Made by a program: the position numbers and the translations under genes
The notes under the pieces: generated by a model
What the model saw: the letters and a program-made list of their open reading frames with translations, nothing else
Databases searched by the model: none
What the model was told of the DNA's origin: nothing
Shown: positions 1 to 64,000 of the stretch, one piece after another
Layout of the letters: the number at the start of each line of letters is the position of its first letter
How positions within the stretch are numbered: the stretch's first letter is position 1
Source: Angustibacter sp. Root456
GTDB lineage: Bacteria > Actinomycetota > Actinomycetes > Actinomycetales > Angustibacteraceae
Reading direction: 5' to 3'
DNA length: 64,000 nt
Assembly (NCBI RefSeq): GCF_001426435.1
Contig: NZ_LMER01000015.1
Span: 131,488 to 195,487, forward strand

Positions 1-958
1 CGGTGCAGATCTCCTCGAGCTGCTCCCACGTCAGGCCGCTCGTCCACTGCGCGATGAGCTCGTCGAGCTCGACCTGGCGCATGCCGCGTCCGGTGTGGGT
101 GGCGAAGTCGGGGTCGACCGCCAGCTCCGGACGGCCCATGGCCTTGGCCAACCGGGCGAAGACGGTGTCCTGGTTGGCGGCGACGAGCGCCATGAGGCCG
201 TCGGCCGTCGGGTAGACGTTGGACGGTGCGACGTCCGGCAGGGTCGGGCCGGTGCGCTCGCGGACGTAGCCGCCGATCTGGTACTCGGGCACCAGCGACT
301 CCATCACCGCGAGCACTGCCTCGAAGATCGCCGAGTCGACGACCTGGCCTCGGCCGGTCCGCGAGCGCTCGTACAGCGCCGAGATCGCGCCCAGGGCCGC
401 GAAGGTGGCGGCGAGGGTGTCCCCGATCGAGATGCCGACCCGGCTCGGCGGTGCGGACGGGTCGCCGACGACGTACCGCAGGCCGCCCATCGCCTCACCG
501 ATGCTGCCGTAGCCGGCCCGCGTGGCGTAGGGGCCGCTCTGGCCGTAGCCGGTGACGCGCACGAGCACCAGGCCGGGGTTCTGCGCTGAGAGCGTCTCGT
601 AGTCCAGTCCCCAGCGCTCGAGCGTCCCGGGCCGGAAGTTCTCGATCACCACGTCGGCCTCCGCCGCGAGGGTGCGGAGCACCTCCTGCCCCTCGGGGCG
701 GCGCAGGTCGAGCCCTACCGAGCGCTTGTTGCGCCCGACGACCGACCACCACAGCGACTTGCCGTGGGGCTTCTCCCGACCCCACTGCCGCATCGGGTCG
801 CCCGTGCGCGGGTCCTCGATCTTGATGACGTCAGCGCCGAAGTCCCCGAGCAGCTGGCCGCAGAACGGGCCCGCGAGCAGCTGCCCGAGCTCGATGACCC
901 GGATGCCGCTGAGAGGGCCGCCGGACGGCTCACCCGCATGACTGTGGTGATCTTGCAT
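1..958 (-). CDS. CaiB/BaiF family CoA-transferase (3' end outside window)
   Basis: The window holds the first 319 codons; the C-terminus lies beyond the left edge. The family moves CoA between acids (formyl-, carnitine-, succinyl-CoA types) or racemises methylacyl-CoA; the substrate cannot be told from sequence. Seen: an opening GIRVIELGQLLAGPFCGQLL near residues 18-37, ADVIKIEDP at 42-50, and the GDTLAATFAALG segment at 179-190, in which D180 matches the catalytic aspartate of the family. Translation probably starts at the ATG at 958, giving a short histidine-containing N-terminal tail (MQDHHSHAGE). The gene lies 69 nt downstream of truA on the same strand, but the AT-richer gap suggests its own promoter. 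Confidence 0.88.
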   Translation of the reverse strand, partial: MQDHHSHAGEPSGGPLSGIRVIELGQLLAGPFCGQLLGDFGADVIKIEDPRTGDPMRQWGREKPHGKSLWWSVVGRNKRSVGLDLRRPEGQEVLRTLAAEADVVIENFRPGTLERWGLDYETLSAQNPGLVLVRVTGYGQSGPYATRAGYGSIGEAMGGLRYVVGDPSAPPSRVGISIGDTLAATFAALGAISALYERSRTGRGQVVDSAIFEAVLAVMESLVPEYQIGGYVRERTGPTLPDVAPSNVYPTADGLMALVAANQDTVFARLAKAMGRPELAVDPDFATHTGRGMRQVELDELIAQWTSGLTWEQLEEICT

Positions 959-1027
959 GCCATCAATGGACTTTTGACGGGTATCCTCGCTCACGCGGCC
1001 ACAATTGCATACGATTTGGGGAACCGT

Positions 1028-1882
1028 CTAGAGGCTTCGCCGAGATCTCGCCTCGAGCACCCTGGTCGCAAGGTCGGCGTCCGGCGGGTAGGTGACCTCC
1101 TCCAGCGACAGGCCGTGCGGCGGCATGACCGCGACGGCGGGGTCGCGGACGCCCGCGGCCAGCACCTCGGCGGCCCAGCCCACCGGACGGCGTCCCTCGC
1201 CCACCGGCACCACGGCACCCACGAGCGCACGCACCATCGAGTGGCAGAAGGCGTCCGCCACCACCGTCGCCGCGAGCACGCCGTCGTCCAGCCGACGCCA
1301 GGAGTACTCGAGCAACGTGCGGACCGTCGTGGCGCCCTCGCGGCGCTTGCAGAACGCTGCGAAGTCGCGCAGGCCCAGCAGCTCCTGGGCGGCCGCATCC
1401 ATGGCGGCGACGTCCAGCGGCGTCTTGGTGAGCACCGTGTCGAAGCGACGCAGGGGGTCGAGCTCGGTCCGCCGGTCGCACAGGCGGTACAGGTAGCGGC
1501 GCGAGGTGGCCGCGAAGCGGGCGTCGAAGCCGGACGGGGCGAGGCGCACCGCGTGCACGACGACGTCGGACGGCAGCACGCCGGCCAGACGGGTGAGGGC
1601 GGCCAGCTCGGGCGCGCGGTCGGAACGCCCGGGGAGCGCCCACCACGCCGCCGGGTGGACGTCGGCATGGGCCACCTGGCCCCGCGCGTGCACCCCGGCG
1701 TCCGTGCGTCCGGCGACGGTGAGCCGCACCGGCTCCGGCGCGCGCAGCACCGTGGTCAGCGCTCGCGACAGCTCGCTCTCGACCGTGCGGCGGCCGGGCT
1801 GGGCGGCCCAGCCGGAGAACGCCGTCCCGTCGTAGGCCAGGTCGAGCCGCAGCCGCAGCAGGCCGGCGTCCTGGTCGCTCAC
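1028..1882 (-). CDS. truA: tRNA pseudouridine(38-40) synthase TruA
   Basis: The enzyme isomerises uridines 38, 39 and 40 in the tRNA anticodon arm. At 284 aa it is of normal length. The catalytic aspartate is D61 in the signature GRTDAGVHA, and the N-terminal block has YDGTAFSGW. The C-terminal [15 protein letters not shown] segment is also typical. The start is a GTG at 1882 with no Shine-Dalgarno, but a TAGCCT box lies 6 nt upstream, which suggests a leaderless message. It follows rplQ in the usual actinobacterial order but is separated from it by a strong terminator, so it is probably transcribed independently. Confidence 0.96.
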
Positions 1883-1888
1883 CCGCCC

Positions 1889-1894
1889 AGGCTA
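1889..1894 (-). promoter_or_regulatory. candidate -10 box of a leaderless truA promoter
   Basis: On the minus strand the sequence is TAGCCT, then 6 nt, then the GTG of truA. A TANNNT box at this distance puts the transcription start at or next to the start codon. No convincing -35 is seen. Confidence 0.4.
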
Positions 1895-1975
1895 CCGACG
1901 CCCTCACCCCACCCCACCCCGCGCGTGCGCTTCGGTTCCAGAGTGCACGGGTGGGCGGACCGGGGGTGAACGCGT

Positions 1976-2011
1976 GAGAGCCCGCCGTCCCTCAGGGGAC
2001 GGCGGGCTCTC
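1976..2011 (-). terminator. terminator of the infA-rplQ (alpha) operon
   Basis: A perfect 16-bp stem (arms 1976-1991 and 1996-2011, GAGAGCCCGCCGTCCC and its complement) closes a 4-nt loop, 31 nt past the rplQ stop. There is no U-tract, as is common in actinobacteria. Confidence 0.88.
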
Positions 2012-2037
2012 GGTACAGCGGGTTCTCGGTACAGCGG
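2006..2037. repeat. two tandem copies of a 16-bp unit in the rplQ 3' region
   Basis: Units 2006-2021 and 2022-2037 share CTCGGTACAGCGG and differ at one base. The first unit overlaps one arm of the rplQ terminator. It looks like a small slippage duplication. Confidence 0.7.
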
Positions 2038-2042
2038 TGCGC

Positions 2043-2780
2043 TCAGGCCTTGTCGCCCTCAGCGGACTCCTCAGCAGCAGCCTCCTCGGCGTCAGGCATG
2101 GTGCCCGGAGCCTCGAAGCCGGCCGCCTCGGCGGCCTCCTGCGTGGCGAACCAGACCTCAGCCTCAGTCTGGTCGTACCAGGGCGACTCGGGGGTGTGGT
2201 ACTTCTTCGAGTCCTCGTTGCCCTTGATGGTGAAGCCCTCGGGCGCCGAGCCGTCGGCCAGCGGGGCCGCCGAACCCTCGCCGTACGGAGCGTCCGCCTC
2301 GGCGGCCGGCGCCTCAGCCGCAGGCTCGGCCTTCGTGGCGGCGGCCTTCTTGGCGGTCGACTTCTTGGCGGCGCGCTTGGTGGCGCCCTCCGCCTCGGCA
2401 ACCGTGGCCTGCTTCGGCGACAGCGACTCACGCACCAGCTCGATCACGGCCATGGGGGCGTTGTCGCCCTTGCGCGGAGCGATCTTGGTGATCCGCGTGT
2501 AGCCACCCTGGCGCTCGGCCACGTCGGGGGCGATCTCGGTGAACAGGCGGTGCACGACGCTCTTGTCGCTGATCACCGCGAGCACACGACGTCGGGCGTG
2601 CAGGTCACCGCGCTTGGCGAACGTCACCAGGCGCTCGGCGAGCGGACGCAGCCGCTTGGCCTTGGCCTGGGTCGTCGTGATGCGGTCGTGCTCGAAGAGC
2701 GCCTGGGCCAGGTTGGCCAGGATGAGCCGCTCGTGCGCCGGGCCGCCGCCGAGGCGCGGGCCCTTCGTGGGCGTGGGCAT
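2043..2780 (-). CDS. rplQ: 50S ribosomal protein L17, long C-terminal extension
   Basis: Residues 1-120 are a standard L17 ([19 protein letters not shown], then [17 protein letters not shown]), which sits at the exit-tunnel side of the large subunit. The protein runs on to 245 aa, about twice the E. coli length. The extra part is an Ala/Lys/Glu-rich linker (121-180), a small module at about 182-223 with [24 protein letters not shown] and AAEAAGF, and an acidic tail. Similar GN...YH...W...WF...AAGF modules occur at the ends of several actinobacterial proteins (the 'sunset'-type domain, from memory). It is the last gene of the operon, 45 nt after rpoA. Confidence 0.96.
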
Positions 2781-2825
2781 GGTGGTCGATCTCCTACCGG
2801 TCGGTCAGGGGTCAGGTCAGGGGTC

Positions 2826-3842
2826 TCAGTACTGCTCGTCCTCGGCGAACGCGGCGTCGTCGTCGGCGCCGTACGCCTCGACGGCAGCGGCCGGGTCGAA
2901 GCCGGGCGGGCTGTCCTTGAGCTGCAGCCCCATGCCGACGAGCTTGGCCTTGACCTCGTCGATCGACTTGGCGCCGAAGTTGCGGATGTCGAGCAGGTCG
3001 GCCTCGCTGCGCCCCACGAGCTCACCCACGGTGTGGATGCCCTCGCGCTTGAGGCAGTTGTAGGACCGCACCGTGAGGTCGAGCTCCTCGATCGGCAGCG
3101 CGAGGTCGGCGGCCAGGGCGGCGTCGGTGGGCGACGGGCCCATGTCGATGCCCTCGGCCTCGACGTTCAGCTCGCGGGCCAGGCCGAACAGCTCGACCAG
3201 CGTCTTGCCCGCGGACGCCATGGCGTCGCGCGGCGCGATGCTGTTCTTGGTCTCGACGTCGACCACGAGGCGGTCGAAGTCGGTGCGCTGCTCGACGCGG
3301 GTGGCCTCGACCTTGTAGGTCACCTTGAGCACCGGAGAGTAGATGGAGTCGACCGGGATGCGGCCGATCTCGGCGTCCCCGGACTTGTTCTGCTGCGCCG
3401 AGACGTAGCCACGGCCGCGCTCGACGGTGAGCTCCATCTCGAGCTTGCCCTTGGCGTTCAGCGTGGCGATGTGCAGGTCCGCGTTGTGGATCTCGACGCC
3501 CGCCGGCGGGGCGATGTCGGCCGCCGTGACGGCGCCCGGCCCCTGCTTGCGCAGGTACATCACGACCGGCTCGTCGTGCTCGCTGGAGACGACGAGCGAC
3601 TTGATGTTCAGGATGATCTCGGTGACGTCCTCCTTGACACCGGGGATCGTCGAGAACTCGTGCAGCACGCCGTCGATGCGGATGCTGGTGACCGCCGCGC
3701 CCGGGATGGACGACAGCAGCGTGCGGCGAAGGGAGTTGCCGAGGGTGTAGCCGAAGCCGGGCTCCAGAGGCTCGATGACGAACCGCGAGCGCGCGTCGTC
3801 GACCTTCTCCTCGGTGAGCTGGGGGCGCTGTGCGATGAGCAC
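2826..3842 (-). CDS. rpoA: RNA polymerase alpha subunit
   Basis: Scaffold subunit for RNA polymerase assembly; 338 aa, close to other actinobacterial alphas. The N-terminal domain carries [20 protein letters not shown] and the dimer and beta-contact regions. The C-terminal domain (about 245-310) has [15 protein letters not shown] and [16 protein letters not shown], which bind UP elements and activators. I chose the GTG at 3842 (VLIAQRP...) because GAAAGGAAG lies 7 nt before it and homologues start there; the open frame continues to 3896 without support. The tail is acidic ([12 protein letters not shown]). Confidence 0.97.
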
Positions 3843-3930
3843 TGTGGTTCTTCCTTTCGACGGGTGCCCGCTATATGACACCTCGTGAACGCCCACCCGG
3901 GCTCGGTCCGCCGGGCGGGTGGTGCCGGAC

Positions 3931-3960
3931 GCCGGCCCGCACCCGTGGGTGCGAGCCGGC
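3931..3960 (-). other. strong hairpin in the rpsD-rpoA spacer
   Basis: GCCGGC, CC, GCACCC, GT, GGGTGCG, A, GCCGGC folds into a nearly continuous stem. It has no U-tract. It may act as an attenuator or processing signal between rpsD and rpoA; that role is inferred. Confidence 0.55.
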
Positions 3961-3964
3961 CCGG

Positions 3965-4023
3965 CGGTGGATCAGTGGTGCGGTGGATCAGTGGTGCGGT
4001 GGATCAGTGGTGCGGTGGATCAG
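3965..4023. repeat. 16-bp tandem repeat (3.7 copies) covering the rpsD stop codon
   Basis: Three identical units CGGTGGATCAGTGGTG at 3965-3980, 3981-3996 and 3997-4012, then 11 nt of a fourth to 4023. The rpsD stop (4020-4022) lies in the partial copy, so the repeat appears to have grown from the end of the gene into its 3' region. On the minus strand each unit carries a TGA. Confidence 0.9.
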
Positions 4024-4649
4024 TTCTTCGAGTACAGCTCGACGATGAGCTGCTCCTGCACCGGCGTGTCGATGACCTGACGCGCGGGCAGGGAGTGCAC
4101 GAGGATGCGCAGCTGGGTCGGGATCGACTCCAGCCAGGCGGGAACGGTGCGCTCGCCAGCCTCCGCACGGGCGACGACGAACGGCGTCAGCTCGTGGGAG
4201 CGCTCACGGACCTCGATGATGTCCTTCTCGCGCACGCGGTAGGACGGGATGTCGACCTTCACGCCGTTGACGGTCAGGTGACCGTGACGCACGAGCTGGC
4301 GAGCCATGTCGCGGGACTTGGCGAAGCCGGCCCGGTACACGACGTTGTCGAGACGGGTCTCGAGGATGCGCAGCAGGTTCTCACCGGTCTTGCCGGTGGT
4401 GCGGTGCGCCTCCTCGTAGTAGCCGCGGAACTGCTTCTCGAGGACGCCGTAGATGCGCGCAGCCTTCTGCTTCTCACGCATCTGCAGCAGGTACTCGGAC
4501 TCCTTGGTGCGAGCGCGACCGTGCATACCCGGGGGGTACGGACGGATCTCGATCGGGCACTTCGGCCCGTCGCACTTGGAGCCCTTGAGGAAGAGCTTCA
4601 TCTTCTCTCGACGGCAGCGCTTGCAGTCTGCGCCGGTGTAACGCGCCAT
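4020..4649 (-). CDS. rpsD: 30S ribosomal protein S4
   Basis: Primary 16S rRNA-binding assembly protein, 209 aa. It is a zinc-type S4, with cysteines C9, C12, C26 and C31 in ADCKRC...KCDGPKC. The S4 RNA-binding domain begins at about residue 95 ([33 protein letters not shown]). It lies between rpsK and rpoA as usual. In many bacteria S4 represses this operon by binding its leader; no such site is recognisable here. The gene ends inside a 16-bp tandem repeat. Confidence 0.97.
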
Positions 4650-4698
4650 GTGGCTGGTTCTCCTTGAAGTAAGGCGCTAGCAGGTTCGGGGGCGCAGC

Positions 4699-5103
4699 TC
4701 AGACGCGGCGGCGCTTGGGGGGGCGGACGCCGTTGTGCGGCACCGGGGTGACGTCCGAGATCGAGCCCACCTCGAGGCCGGTGGCCGTGAGGGAGCGGAT
4801 GGCCGTCTCGCGCCCGGAGCCCGGGCCCTTGACGAACACGTCGACCTTGCGCATGCCGTGCTCCATCGCGCGGCGCGCAGCGGCCTCAGCGGCCATCTGC
4901 GCCGCGAACGGCGTCGACTTGCGCGAGCCCTTGAAGCCGACCTGGCCGGCCGAGGCCCACGAGATCACGGCCCCGGTGGGGTCGGTGATCGAGACGATGG
5001 TGTTGTTGAACGTGCTCTTGATGTGAGCGTGCCCGTGGGCGACGTTCTTCTTTTCCTTGCGGCGCACCTTCTTGGCGCCCGCCTGACGGCCCTTAGGAGG
5101 CAT
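4699..5103 (-). CDS. rpsK: 30S ribosomal protein S11
   Basis: Platform protein contacting 16S rRNA and S7 near the E site; 134 aa, normal length. Conserved blocks include [23 protein letters not shown] and [13 protein letters not shown], and the basic tail ends PPKRRRV. The ATG at 5103 follows TAGGAGTAACCAGCAG, which supplies a ribosome-binding site. The gene lies 61 nt after rpsM; that spacer holds a small GC-rich hairpin (5136-5155). Confidence 0.97.
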
Positions 5104-5164
5104 CTGCTGGTTACTCCTACGTTCGAGGGGTGGTCCCGCGCGTGCTCACGCGCGGAAGGGGCTG

Positions 5165-5545
5165 CTACTTGCGGCCGGCCTTCTTCTTGCCGGCCACCGT
5201 GCGCTTGGGCCCCTTGCGGGTGCGCGCGTTGGTCTTGGTGCGCTGGCCGCGCACCGGAAGGCCGCGGCGGTGCCGCAGCCCCTCGTAGCTGCCGATCTCG
5301 ACCTTGCGGCGGATGTCGGCAGCGACCTCGCGACGCAGGTCGCCCTCGAGCTGGTAGCTCGCCTCGAGGTAGTCACGCAGCTTGACGAGGTCCTCGTCGG
5401 ACAGATCGCGCACGCGGACGTCGGGGCTGACCCCGGTGGCCGCGAGCGTCTGCTGGGCGCGGGTGCGCCCGACGCCGAAGATGTACGTGAGCGCGATCTC
5501 GACGCGCTTTTCGCGCGGGAGGTCGACGCCGATCAGACGTGCCAT
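5165..5545 (-). CDS. rpsM: 30S ribosomal protein S13
   Basis: Head protein bridging to the large subunit and touching P-site tRNA; 126 aa. The start is the ATG of [24 protein letters not shown] at 5545; the frame is open for about 100 more codons upstream but those do not resemble any S13. The helix-two-turn-helix segment is followed by [19 protein letters not shown] and a lysine-rich tail (AGKKKAGRK) that reaches the decoding centre. Confidence 0.97.
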
Positions 5546-5633
5546 GTGGCCGTGTCTCCAGATCTTGGTCTGCGGAGGTCTGGTGCAGCATCGGTCCGCA
5601 CTCACTGATCCGCTGGTGAGCTCGTGGTGCGGT

Positions 5634-5654
5634 CCCCGGCCTCCGCGGCCGGGG
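5634..5654 (-). other. hairpin in the 221-nt rpmJ-rpsM spacer
   Basis: CCCCGGCC, five-base loop, GGCCGGGG. The spacer (5546-5766) holds no gene that I can see; this stem is its only clear structure. Confidence 0.45.
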
Positions 5655-5766
5655 GTGGCGTCCGAGGCGCGCGCGAGCTGGCTCGTGCTGGCCTCGGGGT
5701 CGGATGCTGCGGCTGTCGTGTCGTTCGGTCGTGAAGTCCTGCTGGTCGTGCGGTGCGGTGCTCTGA

Positions 5767-5880
5767 TCAGCCCTGGCGCTGCTTGTGGCGCAGGTTCTCG
5801 CAGATCACCATGACCCGTCCGTTGCGGCGGATCACCTTGCACTTGTCGCAGATCTTCTTGACGCTCGGCTTGACCTTCAT
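5767..5880 (-). CDS. rpmJ: 50S ribosomal protein L36
   Basis: A 37-residue protein starting [14 protein letters not shown], too short for many gene finders. Zinc ligands C11, C14, C27 and H32 are all present, so this is the zinc-binding form. It sits between infA and rpsM, the conserved position in actinobacteria and many other bacteria. Known role: stabilises 23S rRNA helices near the peptidyl-transferase side of the large subunit. Confidence 0.96.
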
Positions 5881-5958
5881 CGCCCTGCTGTCTGCTCGTG
5901 GTGGTCGGTGGTCATGGTCGTGCTGGAATGCGGTGGTGCCTGACGTGGTGAAGCGACC

Positions 5959-6180
5959 TCAGCGGTACCGGAAGACGATCCGGCCGCGGGTGAGGTCATA
6001 GGGACTGAGCTCGACGACGACGCGGTCCTCGGGGAGGATCCGGATGTAGTGCTGCCGCATCTTCCCAGAGATGTGCGCCAGCACCTTGTGACCGTTGGTG
6101 AGCTCCACGCGGAACATCGCGTTGGGCAGAGCCTCAACGATCGTGCCCTCGATCTCGATGACGCCGTCCTTCTTCGCCAT
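5959..6180 (-). CDS. infA: translation initiation factor IF-1
   Basis: A single OB-fold S1 domain of 73 aa ([27 protein letters not shown]...[35 protein letters not shown]), full length. It occupies the ribosomal A site during initiation and assists IF-2 and IF-3. It heads the alpha operon here. In many actinobacteria map lies directly upstream; in this genome the six-gene MauA-like operon is inserted between map and infA. Confidence 0.97.
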
Positions 6181-6312
6181 GTCCTCCGCATTCCGTCGGT
6201 GACCGACCCCCGGTGGGCCGGTCGTCGTGGCGCACGTGTGACAGCGTCCTCATGCCGCCAGAACCAGCCGCGGGACGGGGCGAGGACGGAAGTGCTCGTG
6301 AGCCGACACAGC

Positions 6313-6342
6313 AGAATACGTCAGATCGTGCTCGGACCCCAA
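6313..6342 (-). promoter_or_regulatory. candidate promoter of the infA-rpmJ-rpsM operon
   Basis: On the minus strand TTGGGG (6337-6342), 18 nt, TATTCT (6313-6318). The -10 fits well and the -35 poorly. It lies 132 nt upstream of infA, in a 197-nt gap with no gene. Confidence 0.4.
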
Positions 6343-6377
6343 ATGCGGGTCGAGCGGGTCGTGCTCAGCGGGCTCGC

Positions 6378-8096
6378 TCAGGCGGTGAGGAGTCCGCCCT
6401 CGAAGCGCTGGTGCTGGCTGCCGTCGGACGCCACCACGGTGTCCTCGAGCGGGTAACCCCAGCGACCGGACGCGCCACCGTCGGCCGCCCACGCCGTCAG
6501 CACCCGCCCGCGCACGACCCAGGGGGTGTCGCCCGCTGCCCACCACAGCTGGCCGCGCTCGAAGCGCTGGCCGTGGCCGGACCGCACCTCGTCGCTCTGC
6601 GCCCGCACCGGGTAGCCCAGGACGCCGCGCTCACGGTCGAGCGCCAGCCAGCGCCGGTACGCCGGCCCGAACACGTGGGTCGTCGCCGAGCTCGCGGTGT
6701 CGGCCAGCGCGCCGTCCTCGAACAGCTGCAGCCAGGACGAGCCCGACACCTGCAGGTCGGACACCGGGTAGCCGAGCACCCCCTTCTCGCGCCCGAGCGC
6801 GCTCCAGCGCCCGAACTGCCACGCCCACACCACGCAGGTCGTCGAGCTCGGCGTGTCCGCCAGGGCACCGTGCTCGAACAGCTGGAGCCACTTCGAGCCG
6901 TCGACCACCAGGTTCGACACCGGGTAGCCGAGCCCGCCGTGCTCGCCGCCGTGCTTGCGCCACTGCGTGTACTGCCAGCCGGTGACCCGGCAGGTGACCG
7001 AGTGCGGCGTGTCCGCGACGGCGCCGCGCTGGAAGTGCTGGATCCAGTACCCACCCGGGCCCATGACACGCTCGGCCACGGGGTAGCCGAGCTGGCCCGT
7101 CTCGCGTCCCGTCGCCACCCAGGTGCGGTACGAGGCGAGGGACACCGTGTGGGTCGCCGTCTGGGGGCTGTCGGTGATGGCGCCCCCCTCGAACAGCTGG
7201 ATCCACCCCTTGCCGTCCCGCGCGGTGACCATGTCGCTGCTCGGGTAGCGCAGCACGCCCTGCGGGCCGCCCAGCTGGCGGTACCAGGTGATGGCCGTGC
7301 TGCGCACAGCCCGGGCACCAGTGGCTGACGACCAGTAGATGGCACCGTGCTGGTAGGTGACGTAGCGACCCCGGCCGTCGCCGACCGCGCGCTCGGGACC
7401 CGTCGAGACGCCGAGGGGCGACCCCTCACCGCCGAGCGCGACGTACTTGCGCGTGATGGCGCTCCAGCGCGGCAGACAGGGCGCACTGTGCTCGGCTGTC
7501 GCGTTGTCGGTGAGGGACGTCGTGGTGCAGTTGGCCCACTTGTACGGCGCGATGCAGCTGACCACGCGGCACGCCACGCCACCGCTGCAGCGCACGTGCG
7601 TGTTGCACTGGCCGTAGCGGAAGGCGTTGCAGCACACGCGCCGCTGGTCGCAGGTCGCGGACGAACCGCACTTGCAGCCGCAGCTCCAGCAGCCCTTGGA
7701 GCAGATGTTGTCGCCGGAGCAGCCGGACGTGCACTTGGAGCAGCTGGCGTTGCAGTCGACGATGTAGCGGTAGCCGCCGCCGCACCACGAGGAGTCGGCA
7801 GCCTTCCACCACCCTGCGGCGAACGTGCCGGGCGGGCAGCCGTTGACGCCCTTGTTGATCGTGCAGCACATGACCGTGTAGCCCGCGCTGCACGAGGCCG
7901 CCGGACCACACACGGTCGAGGCCGCCGTCTGCGGTGTCAGCACGTAGCCCTTGGGGTCGACGGCGAGCGCCGAGCCCACCACCGCCGTCTGCACGAGGAA
8001 CCCCCGCCGGCTGAACCGGCCCAGGCCGCGGGCGACCCGGTCGACCACCCGGGTGGCGAAGGTCGTGGCCGTGGCGGCCTCGGTCAGCGTGGTCAC
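6378..8096 (-). CDS. Tat-exported cysteine-rich protein, MauA-like domain plus seven LGFP repeats
   Basis: 572 aa. Seen: a twin-arginine signal (FSRRGFLVQTAVVGSALAV, R30-R31); a region (63-207) with 24 cysteines; then seven LGFP-type repeats (for example GVLGYPVSDL...WLQLFEDGALADT) from about 225 to the end. The cysteine region contains GCPPGT followed by WW (96-97) and resembles the methylamine dehydrogenase light chain, where CPPGT precedes the first tryptophan of the TTQ cofactor; a later W187 could match the second. Homology is likely, enzyme activity is not: no heavy chain gene is nearby. LGFP repeats are found in wall-associated actinobacterial proteins. The GTG start has AGGAGG 6 nt upstream and overlaps the previous stop (GTGA). 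Confidence 0.8.
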   Translation of the reverse strand: MTTLTEAATATTFATRVVDRVARGLGRFSRRGFLVQTAVVGSALAVDPKGYVLTPQTAASTVCGPAASCSAGYTVMCCTINKGVNGCPPGTFAAGWWKAADSSWCGGGYRYIVDCNASCSKCTSGCSGDNICSKGCWSCGCKCGSSATCDQRRVCCNAFRYGQCNTHVRCSGGVACRVVSCIAPYKWANCTTTSLTDNATAEHSAPCLPRWSAITRKYVALGGEGSPLGVSTGPERAVGDGRGRYVTYQHGAIYWSSATGARAVRSTAITWYRQLGGPQGVLRYPSSDMVTARDGKGWIQLFEGGAITDSPQTATHTVSLASYRTWVATGRETGQLGYPVAERVMGPGGYWIQHFQRGAVADTPHSVTCRVTGWQYTQWRKHGGEHGGLGYPVSNLVVDGSKWLQLFEHGALADTPSSTTCVVWAWQFGRWSALGREKGVLGYPVSDLQVSGSSWLQLFEDGALADTASSATTHVFGPAYRRWLALDRERGVLGYPVRAQSDEVRSGHGQRFERGQLWWAAGDTPWVVRGRVLTAWAADGGASGRWGYPLEDTVVASDGSQHQRFEGGLLTA

Positions 8097-8578
8097 CTCA
8101 GTCCTCCTTGGCGCAGCAGCGTCTGCTTGCTCGTGATGCGGATGCCCGCCACCAACCGTGCCGCCCGGGGCACGAGCGCCATCCGGCGCGAGTGCGCCCC
8201 GAGCACGACGTACAGGCAGAAGGCGCGTCCGCCCTCGCTGAAGAAGTGCTGCGCCGCGCTCACACCGGGGTACAGGCGCGGCATGCGGTTGGCGCTGAAC
8301 TGCGAGGGTCGCAGCACCGGGCGACCCTGCGGCTCGAACAGCCCCTGGTCGGCGACCTCGGTGCCGAAGTCCATGAGCGAGACGAACACGTCGTCGCTGC
8401 CGAGCAGGTCGATCACGCCCGAGCCGAAGTCGCCGCGCTCGGCCGGCAGGGCGCGGGTGCACGCGTGCAGCACCGGGTGCGTGACCTCCGCCGGATCGTG
8501 CGGCTCGCGCCGCGAGATCCGCGTCTCCCAGCCACCGTCCTGCGCGGCCACGGCCAAGCCGTAACGAGAGTTGCTCAT
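8093..8578 (-). CDS. unknown protein of the MauA-like operon
   Basis: 161 aa, not recognised. It has no signal peptide or membrane segment. It begins MSNSRYGLAVAAQDGGWETRIS and contains DDVFVSLMDFGTEVADQ, a PRLYPGVSAAQHFFSEGGRAFCLYVV block, and two cysteines. It ends at the GTGA overlap with the cysteine-rich protein and starts 12 nt after the membrane protein, so it is co-transcribed and probably translationally coupled. A cytoplasmic chaperone or modifier for the Tat substrate would fit, but that rests only on position. Confidence 0.75.
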   Translation of the reverse strand: MSNSRYGLAVAAQDGGWETRISRREPHDPAEVTHPVLHACTRALPAERGDFGSGVIDLLGSDDVFVSLMDFGTEVADQGLFEPQGRPVLRPSQFSANRMPRLYPGVSAAQHFFSEGGRAFCLYVVLGAHSRRMALVPRAARLVAGIRITSKQTLLRQGGLR

Positions 8579-8590
8579 GTCAGCTCCACC

Positions 8591-9187
8591 TCAGCTCCAG
8601 ACCGTCCCCGCGGCTGCCGCCGCGACCAGCACCAGCGCCCCTCGAGACACGACGTCGACCGGCCGGCCCAGCCGCTCGACGCGCGCGAACACCGCCCGCA
8701 GCTCGCCGGGTGCGTGCACCCGCCGCACGGCCAGCACGGGCAGCGCGCGCGCCAGGCCGAACGTCGCTCCGAGCGCGGCTCCGACCGCCGGGGTGCCGGA
8801 CCACGCGGCGAGCGCGAGCATCGCGTAGACGGTCGAGCTCGTGACGATGGTCAGCACCCCCGCCCCCAGCTGCAGTCCGAACCCCAGCCCGTAGACCCAG
8901 CCGCGGTAGCGGGCGAGCCAGGCCTCGTCGACCTGTCGACGCCACGACGGCAAGGCACCACCGCGCGCCCGGACGTCGAGGCCGAGGCCCACCAGCAAGA
9001 GCAGCACCACGACAGCCGCCGCCGGCCCCGACGCGCGCCACGCCGCCGGCAGCAGGCCCCCCAGCGCCGCGCTCACCGCCCCCACGGCGAGGCCCCCGAC
9101 GGCGGAGCCGACGAGGTACGCCGACACAGTGAGTCCCCAGCGGGCGCGACGGGCCCGCTCACCGAGCGGGCTGATGCTCGAGAGCAT
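8591..9187 (-). CDS. polytopic membrane protein of the MauA-like operon
   Basis: 198 aa with about five hydrophobic segments (roughly 17-45, 52-70, 95-130, 138-152, 180-197) and Gly/Ala-rich helices. I cannot name the family. In classical mau operons the membrane partners are MauE and MauF; this protein could play the MauF-like part in moving electrons for disulfide formation, but it has no cysteines, so a direct thiol-transfer role is unlikely. Start ATG at 9187, 9 nt after the tiny upstream frame; the ribosome-binding site (GAGGCGA) is weak, consistent with translational coupling. Confidence 0.72.
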   Translation of the reverse strand: MLSSISPLGERARRARWGLTVSAYLVGSAVGGLAVGAVSAALGGLLPAAWRASGPAAAVVVLLLLVGLGLDVRARGGALPSWRRQVDEAWLARYRGWVYGLGFGLQLGAGVLTIVTSSTVYAMLALAAWSGTPAVGAALGATFGLARALPVLAVRRVHAPGELRAVFARVERLGRPVDVVSRGALVLVAAAAAGTVWS

Positions 9188-9196
9188 CGACTCGCC

Positions 9197-9295
9197 TCAA
9201 GGTGACCAGGTCGAGCGCACCGCCGCGACCACCGCGAGCGGCAGGCCGACGACGAGCGCGACCGTCACGGGAGTCCAGGCGGCCACGGTCGTCAC
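9197..9295 (-). CDS. possible 32-residue single-pass membrane peptide
   Basis: A GTG at 9295 overlaps the stop of the MauD-like gene (GTGA) and opens a 32-codon frame that stops 9 nt before the next gene. The product is VTTVAAWTPV, then TVALVVGLPLAVVAAV, then RSTWSP: one hydrophobic helix with short polar ends. The overlap style matches the rest of this operon. It is too short for codon statistics, so it could also be a coupling leader for the downstream gene. Confidence 0.45.
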   Translation of the reverse strand: MTTVAAWTPVTVALVVGLPLAVVAAVRSTWSP

Positions 9296-10101
9296 CGGCT
9301 CGCGGTCTCGTCGTCCGGGTTCTCGTACAGGCTGGTGTGACCAGGCGTGATACCGGCGCTGAGCAGCTCGCGGTCGACGCGCGCGACGTCCGCGTAGTCG
9401 TCCATCGGCCCGAGAGGGCTCTGGTGCCCGGGTGCGCCGGTGAGGGCTCCCGGCCCGGTGCGCCCGGCGCGCCGTCGCGCCTGCGCGGCGTCGCCGACGG
9501 CCTGGCGCATGAGGTCGCGCACCTGGGCCCAGGTCGTCGACGAGCCCTCGCCGGTGATGGTGCCGTCCTCGACGTACACGAAGTAGGGCGAGCCGGGCAC
9601 GGCGTAGTCGCTCCAGGCCGCCGAGGACTGCACGACCTCCAGGCCGGGGCCGGCGAGCTCGCGCAGGCGGGTGACGCTCTCGTCGTGCGGGTCCTTGGCG
9701 ACGACGACGAGCCGACCGTCCCCCGGCACGTCACGGACGCCCGTCGACAGCTCGTCCCAGAAGGTCTGGCACACGCTGCAGCCGCTCGACAGGAAGGCCA
9801 GCAGGGTGCGCCGGCCGGACCCCTGCACCGGGATCGTCACCTCCTCGCCGGCCAGCGTGGTGCCGACCACCGCGTGACCCTGCACCGTGGCCGGCCGCGT
9901 GGCCGGGACGACGCCGGACTCGATGTCGACCCGCACCGGGTTGGCCGCCGACGGCGGGTCACCCGCGTCCTTCTCCAGCTCCAGACCGGCACCGAGCTCG
10001 TGCAGGGCACGCAGGATCAGCGCGTGGCTGCGCAGCAGGCCCAGCACGAGCAGCGCGAGCACGGCGATGGCGACACCTTCGGCGATGACGACGGCGAGCA
10101 C
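9292..10101 (-). CDS. MauD/TlpA-like membrane-anchored thioredoxin-fold protein
   Basis: 269 aa from the GTG at 10101, which has GAAGGGG about 10 nt upstream and lies 5 nt after the mauE-like stop. One N-terminal membrane helix (1-24) anchors an extracytoplasmic thioredoxin-like domain with TLLAFLSSGCSVCQTFW; the CxxC pair is C108/C111. Then follow LVVVAKDPHDESVTRL and VPGSPYFVYVEDGTI with the cis-proline. MauD proteins serve disulfide formation in the MADH light chain. Here the natural client is the 24-cysteine protein encoded downstream. The tail (about 235-269) is hydrophilic. Confidence 0.85.
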   Translation of the reverse strand: MLAVVIAEGVAIAVLALLVLGLLRSHALILRALHELGAGLELEKDAGDPPSAANPVRVDIESGVVPATRPATVQGHAVVGTTLAGEEVTIPVQGSGRRTLLAFLSSGCSVCQTFWDELSTGVRDVPGDGRLVVVAKDPHDESVTRLRELAGPGLEVVQSSAAWSDYAVPGSPYFVYVEDGTITGEGSSTTWAQVRDLMRQAVGDAAQARRRAGRTGPGALTGAPGHQSPLGPMDDYADVARVDRELLSAGITPGHTSLYENPDDETASR

Positions 10102-10106
10102 GGGCT

Positions 10107-10652
10107 TCAGCCCCTTCGGGGTGCGGACGCCGACCGGACGGCCACCGGCGTGACGGTCGGCAGGACGGCGAGGGCGAGGTAGGCCAGGGCCGCGACGAGG
10201 GCCGCGAACCCGATGAGCGTGGCGAAGGTGACCGGCTGCCGCACCGCCGTCGACCACACCGAGTCCGGCGGCGCCCAGGCCATCGCCACGCCGGACGCCG
10301 CGAGCATCGCGGTGACGGCCAGGTGGCTCCGGGTGGGTGGGGTGTCCGGACGCCCGAAGCACCCGCAGGAGGCCAGGACTCCCCCGCGGCTCAGGGCGAG
10401 GGCGACGAACGCGGTGAACACCAGGTAGGCGGCGGCCACGAGCGCCCCGCTGACCCGACCCGGCGCGAGGAGGGCCCCGCCACCGACGACGACCTCCGCC
10501 GCCGCCAGCAGGCGCCCCAGCCCTGGGGGGGACGGCAGGCCCACCGAGCGCAGCGCGAGCACGAGGGACGACGGGTCACCGAGCTTCGGTAGGCCCGCCA
10601 GCACGAGCAGGGCCGCCGCCGCCAGGAACGGCCCGAGCGCGAGGTTCCCCAT
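10107..10652 (-). CDS. mauE: MauE-like (DoxX-related) redox membrane protein
   Basis: 181 aa with four to five membrane helices. The SCGCFGR motif (C96, C98) is characteristic of MauE/DoxX-type redox-associated membrane proteins. In methylotrophs MauE works with MauD in the maturation of the cysteine-rich light chain. The gene heads this six-gene operon, 78 nt downstream of map. A TAGCGT box 8 nt before the ATG suggests a leaderless promoter. The symbol is given by similarity; nothing here implies methylamine use. Confidence 0.82.
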   Translation of the reverse strand: MGNLALGPFLAAAALLVLAGLPKLGDPSSLVLALRSVGLPSPPGLGRLLAAAEVVVGGGALLAPGRVSGALVAAAYLVFTAFVALALSRGGVLASCGCFGRPDTPPTRSHLAVTAMLAASGVAMAWAPPDSVWSTAVRQPVTFATLIGFAALVAALAYLALAVLPTVTPVAVRSASAPRRG

Positions 10653-10660
10653 GCGGCTGG

Positions 10661-10666
10661 ACGCTA
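10661..10666 (-). promoter_or_regulatory. candidate -10 box for the mauE-like operon
   Basis: TAGCGT on the minus strand, 8 nt before the ATG of the mauE-like gene. The distance fits a leaderless transcript. No clear -35 is present. Confidence 0.35.
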
Positions 10667-10730
10667 CACGCCGAACTGTCCCGAAGGGTGGGTTCGCCGG
10701 GACGAGATGGTGACGCGGTGCGCTGCGGAC

Positions 10731-11582
10731 TCAGCCCAGCGGCGCGAACGGCGCACCGAGCTCAGCGAGCTTGGCCGCCCCACCGTCGAGGGCCGTGAGC
10801 ACCCACAGTCCCTCCTCGCCCACCGCGACGGTGTGCTCGAAGTGGGCGGCCCGAGAGCCGTCGACGCTGACGACGGTCCAGTCGTCGGCGAGCACGCGCG
10901 TCTGGGCGCTGCCGCGCGTGAGCATCGGCTCGATCGCCACGACGAGCCCGGACTTGACCCGCACGCCCTTGTCGCGCACGCGGTAGTTGGGCACCTGCGG
11001 GTCCTGGTGCATCTCGGTGCCGATGCCGTGGCCGACGTACTCCTCGACGATGCCGTACGGCTGCCCGGTGCGCCGGCTGCTGGCGGCAACGTGGTCCTCG
11101 ACGGCCGCTCCCACGGCGTGCAGCCGCTCACCGACGGCGAGCGCGGCGATCCCGCGCCACATCGCCTCCTCGGTCACGGCGACGAGCTCGACGTCGTCCG
11201 GCCGAGCGTGTCCCTGCCCGGCCCCGACGATCACCGTGACCGCGGCGTCGCCGTGCCAGCCGTCGACGATCGCACCGCAGTCGATCGACACGACGTCGCC
11301 GTCGGCGAGCACCCGGTCGCCGGGCAGGCCGTGCACGACCTCGTCGTTCACCGAGATGCAGACGGTGCCGCTGAAGGGCGGATGGCCGTAACCGAGGAAG
11401 CTCGGCACCGCCCCCGCCCCGCGGATGCGCTGCTCGGCGAGGTCGTTGAGGTCGCGCGTGGTGCGGCCGGCCACCGCGGCGGCCCGCAGCATCTCGAGGG
11501 TCTCCCCCACGACCACGCCGGCGCGCCGCATCGCCCGCACCTGGTCGGGCGACTTGTACTGGATCCGGTCACGACCGAGCAT
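10731..11582 (-). CDS. map: type I methionine aminopeptidase
   Basis: Removes the initiator methionine from nascent proteins. 283 aa in the pita-bread fold. Metal ligands sit in SIDCGAIVDGWHGDAAVTV (two aspartates), GHGIGTEMHQDP (histidine), AIEPML (glutamate) and HFEHTV (glutamate); CISVNDEVVHGLP is also diagnostic. The ATG lies 7 nt past the adk stop, giving the common secY-adk-map order. The gene is slightly longer than minimal type I enzymes but has no recognisable extra SH3-binding N-terminal domain. Confidence 0.96.
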   Translation of the reverse strand: MLGRDRIQYKSPDQVRAMRRAGVVVGETLEMLRAAAVAGRTTRDLNDLAEQRIRGAGAVPSFLGYGHPPFSGTVCISVNDEVVHGLPGDRVLADGDVVSIDCGAIVDGWHGDAAVTVIVGAGQGHARPDDVELVAVTEEAMWRGIAALAVGERLHAVGAAVEDHVAASSRRTGQPYGIVEEYVGHGIGTEMHQDPQVPNYRVRDKGVRVKSGLVVAIEPMLTRGSAQTRVLADDWTVVSVDGSRAAHFEHTVAVGEEGLWVLTALDGGAAKLAELGAPFAPLG

Positions 11583-11589
11583 CAGCGGC

Positions 11590-12156
11590 TCAGGCCTGCT
11601 CGATCGCGGACACCAGCCGCTGCGTCACCTCGTCGACCTCGCCGAGGCCGTCGACGGCGACCAGCAGGCCGCGCTCGCGGTAGACCTCCACCAGCGGTGC
11701 GGTCTCGTCGGTGTAGATCTGCTGACGGCGCCGGATGACGTCCTCGGTGTCGTCGCTGCGCCCCTCGGTCTCGGCGCGCTTGAGCAGCCGCTGCACGATC
11801 TCCTCGCGCTCGACGGTGAGCTCGACGACGCGGTCGAGCGCGTGACCGCTGTCGGCGAGCATGGCGTCGAGCTCGGCCACCTGGGCCCGCGTGCGGGGGT
11901 AGCCGTCGAGCAGGAAGCCGCGCTGGGCGTCGTCCTGCGCGAGCCGGTCGCGGACCATCGCGTTGGTGATGTCGTCCGAGACGTAGCCGCCGGAGTCGAG
12001 GATCTCCTTGACCTGCACGCCGAGCGGCGTGCCCTCGGCGATGTTCGACCGGAAGATGTCGCCCGTCGAGACGGCGGGGATGGTGAAGTGGGCGGCCAGG
12101 CGCGCGGCCTGGGTGCCCTTGCCCGCGCCCGGCGGGCCCAGGATGACGAGACGCAT
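11590..12156 (-). CDS. adk: adenylate kinase
   Basis: Interconverts ATP + AMP and 2 ADP. 188 aa, the short form without a zinc-binding LID. P-loop GPPGAGKGT at residues 7-15, STGDIFR (AMP site), and FLLDGYPRTRAQ near 81-92. The start codon overlaps the secY stop by one base (TGATG), so the two genes are translationally coupled. Confidence 0.97.
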   Translation of the reverse strand: MRLVILGPPGAGKGTQAARLAAHFTIPAVSTGDIFRSNIAEGTPLGVQVKEILDSGGYVSDDITNAMVRDRLAQDDAQRGFLLDGYPRTRAQVAELDAMLADSGHALDRVVELTVEREEIVQRLLKRAETEGRSDDTEDVIRRRQQIYTDETAPLVEVYRERGLLVAVDGLGEVDEVTQRLVSAIEQA

Positions 12157-13460
12157 CAGCGAAGGAACCCTTCGTAGTGTCGCTGCTGGAGCTGGGACTC
12201 GATCTGCTTCACCGTCTCCAGGCCCACACCCACGATGATGAGGATCGAGGTGCCGCCGAAGGGGAAGTTGGACTGGCTGGCGCCGACGAGGGCGAACGCC
12301 ACCAGCGGGATCATCGAGATCAGGCCCAGGTACAGGGCACCCGGCAGGGTGATGCGGGTGAGGATGTAGTCGAGGTACTCGGCCGTGGGTCGCCCGGCGC
12401 GGATCCCCGGGATGAAGCCGCCGTACTTCTTCATGTTGTCGGCGATCTCGGTGGGGTCGAAGGTGATCGCCACGTAGAAGTACGTGAAGAACACGATCAG
12501 GACGAAGTAGATCAGCATGTAGAGCGGGTGGTCGCCGCGCACCAGGTAGCGCTCGATCCACACGACCCAGCCTGCGGTCTTGTTGCTCTGGAACTGCGCG
12601 ATGAGCGCCGGCAGGTAGAGCAGCGAGGAGGCGAAGATCACCGGGATGACGCCGGCCTGGTTGACCTTGATCGGGATGTACGTGCTGGTGCCGCCGTACT
12701 GGCGCCGGCCGATCATGCGCTTGGCGTACTGCACCGGCACGCGGCGCTGCGACTGCTCGACGAACACGACGGCCGCGACGATCACCACGCCGACGAGCAG
12801 CACGACGAGGAAGACGTTCCAGCCCTTGGCGGCCTTGATGGCCCACAGCGCCGACGGGAAGCTGGCAGCGATCTGCGTGAAGATCAGCAGCGACATGCCG
12901 TTGCCGATGCCCTTGTCGGTGACCAGCTCGCCGAGCCACATCACCAGGCCGGTGCCGGCGGTCATCGTCGCCACCATGATGAGCACGGTGATGATCGAGT
13001 TGTTCGGCACGAGGTCGGCCGAGCAGCCCGGGAACAGCGGGCTCGGCGTCGCGCGCGCGACCGACACCAGCGTCGTGGACTGCAGGATCGCCAGCCCGAT
13101 CGTGAGGTAGCGGGTGTACTGGGTCAGCTTGGTGGTGCCCTGCTGACCCTCCTTCTTCAGCTCCTCGAAGCGCGGGATGACCACCGTCAGCAGCTGCACG
13201 ATGATGCTCGCCGTGATGTACGGCATGATCCCGAGCGCGAACACCGACAGCTGGAGCAGCGCGCCACCGCTGAACATGTTGACCAGGCCCAGCAGCGAGT
13301 TGTCCTTCGTCGCCGCGATGCACTCGCGCACGGCCGGGTAGGAGATCCCCGGAGTAGGCAGCAGGGAGCCCAGTCGGAACAGCGCGAGGATCGCCAGCGT
13401 GAACAGGATCTTCTTGCGCAGATCGGGCGTGCGAAATGCCCGTGCGAACGCGGTGAGCAC
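12156..13460 (-). CDS. secY: preprotein translocase subunit SecY
   Basis: Pore subunit of the SecYEG channel; 434 aa with ten membrane helices. Conserved features: AFRTPDLRKKILFTLAILALFRLGS at the N-terminus, MPYITASIIVQLL, and the cytoplasmic loop YAKRMIGRRQYGG near the ribosome contact. I chose the GTG at 13460 (VLTAFARAF) with GGAGGAGTT just before it; the frame extends to 13565 but that part is basic, proline-rich and runs through a terminator. Unlike the usual layout it is separated from rplO by 136 nt and two hairpins. Confidence 0.96.
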   Translation of the reverse strand: MLTAFARAFRTPDLRKKILFTLAILALFRLGSLLPTPGISYPAVRECIAATKDNSLLGLVNMFSGGALLQLSVFALGIMPYITASIIVQLLTVVIPRFEELKKEGQQGTTKLTQYTRYLTIGLAILQSTTLVSVARATPSPLFPGCSADLVPNNSIITVLIMVATMTAGTGLVMWLGELVTDKGIGNGMSLLIFTQIAASFPSALWAIKAAKGWNVFLVVLLVGVVIVAAVVFVEQSQRRVPVQYAKRMIGRRQYGGTSTYIPIKVNQAGVIPVIFASSLLYLPALIAQFQSNKTAGWVVWIERYLVRGDHPLYMLIYFVLIVFFTYFYVAITFDPTEIADNMKKYGGFIPGIRAGRPTAEYLDYILTRITLPGALYLGLISMIPLVAFALVGASQSNFPFGGTSILIIVGVGLETVKQIESQLQQRHYEGFLR

Positions 13461-13524
13461 AACTCCTCCAGTTCCACCGCGGTGGCGGCGTCGACGGCCC
13501 GTCACGACGGACCTGGGGACGATA

Positions 13525-13562
13525 ACACCCCGGACCCCGGGTGCTGCGGGGGTCCGGGGTGT
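13525..13562 (-). terminator. perfect 14-bp hairpin between rplO and secY
   Basis: Arms 13525-13538 and 13549-13562 (ACACCCCGGACCCC and complement) with a 10-nt loop, followed on the minus strand by TTAT. It likely ends or attenuates the spc operon before secY. Confidence 0.8.
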
Positions 13563-13567
13563 CATCC

Positions 13568-13590
13568 CCGCGTCCGGGTCACGGACGCGG
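13568..13590 (-). terminator. first hairpin after rplO
   Basis: A 9-bp perfect stem (CCGCGTCCG and complement) with a 5-nt loop, 6 nt past the rplO stop. With the 13525-13562 stem it forms a tandem terminator. Confidence 0.6.
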
Positions 13591-13596
13591 TGGGGT

Positions 13597-14049
13597 TCAG
13601 ACCTCGGTGGTGCTTCCGCCGGCGGCGGCGATCTTGTCCTTGGCCGTGGCCGAGAACTTGTGCGCCGAGACGTTCACGGCGACCGACAGCTCGCCGGTGC
13701 CGAGCACCTTGACGGGCTGGCCCTTGCGGACGGCGCCGCGCGCCACCAGCTCGTCGACGCTCACGTCGCCACCGTCGGGGAACAGCTCGCCGAGCCGGTC
13801 GAGGTTGACGACCTGGTAGCTGACCTTGAAGGGGTTCTTGAAGCCACGCAGCTTCGGCAGCCGCATGTGCAGTGGCGTCTGGCCACCCTCGAAGCGCTCA
13901 GGCACCTGGTAGCGCGCGCCGGTGCCCTTGGTGCCGCGACCGGCCGTCTTGCCCTTGCTGCCCTCACCACGACCGACGCGGGTCTTGGCCGTCTTGGCCC
14001 CCGGCGCCGGGCGCAGGTGGTGGACCTTGAGCATGGAGTCCTTGGCCAT
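13597..14049 (-). CDS. rplO: 50S ribosomal protein L15
   Basis: Late-assembly large-subunit protein, 150 aa. The N-terminus has the flexible Gly/Lys-rich segment [18 protein letters not shown] that threads into 23S rRNA, and the C-terminal globular part has [10 protein letters not shown] and [14 protein letters not shown]. The ATG overlaps the rpmD stop by one base. It is the last gene of the spc block before two terminator-like hairpins. Confidence 0.97.
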
Positions 14050-14231
14050 CAGTCGACCTCCTCGTACGTCACGAGGTGAGCCACCGTCGCCACCATGCCG
14101 CGGATCTCAGGGCGGTCCTCCTTGACGACGACGTCGCCGATCCGCTTGAGGCCGAGCGTGCGCAGGGTCTCCCTCTGGTTCTTCTTCCCGCCGATCTCCG
14201 AACGGGTCTGGGTCACCTTGAGCCGCGCCAT
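14049..14231 (-). CDS. rpmD: 50S ribosomal protein L30
   Basis: 60 aa, the normal bacterial length: [21 protein letters not shown], then [27 protein letters not shown] small ferredoxin-like protein on the large-subunit surface. It overlaps both neighbours by one base (TGATG with rpsE upstream and rplO downstream), so rpsE, rpmD and rplO form one coupled translation unit. Confidence 0.96.
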
Positions 14232-14848
14232 CAGGCACCTGCCCCGGCGGCCCGAGCCCGCAGCATCGCGGCCGGGACCACGTGCTCGAGCGGCAGGCCA
14301 CGGCGCGCCGCGACGGCCTCGGGGCGCTCCAGGCCCTTCAGCGCCGCCACGGTGGCGTGGACGACGTTGATCGCGTTGTCCGAGCCGAGCGACTTGCTCA
14401 GGACGTCGTGGATGCCGGCGCACTCCAGGACGGCGCGCACCGGGCCACCGGCGATCACACCGGTACCAGGAGCGGCCGGGCGCAGCATGACGACGCCGGC
14501 CGAGGCCTCACCGGTGATCGGGTGCGGGATGGTGCCCTGGATGCGGGGCACCTTGAAGAAGGACTTCTTCGCCTCCTCGACACCCTTGGCGATCGCGGCG
14601 GGGACCTCCTTGGCCTTGCCGTAGCCGACACCGACGGTGCCGTCGCCGTCACCCACCACCACGAGGGCGGTGAAGCTGAAGCGGCGGCCGCCCTTGACGA
14701 CCTTGGCCACGCGGTTGATGGTCACGACGCGCTCGACGTACACGTTCTTGTCGGCAGCGTCACGACCGCGACCGCCGCCGTCACGACGGTCACGACGGTC
14801 GTTGCCGCCGGCACCGGCACCGGTTCCACGGCGCTGGGGTCCAGGCAT
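14231..14848 (-). CDS. rpsE: 30S ribosomal protein S5
   Basis: Decoding-fidelity protein at the mRNA entry side, 205 aa. The dsRNA-binding fold (about 36-100) has [29 protein letters not shown], and the C-terminal domain has [29 protein letters not shown]. The first 35 residues are an extra Gly/Arg/Asp-rich tail ([21 protein letters not shown]), common in actinobacteria. It lies 49 nt after rplR. Confidence 0.97.
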
Positions 14849-14897
14849 CAGACGTTCCTCTTCTCTGCGACTACGAACTCGCGGGTGGTCAGCGTCA

Positions 14898-15272
14898 TCA
14901 CAGCGTCAGACCACCCTCACGGGCGCCGTCGGCGATCGCCGCGATGCGGCCGTGGTAGCGGTTGCCACCTCGGTCGAACACGACGGCGTCCACGCCGGCC
15001 TCCTTGGCTCGGGCGGCCACCAGCTCGCCGACCTTCTTGGCCTTGGCGGTCTTGTCGCCGTCCAGGGCCCGCAGGTCGGCCTCCATCGTCGACGCGGACG
15101 CCAGGGTGCGGCCCTGGACGTCGTCGACGACCTGGACGAACACGTGACGCGTCGACCGCGTCACGACCAGGCGCGGCCGAGCAGCCGTGCCGGACACCTT
15201 CTTGCGCACGCGCAGGTGACGACGGCCGCGAGCGGCCACCTTGCCCTTGCTGCGCTTGACGGTCACTGCCAT
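14898..15272 (-). CDS. rplR: 50S ribosomal protein L18
   Basis: 5S rRNA-binding protein, 124 aa, bringing 5S to the central protuberance with L5. Seen: [34 protein letters not shown] and the conserved end [24 protein letters not shown]. The start is 3 nt after the rplF stop. Confidence 0.97.
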
Positions 15273-15275
15273 GAC

Positions 15276-15815
15276 TTACTTACCAGCCTTTCCGACCTTG
15301 CGGCGGATGTGCTCGCCGGCGTACCGCACGCCCTTGCCCTTGTACGGGTCGGGCTTGCGCAGCTTGCGGATGTTGGCGGCCACCTCGCCGACCAGCTGCT
15401 TGTCGATGCCCTGCACCGACAGGCGAAGCGGGCCGTCCGTGGTGAAGGTGATGCCCTCGGGCGCCTTCACGGTGATGGGGTGGCTGTAGCCGAGCGCGAA
15501 CTCCAGGTCGGAGCCCTTCGCCACGACGCGGTAACCGGTACCGACGATCTCGAGCTTCTTCTCGAAGCCGTTGGTGACGCCCTCGACCATGTTGGCGATG
15601 AGCGTGCGGGTCAGGCCGTGCAGCGAGCGGTTGCGACGCTCGTCGTCCGGGCGCGACACGGTGATGGTGCCGTCGTCGTCGCGGACGACGGCGATCGGCG
15701 TGGCCACGGTGTGGCTCAGGCTGCCCTTGGGCCCCTTGACGCTCACAGCCTGACCGTCGATGGTCACCTCGACCCCGGAGGGCACGGTGACAGGGAGTCG
15801 ACCGATGCGGGACAT
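15276..15815 (-). CDS. rplF: 50S ribosomal protein L6
   Basis: Two-domain protein near the factor-binding site, 179 aa. The start is the ATG at 15815 ([17 protein letters not shown]), which has GGGAGGAG 8-9 nt upstream; the frame continues upstream for 15 codons but overlaps the end of rpsH. The second domain holds the signature [14 protein letters not shown] near the C-terminus. Confidence 0.97.
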
Positions 15816-15831
15816 CTGTGGTTCTCCTCCC

Positions 15832-16227
15832 TCACCAGACGTAGGCGAGGACTTCCCCACCCACGCCCTTCTGTGACGCCTGCTTGTCAGTCAGCAGGCC
15901 GGACGACGTCGACAGGATCGCGACGCCGAGGCCACCGAGCACCTTGGGCAGGTTCGTGGACTTGGCGTAGACCCGCAGACCGGGCTTGGACACGCGGCGG
16001 ATGCCGGCGATGGAGCGCTCGCGGCTCGGGCCGTACTTCAGCTCGATCACGAGCTTCTTGCCCACCTCGGCGTCCTCGACCTTCCAGGACGCGATGTAAC
16101 CCTCGGCCTCGAGGATCTCGGCGATGTGGGACTTCAGCTTGCTGAACGGCATGGCCACGGAGTCGTGGTACGCCGAGTTGGCGTTGCGCAGACGCGTGAG
16201 CATGTCTGCGATGGGGTCGGTCATCAT
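15832..16227 (-). CDS. rpsH: 30S ribosomal protein S8
   Basis: 16S rRNA central-domain assembly protein, 131 aa. Opens [31 protein letters not shown] and ends with the S8 signature [21 protein letters not shown]. Two adjacent ATG codons (16227 and 16224) could both serve. In E. coli S8 represses the spc operon; no leader mimic is evident here. Confidence 0.96.
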
Positions 16228-16294
16228 CGGGCTTTCCTGCCCTTCCTCACCGTGGTTTCGTCAGGCCGTGCGGCCCGGACCTGCGGTGTAGTGG

Positions 16295-16480
16295 TTACCA
16301 GCTGCTCTTCGTGACGCCCGGCAGCTCGCCGCGGTGCGCCATCTCGCGCAGGCACACACGGCACAGGCCGAACTTGCGGTACACCGAGTGCGGACGGCCG
16401 CACCGCTGGCACCGGGTGTAGCCGCGCACCTTGAACTTCGGCGTGCGCGCGGCCTTGTTGATCAGGGCGGTCTTGGCCAC
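16295..16480 (-). CDS. rpsZ: 30S ribosomal protein S14, zinc type
   Basis: 61 aa, the short type Z form. The four zinc cysteines are in [11 protein letters not shown] and [12 protein letters not shown]. This is the C+ housekeeping copy in the spc operon; actinobacteria often carry a longer zinc-free paralogue elsewhere, which is not in this window. It starts 1 nt after the rplE stop. Confidence 0.97.
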
Positions 16481-16481
16481 G

Positions 16482-17054
16482 TCAGTTCTCCTTGAACGGG
16501 AAGCCGAGGCTCTTCAGCAGCGCCCGGCCCTCGTCGTCGTTGGTCGCCGTGGTGACGACCGTGATGTCCATACCGCGAACGCGGTCGATGCGGTCCTGGT
16601 CGATCTCGTGGAACATCGACTGCTCGTTCAGACCGAAGGTGTAGTTGCCCTGGCCGTCGAACTGCTTCGGCGACAGGCCGCGGAAGTCGCGGATCCGGGG
16701 CAGCGCGACCGAGATCAGGCGGTCGAGGAACTCCCACATGCGGTCGCCACGCAGCGTCGTGTGCGCACCGATCGGCATGCCCTCGCGCAGCTTGAACTGC
16801 GCGATCGACTTGCGGGCCTTGGTGACGACCGGCTTCTGGCCGGTGATCGCGGTGAGGTCGCGGACGGCGCCGTCGATGAGCTTGGAGTCGCGCGCGGCGT
16901 CTCCCACACCCATGTTGACGACGACCTTGACCACGCCCGGCACCTGCATGACGTTGGCGAAGCCGAACTGCTCGATGAGCGCCGGCGCGATCTCGGCACG
17001 GTAGCGCTGCTTGAGCCGCGGGACGGCCCGGGTCTCAGGGGCGGTGGCGGTCAT
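16482..17054 (-). CDS. rplE: 50S ribosomal protein L5
   Basis: 5S rRNA-binding protein of the central protuberance, contacting P-site tRNA; 190 aa. Seen: [36 protein letters not shown], and [26 protein letters not shown]. Its start overlaps the rplX stop by one base (TGATG). Confidence 0.97.
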
Positions 17055-17419
17055 CAGACGTCCTTCCCCGACCGCTTGGCCACGCGCACGCGGACGGTGC
17101 GCTCGCGGCCGTCGCGCTCGACGGTCTCGGTGCGGTACCCGACGCGGGTGCGCTTCTTGGTGTCGGGGTCGACCAGCATGACGTTGCTGACGTGCAGCGC
17201 CGCCTCCTGCGTGATGATGCCGCCGGTGCGGGCGCCCCGGCCGCTCGTGCCGGCCTTGGTGTGACGCTTGACCTGGCGCACGCCCTCGACGACGACGCGC
17301 TGGCGCTCGACGTCGACGCTGATCACCTTGCCCTGCTTGCCGCGGTCGCCGCCGTTCTTCTGCGAGCGACCGGTGATGACCTCCACGAGGTCACCCTTCT
17401 TGAGCTTCATCTTCGCCAT
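17054..17419 (-). CDS. rplX: 50S ribosomal protein L24
   Basis: Assembly initiator beside the exit tunnel, 121 aa. The KOW motif is at about 7-36 ([28 protein letters not shown]). The C-terminal basic part ([29 protein letters not shown]) is typical of actinobacterial L24. It lies 3 nt after rplN. Confidence 0.97.
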
Positions 17420-17422
17420 GGC

Positions 17423-17791
17423 TCAGAGCACCTCCGGGGCGAGCGAGACGATCTTCATGAACCGCTTGTCACGCAGCTCGCGGCCCACCGGCCCGAAGAT
17501 GCGCGTACCGCGGGGGTCCCCGTCGGGGCGGAGGATGACGGCGGCGTTCTCGTCGAACCGGATGTACGAGCCGTCCGGACGCCGGCGCTCCTTGGTGGTG
17601 CGCACGACGACCGCCTTGACGACGTCGCCCTTCTTGACGTTGCCGCCGGGGATGGCGTCCTTGACGGTGGCGACGATGACGTCGCCGATACCCGCGTAGC
17701 GCCGACCCGAGCCGCCGAGAACACGGATGCAGAGGATCTGCTTGGCACCCGTGTTGTCAGCGACCTTGAGTCGCGACTCCTGCTGGATCAC
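17423..17791 (-). CDS. rplN: 50S ribosomal protein L14
   Basis: 122 aa, exactly the usual bacterial length. Opens [33 protein letters not shown] and ends [23 protein letters not shown]. It forms an intersubunit bridge with 16S rRNA helix 14 and is the docking site for RsfS. A 96-nt spacer separates it from rpsQ. Confidence 0.97.
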
Positions 17792-17887
17792 TGCTCACTC
17801 CTGTCGTCGCGCTGGTTCTCGCCGTGGCGAGCCTTGCGGAACTTCTCTGGTCTGGTGCCGGCCGTCTCGATGAGCCGGCCGAGCGAC

Positions 17888-18211
17888 TTACTTGGCGCGC
17901 TCGAGCACCTCGACGACGCGCCAGCGCTTGGTGGCCGACAGCGGTCGGGTCTCCATGATGAGCACCAGGTCGCCGATGCCGGCGTCGTTCGCCTCGTCGT
18001 GCGCCTTCACCTTGCTGGTGCGGCGCAGGACCTTGCCGTACAGGGCGTGCTTGACGCGGTCCTCGACCTCGACGACGACGGTCTTGTCCATCTTGTCGCT
18101 GACGACGTAGCCGCGGCGCGTCTTGCGGTAGGCCCGCTCGGTGCTCTGGGCCGTGCTCTGGGCGTCGGTGCTGGTGCTCACGGTGTCCTTCGTGCTCTGG
18201 GTGTCGCTCAT
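17888..18211 (-). CDS. rpsQ: 30S ribosomal protein S17
   Basis: Early 16S-binding OB-fold protein. The core (about 27-107) begins [30 protein letters not shown]. The first 26 residues are an extra Ser/Thr/Gln-rich tail ([20 protein letters not shown]) made from short imperfect repeats. Such tails are seen in other actinobacterial S17 proteins. The start overlaps the rpmC stop by 4 nt (ATGA). Confidence 0.96.
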
Positions 18212-18447
18212 GCCTGACCCTCCGGACGGGTCCTGATGCCGAGCTCGTACTCACGCAGCACCGTGTAGATGCGCGCGATGTCGCGACGGACGGCGCGCAG
18301 CCGACCGTGGCTCTCGAGCTGGCCGGTGGCCGACTGGAAGCGCAGGTTGAACAGCTCTTCCTTGGCCTTGCGCAGCTCCTCGACGAGGCGCTCCTCGCTC
18401 ATCTCGGCCAGGGCCGAGGGGGCGAGGTCCTTGGAACCCACTGCCAT
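18208..18447 (-). CDS. rpmC: 50S ribosomal protein L29
   Basis: A helical hairpin protein at the tunnel exit and part of the docking site for trigger factor and SRP; 79 aa. Seen: [43 protein letters not shown]. It overlaps rplP by 1 nt and rpsQ by 4 nt. Confidence 0.97.
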
Positions 18448-18866
18448 CAGAGGTCACCGCCTTCACGCCGCACGAAGCGGCACTTCATGGGGAGCTTGTG
18501 CATCGCGCGGAGCATCGCCTCGCGGGCGATGGGCTCCGGGACGCCGGACAGCTCGAACATCACGCGGCCCGGCTTGACGTTGGCGATCCACCACTCCGGC
18601 GAGCCCTTACCCGAACCCATGCGGGTCTCGGCAGGCTTCTTGGTCAGCGGGCGGTCGGGGTAGATGTTGATCCACACCTTGCCGCCACGCTTGATGTGCC
18701 GGGTCATGGCGATACGCGCCGACTCGATCTGCCGGTTTGTGACGTACGCCGGCTCCAGCGCCTGGATTCCGTAGTCACCGAAAGCGATCGTGGTGCCGCC
18801 CTTGGCCGCACCCGAGCGCTTCGGGTGGTGCTGCTTGCGGTGCTTGACGCGACGCGGGATCAGCAC
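18447..18866 (-). CDS. rplP: 50S ribosomal protein L16
   Basis: 139 aa; organises the A-site region and 5S contacts. Opens [25 protein letters not shown] and contains [33 protein letters not shown]. It lies 3 nt after rpsC. Confidence 0.97.
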
Positions 18867-18869
18867 GGG

Positions 18870-19700
18870 TCAGCCCTCCGTTCCGGGGTTCGCGAGCTGC
18901 TCGGCCTGGGGGGCCTCGGCAGCGGGCGCCTCGGTGGCCGCCGGAGCGTCCGCGCGGCCGCCGCGGGCCGGACGGTCGCTGCGGGCGCCACGCGCCGGGC
19001 GGTCGCTGCGCGGGCCGCGCGGCGCGCGCGGAGCCGCAGCCTGCTGCTGAGCCAGCTCGCGGTTGGTGACGTCGCCCTTGTAGATCCAGACCTTGACGCC
19101 GATGCGACCGAACGTCGTCCGGGCCTCGTACAGGCCGTAGTCGATGTTGGCGCGCAGGGTGTGCAGCGGCACGCGACCCTCGCGGTAGAACTCCGAGCGC
19201 GACATCTCGGCGCCACCGAGGCGGCCCGAGCACTGCACCCGGATGCCCTTGGCGCCGGCGCGCAGCGAGCTCTGCATGCCCTTGCGCATGGCGCGCCGGA
19301 ACGACACGCGCGCCGACAGCTGCTCGGCGATGCCCTGGGCGACCAGCTGCGCGTCGATCTCGGGGTTCTTGACCTCGAGGATGTTCAGCTGCACCTGCTT
19401 GCCCGTGAGCTTCTCGAGCTCGCCGCGGATGCGGTCGGCCTCCGCGCCGCGACGGCCGATGACGATGCCCGGACGCGCGGTGTGGATGTCGACGCGGACG
19501 CGGTCGCGCGTGCGCTCGATCTCGACCTTGGAGATGCCGGCCCGCTCCATGCCCGTGGACATGAGCTTGCGGATCGCGACGTCTTCCTTCACGTAGTCGC
19601 GGTAGCGCTGGCCCGGCTTGGTGCTGTCGGCGAACCACCGGCTCTTGTGGTCGGTGGTGATGCCGAGGCGGAACCCGTGCGGGTTGACCTTCTGTCCCAC
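18870..19700 (-). CDS. rpsC: 30S ribosomal protein S3, extended C-terminus
   Basis: mRNA-entry protein with helicase-like contacts; 276 aa. Opens [23 protein letters not shown]. The KH domain has GRRG at 82-85, and the C-terminal ribosomal domain ends near residue 217. The last 60 residues are low-complexity: [15 protein letters not shown] with RSDRPARG repeated, then an Ala/Glu/Pro tail. It overlaps the rplV stop by one base. Confidence 0.97.
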
Positions 19701-20095
19701 TAGCGGGTCCTCCCCTTCGTGGCGGCCTGCTGGCCTGCGGTCTGGTTGTCGGGCGTGCCCACGACCACGGTGATGTGGCTCGTGCGCTTGCGGATGCGGT
19801 AGGCCCGCCCCTGTGCGCGCGGCCGGAACCGCTTCATGGTCGGTCCCTCGTCGACGTACGCGGCCTGGACGACCAGGTCACGCTCGTCGAACGCCTCAGA
19901 GGCCTGGTCGGCCTTGACCCGCGCGTTGGCGACGGCGCTGAGCAGCACCTTGCGGATCGGCTCGCTGGCCGCCTGCGGGGCGAACTGCAGCACCGCGCTG
20001 GCCTGCGTCGCCTGCTGACCCCGGATGAGGTCGACGACGCGGCGGGCCTTCTGGGGCGTGACACGGACGTACCGCGCCTGCGCCTTGGCTTCCAT
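19700..20095 (-). CDS. rplV: 50S ribosomal protein L22
   Basis: 131 aa; its long hairpin lines the exit-tunnel constriction. Seen: [25 protein letters not shown] and the hairpin end [26 protein letters not shown] 62-nt spacer separates it from rpsS. Confidence 0.97.
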
Positions 20096-20157
20096 CGCTG
20101 TCCCTTGTCTTTCGTGGGTGTTCTGGTCGGGTGAGTGTCCGAAGAGCGCCGGCCGCG

Positions 20158-20439
20158 TCAGCGGCGGCGGCCCTTGCGGTCGTCCTTCTCGTGCCCGCGG
20201 AAGGTGCGGGTCGGAGCGAACTCACCGAGCTTGTGACCGACCATGGCCTCGGTCACGAAGACCGGGACGTGCTTGCGGCCGTCGTGCACGGCGATCGTGT
20301 GACCGAGCATGTCCGGCACGATCATCGAGCGCCGGGACCAGGTCTTGATGACGTTCTTGGTCCCCTTCTCGTTCTGCACGTCCACCTTCTTCTGCAGGTG
20401 GTCGTCGACGAAGGGGCCCTTCTTCAGACTACGAGGCAT
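20158..20439 (-). CDS. rpsS: 30S ribosomal protein S19
   Basis: Head protein near the A site, 93 aa: [20 protein letters not shown], then [47 protein letters not shown]. It has a normal length and a basic tail. It starts 13 nt after rplB. Confidence 0.97.
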
Positions 20440-20452
20440 ACGTCAGGGCTCC

Positions 20453-21289
20453 TCAGCGCTTCTTGCCGGTACGACGGCGACGGACGATCAGCTTGTCGCT
20501 GTCCTTGTTCGGACGACGGGTGCGGCCCTCGGGCTGGCCCCACGGGCTCACCGGGTGACGGCCACCGGACGTCTTGCCCTCACCACCACCGTGCGGGTGG
20601 TCGATCGGGTTCATCGCAACACCGCGGACGGTCGGGCGCTTGCCCTTCCACCGCATGCGGCCGGCCTTACCCCAGTTGATGTTCGACTGCTCGGCGTTGC
20701 CCACCTCGCCGACCGTCGCGCGGCAGCGCAGGTCGACGTTGCGGATCTCGCCGGACGGCATGCGCAGCTGCGCGTACGGGCCGTCCTTGGCGACGAGCTG
20801 GACGCTCGAGCCGGCCGAGCGGGCGATCTTGGCGCCGCCGCCGGGCCGCAGCTCGATGGCGTGGATGACCGTACCGGTGGGGATGTTGCGCAGCGGCAGG
20901 TTGTTGCCCGGCTTGATGTCGGCCCCAGGGCCGTTCTCGATCCGGTCGCCCTGACGCAGCTTGGCCGGGGCCAGGATGTAGCGCTTCTCGCCGTCGGCGT
21001 AGTGCAGCAGCGCGATGCGCGAGGTGCGGTTGGGGTCGTACTCGATGTGCGCGACCTTCGCCGGCACGCCGTCCTTGTCGTGACGACGGAAGTCGATCAC
21101 GCGGAAGGCGCGCTTGTGGCCGCCACCGATGTGGCGGGTGGTCACCCGGCCGGAGTTGTTGCGACCGCCGCTCTTGCTGAGCGGACGGACCAGCGACTTC
21201 TCCGGCTGCGAGCGCGTCACCTCGACGAAGTCGGCGACGCTGGCGCCACGGCGCCCTGGCGTCGTCGGCTTGTACTTACGGATACCCAT
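20453..21289 (-). CDS. rplB: 50S ribosomal protein L2
   Basis: Central large-subunit protein next to the peptidyl-transferase centre, 278 aa. Seen: [28 protein letters not shown], and the family signature with the essential histidine in [27 protein letters not shown]. Ends in RRRRTGKKR. Confidence 0.97.
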
Positions 21290-21330
21290 AGCTCAAAGTC
21301 CTCTTCGAAGTTCTCTCGTCGGCGACCCGG

Positions 21331-21636
21331 TCAGGAGACCGGACCCCCGAAGATGTCGATGGACCCCTCGCTCAGGGTCACGATGGCCCGCTTGGTGTCC
21401 TTGCGCTTGCCCAGTCCGAACCGCGTACGACGGGTCTTGCCCTTGCGGTTCAGCGTGTTGACCGAGCGCACCTTGACGCCGAAGACCTGCTCGACCGCGA
21501 TCTTGATCTCGGTCTTGTTGGCCCGCGGGTCGACGACGAACGTGTAGGCGCCCTCGTCGAGCAGGCCGTAGCTCTTCTCGGACACCACCGGCGCGATCAG
21601 GATGTCGCGGGGGTCCTTCTGCAGCTGGATGCTCAC
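21331..21636 (-). CDS. rplW: 50S ribosomal protein L23
   Basis: Tunnel-exit protein and main docking site for trigger factor, 101 aa. Seen: [57 protein letters not shown]. Overlaps the rplD stop by 4 nt. Confidence 0.97.
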
Positions 21637-22316
21637 TTGGTGGCCTCCTCAGCCTCGGACTGCGTCGCGACGGCCTTGGCGCTCTTGCCCTTGGCCGGCC
21701 CGGCGACGAACGCCTCGAGCGCACCCGAGGTGAAGACCACGTCGTCGGAGCACAGCACGTCGTAGGTGTTGAGCTGGTCGGGCACGATCACGTGCACGCG
21801 CTCGACGTTCGACAGGCTCTTCCAGCCCAGGACGTCGGCCCGCTCCACGACCACCAGCAGGTGCTTGCGGTCGGACACGGCGGCCAGCGCCTGGACGGCC
21901 GACTTGGTGGACGGCGCGTCACCCTCGACGAGCGCGGACAGCACGTGCACGCGGCCGTGACGCGCCCGGTCGGACAGGGCGCCGCGCAGCGCGGCGGCCT
22001 TCATCTTCTTGGGCGTGCGCTGGCTGTAGTCGCGCGGCTGCGGGCCGTGCACCACTCCACCGCCGGCGAACTGCGGCGCGCGGGTCGAGCCCTGGCGGGC
22101 GCGACCGGTGCCCTTCTGGCGGTACGGCTTGCGCCCACCGCCGCGGACCTCGCCGCGCGTCTTGGTGGCGTGCGTGCCCTGGCGGGCCGCGGCCTGCTGG
22201 GCCACGACGACCTGGTGGATCAGCGGCACGTTGGTCTGCACGTCGAAGATCTCGGCGGGCAGCTCGACCGTGCCGGTCTTGTCACCGGCCGGCGAGAGGA
22301 CGTCGATGGTCGACAT
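21633..22316 (-). CDS. rplD: 50S ribosomal protein L4
   Basis: 227 aa; its extended loop reaches the exit-tunnel constriction opposite L22 ([41 protein letters not shown]). In enterobacteria L4 also represses the S10 operon. The C-terminal tail ([24 protein letters not shown]) is mildly extended. It starts 4 nt after rplC. Confidence 0.97.
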
Positions 22317-22320
22317 GGCG

Positions 22321-22977
22321 TCAGGCTCCCTTCACAGCGAGCTTGGCTGCGGTCTTGACCAGCACGACGCCGCCCTTGGGGCCGGGAACGGCACCCTTGA
22401 TGAGCAGCAGGCCCTTGTCGGCGTCCACCGCGTGGATCGTGAGGTTCTGGGTGGTCTTGCGGACGTGGCCCATGCGACCGGCCATCTTCAGGCCCTTGAA
22501 GACCCGACCGGGCGTCGAGGCGCCACCGATCGAGCCGGGCTTGCGGTGGTTGCGGTGCGCACCGTGGGAGGCGCTGACGCCCTTGAAGCCGTGACGCTTC
22601 ATGACGCCGGCCGTGCCCTTGCCCTTGGTCGTGCCCACGACGTCGACCTTCTGGCCGGCCTCGAAGACCTCGACGGTGACTTCCTGCCCGAGGGCGTACT
22701 CGCCGGCGTCGGCGGTGCGCAGCTCAACCAGGTGGCGACGCGGGGTGACACCGGCCTTCGCGAAGTGACCGGCCATCGGCTGGTTCACCTTGCGAGGGTC
22801 GATCGCGCCGTACGCGATCTGGACGGCGTCGTAGCCGTCGCTGTCGGAGGTACGGACCTGGGTGACGACGCACGGCCCGGCCTGGACGACGGTGACCGGC
22901 ACCAGCCGGCCCGCCTCGTCCCAGACCTGGGTCATGCCGAGCTTCTCGCCCAGGACGCCCTGAATCTGCTTGGTCAT
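22321..22977 (-). CDS. rplC: 50S ribosomal protein L3
   Basis: 218 aa; one of the earliest large-subunit assembly proteins, with a loop near the peptidyl-transferase centre. Seen: [30 protein letters not shown] at the N-terminus, and the central [36 protein letters not shown]. It lies 13 nt after rpsJ. Confidence 0.97.
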
Positions 22978-22990
22978 GTGAAAGGGATCC

Positions 22991-23299
22991 TTAGAGCTTG
23001 ATCTCGATGTTCACGTCCGCCGGCAGGTCGAGTCGCATGAGCGAGTCGACGGCCTTCGGCGTGGGGTCGATGATGTCGATGAGGCGCTTGTGGGTGCGCA
23101 TCTCGAAGTGCTCGCGGCTGTCCTTGTACTTGTGCGGCGAACGGATGACGCAGTAGACGTTCTTCTCCGTCGGCAGCGGCACCGGACCAACGACCGTCGC
23201 ACCAGCGCGCGTCACCGTGTCGACGATCTTGCGCGCCGAGCTGTCGATGACCTCGTGGTCGTAGGACTTCAGCCGGATGCGGATCTTCTGTCCCGCCAT
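22991..23299 (-). CDS. rpsJ: 30S ribosomal protein S10
   Basis: 102 aa; head protein that also pairs with NusB in antitermination. Seen: [46 protein letters not shown]. The frame is open well upstream, but homologues start at [10 protein letters not shown]. It heads the S10 operon and follows a leader that contains a 25-nt element also found before rpsL. Confidence 0.97.
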
Positions 23300-23373
23300 C
23301 GCTTCGTTGAACTCTCTCTCGTCGCTGCTCTGTCCCAGGCGCGGCGGGAGCCGTACCGGGTGGTGACCTCCGC

Positions 23374-23398
23374 CGACCCCCGAGGTCGGGTGTGTCGC
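23374..23398 (-). promoter_or_regulatory. 25-nt leader element of the S10 operon, copy 1
   Basis: Identical over 25 nt to 28404-28428. On the minus strand it contains CGACACACCCGACC and a short stem CCGACC/GGTCGG. Its 3' end is 74 nt before rpsJ. Confidence 0.65.
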
Positions 23399-23549
23399 GT
23401 GGTGGTCACACGCCCGAGCTAGCATCCGAAGATGCCGCCCGGGTCGGTCGATGCTGGTCGTGCAGAAGTCGTGCCACGTCGTCCTGCGCCGCGCGCCGCC
23501 CACCGCGTGGGGTGGTCAGCCGCGCCTGGGCGCATCGGGCAACTGCTCT

Positions 23550-23579
23550 AGTGTGCCAGAGGCCGGGAGCACCGATCAA
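23550..23579 (-). promoter_or_regulatory. candidate S10 operon promoter
   Basis: TTGATC (23574-23579), 18 nt, CACACT (23550-23555) on the minus strand. It is about 250 nt before rpsJ, giving room for the leader. The gap 23300-23961 (662 nt) otherwise holds only the leader element and the tuf terminator; I see no gene in it. Confidence 0.4.
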
Positions 23580-23900
23580 ATCCGGGCGTCGTACACCTAC
23601 CGTTCCGTGCTCATCATGGCATCAAACGGCTCCCTCAGCAGGTCGGCGTCCTCGCCGCCCGGGCCGCGTCGCTCACCTCGCTGCGCCGTTCGGCCACTCG
23701 ATGCGACCGGTGCGCTGGCCGGCCGGGACGGTCGGCGTCAGCAGCGCCTCGTGACGGCGAGGCAGAGCAGGAGCGCCGCTGTCAGCGCGAGAACGTGGGT
23801 CTGCACCGCGCCCTCACCGGGGACGCTGCTGAGCCGCAGGCGGCGCTTGCTGCGCCACGTGCAGGGTGTCGTGGACGCACGCCTCGGCGGCGGGGACGAC

Positions 23901-23934
23901 GAGAGGGCCCGGACCGTGTGGTCCGGGCCCTCTC
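23901..23934 (-). terminator. terminator of tuf
   Basis: A perfect 15-bp stem (GAGAGGGCCCGGACC and complement), 4-nt loop, 27 nt past the tuf stop. Confidence 0.9.
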
Positions 23935-23961
23935 GGGTGCGATCAGCTGGTCGCGCTCAGA

Positions 23962-25158
<1,197 letters not shown>

Positions 25159-25249
25159 TGTGGGTCCTCCTCAGGACTGGGTCTCGTTGCCGCGGATCAG
25201 GGTGATGCGGCAGGTCTGGGGTGTGGAACGCGTTACCTGGCGAACCAGG

Positions 25250-27352
<2,103 letters not shown>

Positions 27353-27446
27353 GGTGCTCCTGCCCGTCTGCGTCGGTTGACTCCGGTCTGGGTGACCGCG
27401 TCGAAGTTCGAAGAGCTGATGGGGCGGGGGCGGTGCCCCCGCCGAC

Positions 27447-27917
27447 TCACCAGCGGTAGTGCGCGAAGGCCTTGTTGGACTCGGCCATCTTGTGCGTGTC
27501 CTCGCGGCGCTTCACCGCGGCACCCAGGCCGTTGCTCGCGTCGAGGATCTCGTTCATGAGGCGCTCGGTCATGGTCTTCTCACGACGGTCACGCGAGTAG
27601 TTGACCAGCCAGCGCAGCGCCAAGGTGGTCGAGCGGTTCGGCTTGACCTCGATCGGCACCTGGTAGGTCGCGCCACCCACGCGGCGGCTCTTGACCTCGA
27701 TCGCCGGCTTGACGTTGTCGAGCGCGCGCTTGAGGGTGACCACCGGGTCGGTGCCGGTCTTCTCGCGGGCGCCCTCGAGGGCGCCGTACACGATCCGCTC
27801 GGCGACGGACTTCTTGCCGTCGAGGAGGATCTTGTTGACCAGCTGGGTGACCAGCGGGGAGTTGTAGACCGGGTCGACGACGAGCGGCCGCTTGGGGGCC
27901 GGACCCTTGCGGGGCAT
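27447..27917 (-). CDS. rpsG: 30S ribosomal protein S7
   Basis: 156 aa, the normal length; initiates assembly of the 30S head. Opens [37 protein letters not shown] and ends [13 protein letters not shown]. The ATG overlaps the rpsL stop by one base (TAATG), so the two are coupled. Confidence 0.98.
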
Positions 27918-28291
27918 TAGCTCTTCTCCTTCTTGGCGCCGTAGCGGCTGCGAGCCTGCTTGCGGCCGCGCACACCCTGGGTGTCGAGCGAGCCGCGGAC
28001 GATCTTGTAGCGGACGCCGGGCAGGTCCTTCACACGGCCACCGCGCACGAGCACGATCGAGTGCTCCTGCAGGTTGTGGCCGACGCCCGGGATGTAGGCC
28101 GTGACCTCGATGCCGCTGGTGAGGCGCACGCGCGCCACCTTGCGCAGCGCGGAGTTCGGCTTCTTCGGGGTGGTCGTGTAGACGCGGGTGCACACGCCCC
28201 GACGCTGCGGGCTCCCCTTGAGGGCCGGGGTCTTGGTCTTGGTGACCTTGTCCTGCCGGCCCTTGCGGACCAGCTGCTGGATCGTGGGCAC
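27917..28291 (-). CDS. rpsL: 30S ribosomal protein S12
   Basis: Decoding-centre protein, 124 aa. Seen: [55 protein letters not shown] and [17 protein letters not shown]. The lysines of [10 protein letters not shown] and RVKDLPG, where streptomycin-resistance changes occur, are the wild-type residues. It heads the str operon behind a leader carrying the 25-nt element shared with rpsJ. Confidence 0.98.
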
Positions 28292-28403
28292 TCTGTCTCC
28301 GTCTCTTGCGCGGTGCTCGTGGTGGTCTAGCGGGTGATCGTGCTCGTGGTCATGCGGTGGTGCTGGGTGGTGCGGGCTGCGGGTGGACGCGCCGGTCGCT
28401 GCA

Positions 28404-28428
28404 CGACCCCCGAGGTCGGGTGTGTCGC
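28404..28428 (-). promoter_or_regulatory. 25-nt leader element of the str operon, copy 2
   Basis: Identical to 23374-23398; 112 nt before rpsL. The surrounding gap (28292-28611, 320 nt) has no gene: it holds this element, a small hairpin (28515-28532) and the rpoC terminator. I could not identify a convincing promoter. Confidence 0.65.
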
Positions 28429-28554
28429 ACGCGGTCCGCGGCGTTCATCCGGGCTGCCGCCGCCCCGGGGGGCTACCCCCGCGCGCGCCAGCCTGTGCGT
28501 CCTTGCTACGTGGCGCCTGGGTCACCCCAGGCACGGAGGGCAACTTTACCGGCC

Positions 28555-28591
28555 GGTGCTCGGGGAGGTCAAAATGACCTCCCCGAGCACC
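28555..28591 (-). terminator. terminator of rpoBC
   Basis: A perfect 17-bp stem (arms 28555-28571 and 28575-28591, GGTGCTCGGGGAGGTCA and complement) around a 3-nt loop, 20 nt past the rpoC stop. It is the strongest simple hairpin in the window. Confidence 0.93.
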
Positions 28592-28611
28592 GCACGCGGC
28601 TGCCTGCCTGA

Positions 28612-32487
<3,876 letters not shown>

Positions 32488-32520
32488 GTGTGTCCTTCTC
32501 TCAGTCTTCTAGGTCTGTTG

Positions 32521-32568
32521 GGTCTGACGGTGTACTGACGGTGATCGAGGAGTCGATCGAGCTGACCG

Positions 32569-32575
<7 letters not shown>
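32521..32575 (-). other. structured rpoB-rpoC spacer with two competing pairings
   Basis: ACCGTCAG (32565-32572, overlapping the rpoB stop) can pair with either of two copies of CTGACGGT (32524-32531 or 32535-32542). The nearer pairing stacks on GATCGA-GGAG-TCGATC (32543-32558); the farther one extends to an 11-bp stem GGTCTGACGGT/ACCGTCAGACC. There is no U-tract, so attenuation or RNA processing is more likely than termination. Confidence 0.6.
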
Positions 32576-36045
<3,470 letters not shown>

Positions 36046-36163
36046 GGAGGGTCCTTCCACGGGCCTTTGATGCGGTGAGTACGCACGCCGATCGGCCCGG
36101 CACTGGGATGGGCACAGAAGTGCTGATCCGAGCGACGGGTGAAGACGGCTGGCGCAAAGTGCA

Positions 36164-36192
36164 AGCATACCCCATGGGTTGCGCACAAGGAA
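36164..36192 (-). promoter_or_regulatory. candidate rpoB promoter
   Basis: TTCCTT (36187-36192), 17 nt, TATGCT (36164-36169) on the minus strand, about 120 nt before the TTG of rpoB. The -35 is weak. The 306-nt gap 36046-36351 holds no gene that I can see. Confidence 0.45.
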
Positions 36193-36351
36193 ACGCCCGC
36201 GTCCGAGGACCCCGCGGCTGCCTCGCCGGCCCGAAGCCAGCGACTGCGCCACGAGGATGGCGCTCCGCGGTACCCCGCGTCAAGGTTCGACGGCCACCGG
36301 CGTGCCGCCTGGTGCAGCCGAACGGCGCAGCCAGACCGGCGCGCCAGCCTG

Positions 36352-37065
36352 CTACAGGCCGCTGACCTGCGAGACCAGCCACCGGCCGTCGCGCTCGACC
36401 ATCGTCATCTCAACGCGGTTCTGGTCGACCTGCGGGCGCTCGAGGCGGGTCGAGGTGGTCGTCTGGTTGACGAACAGCACGATGACGACGCGGTGTGCGG
36501 ATGCCTGCTCGACGCCCGCGGCCGCCACCTGCGCCACCACGGAGGCCTTGGTGTCGGTGGCCACCTTCTTGACCGCCTCGGCGGTGGTCTTGGCGTACTG
36601 CTCGGCGAACGGCGACGCCGTGAGGGCCCGACCCTTGGCGAAGTCGGCGTCGAGGTGGCGGTAGTCGTAGCTGAGGATCGCCGTCGCGGCCGTGCGGGCG
36701 GCGCGCACCGCCTCGCCGCGCGCGGCGTCGACCGCGTGGGCCTGACGGTCGGCGCGCACCAGCAGCCCCACGGCCAGCAGCACGACGACGAGCAGTGCGG
36801 CCAGCGCGCCCAGCACCCAGCCCGGCACCCGACGTCCGGCCGCTCGCTCGCCCGCGGCGGCCGGAGCCGACTCGGTGGTGGGCTCGAGCGGCCGCTGGGC
36901 AGTGGGCTGGGCAGTGGGCTGAGCGGTGGGCTCGACAGAGGGCTCGACAGTGGGCTCGGGTGGCAGCACGGGGCGCGAGCGCTCACCGGCCACCCGTCGG
37001 CGGCGCGGGCTGGGGGTCACGGTGGTGCCTCCCCGGGCCTGGTCGGGTCGTCGGACGTCGGTCAT
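36352..37065 (-). CDS. Mce-associated membrane protein (second)
   Basis: 237 aa. A proline-rich cytoplasmic N-terminus with a PTAQ tandem repeat, one membrane helix (about 80-105, VLGALAALLVVVLLAVGLLV), and an extracytoplasmic SnoaL/NTF2-like domain ending VEMTMVERDGRWLVSQVSGL. Proteins of this shape lie at the end of mce operons and are thought to stabilise the complex. The ATG at 37065 has GAGAGG 5 nt upstream; a GTG at 37089 lacks one. Confidence 0.85.
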   Translation of the reverse strand: MTDVRRPDQARGGTTVTPSPRRRRVAGERSRPVLPPEPTVEPSVEPTAQPTAQPTAQRPLEPTTESAPAAAGERAAGRRVPGWVLGALAALLVVVLLAVGLLVRADRQAHAVDAARGEAVRAARTAATAILSYDYRHLDADFAKGRALTASPFAEQYAKTTAEAVKKVATDTKASVVAQVAAAGVEQASAHRVVIVLFVNQTTTSTRLERPQVDQNRVEMTMVERDGRWLVSQVSGL

Positions 37066-37092
37066 GGCAGCCTCTCGCCTCTCCCCCACCGC

Positions 37093-37593
37093 TCAGCCCA
37101 CGAACTGCAGCTGGTCGGTGAGCCACTGGTCACCGGAGCGGGTGAGGTCGACCTGCATACGGTAGTGCCGGGCGACGGGCGTGGCCGCCGCGGTGTTCGT
37201 GACGTCGGCGTCGACCACGAGGATCACCCGCGCGCTGTCGGCGTCGTGCGAGACCAGCCCGGCCTTGAGCACCTTGCCCTTGCTGACCGCCTTGTTGCTG
37301 GTCACGAGCTTCTTCAGCTGGTCGGTCTGGGCCGCGAACTCCTTCTTGAAGGTGCCGGTCGCGTCGTCGACGACCCGCTGGGCGTCGCGGTCGAACGTGC
37401 GGTAGTCCAGGGTCGTGAAGTTCACCGCCAGCTGGGTGGCGGCGGCCACGGCGTCCTGCCCCGCGGCGGTGCTGCGCCGCTCGGCGAGCACCCGGCGCCC
37501 GAGCAGGCCACCGACCACCAGCCCGGCCACCACCAGCGCCGCGAGCACGGCTGCGAGCGCCACCCGGACGCCCGGGCGGGCCAGCGCGCTCAC
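37093..37593 (-). CDS. Mce-associated membrane protein (first)
   Basis: 166 aa from a GTG that overlaps the mceF stop (GTGA). One membrane helix (about 10-33) precedes a domain with LDYRTFDRDAQRVVDDATGTFKKEFAAQTDQLKKLV and a C-terminal RMQVDLTRSGDQWLTDQLQFVG. It is the same type as the protein downstream; the two probably arose by duplication. It is expected on the outer face of the membrane next to the Mce complex. Confidence 0.87.
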   Translation of the reverse strand: MSALARPGVRVALAAVLAALVVAGLVVGGLLGRRVLAERRSTAAGQDAVAAATQLAVNFTTLDYRTFDRDAQRVVDDATGTFKKEFAAQTDQLKKLVTSNKAVSKGKVLKAGLVSHDADSARVILVVDADVTNTAAATPVARHYRMQVDLTRSGDQWLTDQLQFVG

Positions 37594-38834
37594 GACTGAC
37601 CGCCCAGCAGCATCCAGGCCAGCGTGTCGACGCCGGAGGGCGGCGCGGAGGTCACGACCGTGGGGAGGTCGGACCCGGCGTCGGTCAGCCCGAAGGGTCC
37701 GAACGGCACGGACGACGCGGGGGCGCTCTGCGGCCGGGGAGCGTTCTGCGCGCCGCGCACCGACGACGCCGACCCGCGCGGCAGCGCGCAGCGCACGCTG
37801 GTGTTGACCGGCGGCAGGTGGGTGGTCTGCTGCGGGTCGGTGCGCTGGGTGCTGCCGTAGCCGCGCGTGCACGCCGGCGGGTTGTCGGTGTTGAGCTGCA
37901 GCCCGAAGTGGGCCGTGCCGTCGCCGGGCACGACGGTGTAGCCGCCCCGCACGACGTCGGGGTAGGTGATGAACATCTGGCGGATCCCCTTCGTGCGCGT
38001 CACGGTCACCTGGCCCACCGTGACGAGGTTGGTGAGCAGAGCGCCGAGGTTGGTGCGGTTCTCGCGCAGCAGCCCGTCGAGCTGCTGGCTGGCGACCACG
38101 CCGCGGTCGAGCACCGCCCGCAGGTCGGCGTCGCTGCTGCGCAGCTGCCCCGACAGGTCGGCGAGGTCGGCGGAGAACGAGCGGATGTCGCTGCCGGAGG
38201 CCTTCTGGGTCTCCAGCACGGTGTGGCCGTCCTGGATCAGCCGCGTGGTCTCGGGGAGGGCTTCGGTGGCCGACTGGGTGAGGGCGTCACCGGCGTCGAT
38301 GAGCCGCTGCAGGTCGGTGCCGCCGCCGGCGAAGGCGCGCCCCAGCTCCTCGACGGTGGTGCTGAGGTCGTTCTTGTCGACCGACCGCACGAGCCGGTCG
38401 ACATCGAGCAGCACGGTGTCGATGCGGGTGGGTGTGCGGGTGTCGGCGCGGGCGATGCGCGACCCGGCGGTGAGGTAGGGGCCACCGCCGGAGCGGGGTT
38501 GGAGGTCGACGTACTGCTCGCCCACCGCCGAGCGGTTCTCGACGACCGCCAGGGTGTCGCGGGGCACCTGGCTGCCGCGGTCGAGCCGCAGGTCGACGAG
38601 CACGCCGCCGTCGGTGAGCCGCAGCCGGTCGACCTTGCCGATCGTGACCCCGCGGTAGGTGACCTCGGCGCCGGTGAAGATGCCGCCGGAGTCGCCGAAG
38701 TCAGCGGTGACGACGTACCGGCCGCCCGCGACCTTGTCGAACAGGCCCACGTAGTTCGCCGAGAGCACGCTCACGGCCACCAGCGCGATCGCGACGAACG
38801 CCACGAGCTGCAGCTTCACGCCCCGGGTGACCAT
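37590..38834 (-). CDS. mceF: MCE family protein MceF
   Basis: 414 aa. An N-terminal membrane helix (VKLQLVAFVAIALVAVSVLSA), one MCE domain (about 35-115: RYVVTADFGDSGGIFTGAEVTYRGVTIGKVDRL), then a long helical region and a Pro/Ser-rich C-terminal tail. Six MCE proteins are thought to form one heterohexameric tunnel that carries lipid across the envelope. The order in the operon and the TRGVKLQLVAF start identify it as the F member. It overlaps mceE by one base. Confidence 0.93.
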   Translation of the reverse strand: MVTRGVKLQLVAFVAIALVAVSVLSANYVGLFDKVAGGRYVVTADFGDSGGIFTGAEVTYRGVTIGKVDRLRLTDGGVLVDLRLDRGSQVPRDTLAVVENRSAVGEQYVDLQPRSGGGPYLTAGSRIARADTRTPTRIDTVLLDVDRLVRSVDKNDLSTTVEELGRAFAGGGTDLQRLIDAGDALTQSATEALPETTRLIQDGHTVLETQKASGSDIRSFSADLADLSGQLRSSDADLRAVLDRGVVASQQLDGLLRENRTNLGALLTNLVTVGQVTVTRTKGIRQMFITYPDVVRGGYTVVPGDGTAHFGLQLNTDNPPACTRGYGSTQRTDPQQTTHLPPVNTSVRCALPRGSASSVRGAQNAPRPQSAPASSVPFGPFGLTDAGSDLPTVVTSAPPSGVDTLAWMLLGGQS

Positions 38835-40228
38835 CAGCTCACCGCCTGCGGGTCGATGCCGCCGAGCAGCAGGCCCTCGATGCCGGTGCGCTGCGCCTCA
38901 CCGAGGCACAGGACGCCGGGCAGGCAGATGCCGCCGCCGGAGCCACCGCCCGAGCCACCACCCGAGCCGCCCCCGGACGTCGGGCTCGGCGCGGGCGTGG
39001 TGACCTTCGTCCAGCCCTGGGGGCACCGGGTGCCCTTGAACGGCAGCACGAGGGCGGGCACGGCGTCGTACCGGCACTGCACGGTCTGGTCACCGGGTGC
39101 GATGGGAGCGGGGCATGAGGTGCCGGGGAACTGCACCACCTGGCCGAGGATCGTGCAGGGGATGCTCGTGACGTCCGGCAGCTGCGGCAGCGGCGGCAAC
39201 CCGGGGACGCCGGGCAGCGGACCGCTCGGACCGGTCGGGAGGTCGAGGAGCGAGCGGGCGTCGAGATCAGCGGTGATCCACAGGTTGGTGTAGTCGCCCT
39301 TCACGCCCTCGAGGGCCTTGTCGGGGAAGGGGTAGGTGAGCAGCAGCTGCAGCGACTTCGGCAGGTCGTCGCCCGCGTCGTTGAGCGCCGCGAGCACCGG
39401 CCGCAGGGCTTTGAGGTTGGCGACGGTGTCGTCCTTCGAGGCGGTGATCACGCGCGAGCCCACCGCACCCAGCCGGCTCAGCGAGGTCAGCATGGCGGTG
39501 AGCTGCTTGCGCTGGTCGGCCAGCACCTTCAGGCCGCCGGGCAGCGCGTCGAGTGCCGTCGCGATGTCGGCGCGCTGGGCGGCGAGGCGGGCCGAGAGCT
39601 GGTCGATGCTGTCGATCGCGCGGTTGATCTCGGCCTTCTGCGAGTCGAGCTCGCCGACGAACGTGTCGAGCTGGGCGAGCAGGTCGCGCACGGCCGTCTC
39701 GTTGCCGGTGAGCGCCTTGTTGAGCTCGGTCTCGATGATCTTCAGCTGCGCCACGCCGCCGCCGTTCAGCAGCAGCGACATCGCGCCGAGGACCTCCTCG
39801 ACCTCGGGGTTGCGCCCGGTGCGTGCCAACGGGATGACGTCGCCGTCCGAGAGCCGGCCGACCGGTGCGGCGTCGGTGGGCGCCTGCAGCGAGACGTACT
39901 TCTCGCCCAGCAGGCTGGTCTGCTTCAGCTCGGCGGTGGCGTTGTCGGGCAGCTTCACGGAGTCCTTCAGCCGCACCACCACCTGCGCCGTCCAGCCCTT
40001 GAGCGTGATGTCCTCGACCGAGCCCACGGTGACGTCGCCGACCTTCACGGCCGACTGCGGCACGAGGTCCATGACGTCCGCGAACTGCACGGTGACGCGG
40101 TAGATGTCGCCGTGCCCGGCCACGCCGCCGGGCAGCGCGATGTCGTAGGCACCCTGGCAGCCGGCGAGCAGCATCGCACCGACGACGGCGGCCGCGACCA
40201 GGCGCGCCCGGCGCAGCACGGCCCTCAT
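38834..40228 (-). CDS. mceE: MCE family lipoprotein MceE
   Basis: 464 aa. The signal peptide ends in lipobox LLAGC with the lipidated cysteine C24, the hallmark of MceE (LprK in mycobacteria). The MCE domain follows (IYRVTVQFADVMDLVPQSAVKVGDVTVGSVEDI), then coiled-coil helices. The C-terminus is unusual: a (GGGS)n linker before ICLPGVLCLGEAQRTGIEG. It overlaps mceD by 4 nt (ATGA). Confidence 0.93.
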   Translation of the reverse strand: MRAVLRRARLVAAAVVGAMLLAGCQGAYDIALPGGVAGHGDIYRVTVQFADVMDLVPQSAVKVGDVTVGSVEDITLKGWTAQVVVRLKDSVKLPDNATAELKQTSLLGEKYVSLQAPTDAAPVGRLSDGDVIPLARTGRNPEVEEVLGAMSLLLNGGGVAQLKIIETELNKALTGNETAVRDLLAQLDTFVGELDSQKAEINRAIDSIDQLSARLAAQRADIATALDALPGGLKVLADQRKQLTAMLTSLSRLGAVGSRVITASKDDTVANLKALRPVLAALNDAGDDLPKSLQLLLTYPFPDKALEGVKGDYTNLWITADLDARSLLDLPTGPSGPLPGVPGLPPLPQLPDVTSIPCTILGQVVQFPGTSCPAPIAPGDQTVQCRYDAVPALVLPFKGTRCPQGWTKVTTPAPSPTSGGGSGGGSGGGSGGGICLPGVLCLGEAQRTGIEGLLLGGIDPQAVS

Positions 40229-41466
40229 CGCGCACCCCCGAGGATGCCGCCGAGCGTCGGGTCGGGGCCGCGCCGGTCGACCACCACGCCGCCCCCAGCG
40301 CCGTCGGTCGTCAGCGCCGACGGCGTGCCCGACAGCAGGCCGGTGGGCAGTGACGGCGTGCCACCACCGGAGGCGGCGAGCAGCTGGCTGAGCGGCGTGA
40401 GCAGCGGGCCGAGCGACTTCTTGCAGGCGGTCACCTTGCTGACCTGCTGGTTGATCAGCCCGCAGATCAGCTCGTCGGGGTGATCCAGCTGGTTGAAGTT
40501 GTCGCGGGTATCGAGCGTGCCGGACGGCGGGTTGTAGGCGTTCTGCAGGTTCGACAGCGCGACCGGCGCGTTGTCGAGCAGCTCGGCGAGCTGGTTGCGG
40601 TCGGCCGCGACCGTGCCGGTCACCGAGGTCAGTGCCGCGACGTCCTGCTTCAGCACCGAGCGGTTGTCGGAGACGAACGTCGACACCTCGCGCAGCGCGA
40701 CCGCGAGGTTCTTCAGGGCCAGCGCCAGGTCGTCCTTCTCCCCCGAGAGCTGGTCGGCCACCGAGGCGAGGTCGGTGTTGAGCCGCCGTACCTGTGGGTC
40801 GGCGGCGGCGAGCGTGGAGGTGAAGGTCTGCAGGTTCTTCACCGTGGTGAACAGGTCCTCGCGGCTGCCCGACACCGTGCCGAGCGCGAGCGACAGCTCG
40901 TGCACGGCCTCGTTGGCCTTGTCACCCTGGCCGTCGAGGTTGTCGGCGCTCGTGGCCAGCAGGCGCGACAGCGAGCCGTCGGCGTTCGCGCCCTGCGGGC
41001 CGAGCGCCTTGCTGAGGTCGTCGAGGCTCTGGGTGACGCGGTCGAGCTCGACCGGCACGGCGGTGCGCTCGACCGGGATGTCCGCGCCGTCACGCATCGT
41101 CGGGCCGTGGGTCCAGGCCGGCAGCAGCTGCACGTACCGGTCGCTCACCAGCGACGGCGACAAGATCGCGGCCTGCGCGTCGGCCGGCACCTTCACGTCG
41201 CCCTGGACGGCGAGCACCACCTTGACCTGCTTGCCCTCTGGCTCGACGCTGCGCACGGTGCCGACCGGCACACCCAGCACGCGCACCTGCGAGCCGGGGT
41301 AGAGGCCGACGGCGCGGGTGAAGTGGGCGGTGACCAGGCGATCGGGGGTCGACGGCCAGAAGACCAGCGCCGCAGCGGCGAGCAGGCCCACCACGACGAC
41401 ACCCACGACCACGGTGCGCAGGGACCGCCCCGGGCGCGTGAGCCGGAGCTTCAGGGCCTTGGCCAT
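40225..41466 (-). CDS. mceD: MCE family protein MceD
   Basis: 413 aa from the ATG at 41466, overlapping the mceC stop (TGATG), with GGGAGG upstream. One membrane helix (VVVGVVVVGLLAAAALVFW), an MCE domain (LVTAHFTRAVGLYPGSQVRVLGVPVGTVRSVE), a long helical domain and a Gly/Pro-rich tail. Position in the operon gives the D assignment. Confidence 0.92.
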   Translation of the reverse strand: MAKALKLRLTRPGRSLRTVVVGVVVVGLLAAAALVFWPSTPDRLVTAHFTRAVGLYPGSQVRVLGVPVGTVRSVEPEGKQVKVVLAVQGDVKVPADAQAAILSPSLVSDRYVQLLPAWTHGPTMRDGADIPVERTAVPVELDRVTQSLDDLSKALGPQGANADGSLSRLLATSADNLDGQGDKANEAVHELSLALGTVSGSREDLFTTVKNLQTFTSTLAAADPQVRRLNTDLASVADQLSGEKDDLALALKNLAVALREVSTFVSDNRSVLKQDVAALTSVTGTVAADRNQLAELLDNAPVALSNLQNAYNPPSGTLDTRDNFNQLDHPDELICGLINQQVSKVTACKKSLGPLLTPLSQLLAASGGGTPSLPTGLLSGTPSALTTDGAGGGVVVDRRGPDPTLGGILGGAR

Positions 41467-42452
41467 CACTTGCCTCCCACCCCGCTCGGCACGGTGCCAC
41501 CGACCGGCACGAGGTTGGGGATGTAGGTGTCGAACCACCGGCCGTTGCCGAGGGTGTTGGCGAACACCCGGGTGAACGGCGCCATCGCCTTGATGCCGGC
41601 ATCGAGGTCGTCCTGGTGCTTCTGCAGCACGGCCAGCACCTTCTGCACCTCCTGCAGCGCCGGGCGCAGCTGGGCCCGGTTGTCGCGCACGAGCCCGGTG
41701 ATCTGCTCGGCCAGGGCCGCGGTGTTGGTGAGCAGCGTGTGGATCGCCGCCCGGCGCTTCTGCAGCTCGGCCAGCAGCAGGTCGCCGTCCTTCAGCAGGG
41801 CGTCGATCTCGCCGTTGCGCGCGGCGAGGGTGCCCGACACCGTCTTGGCGTGGGCGAGCAGCTCGGCGAGCTGCTGGTCGCGCGAGGAGATCGTGCGCGA
41901 GAGGCGCGTCAGCCCCTCGAGCGAGGCCTTCACCTCGGGCGGGCTGTCCTTGAACTCGGTGGCCAGCACCTCGAGGGAGCTCGACAGCTGCGGGACGTCG
42001 ATGCGTTCCTCAGTCTGGGTGAGCTCGCTGAACGCGTCGATGACGTCGTACGACGGCACCGTGCGGCTCGTGGGGATCACCTGGTCGGGATCGAGCTGGC
42101 CCGGGCCCTGCGGGTCGAGCGCGAGGTACTTCTGGCCGAGCAGGGTCTTGAGCTTGACCTGGGCGCCGGTGCGGGTGCCGAAGTGGGCCGGCTCGGTGAT
42201 CTTGAAGGTCACGAGCACCTGGGCGCCGTCGAGCTCGATCTTCTTGACCTTGCCGACCTTGACGCCCGCGACGAGCACGTCGTCACCGGTCTTCAGGCCA
42301 CCGGCCTCGGTGAACGCCGCCTGGTAGGTGGTGCCGCGGCCGATGATCGGCAGCTTCTGCACGTTGAAGGCGAGCAGCAGCATGGCGCCGATGAGCAGCA
42401 GGCCGATCGCCCCGATCGGCACGGGGTTGCGCTCGCGGAACGGCGTCGCCAT
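41466..42452 (-). CDS. mceC: MCE family protein MceC
   Basis: 328 aa from MATPFRERNPVPIGAIGLLLIGAMLLLAF. The MCE domain (YQAAFTEAGGLKTGDDVLVAGVKVGKVKKIEL) is followed by GQKYLALDPQGPGQL and a helical region. The start overlaps the mceB stop by one base. It lacks the Pro-rich tail found on some mycobacterial MceC proteins. Confidence 0.92.
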   Translation of the reverse strand: MATPFRERNPVPIGAIGLLLIGAMLLLAFNVQKLPIIGRGTTYQAAFTEAGGLKTGDDVLVAGVKVGKVKKIELDGAQVLVTFKITEPAHFGTRTGAQVKLKTLLGQKYLALDPQGPGQLDPDQVIPTSRTVPSYDVIDAFSELTQTEERIDVPQLSSSLEVLATEFKDSPPEVKASLEGLTRLSRTISSRDQQLAELLAHAKTVSGTLAARNGEIDALLKDGDLLLAELQKRRAAIHTLLTNTAALAEQITGLVRDNRAQLRPALQEVQKVLAVLQKHQDDLDAGIKAMAPFTRVFANTLGNGRWFDTYIPNLVPVGGTVPSGVGGK

Positions 42453-43519
42453 CAGCCCACCCCTCCGCACCGGGCCGCCTTGTTGTCGGCGAGGTTCACC
42501 GGCAGGCGGGTGTCCTTGGTGAGGCCCAGCACGCCGGTCGGCAGCACCACGGAGCCGTCGAACTTGCACAGGTAGAAGTTGAACCACGACCCGTAGGTGG
42601 CGGTGCGCGTGAGGGTGTTGACCTTGTTCGGCCAGGTGTCCATGAAGTGCTCGAAGGTCTTGGTGTTCTCGGGCTTGTTGAGCGTCGCCGACAGCGTGCG
42701 CAGGTTGGCGATGTCGGCCTTGAGCGGCGGGCGGGCTGTCGACAGCAGGCCGGCGGTGTCGGCGGCGAGCGCGTTGATGTTGGTGAGCGACTGCCCGATC
42801 GCCTCGCGGTCGGCGGACAGCCCGCTCACGAAGCGCTGCAGCTGCACGAGCAGCTGGTCGAGCTGCTGGTCGCGGGCCGACACCGTGCCGAGCACCGCGT
42901 TGAGGTTGTCGATGGTGCGGCCGATCACCTGGTCGCGGTCGGCGATGGACGACGTCAGGGACGCCGTGTGGGCCAGCAGGCTGTTGATCGTGCCGCCCTC
43001 ACCCTGCAGCACCTGGATGATCTCGCCGCTCAGCTGGTTGACGTCGTGCGGCGACAGGGCGGCGAACAGCGGCTTGAAGCCGTTGAACAGCACCGTGAGG
43101 TCGAGGGCCGGTTCGGTGCGCGACAACGGGATCGTCGCGCCGTCCTTCAGCCGGGCGTCGGACCCCGCACCCTGCACCAGCGCGACGTAGCGCTGCCCGA
43201 TCAGGTTGCGGTAGCGCACCACCACGCGCGTGCTCTCGGTGAGCGAGCGGGCGGTGTCGACGTCCAGGGTCACGAGCGCGTGGCGGCGTCCCGACAGCGA
43301 GATGCCCTTGACCCGGCCCACCTTGACGCCCGCGATGCGCACGTCGTCGCCCGCAGCCAGCCCCGTGACGTCGCTGAAGACGGCGCGGTACTCGGTGCGG
43401 CCGCCGGTGACCAGCGGCGAGATGGTGAAGGCCAGCATGGCGAAGGCGGCGATCGTGGCCGCTGCGAAGACGACGAGCTTGACCAGGCTCTTCGTGGTCA
43501 GGGCGTCCGGCCGGCTCAT
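42452..43519 (-). CDS. mceB: MCE family protein MceB
   Basis: 355 aa. A membrane helix (LVVFAAATIAAFAMLAFTI), an MCE domain (YRAVFSDVTGLAAGDDVRIAGVKVGRVKGISL), then GQRYVALVQGAG and coiled-coil helices (IADRDQVIGRTIDNLNAVL). It overlaps both mceA (4 nt) and mceC (1 nt). Confidence 0.92.
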   Translation of the reverse strand: MSRPDALTTKSLVKLVVFAAATIAAFAMLAFTISPLVTGGRTEYRAVFSDVTGLAAGDDVRIAGVKVGRVKGISLSGRRHALVTLDVDTARSLTESTRVVVRYRNLIGQRYVALVQGAGSDARLKDGATIPLSRTEPALDLTVLFNGFKPLFAALSPHDVNQLSGEIIQVLQGEGGTINSLLAHTASLTSSIADRDQVIGRTIDNLNAVLGTVSARDQQLDQLLVQLQRFVSGLSADREAIGQSLTNINALAADTAGLLSTARPPLKADIANLRTLSATLNKPENTKTFEHFMDTWPNKVNTLTRTATYGSWFNFYLCKFDGSVVLPTGVLGLTKDTRLPVNLADNKAARCGGVG

Positions 43520-44856
43520 CGGGCGCCATCACTGGAGTCGGAGGTCTGGCTCACCACGGTGCCCCGCACCATCGGGCCGAGCAGCAGGTTGCTGATGTCG
43601 GGCATCTGGCTCGGCGTGACGCCGAGCAGGGGCGCGAACAGCGCGTCGGTGACCGCCTGCTCGCCCGCGGTGCCCGCCGGCCCGCTCTGCGGGTCCACGA
43701 AGGCAGACGGGACGCCGCTGCCGGCACCACCGCCGTAGACGTCGCGGGTGCCGTCGGGGATGTAGTCGCCGGTGTAGGGGTGCGCCTGCGAGCCGGCCTT
43801 GCCGGGCAGTCCCTTGCAGTCGGGCGGCCGGTTGGCCACCCAGGCGGGCTCCTCGCCGGGCTTGTACGCGGGACGCTGCGGCACCACCTCGAGGGTGATG
43901 TGCAGCGAGTTCGCCCCGAAGGCCTGGTCGATGCGAGGGATCCAGCCCACCAGGCCCTGGGCGAAGCACGCGTAGATCGGCGAGTACCGCTCCAGCACCT
44001 GCAGCGTGGGGCGGTTGACCCGGCCGACGCGGATGATCCGGTCGGCGTTCTCGTTGAGCACGGCGGTCGCCGTCGTCGCGAAGCCGGTGGTGCCGGCGAG
44101 GAAGCCCGCGAGCGCGCTCTGCTTCTCGACGATCGTCCGGTTGGTCACCGACAGGTCGCGCGCCATGCGCAACAGGTCGGGCGCGGCGTCGGCGTACAGG
44201 GACGCCACGTCGGCCAGCGCGCTGATGTCCTGCTTCAGCACCGGCAGGTTCTTGTTGAACTCGGTGAAGTAGCGGTCGGCGAGCACGAGGTTCTGGCCGA
44301 GCCGCTCACCGCGCCCCTCGAGCGCTGTGGCCATCGCGTTCAGCGTCGTCGCGAGCTGGGCCGGCTTCACGGTGCGCAGCAGCGGCAGCAGGTCGTCGAA
44401 GACCTTCTCCAGCTCGATGGCCACCGAGGTGCGGTCCTGCCCGATGACGTCACCGGCCTTGAGCGGCTGGTGCGCCGGCTGGTCGGGGATCACCAGGTCG
44501 ACGTACCGCTCGCCGAACAGCGTCTTCGGCAGCAGGCGCGCCCTGACGTTCTCGGGGATCGCGCCGATCTGGTCGGGCTGCAGGGCCAGCTGCACCTGCG
44601 CGCCGTCGTCGACGTGCTCGATGCTGCGCACCTCGCCCACGATCAGACCGCGGACCTTGACGTCGGAGCTCTTCTGCAGCTGGTTGCCCACGTGGTCGGT
44701 CTTGAGGGTCACCAGCACGACGGGCGTGAAGCGCTGCTGGAACATCGCGATCGACAGGCCGAGCAACAGCGCGAGCACGACGAGGAACACCACGCCGTAC
44801 ACGTGCGTGGAGAAGCGCGAGAGGAACCCTCTCGGACGCCGGGCGGCCATGTGCAT
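43516..44856 (-). CDS. mceA: MCE family protein MceA
   Basis: 446 aa, first MCE gene after the permeases. A membrane helix (VYGVVFLVVLALLLGLSIAMF), an MCE domain (VVLVTLKTDHVGNQLQKSSDVKVRGLIVGEVRSI), then GERYVDLVIPDQPAHQPLKAGDVI, a helical domain and a flexible Gly/Ser/Pro tail. It starts 4 nt after the second permease. Confidence 0.93.
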   Translation of the reverse strand: MHMAARRPRGFLSRFSTHVYGVVFLVVLALLLGLSIAMFQQRFTPVVLVTLKTDHVGNQLQKSSDVKVRGLIVGEVRSIEHVDDGAQVQLALQPDQIGAIPENVRARLLPKTLFGERYVDLVIPDQPAHQPLKAGDVIGQDRTSVAIELEKVFDDLLPLLRTVKPAQLATTLNAMATALEGRGERLGQNLVLADRYFTEFNKNLPVLKQDISALADVASLYADAAPDLLRMARDLSVTNRTIVEKQSALAGFLAGTTGFATTATAVLNENADRIIRVGRVNRPTLQVLERYSPIYACFAQGLVGWIPRIDQAFGANSLHITLEVVPQRPAYKPGEEPAWVANRPPDCKGLPGKAGSQAHPYTGDYIPDGTRDVYGGGAGSGVPSAFVDPQSGPAGTAGEQAVTDALFAPLLGVTPSQMPDISNLLLGPMVRGTVVSQTSDSSDGAR

Positions 44857-44860
44857 CGCG

Positions 44861-45709
44861 CTACCCCGCGATCCGCACGGTCGTGGTGGCGCCCCAGATG
44901 GCGAGGCTGAGGAAGAAGTCGATGACGTTGATGGCGACGATCGAGGTGCGCACCGCCGTGCCCACGGCTACGCCGACGCCCGCCGGGCCGCCGCTCGCGG
45001 TGTAGCCGTAGTAGCAGTGGATGAGGATGATCACGACGGCGAACACCAGGACCTTGCCGAACGACCACAGCACGTCACCGGGCGGCAGGAACAGGTGGAA
45101 GTAGTGGTCGTAGGTGCCCTTGGACTGGCCGAAGTACTCCGTGGTGATGAACCGGGTCGCGAAGTACGACGACAGCAGGCCGACGACGTACAGCGGCATC
45201 ACCGCGACGAAGCCGGCGATCATGCGGGTGGTGACCAGGAACGGCAGGCTCGGCAGGCCCATGACCTCGAGCGCGTCGACCTCCTCGCTGATCCGCATGG
45301 CGCCGAGCTGGGCGGTGAAGCCGCAGCCCACCGTCGCGGCCAGCGCCAGGCCGGCCACCAGCGGGGCGATCTCGCGGGTGTTGAAGTAGGCGGAGATGAA
45401 GCCGGTGAAGGCGCCGGTGCCGAGCTGGTTGAGCGCCGAGTAGCCCTGCAAGCCCACCTCGGTGCCGGTGAAGAAGGCGAGGAAGGCGATGACGCCGACC
45501 GTGCCGCCGATCACCGACAGCGCGCCCGTGCCGAGGCTCACCTCGGCCAGCAGCCGGAAGATCTCCTTCTTGTAGCGGCGCAGGGTGCGGGGGGTCCACG
45601 CGAGCGAGCGGACGTAGAACCGCAGCTGACCGCCGAGGGAGTCCAGTCCGTCGACCGGCTTGCGGGCGGTGGCGGTGACGCGCTGGGAGATCGTGGTGGC
45701 CATCGTCAT
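44861..45709 (-). CDS. yrbEB: YrbE/MlaE-type permease, second
   Basis: 282 aa; integral membrane permease of the Mce ABC importer. Seen: GALSVIGGTVGVIAFLAFFTGTEVGLQGYSALNQLGTGAFTGFISAYFNTREIAPLVAGLALAATVGCGFTAQLGAMRISEEVDALEVMGL, the coupling-helix signature of the family. Start ATG at 45709 overlapping the previous stop. It pairs with the first permease and two Mkl subunits. Confidence 0.93.
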   Translation of the reverse strand: MTMATTISQRVTATARKPVDGLDSLGGQLRFYVRSLAWTPRTLRRYKKEIFRLLAEVSLGTGALSVIGGTVGVIAFLAFFTGTEVGLQGYSALNQLGTGAFTGFISAYFNTREIAPLVAGLALAATVGCGFTAQLGAMRISEEVDALEVMGLPSLPFLVTTRMIAGFVAVMPLYVVGLLSSYFATRFITTEYFGQSKGTYDHYFHLFLPPGDVLWSFGKVLVFAVVIILIHCYYGYTASGGPAGVGVAVGTAVRTSIVAINVIDFFLSLAIWGATTTVRIAG

Positions 45710-46482
45710 CACCCGAGCTTCTGCGGGACGACCTGGAAGTACACGGCGGTGAGCACGAAGTTGACGACGAACAGCAGCATGAACGTGATCACCACCGACT
45801 GGTTGACGGCGTCACCGACGCCCTTGGGGCCACCACCTGCGGTGAGCCCCTTGTACGACGCGACGATCGCGGCGAGCGCCCCGAACACCAGCGCCTTGAT
45901 CTCGCCCGAGGCGAGGTCGGCCACCTGCGCGAGGGCGGTGAACGAGGCGAGGTAGGCGCCCGGCGTCCCGCCCTGCAGGATGACGTTGAAGAAGTAGCCG
46001 CCGATCACGCCGACCACCGACACCAGGCCGTTGAGCAGCACGGCGACGAGCATCGAGGCGAGCACTCGCGGGACGACGAGGCGCTGGATCGGGCTGATGC
46101 CCAGCACCTCCATGGCGTCGATCTCCTCGCGGATCTTGCGCGAGCCGAGGTCGGCGCAGATGGCCGAGCCGCCCGCGCCCGCGATGAGCAGCGCGGTGAC
46201 GATCGGGCTGGCCTCGCGGATGATCGCGAGCACGCTCGCGGCGCCGGTGTAGCTCTGCGCGCCGAGCTGACGGGTGAGCGTGCCGAGCTGCAAGGCGATC
46301 ACGGCGCCGAACGGGATCGACACCAGGGCGGTCGGCAGGATCGTGACGCTGGCGATGAACCAGGACTGCTGGATGAACTCCTTGCCCTGGAACGGGCGGC
46401 GTGGCAGGGCGCGCAGCACGTCCAGCGCCAGCGCGAACAGGTTGCCGCTCTGACGCAGGGCGCCGACCGCCGGGTTGCTCAC
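45709..46482 (-). CDS. yrbEA: YrbE/MlaE-type permease, first
   Basis: 257 aa from a GTG overlapping the mkl stop (GTGA). Seen: FIQQSWFIASVTILPTALVSIPFGAVIALQLGTL, then the EQ-loop-like segment ICADLGSRKIREEIDAMEVLGISPIQRLVVPRVLA and five to six helices. Its adjacency to the ATPase suggests co-assembly during translation. Confidence 0.93.
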   Translation of the reverse strand: MSNPAVGALRQSGNLFALALDVLRALPRRPFQGKEFIQQSWFIASVTILPTALVSIPFGAVIALQLGTLTRQLGAQSYTGAASVLAIIREASPIVTALLIAGAGGSAICADLGSRKIREEIDAMEVLGISPIQRLVVPRVLASMLVAVLLNGLVSVVGVIGGYFFNVILQGGTPGAYLASFTALAQVADLASGEIKALVFGALAAIVASYKGLTAGGGPKGVGDAVNQSVVITFMLLFVVNFVLTAVYFQVVPQKLG

Positions 46483-47525
46483 GGCACCATCCCCTGCGGG
46501 CGGGTCGTCACGGGCTCGAGCGCGTCGTCCAGCGCGGGGCCCGGCGCCGCGGACGCGCCCGGCGTCGCCGACGGCGTGGCCGCCGGGATGGCCGTCTCGC
46601 CCTCGAACGACCCGGGCGGGGGCGTGACGCCGTTCTCGCGGCACCACTGGCCGGCCTCGCGCTGGTGGCGACGCAGGACGCCGTCGCTGGTCGACAGCTG
46701 CATCGGGATCGGCGGCAGGGGCGGCAGCTCCTGGCCGGACTCGGCGGCCAGCTCCTCGGCGTCCTTCTCCTCGCTCATGCCGATCGGGCCGACCCGCTGG
46801 GCGTTGAGGAACTGCCGGACGACGGGCTCCTCGCTGCTCAGCAGCATCTCGCGCGGGCCGAACATCGCCAGGTGCCGGTGGTACAGCAGGCCGATGTTGT
46901 CGGGCACCGTGCGCGCGGTGTTGATGTCGTGGGTGACGATGAGGAAGGTGGCGTCGATCTGGGCGTTCAGGTCGACGATCAGCTGGTTGAGGTAGGCGGT
47001 GCGCACGGGGTCCAGACCCGAGTCCGGCTCGTCGAACAGGATGATCTCGGGGTCGAGCACCAGCGCGCGGGCCAGGCCGGCCCGCTTGCGCATGCCGCCG
47101 GAGATCTCGCCGGGCAGCTTGCCCTCGGCGCCCTGCAGGCCGACCAGCTCGATCTTCTCGGTGACGATCTTGCGGATGTCGGACTCGGACTTCTTCGTGT
47201 GCTCACGCAGCGGGAACGCGATGTTGTCGTACAGCGTCATCGAGCCGAACAGCGCGCCGTCCTGGAACAGCACGCCGAACAGCTTGCGGATCTCGTACAG
47301 GTCGCGCTCGCCCAGGGTGACGACGTCGCGGCCGTCGATGACGATCGAGCCGCGGTCGGGCTTGAGCAGGCCCACCAGGGTCTTGAGGAACACCGACTTG
47401 CCGGTGCCCGAGGGGCCGAGCATCACCGAGATCTCACCGGCCGGGAGCGTCAGCGTGACGTCCTGCCAGATCGACTGCGAGCCGAAGGACTTGGTGAGTC
47501 CCTCGACGCGGATCTCCACTCCCAC
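46479..47525 (-). CDS. mkl: Mce-type ABC transporter ATPase (Mkl/MlaF)
   Basis: 348 aa. Walker A GPSGTGKS (37-44), Q-loop FQDG (Q88), signature ISGGMRKRAG (141-150), Walker B IILFDEP (161-167) and the switch histidine H199 in VTHD. About 90 extra C-terminal residues (Pro/Ala-rich) extend beyond MlaF. It is the first gene of the mce operon. In M. tuberculosis mkl also lies just after rplJ-rplL but away from its mce loci (from memory), so this position looks ancestral. Confidence 0.95.
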   Translation of the reverse strand: MGVEIRVEGLTKSFGSQSIWQDVTLTLPAGEISVMLGPSGTGKSVFLKTLVGLLKPDRGSIVIDGRDVVTLGERDLYEIRKLFGVLFQDGALFGSMTLYDNIAFPLREHTKKSESDIRKIVTEKIELVGLQGAEGKLPGEISGGMRKRAGLARALVLDPEIILFDEPDSGLDPVRTAYLNQLIVDLNAQIDATFLIVTHDINTARTVPDNIGLLYHRHLAMFGPREMLLSSEEPVVRQFLNAQRVGPIGMSEEKDAEELAAESGQELPPLPPIPMQLSTSDGVLRRHQREAGQWCRENGVTPPPGSFEGETAIPAATPSATPGASAAPGPALDDALEPVTTRPQGMVP

Positions 47526-47701
47526 GTTCCACCCCTCGCCTGTGCGGACACGGCAGCACGCGCGTGAACGTGCGCTGCATCACGTCCAACGAGCACGTCG
47601 GGCGAAGGTTACGGCCGGGTAGCACTTCTCGCTCGCCGAGCCCTCCCCCCCGCCTGGCGCCCCCTCCCCCCGTTGATCACGTTCAGTGGGTGACACTCCG
47701 C

Positions 47702-47747
47702 TTGTCGAGGGGTGCACCCCTCGACAACCGCGCGAAACCCTCGACAA
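47702..47747. promoter_or_regulatory. operator-like palindrome plus half-site upstream of the mce operon
   Basis: A perfect 26-bp palindrome at 47702-47727 (TTGTCGAGGGG, TGCA, then its complement), followed 10 bp later by another half-site CCCTCGACAA (47738-47747). It lies about 180 bp before mkl and just past the rplL terminators. It looks like a repressor site; the regulator is unknown and none is encoded nearby. Confidence 0.6.
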
Positions 47748-47780
47748 GTACGTCGGCGGGCGGCTCTCGGGGACGACGAA

Positions 47781-47813
47781 GGGGCCGGCCCGTCGTGATG
47801 ACGGACCGGCCCC
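47781..47813 (-). terminator. second terminator of rplJ-rplL
   Basis: GGGGCCGG-CCGTC stem with one bulge and a short loop, 42 nt past rplL. The gap 47526-47854 holds two terminators, the palindrome and no gene. Confidence 0.8.
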
Positions 47814-47820
47814 TTCGGGT

Positions 47821-47849
47821 GCTGTGGACGGTCAAGGACCGTCCACAGC
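47821..47849 (-). terminator. first terminator of rplJ-rplL
   Basis: A perfect 13-bp stem (GCTGTGGACGGTC and complement) around a 3-nt loop, 5 nt past the rplL stop. Confidence 0.85.
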
Positions 47850-47854
47850 GAGGA

Positions 47855-48244
47855 TCACTTGAGGGTGACGGTGGCCCCGGCGCCCTCGAGGGCCTCCTTG
47901 GCCTTGTCGGCGGCAGCCTTGTCGACCTTCTCCAGGACGACCTTGGGGGCGCCGTCCACGAGGTCCTTGGCCTCCTTCAGGCCGAGGGAGGTGAGGGCGC
48001 GCACCTCCTTGATGACCTGGATCTTCTTCTCGCCAGCAGCCTCGAGGACGACGTCGAACTCGTCCTGCTCGGCAGCGGCCTCGCCGCCACCAGCGCCACC
48101 GGCGGCCGGGGCAGCAGCCACGGCGACGGGAGCGGCGGCGGTGACCTCGAAGGTCTCCTCGAACTTCTTCACGAACTCGGAGAGCTCGATGAGGGTCATC
48201 TCCTTGAAGGACTCAAGGAGCTCGTCGGTGCTGAGCTTCGCCAT
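47855..48244 (-). CDS. rplL: 50S ribosomal protein L7/L12
   Basis: Stalk protein that recruits translation GTPases, 129 aa. N-terminal dimerisation domain, then an Ala/Gly hinge ([19 protein letters not shown]), then the C-terminal factor-binding domain with [32 protein letters not shown]. It lies 76 nt after rplJ. Tandem terminators follow; rpoB does not follow directly as it does in many bacteria, because the mce operon intervenes. Confidence 0.97.
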
Positions 48245-48320
48245 GGTGGCGTTCCTTCCTGTTCACGCCCAGGTGCGGGCGGTCGTGTGTGGGCGGGCTC
48301 GCCCGGGGTGGGTCGGGCGT

Positions 48321-48848
48321 TCAGCCCTGGGACTGCTCTTCGGTCTTCTGACGCAGGGCGTCGACCACGCGGGCCGTCTGCGCCAGCGGGGCGGCGAACA
48401 GCGCCGCAGCGCCGGACATCGACGCCTTCATCGCGCCGGCCAGCTTGGCCAGCAGCACCTCGCGCGGCTCGAGGTCGGCGAGCTGACGGACGTCGTCCGC
48501 AGACAGCGGCTTTCCGTCGAGCAGGCCGCCACGGATGACGAGCGCGGGGTGTTCCTTGGCGAAGTCCCGCATCGACTTGGCCGTCTCCACCGGGTCACCG
48601 GTGATGAAGGCGATCGCGGAGGGGCCGGCGAACTGGCCCTCGAAGGCCTCGACACCTGCCTCCTTGGCCGCGATGTCGGTGAGGGTGTTCTTCACCACGG
48701 CGTACGTGGCGTGCTCACTGATCGAGCGGCGCAGCTTGGTGAGCTGGGCCACCGTGAGCCCGCGGTACTCGGTCAGCACGGCCGCGTGGGACTCCCGGAA
48801 CTTCTCGGTGAGCTCTGCGACAGCAGCTGCCTTGTCAGGCCTGGCCAT
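48321..48848 (-). CDS. rplJ: 50S ribosomal protein L10
   Basis: Stalk base, 175 aa, from the ATG at 48848 ([17 protein letters not shown]), which has AAGGAGG 5 nt upstream; an open frame upstream is not conserved. Seen: [29 protein letters not shown] and the C-terminal helix that binds L7/L12 dimers ([21 protein letters not shown]). Usually autoregulated by the L10-L12 complex at a leader RNA. Confidence 0.96.
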
Positions 48849-48960
48849 GGGCCTCCTTCCACGGGTGTAGCGCCGGCGGCTCAGGCCCGCACACGACGAA
48901 CGCCCCGGCGCGAGGCGCACGGGGCGTGGAAGGCTGCGCCACACGGGCGCACTCCGACTA
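48849..48960 (-). promoter_or_regulatory. probable L10 leader region
   Basis: The stretch before rplJ folds, including the stem ACGCCCCG (48900-48907) with CGGGGCGT (48920-48927). An L10-binding leader is expected here in bacteria; the specific kink-turn was not confirmed by eye. Confidence 0.4.
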
Positions 48961-49101
48961 CAGCTCGTTCACCTGCGCGGGCCGCCGCACGAAGCGGGCT
49001 TTCGGACGTCGCACCGGGGGGCACGATGTCGACCAGCGGTCTTGGGCAGCCTCCAGAGTACGGTGCGGGCCGCCGTCCGACCAAATCGCCCCACACCCTC
49101 C

Positions 49102-49157
49102 CCCGTGATCATGCACGCCAGAACAGCAGACGGTGCGCTGGCGTGCATGATCACGGG
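49102..49157. repeat. 20-bp perfect inverted repeat between rplA and rplJ
   Basis: Arms 49102-49121 and 49138-49157 (CCCGTGATCATGCACGCCAG and its exact complement) with a 16-nt spacer. Arms can extend by a few pairs with a bulge. It is in the 414-nt gap 48849-49262, which otherwise holds the rplA terminator, the L10 leader and no gene. It could be a second terminator or a genome-wide palindromic repeat. Confidence 0.9.
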
Positions 49158-49203
49158 CGGGAGGGGGTGGGGTGCAGGGGGTTGCCAGCCAGGGGACGGC
49201 GAA

Positions 49204-49229
49204 GGGCCGCTCCCGTTCGGAAGCGGCCC
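49204..49229 (-). terminator. terminator of rplK-rplA
   Basis: GGGCCGCT / AGCGGCCC stem (8 bp), one mismatch, then two more pairs and a GTTC loop, 33 nt past the rplA stop. Confidence 0.75.
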
Positions 49230-49262
49230 CTCGGCGTCAGGCTGGTGCGATCGGCAGGACGG

Positions 49263-49991
49263 TCAGGCGGAGACGGCCTCGGCCTCGTCGTCGACCGTCA
49301 CGTTGCGGGTGCGGTTCGGGTCGACCGGGATGCCCGGACCCATCGTGGTGGTGATGGTGACCTTCTTCAGGAACCGGCCCTTGGCCGCCGACGGCTTGAG
49401 CCGCAGCACCTCGTCGAGGGCAGCGGCGTAGTTCTCGACCAGCTGCTCGTCGGAGAAGGACGCCTTGCCGATGATGAAGTGCAGGTTGGCGTGCTTGTCG
49501 TTGCGGAACTCGATCTTGCCGCCCTTGATGTCGCTGACCGCCTTGGCGACGTCCATCGTCACCGTGCCGGTCTTGGGGTTCGGCATCAGGCCGCGCGGGC
49601 CGAGCACCTTGCCGAGCCGGCCGACCTTGCCCATGAGGTCGGGGGTCGCGACGACGGAGTCGAAGTCGAGCCAGCCGCCCTGGATCTTCTCGAGCAGGTC
49701 GTCGCTGCCGACGTAGTCGGCGCCCGCCGCCGTCGCCTGCTCCGCGCGGTCACCGGTCGCGAAGACCAGGACCCGGGCCGTCTTGCCGGTGCCGTGCGGG
49801 AGGTTGACGGTGCCGCGGACCATCTGGTCGGCCTTGCGCGGGTCGATGCCCAGGCGGAAGGCGACCTCGACGGTCGCGTCGTACTTCGTGGTGCTCGTCG
49901 CCTTGGCGAGGCGGATGGCCTCGAGGGGCGAGTAGAAGTTGTCGGCGTCGATCTTCTCGGCCGCCGCGCGGTAGGCCTTGCTGCGCTTCAT
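49263..49991 (-). CDS. rplA: 50S ribosomal protein L1
   Basis: L1-stalk protein that helps release E-site tRNA, 242 aa. Seen: [37 protein letters not shown] and [25 protein letters not shown]. In E. coli L1 represses rplK-rplA. It lies 111 nt after rplK. Confidence 0.97.
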
Positions 49992-50102
49992 GGTGGTGCT
50001 CCTGGTTCTGAGGTGGAGTTGTGGTCACGTGGGCCAGCGCCTGGCCCTGCCACGTACTGCTGGGTCGTGCTGCTGCTGAGAACTGCGGGGTGGTGCGTGG
50101 CC

Positions 50103-50534
50103 TCAGCCCTCGACGGTGATGCCCATCGAGCGCGCGGTACCGGCGATGATCTTCGCGGCGGCGTCCACGTCGTTGGCGTTGAGGTCCTCCATCTTGGACT
50201 CAGCGATCTCGCGGACCTGCTGCTGGGTCAAGGTGGCGACCTTGGTCTTGTGCGGCTCGCCGGAGCCCTTGGGCACACCGGCGGCCTTCTTGATCAGCTC
50301 GGCAGCCGGCGGGGTCTTGGTGACGAAGGTGAACGAGCGGTCCTCGTACACCGTGATCTCGACCGGGATGACGTTGCCGCGCTGGGCCTCCGTCGCGGCG
50401 TTGTACGCCTTGACGAACTCCATGATGTTGACGCCGTGCTGACCCAGGGCCGGACCGACCGGCGGGGCCGGCGTCGCGGCGCCGGCCTGGATCTGCAGCT
50501 TGATGAGGCCTGCGACCTTCTTCTTGGGGGGCAT
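50103..50534 (-). CDS. rplK: 50S ribosomal protein L11
   Basis: GTPase-centre protein, 143 aa; contacts EF-G and is needed for RelA activation. Seen: [37 protein letters not shown] with the N-terminal proline cluster, and the C-terminal rRNA-binding domain ending [13 protein letters not shown]. It lies 90 nt after nusG. Confidence 0.98.
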
Positions 50535-50624
50535 TGCGTGGGTCCTTACCTACGTTGGTGCGGGGGCCGGCGTCCGCGGATGACGGCGCCGGGGAACGGG
50601 GTCGACCCGAGGGTCGAGCGGGGC

Positions 50625-51407
50625 TCAGATCTTGGCGACCTGGCTGAACGACAGCTCGACCGGGGTCTCGCGGCCGAAGATCGAGACGAGCACCTTGAGC
50701 TTCTGGGCGTCCGGGCTGATCTCGGAGATCGTGGCCGGCAGGGTCTCGAAGGGGCCCTCCATGACGGTGACGGACTCGCCGACCTCGAAGTCGACGACGC
50801 GCACCGGCGCCGCTGCCTTCTGGCCCGGCTTCTCCTTCACCTCGAGCTGCGGCGCCAGCATCGTGAAGACCTCGTCGACGCTCAGCGGCACCGGCTGGTG
50901 GGTGTTGCCGACGAAGCCGGTGACGCCGGGGGTGTGCCGGACGGCGCCCCACGACTCGTCGGTGAGATCCATGCGCACGAGGACGTACCCGGGCATGCGC
51001 ACGCGACGCACCTGCTTGCGCTGGCCGTTCTTGACCTCGGTGACCTCCTCCATGGGCACCTCGACCTGGAAGATGTAGTCCTCCATGGTCAGGCTCTGGA
51101 TGCGGGTCTCGAGGTTGGCCTTCACGCGGTTCTCGTAGCCGGCGTAGGAGTGGATAACGAACCACTCGCCCGCCGCGCGGCGCAGGCCGGCCTTGAACTC
51201 CTCGACCGGGTCGACGTCCTGGTCGTCCTCGGCGTCCTCCACCTCGGCCGTGGCGTCGCTCGCCTCGGCGTCGCTCGCCTCGGCGTCGCTCACCTCGGCG
51301 TCGCTCACCTCGGCGTCGGTGGCGACGTCGGTGCCCTCAGGCGCGGCCTCGAGGTCGAGGTCGTCGCGCTCGAGGGTCTCGGGCGTCGAATCCGTCTGGT
51401 CGGACAA
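50625..51407 (-). CDS. nusG: transcription factor NusG with acidic repeat N-terminus
   Basis: 260 aa, longer than the E. coli protein (181 aa). The first 70 residues are acidic and built from a [10 protein letters not shown] pentapeptide repeat. The NGN domain (about 82-190: [22 protein letters not shown]) binds the polymerase clamp, and the KOW domain (about 205-258: [24 protein letters not shown]) contacts S10 or Rho. It lies 75 nt after secE. Confidence 0.96.
51253..51318. repeat. 15-bp coding minisatellite in nusG
   Basis: Four units of GCGTCGCTCGCCTCG (two with one base change) at 51253-51312 and a partial fifth. They encode the SDAE(V/A) repeat. The unit is a multiple of three, so the frame is kept when the number changes. 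Confidence 0.9.
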
Positions 51408-51482
51408 CGTCGTTCCTGCTTCCTGGTCGTGTGCTCGTGCGATGTGCGGCGCGTGCGCCCTGGCGGTCGTGGGGCGAGGCGG

Positions 51483-51749
51483 TCAGCCGCCGGTGCCGCC
51501 GAAGACCCGCACCACGATGGCGCCCAGACCGACGTCGAGCCCGGCGACGTAGGCCATGACCACCACGACGAACACCATGCTGACGCTCGTGTAGGTGATG
51601 AGCTCGCTGCGCGTGGGCCGCACGACCTTGCGCAGCTCGGCGATGACCTGGCGGAAGAACAGCGCGAGCCGGCCGAACGGCCCGCGCCGGCTGCGCGAGG
51701 ACGCCGTGCCGCGGCTGCGGTCGACGTCGCCGGTGCTGGTCTGGCTCAC
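51483..51749 (-). CDS. secE: preprotein translocase subunit SecE
   Basis: 88 aa, a single-helix SecE. A basic cytoplasmic N-terminus, the amphipathic GRLALFFRQVIAELRKVVRPTRSELITYT, and one membrane helix (about 52-72). It clamps SecY. Its neighbours tRNA-Trp and nusG are the conserved actinobacterial context. Confidence 0.95.
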   Translation of the reverse strand: MSQTSTGDVDRSRGTASSRSRRGPFGRLALFFRQVIAELRKVVRPTRSELITYTSVSMVFVVVVMAYVAGLDVGLGAIVVRVFGGTGG

Positions 51750-51889
51750 AGGATCCTCACCTACAGGTCGCCGTGGACACCCGCAGGACGCGTCAGGCGC
51801 CCCGGGGCCGCGGACGACGCCCGTTGGCGCCGGCCGCGCCGCCTCGCGGCGGTTCCGTACTGGTCCCCCACTGGCCGGGGGTTGCTACG

Positions 51890-51962
51890 CAGGGCAGGAG
51901 GGACTTGAACCCCCAACCGCCGGTTTTGGAGACCGGTGCTCTGCCAGTTGAGCTACTGCCCT
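51890..51962 (-). tRNA. trpT: tRNA-Trp (anticodon CCA)
   Basis: 73 nt. Acceptor stem AGGGCAG/CTGCCCT, D arm AGCTCAACTGGCAGAGC, anticodon loop CTCCAAA, T arm with GGTTCAAGTCC. The discriminator is G and CCA is not encoded. It precedes secE. Confidence 0.97.
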
Positions 51963-52057
51963 TCGGTGAGCGACGGCCATCTCTCGATCTCGCCCAGCAC
52001 CCGACGTACCGGATGACGGGCAGGCGACAGCATGGCGGCCGTCAACCACCGCCCACG

Positions 52058-52063
52058 AGTGTA
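52058..52063 (-). promoter_or_regulatory. candidate -10 of the tRNA-Trp-secE-nusG promoter
   Basis: TACACT on the minus strand, 95 nt before tRNA-Trp. Upstream TTCGAC or TCGACC at 18-19 nt could serve as the -35. The rest of the gap 51963-52206 shows nothing clear. Confidence 0.45.
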
Positions 52064-52206
52064 CGCGAAGCTCCCGCCGCGGGTCGAACTCGCCGACGGC
52101 CGATCCCTCACCGCGGGCTCGGTGATCACGTGAAGTGGGTGGCCCCGACGTCCGAGGTGCGAACGCCGCCGACGCCTCGCGCCCGCGCGGTGGGAGGATG
52201 GACCTC

Positions 52207-53433
52207 GTGAGCGAGCAGCCCTCCCCCAGCCCCGCCCGTCGGATCTCCCAGCGCATCGCGGCCATCGCCGAGTCGGCGACCCTGGCCGTCGATGCCAAGG
52301 CCAAGGCCCTCAAGGCCGAGGGCCGCCCGGTCATCGGCTTCGGTGCCGGCGAGCCCGACTTCCCGACGCCCGGCTACATCGTCGAGGCCGCGGTCGAGGC
52401 GGCGCGGCAGCCGGTCAACCACCGCTACACCCCCGCCGGGGGCCTGCCCGAGCTGAAGGCCGCGATCGTCGCCAAGACCCGGCGCGACAGCGGCCTGGAG
52501 ATCGCCCCCGAGCAGGTGCTGGTCACCAACGGCGGCAAGCAGGCGGTCTACCAGACCTTCGCGACGCTGCTCGACCCGGGCGACGAGGTGCTGCTGCCCA
52601 CGCCGTACTGGACGACGTACCCCGAAGCCATCAAGCTCGCCGGCGGGGTGCCGGTCGACGTCTTCGCCGGGGCCGACGCGGGCTACCTCGTGACGGTCGA
52701 TCAGCTCGAGGCCGCGCGCACCGGACGCACGAAGGTGCTGCTGTTCTGCTCGCCGTCCAACCCCACGGGCGCGGTGTACCCGCCCGAGCAGGTGCGCGCC
52801 ATCGGTCAGTGGGCGCTCGAGCACGGCATCTGGGTCGTCACCGACGAGATCTACGAGCACCTGGTGTACGACGACGCGCGGTTCGTCTCGATGCCGGTCG
52901 AGGTGCCCGAGCTGGCCGACACCTGCGTCGTGCTCAACGGCGTGGCCAAGACCTATGCGATGACGGGCTGGCGGGTGGGCTGGATGGTGGGCCCGCGTGA
53001 CGTCATCAAGGCCGCCACCAACCTGCAGTCGCACGCGACGTCGAACGTCGCCAACGTCTCGCAGCGCGCGGCCATCGCGGCGCTCACCGGAGACCTTTCG
53101 GCGGTGGCCGAGATGCGTGCGGCCTTCGACCGGCGTCGGCGCACGATCGTCGGCATGCTCAACGACATCGACGGCGTGGTGTGCCCGGTGCCGAAGGGTG
53201 CGTTCTACGTGTACCCCTCGGTCGAGGGCGTGCTGGGGCGCACGATCCGCGGCCGGACGCCGACCACGTCGGCCGAGCTCGCCGAGCTGATCCTCGAGGA
53301 GGCCGAGGTGGCGGTGGTGCCGGGCGAGGCGTTCGGGCCGAGCGGCTACCTGCGGCTGTCGTACGCGCTCGGGGACGCCGACCTCACCGAGGGCGTGAGC
53401 CGGATCCAGAAGCTGCTGGGCGAGGCGCGCTGA
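52207..53433 (+). CDS. aspC: class I pyridoxal-phosphate aminotransferase (aspartate aminotransferase type)
   Basis: 408 aa from the GTG at 52207, 9 nt after GGGAGG; an ATG at 52198 is too close to that site. Transfers the amino group between aspartate (or a related amino acid) and 2-oxoglutarate. Seen: [10 protein letters not shown], the YWTTYP substrate loop, [20 protein letters not shown], the PLP lysine K248 in [17 protein letters not shown], and the C-terminal arginine region [11 protein letters not shown]. The class I fold is certain; substrate preference is inferred. Confidence 0.92.
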
Positions 53434-53465
53434 GCGCAGCCGCGGTCGTTTGGCAGGATCGCGGC

Positions 53466-54539
53466 ATGCAGGGAGTCGGCACGCTCGGGGTCGGTGAGGC
53501 CGTCCGCGACGTCGCCGCGCTGCCGAAGGCCCACCTGCACCTGCACTTCACGGGGTCGATGCGCCCGACGACGGTGATCGACCTGGCCGCCAAGCACGGC
53601 ATCCACCTGCCCGAGGCGTTGACCAGCGGGCAGCCGCCGCAGCTGCGCGCCACCGACAGCAAGGGCTGGTTCCGCTTCCAGCGCCTCTACGACATCGCGC
53701 GCTCGTGCGTGCGCGACGAGGCCGACGTCCGCCGGCTCGTGCTCGAGGCCGCCGAGGACGACGCCGCCGACGGCTCGCGGTGGCTGGAGATCCAGGTCGA
53801 CCCGACGTCGTACGCCGTGCACTTCGGCGGCCTGATCCCCACGCTCGAGCTGGTGCTGGACGCCGTCAAGGACGCCAGCGCCCGCACCGGCGTGGGCATC
53901 TCGGTGGTGGTGGCGGCGAGCCGCATCCGGCACCCGCTCGACGCCCGGACGCTGGCTCGCCTCGCCGCGCGCTACGCCGGGCAGGGCGTCGGCGAGGTCG
54001 TGGGGTTCGGCCTCAGTAACGACGAGCGGCGCGGGGTCACCGAGGAGTTCGCCGCGGCGTTCCGGATCGCCTCACGCGCGGGCCTGGCCAGCGTGCCGCA
54101 CAGCGGTGAGCTGCTGGGGCCCGACCACGTACGCACGACGCTCGACCACCTGGCCCCCGACCGGATCGGGCACGGCGTGCGCAGCACCGAGGACCCGGCC
54201 CTGCTCGACGACGTGATCGACCGCGGCATCACCCTCGAGGTCTGCCCGGGCTCGAACGTCGCGCTCGGCGTCTACGAGCAGGCGCACAGCGTGCCCCTGC
54301 GCCACCTGCTCGACGCGGGAGCGCAGGTGGCGCTGGGCGCCGACGACCCGCTGCTGTTCGGCAGCCGGCTCGCCGACCAGTACCGCACGGCCCGCGAGGT
54401 GCACGGCCTGGACGACGCGGCGCTGGCCCAGCTGGCGCGCGCCTCGATCCGCGGGTCGCGCGCGCCGTCCGACGTCCGCGCCGCGCTGCTCGCGGACGTC
54501 GACGCCTGGCTCGGGGCCCGAGGAGGCGAGGCGTCGTGA
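53466..54539 (+). CDS. adenosine deaminase family protein
   Basis: 357 aa. The metal site is complete: H23/H25/H27 in KAHLHLHFTGS, H212 and E215 in HSGE, H236 in RIGHG, D293/D294 in GADDPLLFG. It hydrolyses an adenine nucleoside or related aminopurine (adenosine, or a menaquinone-pathway compound in some actinobacteria). The motifs HLHFTGS and HSGE differ from the classical HLHLEGS and HAGE, so adenosine itself is not assured. A CAGGAT box 6 nt before the ATG suggests a leaderless start. It follows aspC by 32 nt. Confidence 0.85.
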   Translation: MQGVGTLGVGEAVRDVAALPKAHLHLHFTGSMRPTTVIDLAAKHGIHLPEALTSGQPPQLRATDSKGWFRFQRLYDIARSCVRDEADVRRLVLEAAEDDAADGSRWLEIQVDPTSYAVHFGGLIPTLELVLDAVKDASARTGVGISVVVAASRIRHPLDARTLARLAARYAGQGVGEVVGFGLSNDERRGVTEEFAAAFRIASRAGLASVPHSGELLGPDHVRTTLDHLAPDRIGHGVRSTEDPALLDDVIDRGITLEVCPGSNVALGVYEQAHSVPLRHLLDAGAQVALGADDPLLFGSRLADQYRTAREVHGLDDAALAQLARASIRGSRAPSDVRAALLADVDAWLGARGGEAS

Positions 54540-54967
54540 CACCGGTGAACCCCCGCACCGTCGCGGTCGAGGACCGCGCCCGGTCGCTGGCCGAGGTGCT
54601 CGCGCCGATCGACCCCGGCCTGGCCGCCCGCTTGCGCGAGTGCATCCCCGACGGCGACGGCTCCTGCGACGAGCACCTTGCGTCGCTGCGCGCCGTGGTG
54701 CAGCAGGTCGCGACGAGCCGCGCCGACTGCTCCGCCGCCGCGCAACGGCTGCTCGACGCGATCGACGACCTGCCGGCGGTCATCGGCCGGCGGGGTCGGG
54801 TGTGGGTCGCCGAGGACCTCGACCAACCGGGTCGGTTCTCCGCCTACTGGGAGGGCGACCCGGGTTGGCTGGAACAGGGGCCGGAGAACGTACCGCTCGA
54901 CGAGGTGCTGGCCTGGGCCCGGCGCCGGACCGACGACCTGCGCAAGGGTGACGGCCGCCCGTTCTAG
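54536..54967 (+). CDS. unknown protein coupled to the deaminase
   Basis: 143 aa, not recognised. It overlaps the deaminase stop (GTGA), so it is in the same operon. The first half is helical with three cysteines (C42, C50, C67); the second half has GRVWVAEDLDQPGRFSAYWEGDPGWLEQGPENVPLDEVLAWARRRTDDL, which looks like a small alpha/beta domain. It has no signal or membrane segment. Confidence 0.7.
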   Translation: MTPVNPRTVAVEDRARSLAEVLAPIDPGLAARLRECIPDGDGSCDEHLASLRAVVQQVATSRADCSAAAQRLLDAIDDLPAVIGRRGRVWVAEDLDQPGRFSAYWEGDPGWLEQGPENVPLDEVLAWARRRTDDLRKGDGRPF

Positions 54968-55037
54968 CGTCAGACCTCGAGCGGGCTGTCACCGAGCCGC
55001 TTGACCCTCGAGCAGGTCGAGACGGGAGGTTGCACCC

Positions 55038-56078
55038 ATGGAGAACGAGCTGCTCGGCATCGGCCGGCTGGCCTCGCTCAGCGGGCTGCCCGTCAGTGCG
55101 CTGCGCTTCTACGACGGCGCCGGCGTGCTCGCGCCCGCGGTGGTCGACCCGTCGTCGGGGTACCGCTTCTACCTTCCGAGCCAGGTGTTCCAGGCTCGGC
55201 TGGTCGCGCACCTGCGCCGGGTCGGCCTGCCGTTGGACGACATCAGGGCCACCGTGAACGACCCGGCCCGGGCCGAGTCGGTGCTGGCCGCCCACCTGCA
55301 CCGGCTGGAAGCCGGCCTCGCAGACGCCCGCAGGGAGATCTCCATGGTTCATCACCTACTCATGAACAAGGAGACCCCCATGACCCGCTGCACGCTGCCT
55401 GCCGACGACCTGGTCCGAGCCCTGCGAGAGGTCCGGTACGCCGTCTGCCCGGACCCGGACCAGCCCCGGCTCAACGGCGTCTACCTCGACAGCGAGGCCG
55501 ACCGGCTACGGGTGGTTGCCACCGACCGGTACCGGCTGGCCACCAGCACGGTGCCCACGAGGCAGCCGTCGGACCTCCACCTGCTGCTGCCCACAGCGGC
55601 CGTTGACGAGCTGCTCGCAGGCGAGCACACGGGCGCGCTCGAGGTCGTGGCCGCCGACGGCACGATCACGATGTCGGGCAGCGGGGGCACGGTGCGGGCG
55701 CAGGTGCCGGACACCGACTTCCCGCCGTACCGCAGCTGGCTCGACCTGGGTCGCCAGAACGTGCCCGTGGACGCCGGGGCCCTGCGCGCTGCGCTCGACG
55801 CCGGGGCGACCGAGACCCGCGTCCGGGACACCGACGGCGTCGCCTACGACGTCAGCCCGCTCAGCGTCACGGCGCGAGGGGTGGAGGTCGGCGCGTCCGA
55901 CGAGCCGGACGCGCTGGTGGTGGCGGTCAACCGCGAGTTCCTGCTCGAGGCACTGGAGGCCGGTGACCAGCTCACCCTCGGCCTGGACGACCCCATCGCG
56001 CCGCTGGCCATCCGCAACCCCGACCGGGACGGCACGCTGTCGATCCTGATGCCGGTGCGCCTCGACCAGCCTGCCTGA
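55038..56078 (+). CDS. MerR-type regulator fused to a DNA polymerase III beta-clamp-like domain
   Basis: 346 aa. Residues 5-75 are a MerR winged helix (LGIGRLASLSGLPVSALRFYDGAGVLAPAVVDPSSGYRFY) and 77-110 a helical linker. Residues 119-235 resemble the central DnaN domain (LNGVYLDSEADRLRVVATDRYRLATSTVPT), and 241-343 the C-terminal domain (VAVNREFLLEALEAGDQLTLGLDDPIAPLAIRNPD...LSILMPVRL). The first clamp domain is absent, replaced by MerR. The terminal MPVRL is the DnaN ending that lies beside the partner-binding pocket. GGGAGG precedes the ATG. A second ATG at 55380 has its own AAGGAG and would make the clamp half alone. Confidence 0.87.
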   Translation: MENELLGIGRLASLSGLPVSALRFYDGAGVLAPAVVDPSSGYRFYLPSQVFQARLVAHLRRVGLPLDDIRATVNDPARAESVLAAHLHRLEAGLADARREISMVHHLLMNKETPMTRCTLPADDLVRALREVRYAVCPDPDQPRLNGVYLDSEADRLRVVATDRYRLATSTVPTRQPSDLHLLLPTAAVDELLAGEHTGALEVVAADGTITMSGSGGTVRAQVPDTDFPPYRSWLDLGRQNVPVDAGALRAALDAGATETRVRDTDGVAYDVSPLSVTARGVEVGASDEPDALVVAVNREFLLEALEAGDQLTLGLDDPIAPLAIRNPDRDGTLSILMPVRLDQPA

Positions 56079-56105
56079 GCCGCGCGCCGTCCGCGTCACG
56101 GACGC

Positions 56106-56132
56106 CCTCCCGTCCGTCACGCGGACGGGAGG
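56106..56132. terminator. bidirectional terminator between convergent genes
   Basis: A perfect 11-bp stem (CCTCCCGTCCG and complement) with a 5-nt loop, between the plus-strand fusion gene and the minus-strand hydrolase. Confidence 0.85.
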
Positions 56133-56144
56133 ACGCAGCGGCGA

Positions 56145-56732
56145 TCAGACGTCGAGCCCGCGCAGGAAGCCGAGGACGCGCGACCACATGAGCTCGGCCG
56201 CCGCGACGTCGTACTCGCCCGGCAGCGAGGGGTCGGCGAACAGGTGCCCGGACCCGGGGTAGTCGAAGATCTCGACGGTGCCACCGGCCTGCTCGACCTC
56301 GCGGCGCTGGGCCCCGAAGGCCTCGGCGTCGTCGCGGAACGGGTCGTCGAGCATCGTGTGCACCTGGGCCGGCACACCGTGCGGCCATGTGACGTCGTCG
56401 CCGAGCCAGCTCGGCACGAAGACGCCGGACAGCAGCAGCACGCCGGAGACGGGACGCTTGGTGGCGGCGAGGACCGCCTGGCCGCCGCCGGCCGAGAACC
56501 CGGCGGCGACGAACCCCTCGGGCAGGTCGGCGACCGCCTCGAGCGTGCGCCGGTCGATCTCGTCCGACGACGCGCGCCAGCTCGCGATGGCCTGCTCGTA
56601 GTCGTCGAAGACCTGCCCGTCAAGCAGGTCGACCACGAGCACGTCGTGGCCGTCGGCGCGCAGCCGCTGCGCGGCGTCGTGGATGCCGGGCCGCAGCCCG
56701 AGGACGGAGGGGAACAGCACGATCTGCGTCAT
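56145..56732 (-). CDS. dienelactone hydrolase-family alpha/beta hydrolase
   Basis: 195 aa from MTQIVLFPSVLGLRPG. The nucleophile S80 lies in GFSAGGGQAV (serine where classical dienelactone hydrolases have cysteine); H163 is in GSGHLF and an acid is likely at D130. The substrate is unknown. It is in an operon with the small gene upstream (43 nt). The ribosome-binding site is weak. Confidence 0.8.
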   Translation of the reverse strand: MTQIVLFPSVLGLRPGIHDAAQRLRADGHDVLVVDLLDGQVFDDYEQAIASWRASSDEIDRRTLEAVADLPEGFVAAGFSAGGGQAVLAATKRPVSGVLLLSGVFVPSWLGDDVTWPHGVPAQVHTMLDDPFRDDAEAFGAQRREVEQAGGTVEIFDYPGSGHLFADPSLPGEYDVAAAELMWSRVLGFLRGLDV

Positions 56733-56775
56733 GGCGTCAGCAGACCACGCCGCACCGACAGCGCCGTCAGCGCCG

Positions 56776-56955
56776 TCAGCGCCAGCCGGGTGCGAGCCGC
56801 GTGAGGGCCTCGGCGGCCGCCGCGTCGTGCTGCGCGATCGGCACCAGCAGGCGCACGGCGTCGGCCGTCTGGCCGGTCTGCCGCACCGCGGCGGCGAAGG
56901 AGGCGGCACCGATGAGTCCCGCGGTGAGCTCGGTGACGTAGGTGGTCAGATCCAT
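56776..56955 (-). CDS. small hypothetical protein (59 aa)
   Basis: Starts MDLTTYVTELTAGLIGAASF with GGAGG 5 nt before the ATG, and is probably helical. The good ribosome-binding site and the position just ahead of the hydrolase gene support it. It has no match that I recognise and is transcribed away from the chelatase gene. Confidence 0.55.
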   Translation of the reverse strand: MDLTTYVTELTAGLIGAASFAAAVRQTGQTADAVRLLVPIAQHDAAAAEALTRLAPGWR

Positions 56956-57032
56956 GGTGTCCTCCAGTGCTGCTGTGCCACCTACTGATTCGACACGCCG
57001 TCGCCGCTCTTGAGAAGGGCAGACTGTCGATC

Positions 57033-57734
57033 GTGACGGCACCTGTGCTCATCGCCTGCGCCCACGGCACCCGCGACGTCCGCGGCCGCCGGGCCGTCGG
57101 CGCGCTCGTCGCGGCCCTCGCCGCCGCCCGACCGGGGCTGGTGGTCGAGGCGGCCTTCGTCGACGTCCAGCCGCCGACGGTCGCGGACGTCGTCGAGCGC
57201 ACCACCGCGGACGGCGGCAGCGCGGTCGTCGTGCCGCTGCTGCTCTCGCGCGGGTTCCACGTCGGTGTCGACGTGGCGCGCGCCGTCGAGGGCCGCCGGG
57301 CGGTCGCGGCCGGCGCGCTCGGGCCGGACCCGCGGCTGGCCTCCCTGCTCGTCTACCGGCTGAGTGCCTGGGGGCTGGCGGCCGGGGACGCCGTGGTGCT
57401 GGCCGCAGCCGGCTCCAGCGACCCGCGCGCCGCGGCCGACGTCCAGCAGGTGGCACGGGCGGTGCAGGCCCACCACGCCGGACCGGTCAGCGTCGGCTTC
57501 GGTGCCGGCGCGTCGCCGTCCGTCACGCAGGCGGTGAGCGCCGCACGGGCCGAGCACCCCGGCCGGCGGGTGGTCGTCGCGGCCTATCTGCTCGCGCCCG
57601 GGTTCTTCCACGAGCGCCTGCTCGGGTGCGGCGCGGACGTCGTCGCCGCTCCGCTGCTGCTGGCGGGTGCGGCGCCCGATCCCCGGCTCGTCGAGGTGGT
57701 GCTCGACCGGTACGACGCGGCCGTCGCGCAGTGA
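57033..57734 (+). CDS. CbiX/sirohydrochlorin chelatase-like protein
   Basis: 233 aa with two CbiX-like halves. The N-terminal half has ACAHGTRD with the metal-binding H11; the second half has AAAGSSDPRA where a histidine would be in a symmetric enzyme, a usual arrangement in actinobacteria. It would insert iron or cobalt into sirohydrochlorin (siroheme or cobalamin route). I chose the GTG at 57033; a CAGACT box 7 nt before it fits a leaderless start. The later block AAYLLAPGFFHERLL is typical. Confidence 0.83.
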   Translation: MTAPVLIACAHGTRDVRGRRAVGALVAALAAARPGLVVEAAFVDVQPPTVADVVERTTADGGSAVVVPLLLSRGFHVGVDVARAVEGRRAVAAGALGPDPRLASLLVYRLSAWGLAAGDAVVLAAAGSSDPRAAADVQQVARAVQAHHAGPVSVGFGAGASPSVTQAVSAARAEHPGRRVVVAAYLLAPGFFHERLLGCGADVVAAPLLLAGAAPDPRLVEVVLDRYDAAVAQ

Positions 57735-57747
57735 CGTGAGCCGGCGG

Positions 57748-57753
57748 TAGGGT
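57748..57753 (+). promoter_or_regulatory. candidate -10 of a leaderless promoter
   Basis: TAGGGT, 8 nt, then the ATG at 57762. Confidence 0.35.
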
Positions 57754-57761
57754 CCCCGCTC

Positions 57762-58463
57762 ATGGACATGCTGAGGGGGGCGCAGATCGCCGCGGCGGGC
57801 CTGGCGGACTGGCGCAAGCTGGCCCAGGGACTGCACGCCCGCTACCTGGTCGAGGGCTTCACCACCGGCGCGCGGTTCGTCGCAGCGGTGGGTGAGGCGG
57901 GCGACGACCTCGGGCACCACCCGAGCGTGGCGCTGGCCACCGGACACGTCGACCTCGCGCTGGTCACCCGCGACGCCGTCTACCGCGACGACGAGGGCAC
58001 CGAGCACGTCGTCGAGTGGGTGACGCAGCAGGACGTCGACCTCGCGCGACGCATCACGCAGATCGCCGCTGACCACGGGCTGCGCGCCGACCCGGCCGCG
58101 GTCAGCCAGGTCGAGCTCGGGCTCGACACGGCACGGTCCGCGACCATCGCGCCCGTCTGGGCGGCTCTGCTCACCGGCGACGCCGCGGCGCAGGGCCGCG
58201 GCACCCCCGGCGACGAGATCCGGGACGCCACCGGCCGCGTGCCGCACCTGTGGTTCGGGGACGCCCCGGACGACCCCTCCGCCCAGCGTTTCCACGTCGA
58301 GGTCTACGTCGCCCCCGAGGTGGCCGAGCAGCGGATCGCCGCCGCCGTCGCCGCGGGCGGCACCGTCGTCGACGACAGCGACGCACCCTCGCTCACGGTG
58401 GTCGCCGACCAGGACGGCAACCGCGGTGTCGTGTGCGTCGACACGTCCGCGGCGCCGGCCTGA
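57762..58463 (+). CDS. pterin-4a-carbinolamine dehydratase-like domain fused to a glyoxalase-fold domain
   Basis: 233 aa. Residues about 10-105 resemble pterin carbinolamine dehydratase (W17..L20, Y29..F33, the HHP at 52-54, then V63 and D92-I98), which dehydrates 4a-hydroxytetrahydrobiopterin. Residues about 145-228 look like a VOC/glyoxalase half (VPHLWFGDAPDDPSAQRFHVEVYVAPEVAEQRIAAAVAAGG). Such fusions are known in actinobacteria; the joint function is not established. The TH..GGLT segment of canonical enzymes is weak (LVTRDAVYRDDEG), so activity is uncertain. It ends 3 nt from the murB stop. Confidence 0.78.
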   Translation: MDMLRGAQIAAAGLADWRKLAQGLHARYLVEGFTTGARFVAAVGEAGDDLGHHPSVALATGHVDLALVTRDAVYRDDEGTEHVVEWVTQQDVDLARRITQIAADHGLRADPAAVSQVELGLDTARSATIAPVWAALLTGDAAAQGRGTPGDEIRDATGRVPHLWFGDAPDDPSAQRFHVEVYVAPEVAEQRIAAAVAAGGTVVDDSDAPSLTVVADQDGNRGVVCVDTSAAPA

Positions 58464-58466
58464 CGC

Positions 58467-59540
58467 TCAGAGGCTGAGGCCCACCAGCACCGGCTCGTTG
58501 ACCAGCGTGACCCCGAAGCGGTCGCGGACGCCGTCGCGCACCTCGCGCGCGAGCGCAACCAGGTCGGACGCTGAGGCGCCGCCACGGTTGGTGAGGGCGA
58601 GAGTGTGCTTGGTCGACAGCGCGGCCGGGCCCGGCAGGCCGTACCCCTTGGTGAAGCCGGCGCGCTCGATGAGCCACGCCGCGCTCGTCTTGACGCCCTC
58701 GCCGCCCGGGAAGGCCGGTGGGTCGACGTCCGGGCCGAGCACGTCGTGCACTCGCTCGCGCAGCGCCTCGAACCGCCCCGGCGACAGGATCGGGTTGGTG
58801 AAGAACGAGCCGGCGCTCCAGGTGTCGTGGTCGTCGGCGTCCAGCACCATGCCGCGACGGCGGCGCTGAGCCAGCACGGCCTCGCGCGCCTCGGCCAAGG
58901 GCACGCGCGCGCCGACCTCGACGCCCAGGCCGCGGGCGAGGTCGGCGTACCCGACGGGCGCCGACAGGTCGCCGAGGCGCAGCTGGAAGAGCACGTCGAG
59001 GACGACGAAGCGGTCGGTGCCCTTGAACGCCGAGTGCCGGTAGGTGAACCGGCAGTCGGCGCTCGCGACGGTGACGACCTGCTGGCCGAAGCGGTCCCAG
59101 ACGCGCACCGAGGCGATGGTCTGCGCGACCTCCTGACCGTAGGCCCCGACGTTCTGCACCGGCGTCGCACCGACGCTGCCGGGGATGCCGGAGAGCGCCT
59201 CGATGCCGACCCAGCCCTCGGCGACGGCGCGGGCGACGAGGTCGTCCCACGGCTCACCGGCCGCGACGCGCACGTTCACGCCACCGCAGGAGTCAGCCGA
59301 CTCCACGGTGACGCCACGCGTCGCGATGCGCACCACCGTGCCGGCGATCGGCTCGTCGGTGACGAGCAGGTTCGAACCGCCCGCGACGACGAGCAGGGGT
59401 TCGTCGGCGTCGTCGACCTCGCGGACGGCGTCCACGAGCTCGTCGGTGGTGGTGGCGGTGACCAGCCGATCGGCCGGACCCCCGACGCGGAAGGTGGTGA
59501 GCTCGGCGAGGCGGGTCGCGCCGTCGTCAGTGGGTGCCAT
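58467..59540 (-). CDS. murB: UDP-N-acetylenolpyruvoylglucosamine reductase
   Basis: Second step of peptidoglycan precursor synthesis, reducing the enolpyruvyl group with NADPH via FAD. 357 aa. FAD motif AGGSNLLV (53-60), GIPGSVGATPVQNVGAYGQEV (118-138), YRHSAFKG (Y167, R168), catalytic proton donor S245 in SAGSFFTNP, and the late glutamate in VNEPVLVG. Start ATG overlaps the MFS stop (TGATG). Confidence 0.96.
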   Translation of the reverse strand: MAPTDDGATRLAELTTFRVGGPADRLVTATTTDELVDAVREVDDADEPLLVVAGGSNLLVTDEPIAGTVVRIATRGVTVESADSCGGVNVRVAAGEPWDDLVARAVAEGWVGIEALSGIPGSVGATPVQNVGAYGQEVAQTIASVRVWDRFGQQVVTVASADCRFTYRHSAFKGTDRFVVLDVLFQLRLGDLSAPVGYADLARGLGVEVGARVPLAEAREAVLAQRRRRGMVLDADDHDTWSAGSFFTNPILSPGRFEALRERVHDVLGPDVDPPAFPGGEGVKTSAAWLIERAGFTKGYGLPGPAALSTKHTLALTNRGGASASDLVALAREVRDGVRDRFGVTLVNEPVLVGLSL

Positions 59541-60763
59541 CACTGCATTCCCTCGTGGCCATTGGGTGCCCCAGCTGCCTTAGGTTGGCGACGGGGTGCC
59601 ACCGCGGCGTCCCCTCGGGGCGCGGTGGCGGGGGCGAGGAACAGCGCGAGCAAGAGGACGGCGAGCACGAGCCACAGGCTGTCGCGCACCCCCACGTGCT
59701 GGGCGAGGAAGCCCACGGCAGGTGGCCCGGCCAGGAACGCCGTGTAGCCGATGGACGCGACGACGCTCACGCGCACCGCGGCGCGGGCGGGGTCGTCTGC
59801 GGCGGCGCTCATGCCCACGGGGAAGCCCAGCGACGCGCCGAGCCCCCAGATCACGGCCCCCACCATGGCGACGGGCAGGTTCGGGCCCAGCACCACGAGC
59901 AGCAGGCCCACCACAGCCGCGAGCGCGGTGGCGCGCAGCACGCGCACGGTGCCGTAGCGGTCGAGCAGCTTCGTGCCTGCCACGCGCCCGATGGTCATGG
60001 CCGTGACGAAGAAGCCGAAGGTCAGCACACCCAGCGCCGGACGGACGTCGAAGCCGTCGATCACCGCGAGCGAGAGCCAGTCGTTCGCGGTGCCCTCGGT
60101 GAACGCGAAGGTCAGCACGAGCAGTCCGATGGCGAGCACGCGCGGCTCGCGCCAGGCCGACAGGGCGCTCTCGCGCGGCGTCGCCTCCTGCTCGTGCGCC
60201 GATCCTGCCGGTAGGAACCACGTGCAGCCGACCTGCGCCAGCACGAGCACCACGGCCGCGACCACGACGAGGTGCACGACGGTCGCGACGTGCAGGTAGA
60301 CCAGCAGCGCGCCGGCCAGAGACCCGACGACGCTGCCGACCGACCAGGAGGCGTGGAAGTGCGGCATGACGTGCCGGTCGAGCCGGCGCTCGACCTCAGC
60401 GCCCTCGACGTTCATCGCGACGTCCCAGCTGCCCGAGCCGAAGCCCATCAGGAACAGGCCGACGACGAGCAGCGGCACGCGGTCGGCGATCCCGGCGAGC
60501 GCGAGGCCGACCGTGCACACCACGGCACCGGCGCGCACGGTGGTGGCCGCACCGACCCGCTGCACCACCGCCCCGGTGCTGGGCAGCGCCAGCACCGCGC
60601 CCAGCGACACCGCGAGCAGCACCAGACCCACCTCGGCGGGCTCCAGGCCGAGCCGGTCACGCGTGGACGGGATGCGCGAGACCCACGCCGCGAAGACCAG
60701 CCCGTTGAGCAGGAAGACCGCGAGGACGGCGGCGCGAGCTCTCGAGACCTCGGGTGAGGTCAC
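59540..60763 (-). CDS. major facilitator superfamily transporter
   Basis: 407 aa with about twelve helices. The N-terminal repeat has FLLNGLVFAAWVSRIPSTRDRLGLEPAEVGLVLLAVSLGAVLALPSTGAVVQRVG; the second half has IDGFDVRPALGVLTFGFFVTAMTIGRVAGTKLLDRYG. The substrate is unknown. The start is a GTG overlapping the hadB stop (GTGA), so it is in the hadAB-murB transcript. Confidence 0.88.
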   Translation of the reverse strand: MTSPEVSRARAAVLAVFLLNGLVFAAWVSRIPSTRDRLGLEPAEVGLVLLAVSLGAVLALPSTGAVVQRVGAATTVRAGAVVCTVGLALAGIADRVPLLVVGLFLMGFGSGSWDVAMNVEGAEVERRLDRHVMPHFHASWSVGSVVGSLAGALLVYLHVATVVHLVVVAAVVLVLAQVGCTWFLPAGSAHEQEATPRESALSAWREPRVLAIGLLVLTFAFTEGTANDWLSLAVIDGFDVRPALGVLTFGFFVTAMTIGRVAGTKLLDRYGTVRVLRATALAAVVGLLLVVLGPNLPVAMVGAVIWGLGASLGFPVGMSAAADDPARAAVRVSVVASIGYTAFLAGPPAVGFLAQHVGVRDSLWLVLAVLLLALFLAPATAPRGDAAVAPRRQPKAAGAPNGHEGMQ

Positions 60764-61203
60764 GGCAGCCGGACGACGGCGCGGGCCCGCCCGAGCACGG
60801 CCACCGAGGAGCCGTCGTCGCCGCGGGTGGTGGCCGTGAGGTCGACGCGCACGGTGCGTGCGTCGTCGTCCTTGGCCGCGACCACACCGCTCACCTCGAT
60901 CTGCGCGCCCTCGACGTCGTCGACCGGCACCGGCTTGGTGAAGCGCACGCCGTACTGCACGACGGCGCCGGGGTCGTCGACCCATGCGGTCACCAGTCGC
61001 ACGGCCGTGGCCATGGTGAACATGCCGTGCGCGATGACGCCGGGCAGACCGACGTCGCGGGCGATGCGGTCGCTCCAGTGGATGGTGTTGAAGTCACCGC
61101 TGGCGCCGGCGTAGCGGATGAGGTCGGCGCGGGTGATCGCGTAGACCTGCGTGGGCAGGGTGGTGCCCACCGCGACGGCGTCGAACGTCGGGCGCTCGCT
61201 CAC
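60760..61203 (-). CDS. hadB: (3R)-hydroxyacyl-ACP dehydratase subunit HadB (MaoC-like)
   Basis: 147 aa. The hot-dog fold catalytic pair D37/H42 is in AGASGDFNTIHWSD; then GVIAHGMFTMATAVRLV. With HadA it should form the FAS-II dehydratase that actinobacteria use in place of FabZ. Start GTG overlaps the hadA stop. HadC, present in mycobacteria, is absent. Confidence 0.93.
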   Translation of the reverse strand: MSERPTFDAVAVGTTLPTQVYAITRADLIRYAGASGDFNTIHWSDRIARDVGLPGVIAHGMFTMATAVRLVTAWVDDPGAVVQYGVRFTKPVPVDDVEGAQIEVSGVVAAKDDDARTVRVDLTATTRGDDGSSVAVLGRARAVVRLP

Positions 61204-61643
61204 GACCCCTCCCCTCGCACGACGATGGTGGACGTGGCGGTGCACACGGCGTCGCCGTCCTCGGTCGTGATCTCGCTGCGGGTGGTGACCATCGAGTGGC
61301 CGCCGGCCGAGCGCACGGAGTCGACGTGCAGCACGGCGACCAGCCGGTCGCCGGCCGTGATCGGCCGGTGGTGCACGAAGCTCTGCTCACCGTGCACGAC
61401 GCGGCTGAAGTCGATGCCCGCCTCGGGGTCGAGCACCAGCTGGGCGTCACAGCGCTGGGCGACGATGACGGCGAAGGTGGGCGGCGCGATGACGTCGCGA
61501 TAGCCCGCGGCCCGGGCCGCGTCGGGGTCGGTGTGCACGGGGTGCGGCCCCACGACCTCGGCGAACTCGCGGATCTTCTCGCGCCCCACCTCGTACGGCG
61601 GGGTCGGCGGGTACTGGCGACCCGCGAACTCGGCGTTGACCAT
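61200..61643 (-). CDS. hadA: (3R)-hydroxyacyl-ACP dehydratase subunit HadA (MaoC-like)
   Basis: 147 aa from MVNAEFAGRQYPPTPPYEVGREKIREFAEVVGPHPVHTD. It is the non-catalytic substrate-binding partner: the Asp-His pair is not conserved. A TAGCGT box 7 nt before the ATG suggests a leaderless promoter after the rpmG terminator. The cluster rpmG-hadA-hadB is conserved in actinobacteria. Confidence 0.93.
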   Translation of the reverse strand: MVNAEFAGRQYPPTPPYEVGREKIREFAEVVGPHPVHTDPDAARAAGYRDVIAPPTFAVIVAQRCDAQLVLDPEAGIDFSRVVHGEQSFVHHRPITAGDRLVAVLHVDSVRSAGGHSMVTTRSEITTEDGDAVCTATSTIVVRGEGS

Positions 61644-61650
61644 GGGCCTC

Positions 61651-61656
61651 ACGCTA
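61651..61656 (-). promoter_or_regulatory. candidate -10 box for hadA
   Basis: TAGCGT on the minus strand, 7 nt before the hadA ATG. Confidence 0.4.
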
Positions 61657-61679
61657 CCGGCGTCCGCAGACAGCACGAC

Positions 61680-61714
61680 GAAGCGGCCGCCCCCTGGACG
61701 GGGACGGCCGCTTC
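61680..61714 (-). terminator. terminator of rpmG
   Basis: GAAGCGGCCG / CGGCCGCTTC stem with further GC pairs inside, 17 nt past rpmG. It isolates rpmG from hadA. Confidence 0.85.
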
Positions 61715-61731
61715 GGATGCGTGGAGGCTGC

Positions 61732-61902
61732 TCAGCGGGTCTCGCGGTGCAGCGTGTGGCGCTTCTCGCGACGGCAGTACTTCTTGAGCTCGAGCCGGTC
61801 GGGGTCGTTGCGCCGGTTCTTCTTGGTGATGTAGTTGCGCTCCTTGCACTCCGTGCACGCCAGAGTGATCTTCGGGCGGATGTCGGCGCTCTTGGTGGCC
61901 AC
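61732..61902 (-). CDS. rpmG: 50S ribosomal protein L33
   Basis: 56 aa from a GTG ([43 protein letters not shown]). The first zinc pair C16/C19 is intact. The second is broken: C43 is present but the expected fourth cysteine is glutamate (YCRREKRH). Paralogous zinc-free L33 proteins lack all four cysteines, so this is an intermediate form. Confidence 0.95.
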
Positions 61903-62000
61903 GGGGGACGCTCGCTTTCGGGGGAGTCAACTACGACACGCAGGAACAACTTCACGAGGATACGGGACAGGCGGCGGCGAACCAAACCCGCGCCCGTGCG

Positions 62001-62074
62001 TAGCGGGGGCGGGACTCGAACCCGCGACACCACGATTATGAGCCGTGTGCTCTAACCACCTGAGCTACCCCGCC
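62001..62074 (-). tRNA. metT: tRNA-Met (elongator, anticodon CAT)
   Basis: 74 nt. Acceptor GGCGGGG/CCCCGCT (G-U at the top), D arm AGCTCAGGTGGTTAGAGC, anticodon loop CTCATAA, T arm GGTTCGAGTCC. The base-paired top of the acceptor marks it as elongator rather than initiator. CCA is not encoded. Confidence 0.95.
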
Positions 62075-62121
62075 GGGTGAGCCTCGCCGTCCAGCACACG
62101 CGTGGACGGCCAGCCTCGTCG

Positions 62122-62194
62122 AGCCCCAATACGGAATCGAACCGTAGACCTTCTCCTTACCATGGAGACGCTCTGCCGACTGAGCTATTGGGGC
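62122..62194 (-). tRNA. thrT: tRNA-Thr (anticodon GGT)
   Basis: 73 nt. Acceptor GCCCCAA/TTGGGGC, D arm AGCTCAGTCGGCAGAGC, anticodon stem-loop TCTCC-ATGGTAA-GGAGA, T loop GGTTCGATTCC. tRNA-Thr, tRNA-Met, rpmG is a conserved actinobacterial order. Confidence 0.96.
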
Positions 62195-62251
62195 AGCGCG
62201 GACGAGCGTACACGGTGAGGGCAGCCCCCGAGAAATCGACCGACAGACCGG

Positions 62252-62722
62252 CTAGAGACCCAGCTCGTCCAGGCCCGGGTGGTCGTCCGGACGCGGGCCG
62301 GCGAGGTCCCAGTGGAACAGCCTCTCGGCGTCGCTGATGGGCAGGTCGTTGATGCTCGCGTGCCGCCGGCGCATGAGGCCGTGCTCGTCGAACTCCCAGT
62401 TCTCGTTGCCGTACGAGCGCCACCACTGCCCGTCCGCGTCGTGCGACTCGTAGGCGAACCGCACGGCGATCCGGTCGTCGCCGAAGGCCCACAGGCCCTT
62501 GATGAGCCGGTACTCCCGCTCGCGCTCCCACTTGCGGGCGAGGAAGGCGACGATCTGCTCGCGGCCCTCGACGAACTCGTGGCGGTTCCGCCACCGGCTG
62601 TCGACCGTGTAGGCGAGCGAGACGCGCTGGGGGTCACGGGTGTTCCACGCGTTCTCAGCGCCCCGCACCTTGGCGAGGGCGTCCTCGCGGCTGAACGGCG
62701 GCACGGGCGGCCTGGTCTCCAT
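62252..62722 (-). CDS. DUF1348 (SnoaL/NTF2-like) protein
   Basis: 156 aa: [59 protein letters not shown], then [29 protein letters not shown]. The family is conserved and its function is unknown. GAGAGGAG precedes the ATG by 5 nt. No partner is evident nearby. Confidence 0.88.
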
Positions 62723-62863
62723 GACGGCTCCTCTCGACGCGACCTGCTCAGCGAACCGCCTGCGACCACTTCTGGCAACGGCACGGTCGTGGCACCGAAG
62801 GCCAGCAGGCTGGCCCCCGGCGCCACGACCGGATCCTCACGAACGGATCCTGCGCAGACGCAG

Positions 62864-64000
62864 TCAGCCGACGTGGATGCGGACAACCTGACCGGTCGGG
62901 CCGCCGCTGTTGTGGGCCGGCATGGTGCTCCAGTTCGACACGTAGACCGCGCCGTCGTGGTAGGCGAAGCCGGACGGCAGGAACAGCGAGCCCGCGCCGA
63001 GGACGGTGCGGTGCCCGCTGGGCGTGATCCGGACGACGGCACCTGCGGGATCGGGGCCGAACATGCCGTTGGTCTGGAACTGCGTCACGTAGAAGTTGCC
63101 GCGGCGGTCGAAGCCGCAGCCCTGGATTCCGGTGAAGCCACGCCACTTGACGGTCGCGTGGCCGTTCACGATGCGCCACACCCGCGCGTGCCCGGGCTCG
63201 TAGCTGCCGCCGAGCAGCTCACCGACGTACAACGAGCCGTCGGGTGCCGGCGCCACGCAGGTCGGCACGGCGTCCGTCGCCGAGCCGCGAGGGACCTGCA
63301 GGTAGGTCAACGTCGAGACGTGGCCGCGCGCATCGACCTTGGCGATGAGGTTGGCACCGGCGTCCGCGACGTAGTGGGTGCGTCCCACCGTCGTGATCGC
63401 GTTGGGGTTGGCGTCGGGGAACTGGTCCGGCTGCAGGTACTTGTGGTGGTCGGTCCAGCGGTAGTCGACGTTACCGGTGGAGGCCACGACCGACCAGGAA
63501 CCGTTGCGAGAGATGGCAAGCGTGCGTCCCAGCTGGTGCCGCAGGGCCCGCACGACGGCACCGGACGGCGCGTCCGGCGGCACGACCGCGCTGTGCAGTG
63601 CCATCTGGCCGTAGACCCGGCCGCGGTGAGCTGACACGGCGACCATGCCCTCGGCTGCCGTGCCGTCCGGAGCGGCGACGGACGCGAGGTGGTCGACCAC
63701 GGTGCGAAGGTGGCCGTGCCAGAGCACGCTGACCGCGCCCGTGCGGCCGGCGCACTGCGGGCCCTCGGGGCCGGCGCCGAGGCAGACGCTGCCACCGTGG
63801 CCGGCTTCGGCGATGTAGAGCCGCCCGGCTCTGTCGAAGGAGAGCCCGCGGGGGTTGTCGAGGTGGTTGGCGACGACGGTGACGCCGGGTGCGCCGGCAC
63901 TCGCCGACACCGGCGGTGCGGCGAGGATGACTGCGGCCAAGGTCGCGATGGTCGCGGAGAGCGAGACGGCGAGTCGGCGACTCCTGCCGCGCGTTGATGC
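62864..64000 (-). CDS. ScyD/ScyE-like secreted beta-propeller protein (5' end outside window)
   Basis: At least 378 residues are visible; the frame is open to the right edge, so the start is beyond it. A signal peptide (SRRLAVSLSATIATLAAVILAAPPVSASA) is followed by a repeated strand domain: VTVVANHLDNPRGLSFDRAGRLYIAEAGHGG, later GRTHYVADAGANLIAKVDARG and GCGFDRRGNFYVTQFQTNGMFG. The family is named from cyanobacterial scytonemin genes, but the name implies no such pathway here. The role is unknown; it is likely a wall-associated or extracellular propeller. Confidence 0.82.
   Translation of the reverse strand, partial: ASTRGRSRRLAVSLSATIATLAAVILAAPPVSASAGAPGVTVVANHLDNPRGLSFDRAGRLYIAEAGHGGSVCLGAGPEGPQCAGRTGAVSVLWHGHLRTVVDHLASVAAPDGTAAEGMVAVSAHRGRVYGQMALHSAVVPPDAPSGAVVRALRHQLGRTLAISRNGSWSVVASTGNVDYRWTDHHKYLQPDQFPDANPNAITTVGRTHYVADAGANLIAKVDARGHVSTLTYLQVPRGSATDAVPTCVAPAPDGSLYVGELLGGSYEPGHARVWRIVNGHATVKWRGFTGIQGCGFDRRGNFYVTQFQTNGMFGPDPAGAVVRITPSGHRTVLGAGSLFLPSGFAYHDGAVYVSNWSTMPAHNSGGPTGQVVRIHVG

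Follow-up and report, generated by a model that had tools for sequence, protein, structure and literature searches.

A probable selenocysteine-containing, CcdA/DsbD-like membrane protein encoded across an in-frame UGA and widespread in actinobacteria

Genes at the locus

The window, a stretch of 64,000 nucleotides from Angustibacter sp. Root456 (contig NZ_LMER01000015.1; positions are counted from its first letter), contains a five-gene cassette on the reverse strand. The cassette sits among ribosomal and translation genes (4699-13565), which from their translations we take to be rpsK, rpsM, rpmJ and infA on one side and map, adk and secY on the other. It comprises a MauE-like (DoxX-type) membrane gene (10107-10652; PF07291, E 9.6e-16, above cut-off), a MauD-like gene, the gene under study (8591-9295), a 161-aa gene (8093-8578), for which no Pfam or NCBIfam family scored above cut-off, and a gene (6378-8096) encoding an exported Cys-rich protein with a twin-arginine signal and LGFP repeats (PF08310, E 1.5e-48). 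The MauD-like gene (9292-10110) encodes a thioredoxin-fold protein; its start codon is uncertain and its profile matches are weak (TIGR02661, E 0.0011, far under cut-off; PF13098, E 0.029). A CxxC motif (SSGCSVCQTFW) was found in this protein and in all 32 related rows, two of which represent a single locus. All five genes were present in 22 of the 28 named loci, the 161-aa gene in 25; gene order varied among loci, and several of the six incomplete loci were cut by contig ends.

In the exported protein, the RR pair and many cysteines were invariant across 22 rows, with CPPGS.AAGWWK, RYIVDC and FRYGQC as conserved motifs, and the Cys-rich part was covered by no Pfam domain. A MauA identity was considered and rejected: PF02975, the family of the methylamine dehydrogenase light chain (MauA), gave no match at E<=1 in 22 members, and the profile of the protein found no PDB match at E<=10, so that the profiles lend no support to the label 'MauA-like' that a first-pass annotation had attached to the operon. 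The resemblance to the MauE/MauD/MauA system of methylamine utilisation lies in the PF07291 match, the CxxC-bearing MauD-like protein and the presence of an exported Cys-rich protein; the differences are the MauD score far under cut-off and the missing PF02975 match. To our knowledge, the gene at 8591-9295 does not correspond to any named mau gene.

A short frame that continues through a UGA codon

The upstream end of this gene appears as a GTG-started frame of 32 codons at 9197-9295 of the reverse strand (translation VTTVAAWTPVTVALVVGLPLAVVAAVRSTWSP*), whose GTG (9293-9295) overlaps the MauD-like stop (9292-9294) as GTGA and which stops 9 nt short of the ATG (9185-9187) that opens a 198-aa frame. 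The first-pass annotation had described exactly this overlap and a single hydrophobic helix, and had expected ordinary ORF calling to overlook the frame; all of this was borne out. The G+C content by codon position was 0.70/0.64/0.88, the third-position value being close to that of the neighbouring genes (0.91-0.95).

A search with the 198-aa protein against 396 genomes of the order matched 27 genomes, 20 of them as close orthologs. The short frame was open in all 20. Codon-level selection, which the first-pass annotation had proposed to look for, was seen in this frame only: over 136 pairs from 17 sequences its last 20 codons showed a pN/pS of 0.25, and the two alternative frames gave 1.70 and 4.42. 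In each of the 20 orthologs the upstream frame ended in ...W-S-P-TGA and was followed in frame by GGN GAG TCG ATG. The codons after the TGA, kept in the same frame and at constant distance, also evolved as coding sequence, the three-codon linker giving a pN of 0.000 and a pS of 0.208. Loss of the frame, or accumulation of stops in it, had been named as grounds for abandoning the prediction; the frame was conserved, and the 'stop' itself proved to be a conserved codon, probably that of the active site.

A second search, using the full-length alignment A2 against a 396-genome draw from the phylum, matched 52 genomes. The site was read in all 41 UGA-form genomes, whose matches cross one TGA; six genomes had TGC, encoding cysteine, in its place (G526, G767, G759, G449, G750 and G471), three were distant relatives with an in-frame TGA, and two were unreadable (G580 because it starts at a contig end, G656 because of a run of N). 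A single-sequence search of genome contigs found no relative, and an alignment-based scan used instead gave 28 loci. The order set, phylum draw and named loci yielded 73 distinct sites (67 TGA, 6 TGC), to which 10 further TGA sites were added. Across these 83 sites the codon was TGA in 77 and TGC in six, and never TAA or TAG; the motif P-[U/C]-G-x-S was found in all 83 (73 by script, 10 by eye), the window reading SP-U-GESM. The Cys forms sit in two separate places on a tree of 61 rows (rows below 200 aa and repeated loci were left out), which implies at least two Sec/Cys changes, in either direction.

Since in the relatives read this frame extends across the TGA or TGC and joins the following one, the 32-codon frame is helix 1 of the downstream protein, and the 32-codon and 198-codon frames are one gene. 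The whole gene (8591-9295, reverse strand) has a GTG start and a terminal TGA stop at 8591-8593 and encodes a CcdA/DsbD-like membrane protein of 234 residues, as judged from the joined translation, alignments A2 and A5, and an AlphaFold model; A5 excludes L086, a fused long frame, and the partial L075 and L093. Its N-terminal part (9200-9295), the short frame minus its stop, forms transmembrane helix 1, for which the pN/pS ratio and a modelled helix at residues 9-30 are the evidence. The TGA at 9197-9199 most likely encodes Sec33, as suggested by the TGA/TGC exchange in relatives and by its alignment with the TM1 cysteine of CcdA, and the ATG at 9185-9187, the apparent start of the 198-aa frame, becomes Met37 within the protein. 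This codon was ATG in 71 of the 73 distinct sites and CTG in two.

The near-invariance of the ATG, together with a GAGG before it that could serve as a ribosome site, would also fit two genes, namely a 32-codon membrane peptide ending at the UGA and a 198-aa protein restarting at the ATG through termination-reinitiation coupling. The six relatives with an in-frame TGC keep the ATG as well, however; TAA and TAG do not occur at the site, the linker shows coding-like evolution, the GAG is not conserved beyond the main clade, and the gene co-occurs with the Sec machinery (see below), all of which makes such an arrangement highly improbable. The TGC homologs, the lack of TAA or TAG in 83 sites and the coding-like linker likewise tell against the first-pass proposals of a separate small protein and of a coupling leader. 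Its further suggestion of a subunit of a redox complex survives in part: the helix appears to belong to a membrane redox system, but as a portion of a larger protein and not as an independent one.

Tandem hairpins downstream of the UGA

The reverse strand directly downstream of the UGA can form two hairpins, which together constitute a SECIS candidate. Hairpin 1 (9173-9188) has the sequence GATGCT-CTCG-AGCATC, and its six pairs were all formed in 57 of 67 UGA sites and in none of the six Cys sites. Hairpin 2 (9153-9171) is an eight-pair stem with the apex GGT, supported by covariation on alignment A3. The general form is a hairpin GATGCT-N4-AGCATC followed by an eight-pair stem with a GG-rich apex.

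Alignment A3 contains 49 rows, 44 of them distinct; a 17-row clade with a different hairpin-2 register (alignment A4) was left out, as was the divergent L024, in which the hairpins pair poorly (4/6 and 0/8). In A3, 98.7% of cells were paired versus 35-53% in slid controls, and changes on both sides were seen at 6 of 14 pairs, amounting to 36 both-sided cells (shuffles, 7.8). Not one shuffle out of 500 matched A3 in paired percentage, both-sided cells, pair types or covariation score, and 11 of the 500 reached its number of pairs; RNAalifold returned the identical 14 pairs. The alternative stem of A4 had 5/5 pairs in 15 of 17 rows and 4/5 in the other two. At the 10 TGA sites outside A3, hairpin 1 had 5/6 or 6/6 pairs and hairpin 2 had 8/8 in two, 7/8 in six, 6/8 in one and 5/8 in one. 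A divergent UGA clade kept both stems with other bases (GATGGT...ACCATC and CCCCCGTG...CACGGGGG). In the Cys forms both stems were broken, with 2-5 of 6 pairs in hairpin 1 and 2-5 of 8 in hairpin 2. A GGT in the apex region was found at 52 of 67 UGA sites, but also at two of the six Cys sites.

A folding test with synonymous codons was weakly positive (mean z -1.13 for 67 UGA sites, 17 of them at p<0.05; mean z -0.37 for six Cys sites, none at that level), and the RNA claim consequently rests on covariation. On that basis the tandem hairpins are a covarying, SECIS-like structure kept by compensatory changes, and a candidate for the SECIS role. One pair of hairpin 2 is of further interest: alignment columns 29/47 were C-G in 27, G-C in 13 and unpaired in 4 of 44 rows, tracking Thr...Gly or Ser...Ala in the protein. 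The exchange between ISPLGERA and ITPLGERG thus follows a single base pair in most rows, a case of RNA structure shaping protein sequence.

Bacterial SECIS elements of the E. coli fdhF type are stem-loops lying directly 3' of the UGA within the coding region. The present structure shares the in-coding position 3' of the UGA and a GG-rich apex, as in FdhA of the same genome; it differs in having two tandem hairpins, and the apex of hairpin 2 lies 33 nt beyond the UGA, versus 18 nt for the hairpin (loop GGTCT) of the FdhA gene.

Co-occurrence with the selenocysteine machinery

The genome containing the window encodes, on one contig, SelA (408.7 bits), SelB (247.6 bits), SelD (396.8 bits) and tRNA-Sec (69.8 bits; ARAGORN type SeC, anticodon tca). 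It also has two FdhA genes outside the window, each with one in-frame TGA (C4:36755-39745 and C18:109551-112631), the former lying among sel genes on the contig that holds the Sec machinery and being the one whose UGA precedes the GGTCT hairpin.

In the order set, tRNA-Sec scored at least 67.8 bits in 20 of 20 genomes holding the gene versus 13 of 32 other chosen genomes (p 5e-6, kinship ignored), and one of these 13 (G133) carries a divergent TGA-bearing relative. In the phylum draw, tRNA-Sec was found at E<=1e-10 in 37 of 41 UGA-form genomes versus 166 of 355 others (p 3e-8, kinship ignored), the 166 including the three distant relatives with an in-frame TGA (G434, G492 and G648). The four UGA-form genomes short of this threshold match SelA (G445, 502.7 bits; G540, 482.7; G411, 515.2; G591, 48.4), the last match, which is below cut-off, coming from a fragment where a contig ends. 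A tRNA-Sec match of 56.5 bits was seen in G445 as well. When the six Cys-form genomes were searched for SelA and SelD, none had a SelA match and none had SelD over cut-off. Their best tRNA-Sec match was 50.9 bits; some matches exceed the Rfam gathering score of 47 and lie within the background range, and a second match of the same kind is present in the genome of the window.

The machinery is also found close to the gene. SelA, SelB or SelD lay within 5 kb of it in 8 of 28 named loci (L067, L069, L070, L072, L074, L077, L083 and L089). Two pairs of SelB and tRNA-Sec were found in each of G245 and G314, one by FdhA and the other by the operon described here. In G107 and G163, neither of which had an FdhA match at E<=1e-30, the sole strong tRNA-Sec is found close to this operon together with SelB. 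Such a match was absent from 22 of 59 UGA-form genomes, many of which are drafts. At two loci (L106, G245 C7:370000-386000; L107, G107 C1:2261000-2277000), SelA, SelB, tRNA-Sec and SelD form a cluster a few kb from the operon.

Conserved RNA structure 3' of a stop codon also occurs at read-through sites. The hairpins could by this token be a read-through signal, with a standard Trp, Arg or Cys tRNA reading the UGA to give a selenium-free product. Against this, the alternative residue at the site is Cys, the UGA form tracks tRNA-Sec and SelA, and sel genes adjoin the operon, so that we regard ordinary read-through as scarcely credible. From the comparison of sequences, the UGA at 9197-9199 almost certainly encodes selenocysteine.

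Relationship of the protein to CcdA and DsbD

An AlphaFold model of the joined protein, with Sec modelled as Cys and 26 rows in the alignment, gave a pLDDT of 88.9 and a pTM of 0.86, and showed helix 1 broken at S31 beside P32-Sec33. CcdA proteins carry a redox cysteine in a helix-1 'SPC' motif, and the read-through TGA falls on that cysteine. A profile comparison with 15 CcdA-type proteins spanned 173 columns with an hhalign probability of 67 and placed Sec33 on the helix-1 (TM1) cysteine. Family scores were weak, DsbD_2 being matched in 14 and DsbD_TM in 7 of 20 members (E<=0.1); the 198-aa protein of the window likewise resembles DsbD_2 weakly. In the structural comparison CcdA 5vkv ranked third in Foldseek, with a probability of 0.38 and an E-value of 0.81; Foldseek against PDB and BFVD, together with VIA-align, gave no clear family. 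In a PDB sequence search with the family profile the best rows had E 0.14 or worse and were taken as chance.

Like the CcdA/DsbD transmembrane domain (PF02683, PF13386), this is a multi-helix membrane protein with S-P-[C/U] in helix 1 at the same distance from the N-terminus; it differs in having Sec for the first cysteine and in lacking the second redox cysteine, which in CcdA and DsbD belongs to the second half. The second cysteine of CcdA is invariant in the 15 reference rows, and the family alignment contains no second conserved cysteine, hence the protein cannot by itself be a classical two-Cys CcdA. Here Sec would occupy the redox position in helix 1 of a membrane protein resembling CcdA.

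Proposed function and relationship to known selenoproteins

The explanation that we favour, with a probability of roughly 85%, is that of one gene whose UGA is decoded as Sec by way of the tandem hairpins, giving a CcdA/DsbD-like membrane protein, for which a role in a thiol relay is proposed. The comparison of genomes shows the Sec/Cys exchange, the conservation of the RNA structure, the co-occurrence with the Sec machinery and, in the main clade, the conservation of the operon. In the cell, SelB and tRNA-Sec would decode the UGA as selenocysteine, directed by the hairpins directly downstream. The membrane protein would then have Sec33 as its sole conserved redox residue, in place of the helix-1 'SPC' cysteine, and Sec33 may exchange electrons with the CxxC of its presumed partner, the MauD-like protein, through a selenenylsulfide, MauE being a possible further membrane component. 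In the direction of electron flow that we infer, the relay would determine the disulfide state of its likeliest client, the exported Cys-rich protein encoded in the operon.

The thiol-relay role is somewhat favoured over other tasks for the Sec33 protein. The same selenoprotein might instead use its lone Sec to bind or move soft metal or chalcogen species, with no disulfide electrons involved. Such a function would suit a single conserved chalcogen residue and the absence of the cassette around the divergent clade, and it has parallels in the membrane selenoproteins YeeE/YedE and SO_0444, given as transporters in the table of PMC13188914. It fits less well with the main clade, where the gene is paired with MauE-like, CxxC MauD-like and Cys-rich exported genes (all five cassette members in 22 of 28 loci), and with the alignment of helix 1 to CcdA, and we consider it unlikely, though well short of negligible. 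As to the relay, one Cys-form locus (L099) holds all five cassette genes; the cassette was not found in the other five Cys-form loci or in the divergent UGA clade, where at most a MauD-like or MauE-like match was seen. The link to one client is weakened by this, and in the divergent clade partner and client may differ.

TsoB, a rhodanese/DsbD fusion-like selenoprotein with two Sec residues (UxxxxU; NF045694), is the nearest entry in a 2026 table of 119 selenoprotein families, and the present family is absent from that table (PMC13188914). Both proteins place Sec in a DsbD-related membrane protein; TsoB has the rhodanese fusion and two Sec, and the window protein has one Sec and no rhodanese. 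An NCBIfam scan of the window protein gave no family above cut-off and no match to NF045694. No such selenoprotein was found in those parts of the literature that were searched (including PMC12013277 and PMC9312934), preprints and most subscription papers being outside their scope. The family looks like a selenoprotein family that is undescribed in the literature found and widespread in actinobacteria. We see an even chance for the fuller proposal, that it is an undescribed one-chalcogen, Sec-containing, CcdA-like redox family with a tandem-hairpin recoding signal, that it would drive the disulfide or cofactor maturation of a novel exported, Cys-rich redox protein, and that it matters enough for some actinobacteria to maintain a second set of Sec-insertion genes next to its operon.

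In ordinary annotation such a gene would come out as two pieces, a peptide that goes unnoticed and a protein cut short. The family offers a definite use for selenium in actinobacteria with the Sec machinery and no Sec formate dehydrogenase; in lineages of this kind (for example, G107 and G163) it may be what chiefly maintains the Sec trait. According to PMC5029168, a few Sec-using organisms seem to have no known selenoprotein gene, mainly because their genome sequences are incomplete, and the family could account for part of this.

The three distant relatives in the phylum draw (G434, G492 and G648; loci L158, L159 and L160) carry their in-frame TGA immediately 5' of the region that was matched, in the contexts SG-U-GLSM, TG-U-GTSM and LP-U-GPNA. 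Their genomes have tRNA-Sec, and they are possibly further Sec subfamilies.
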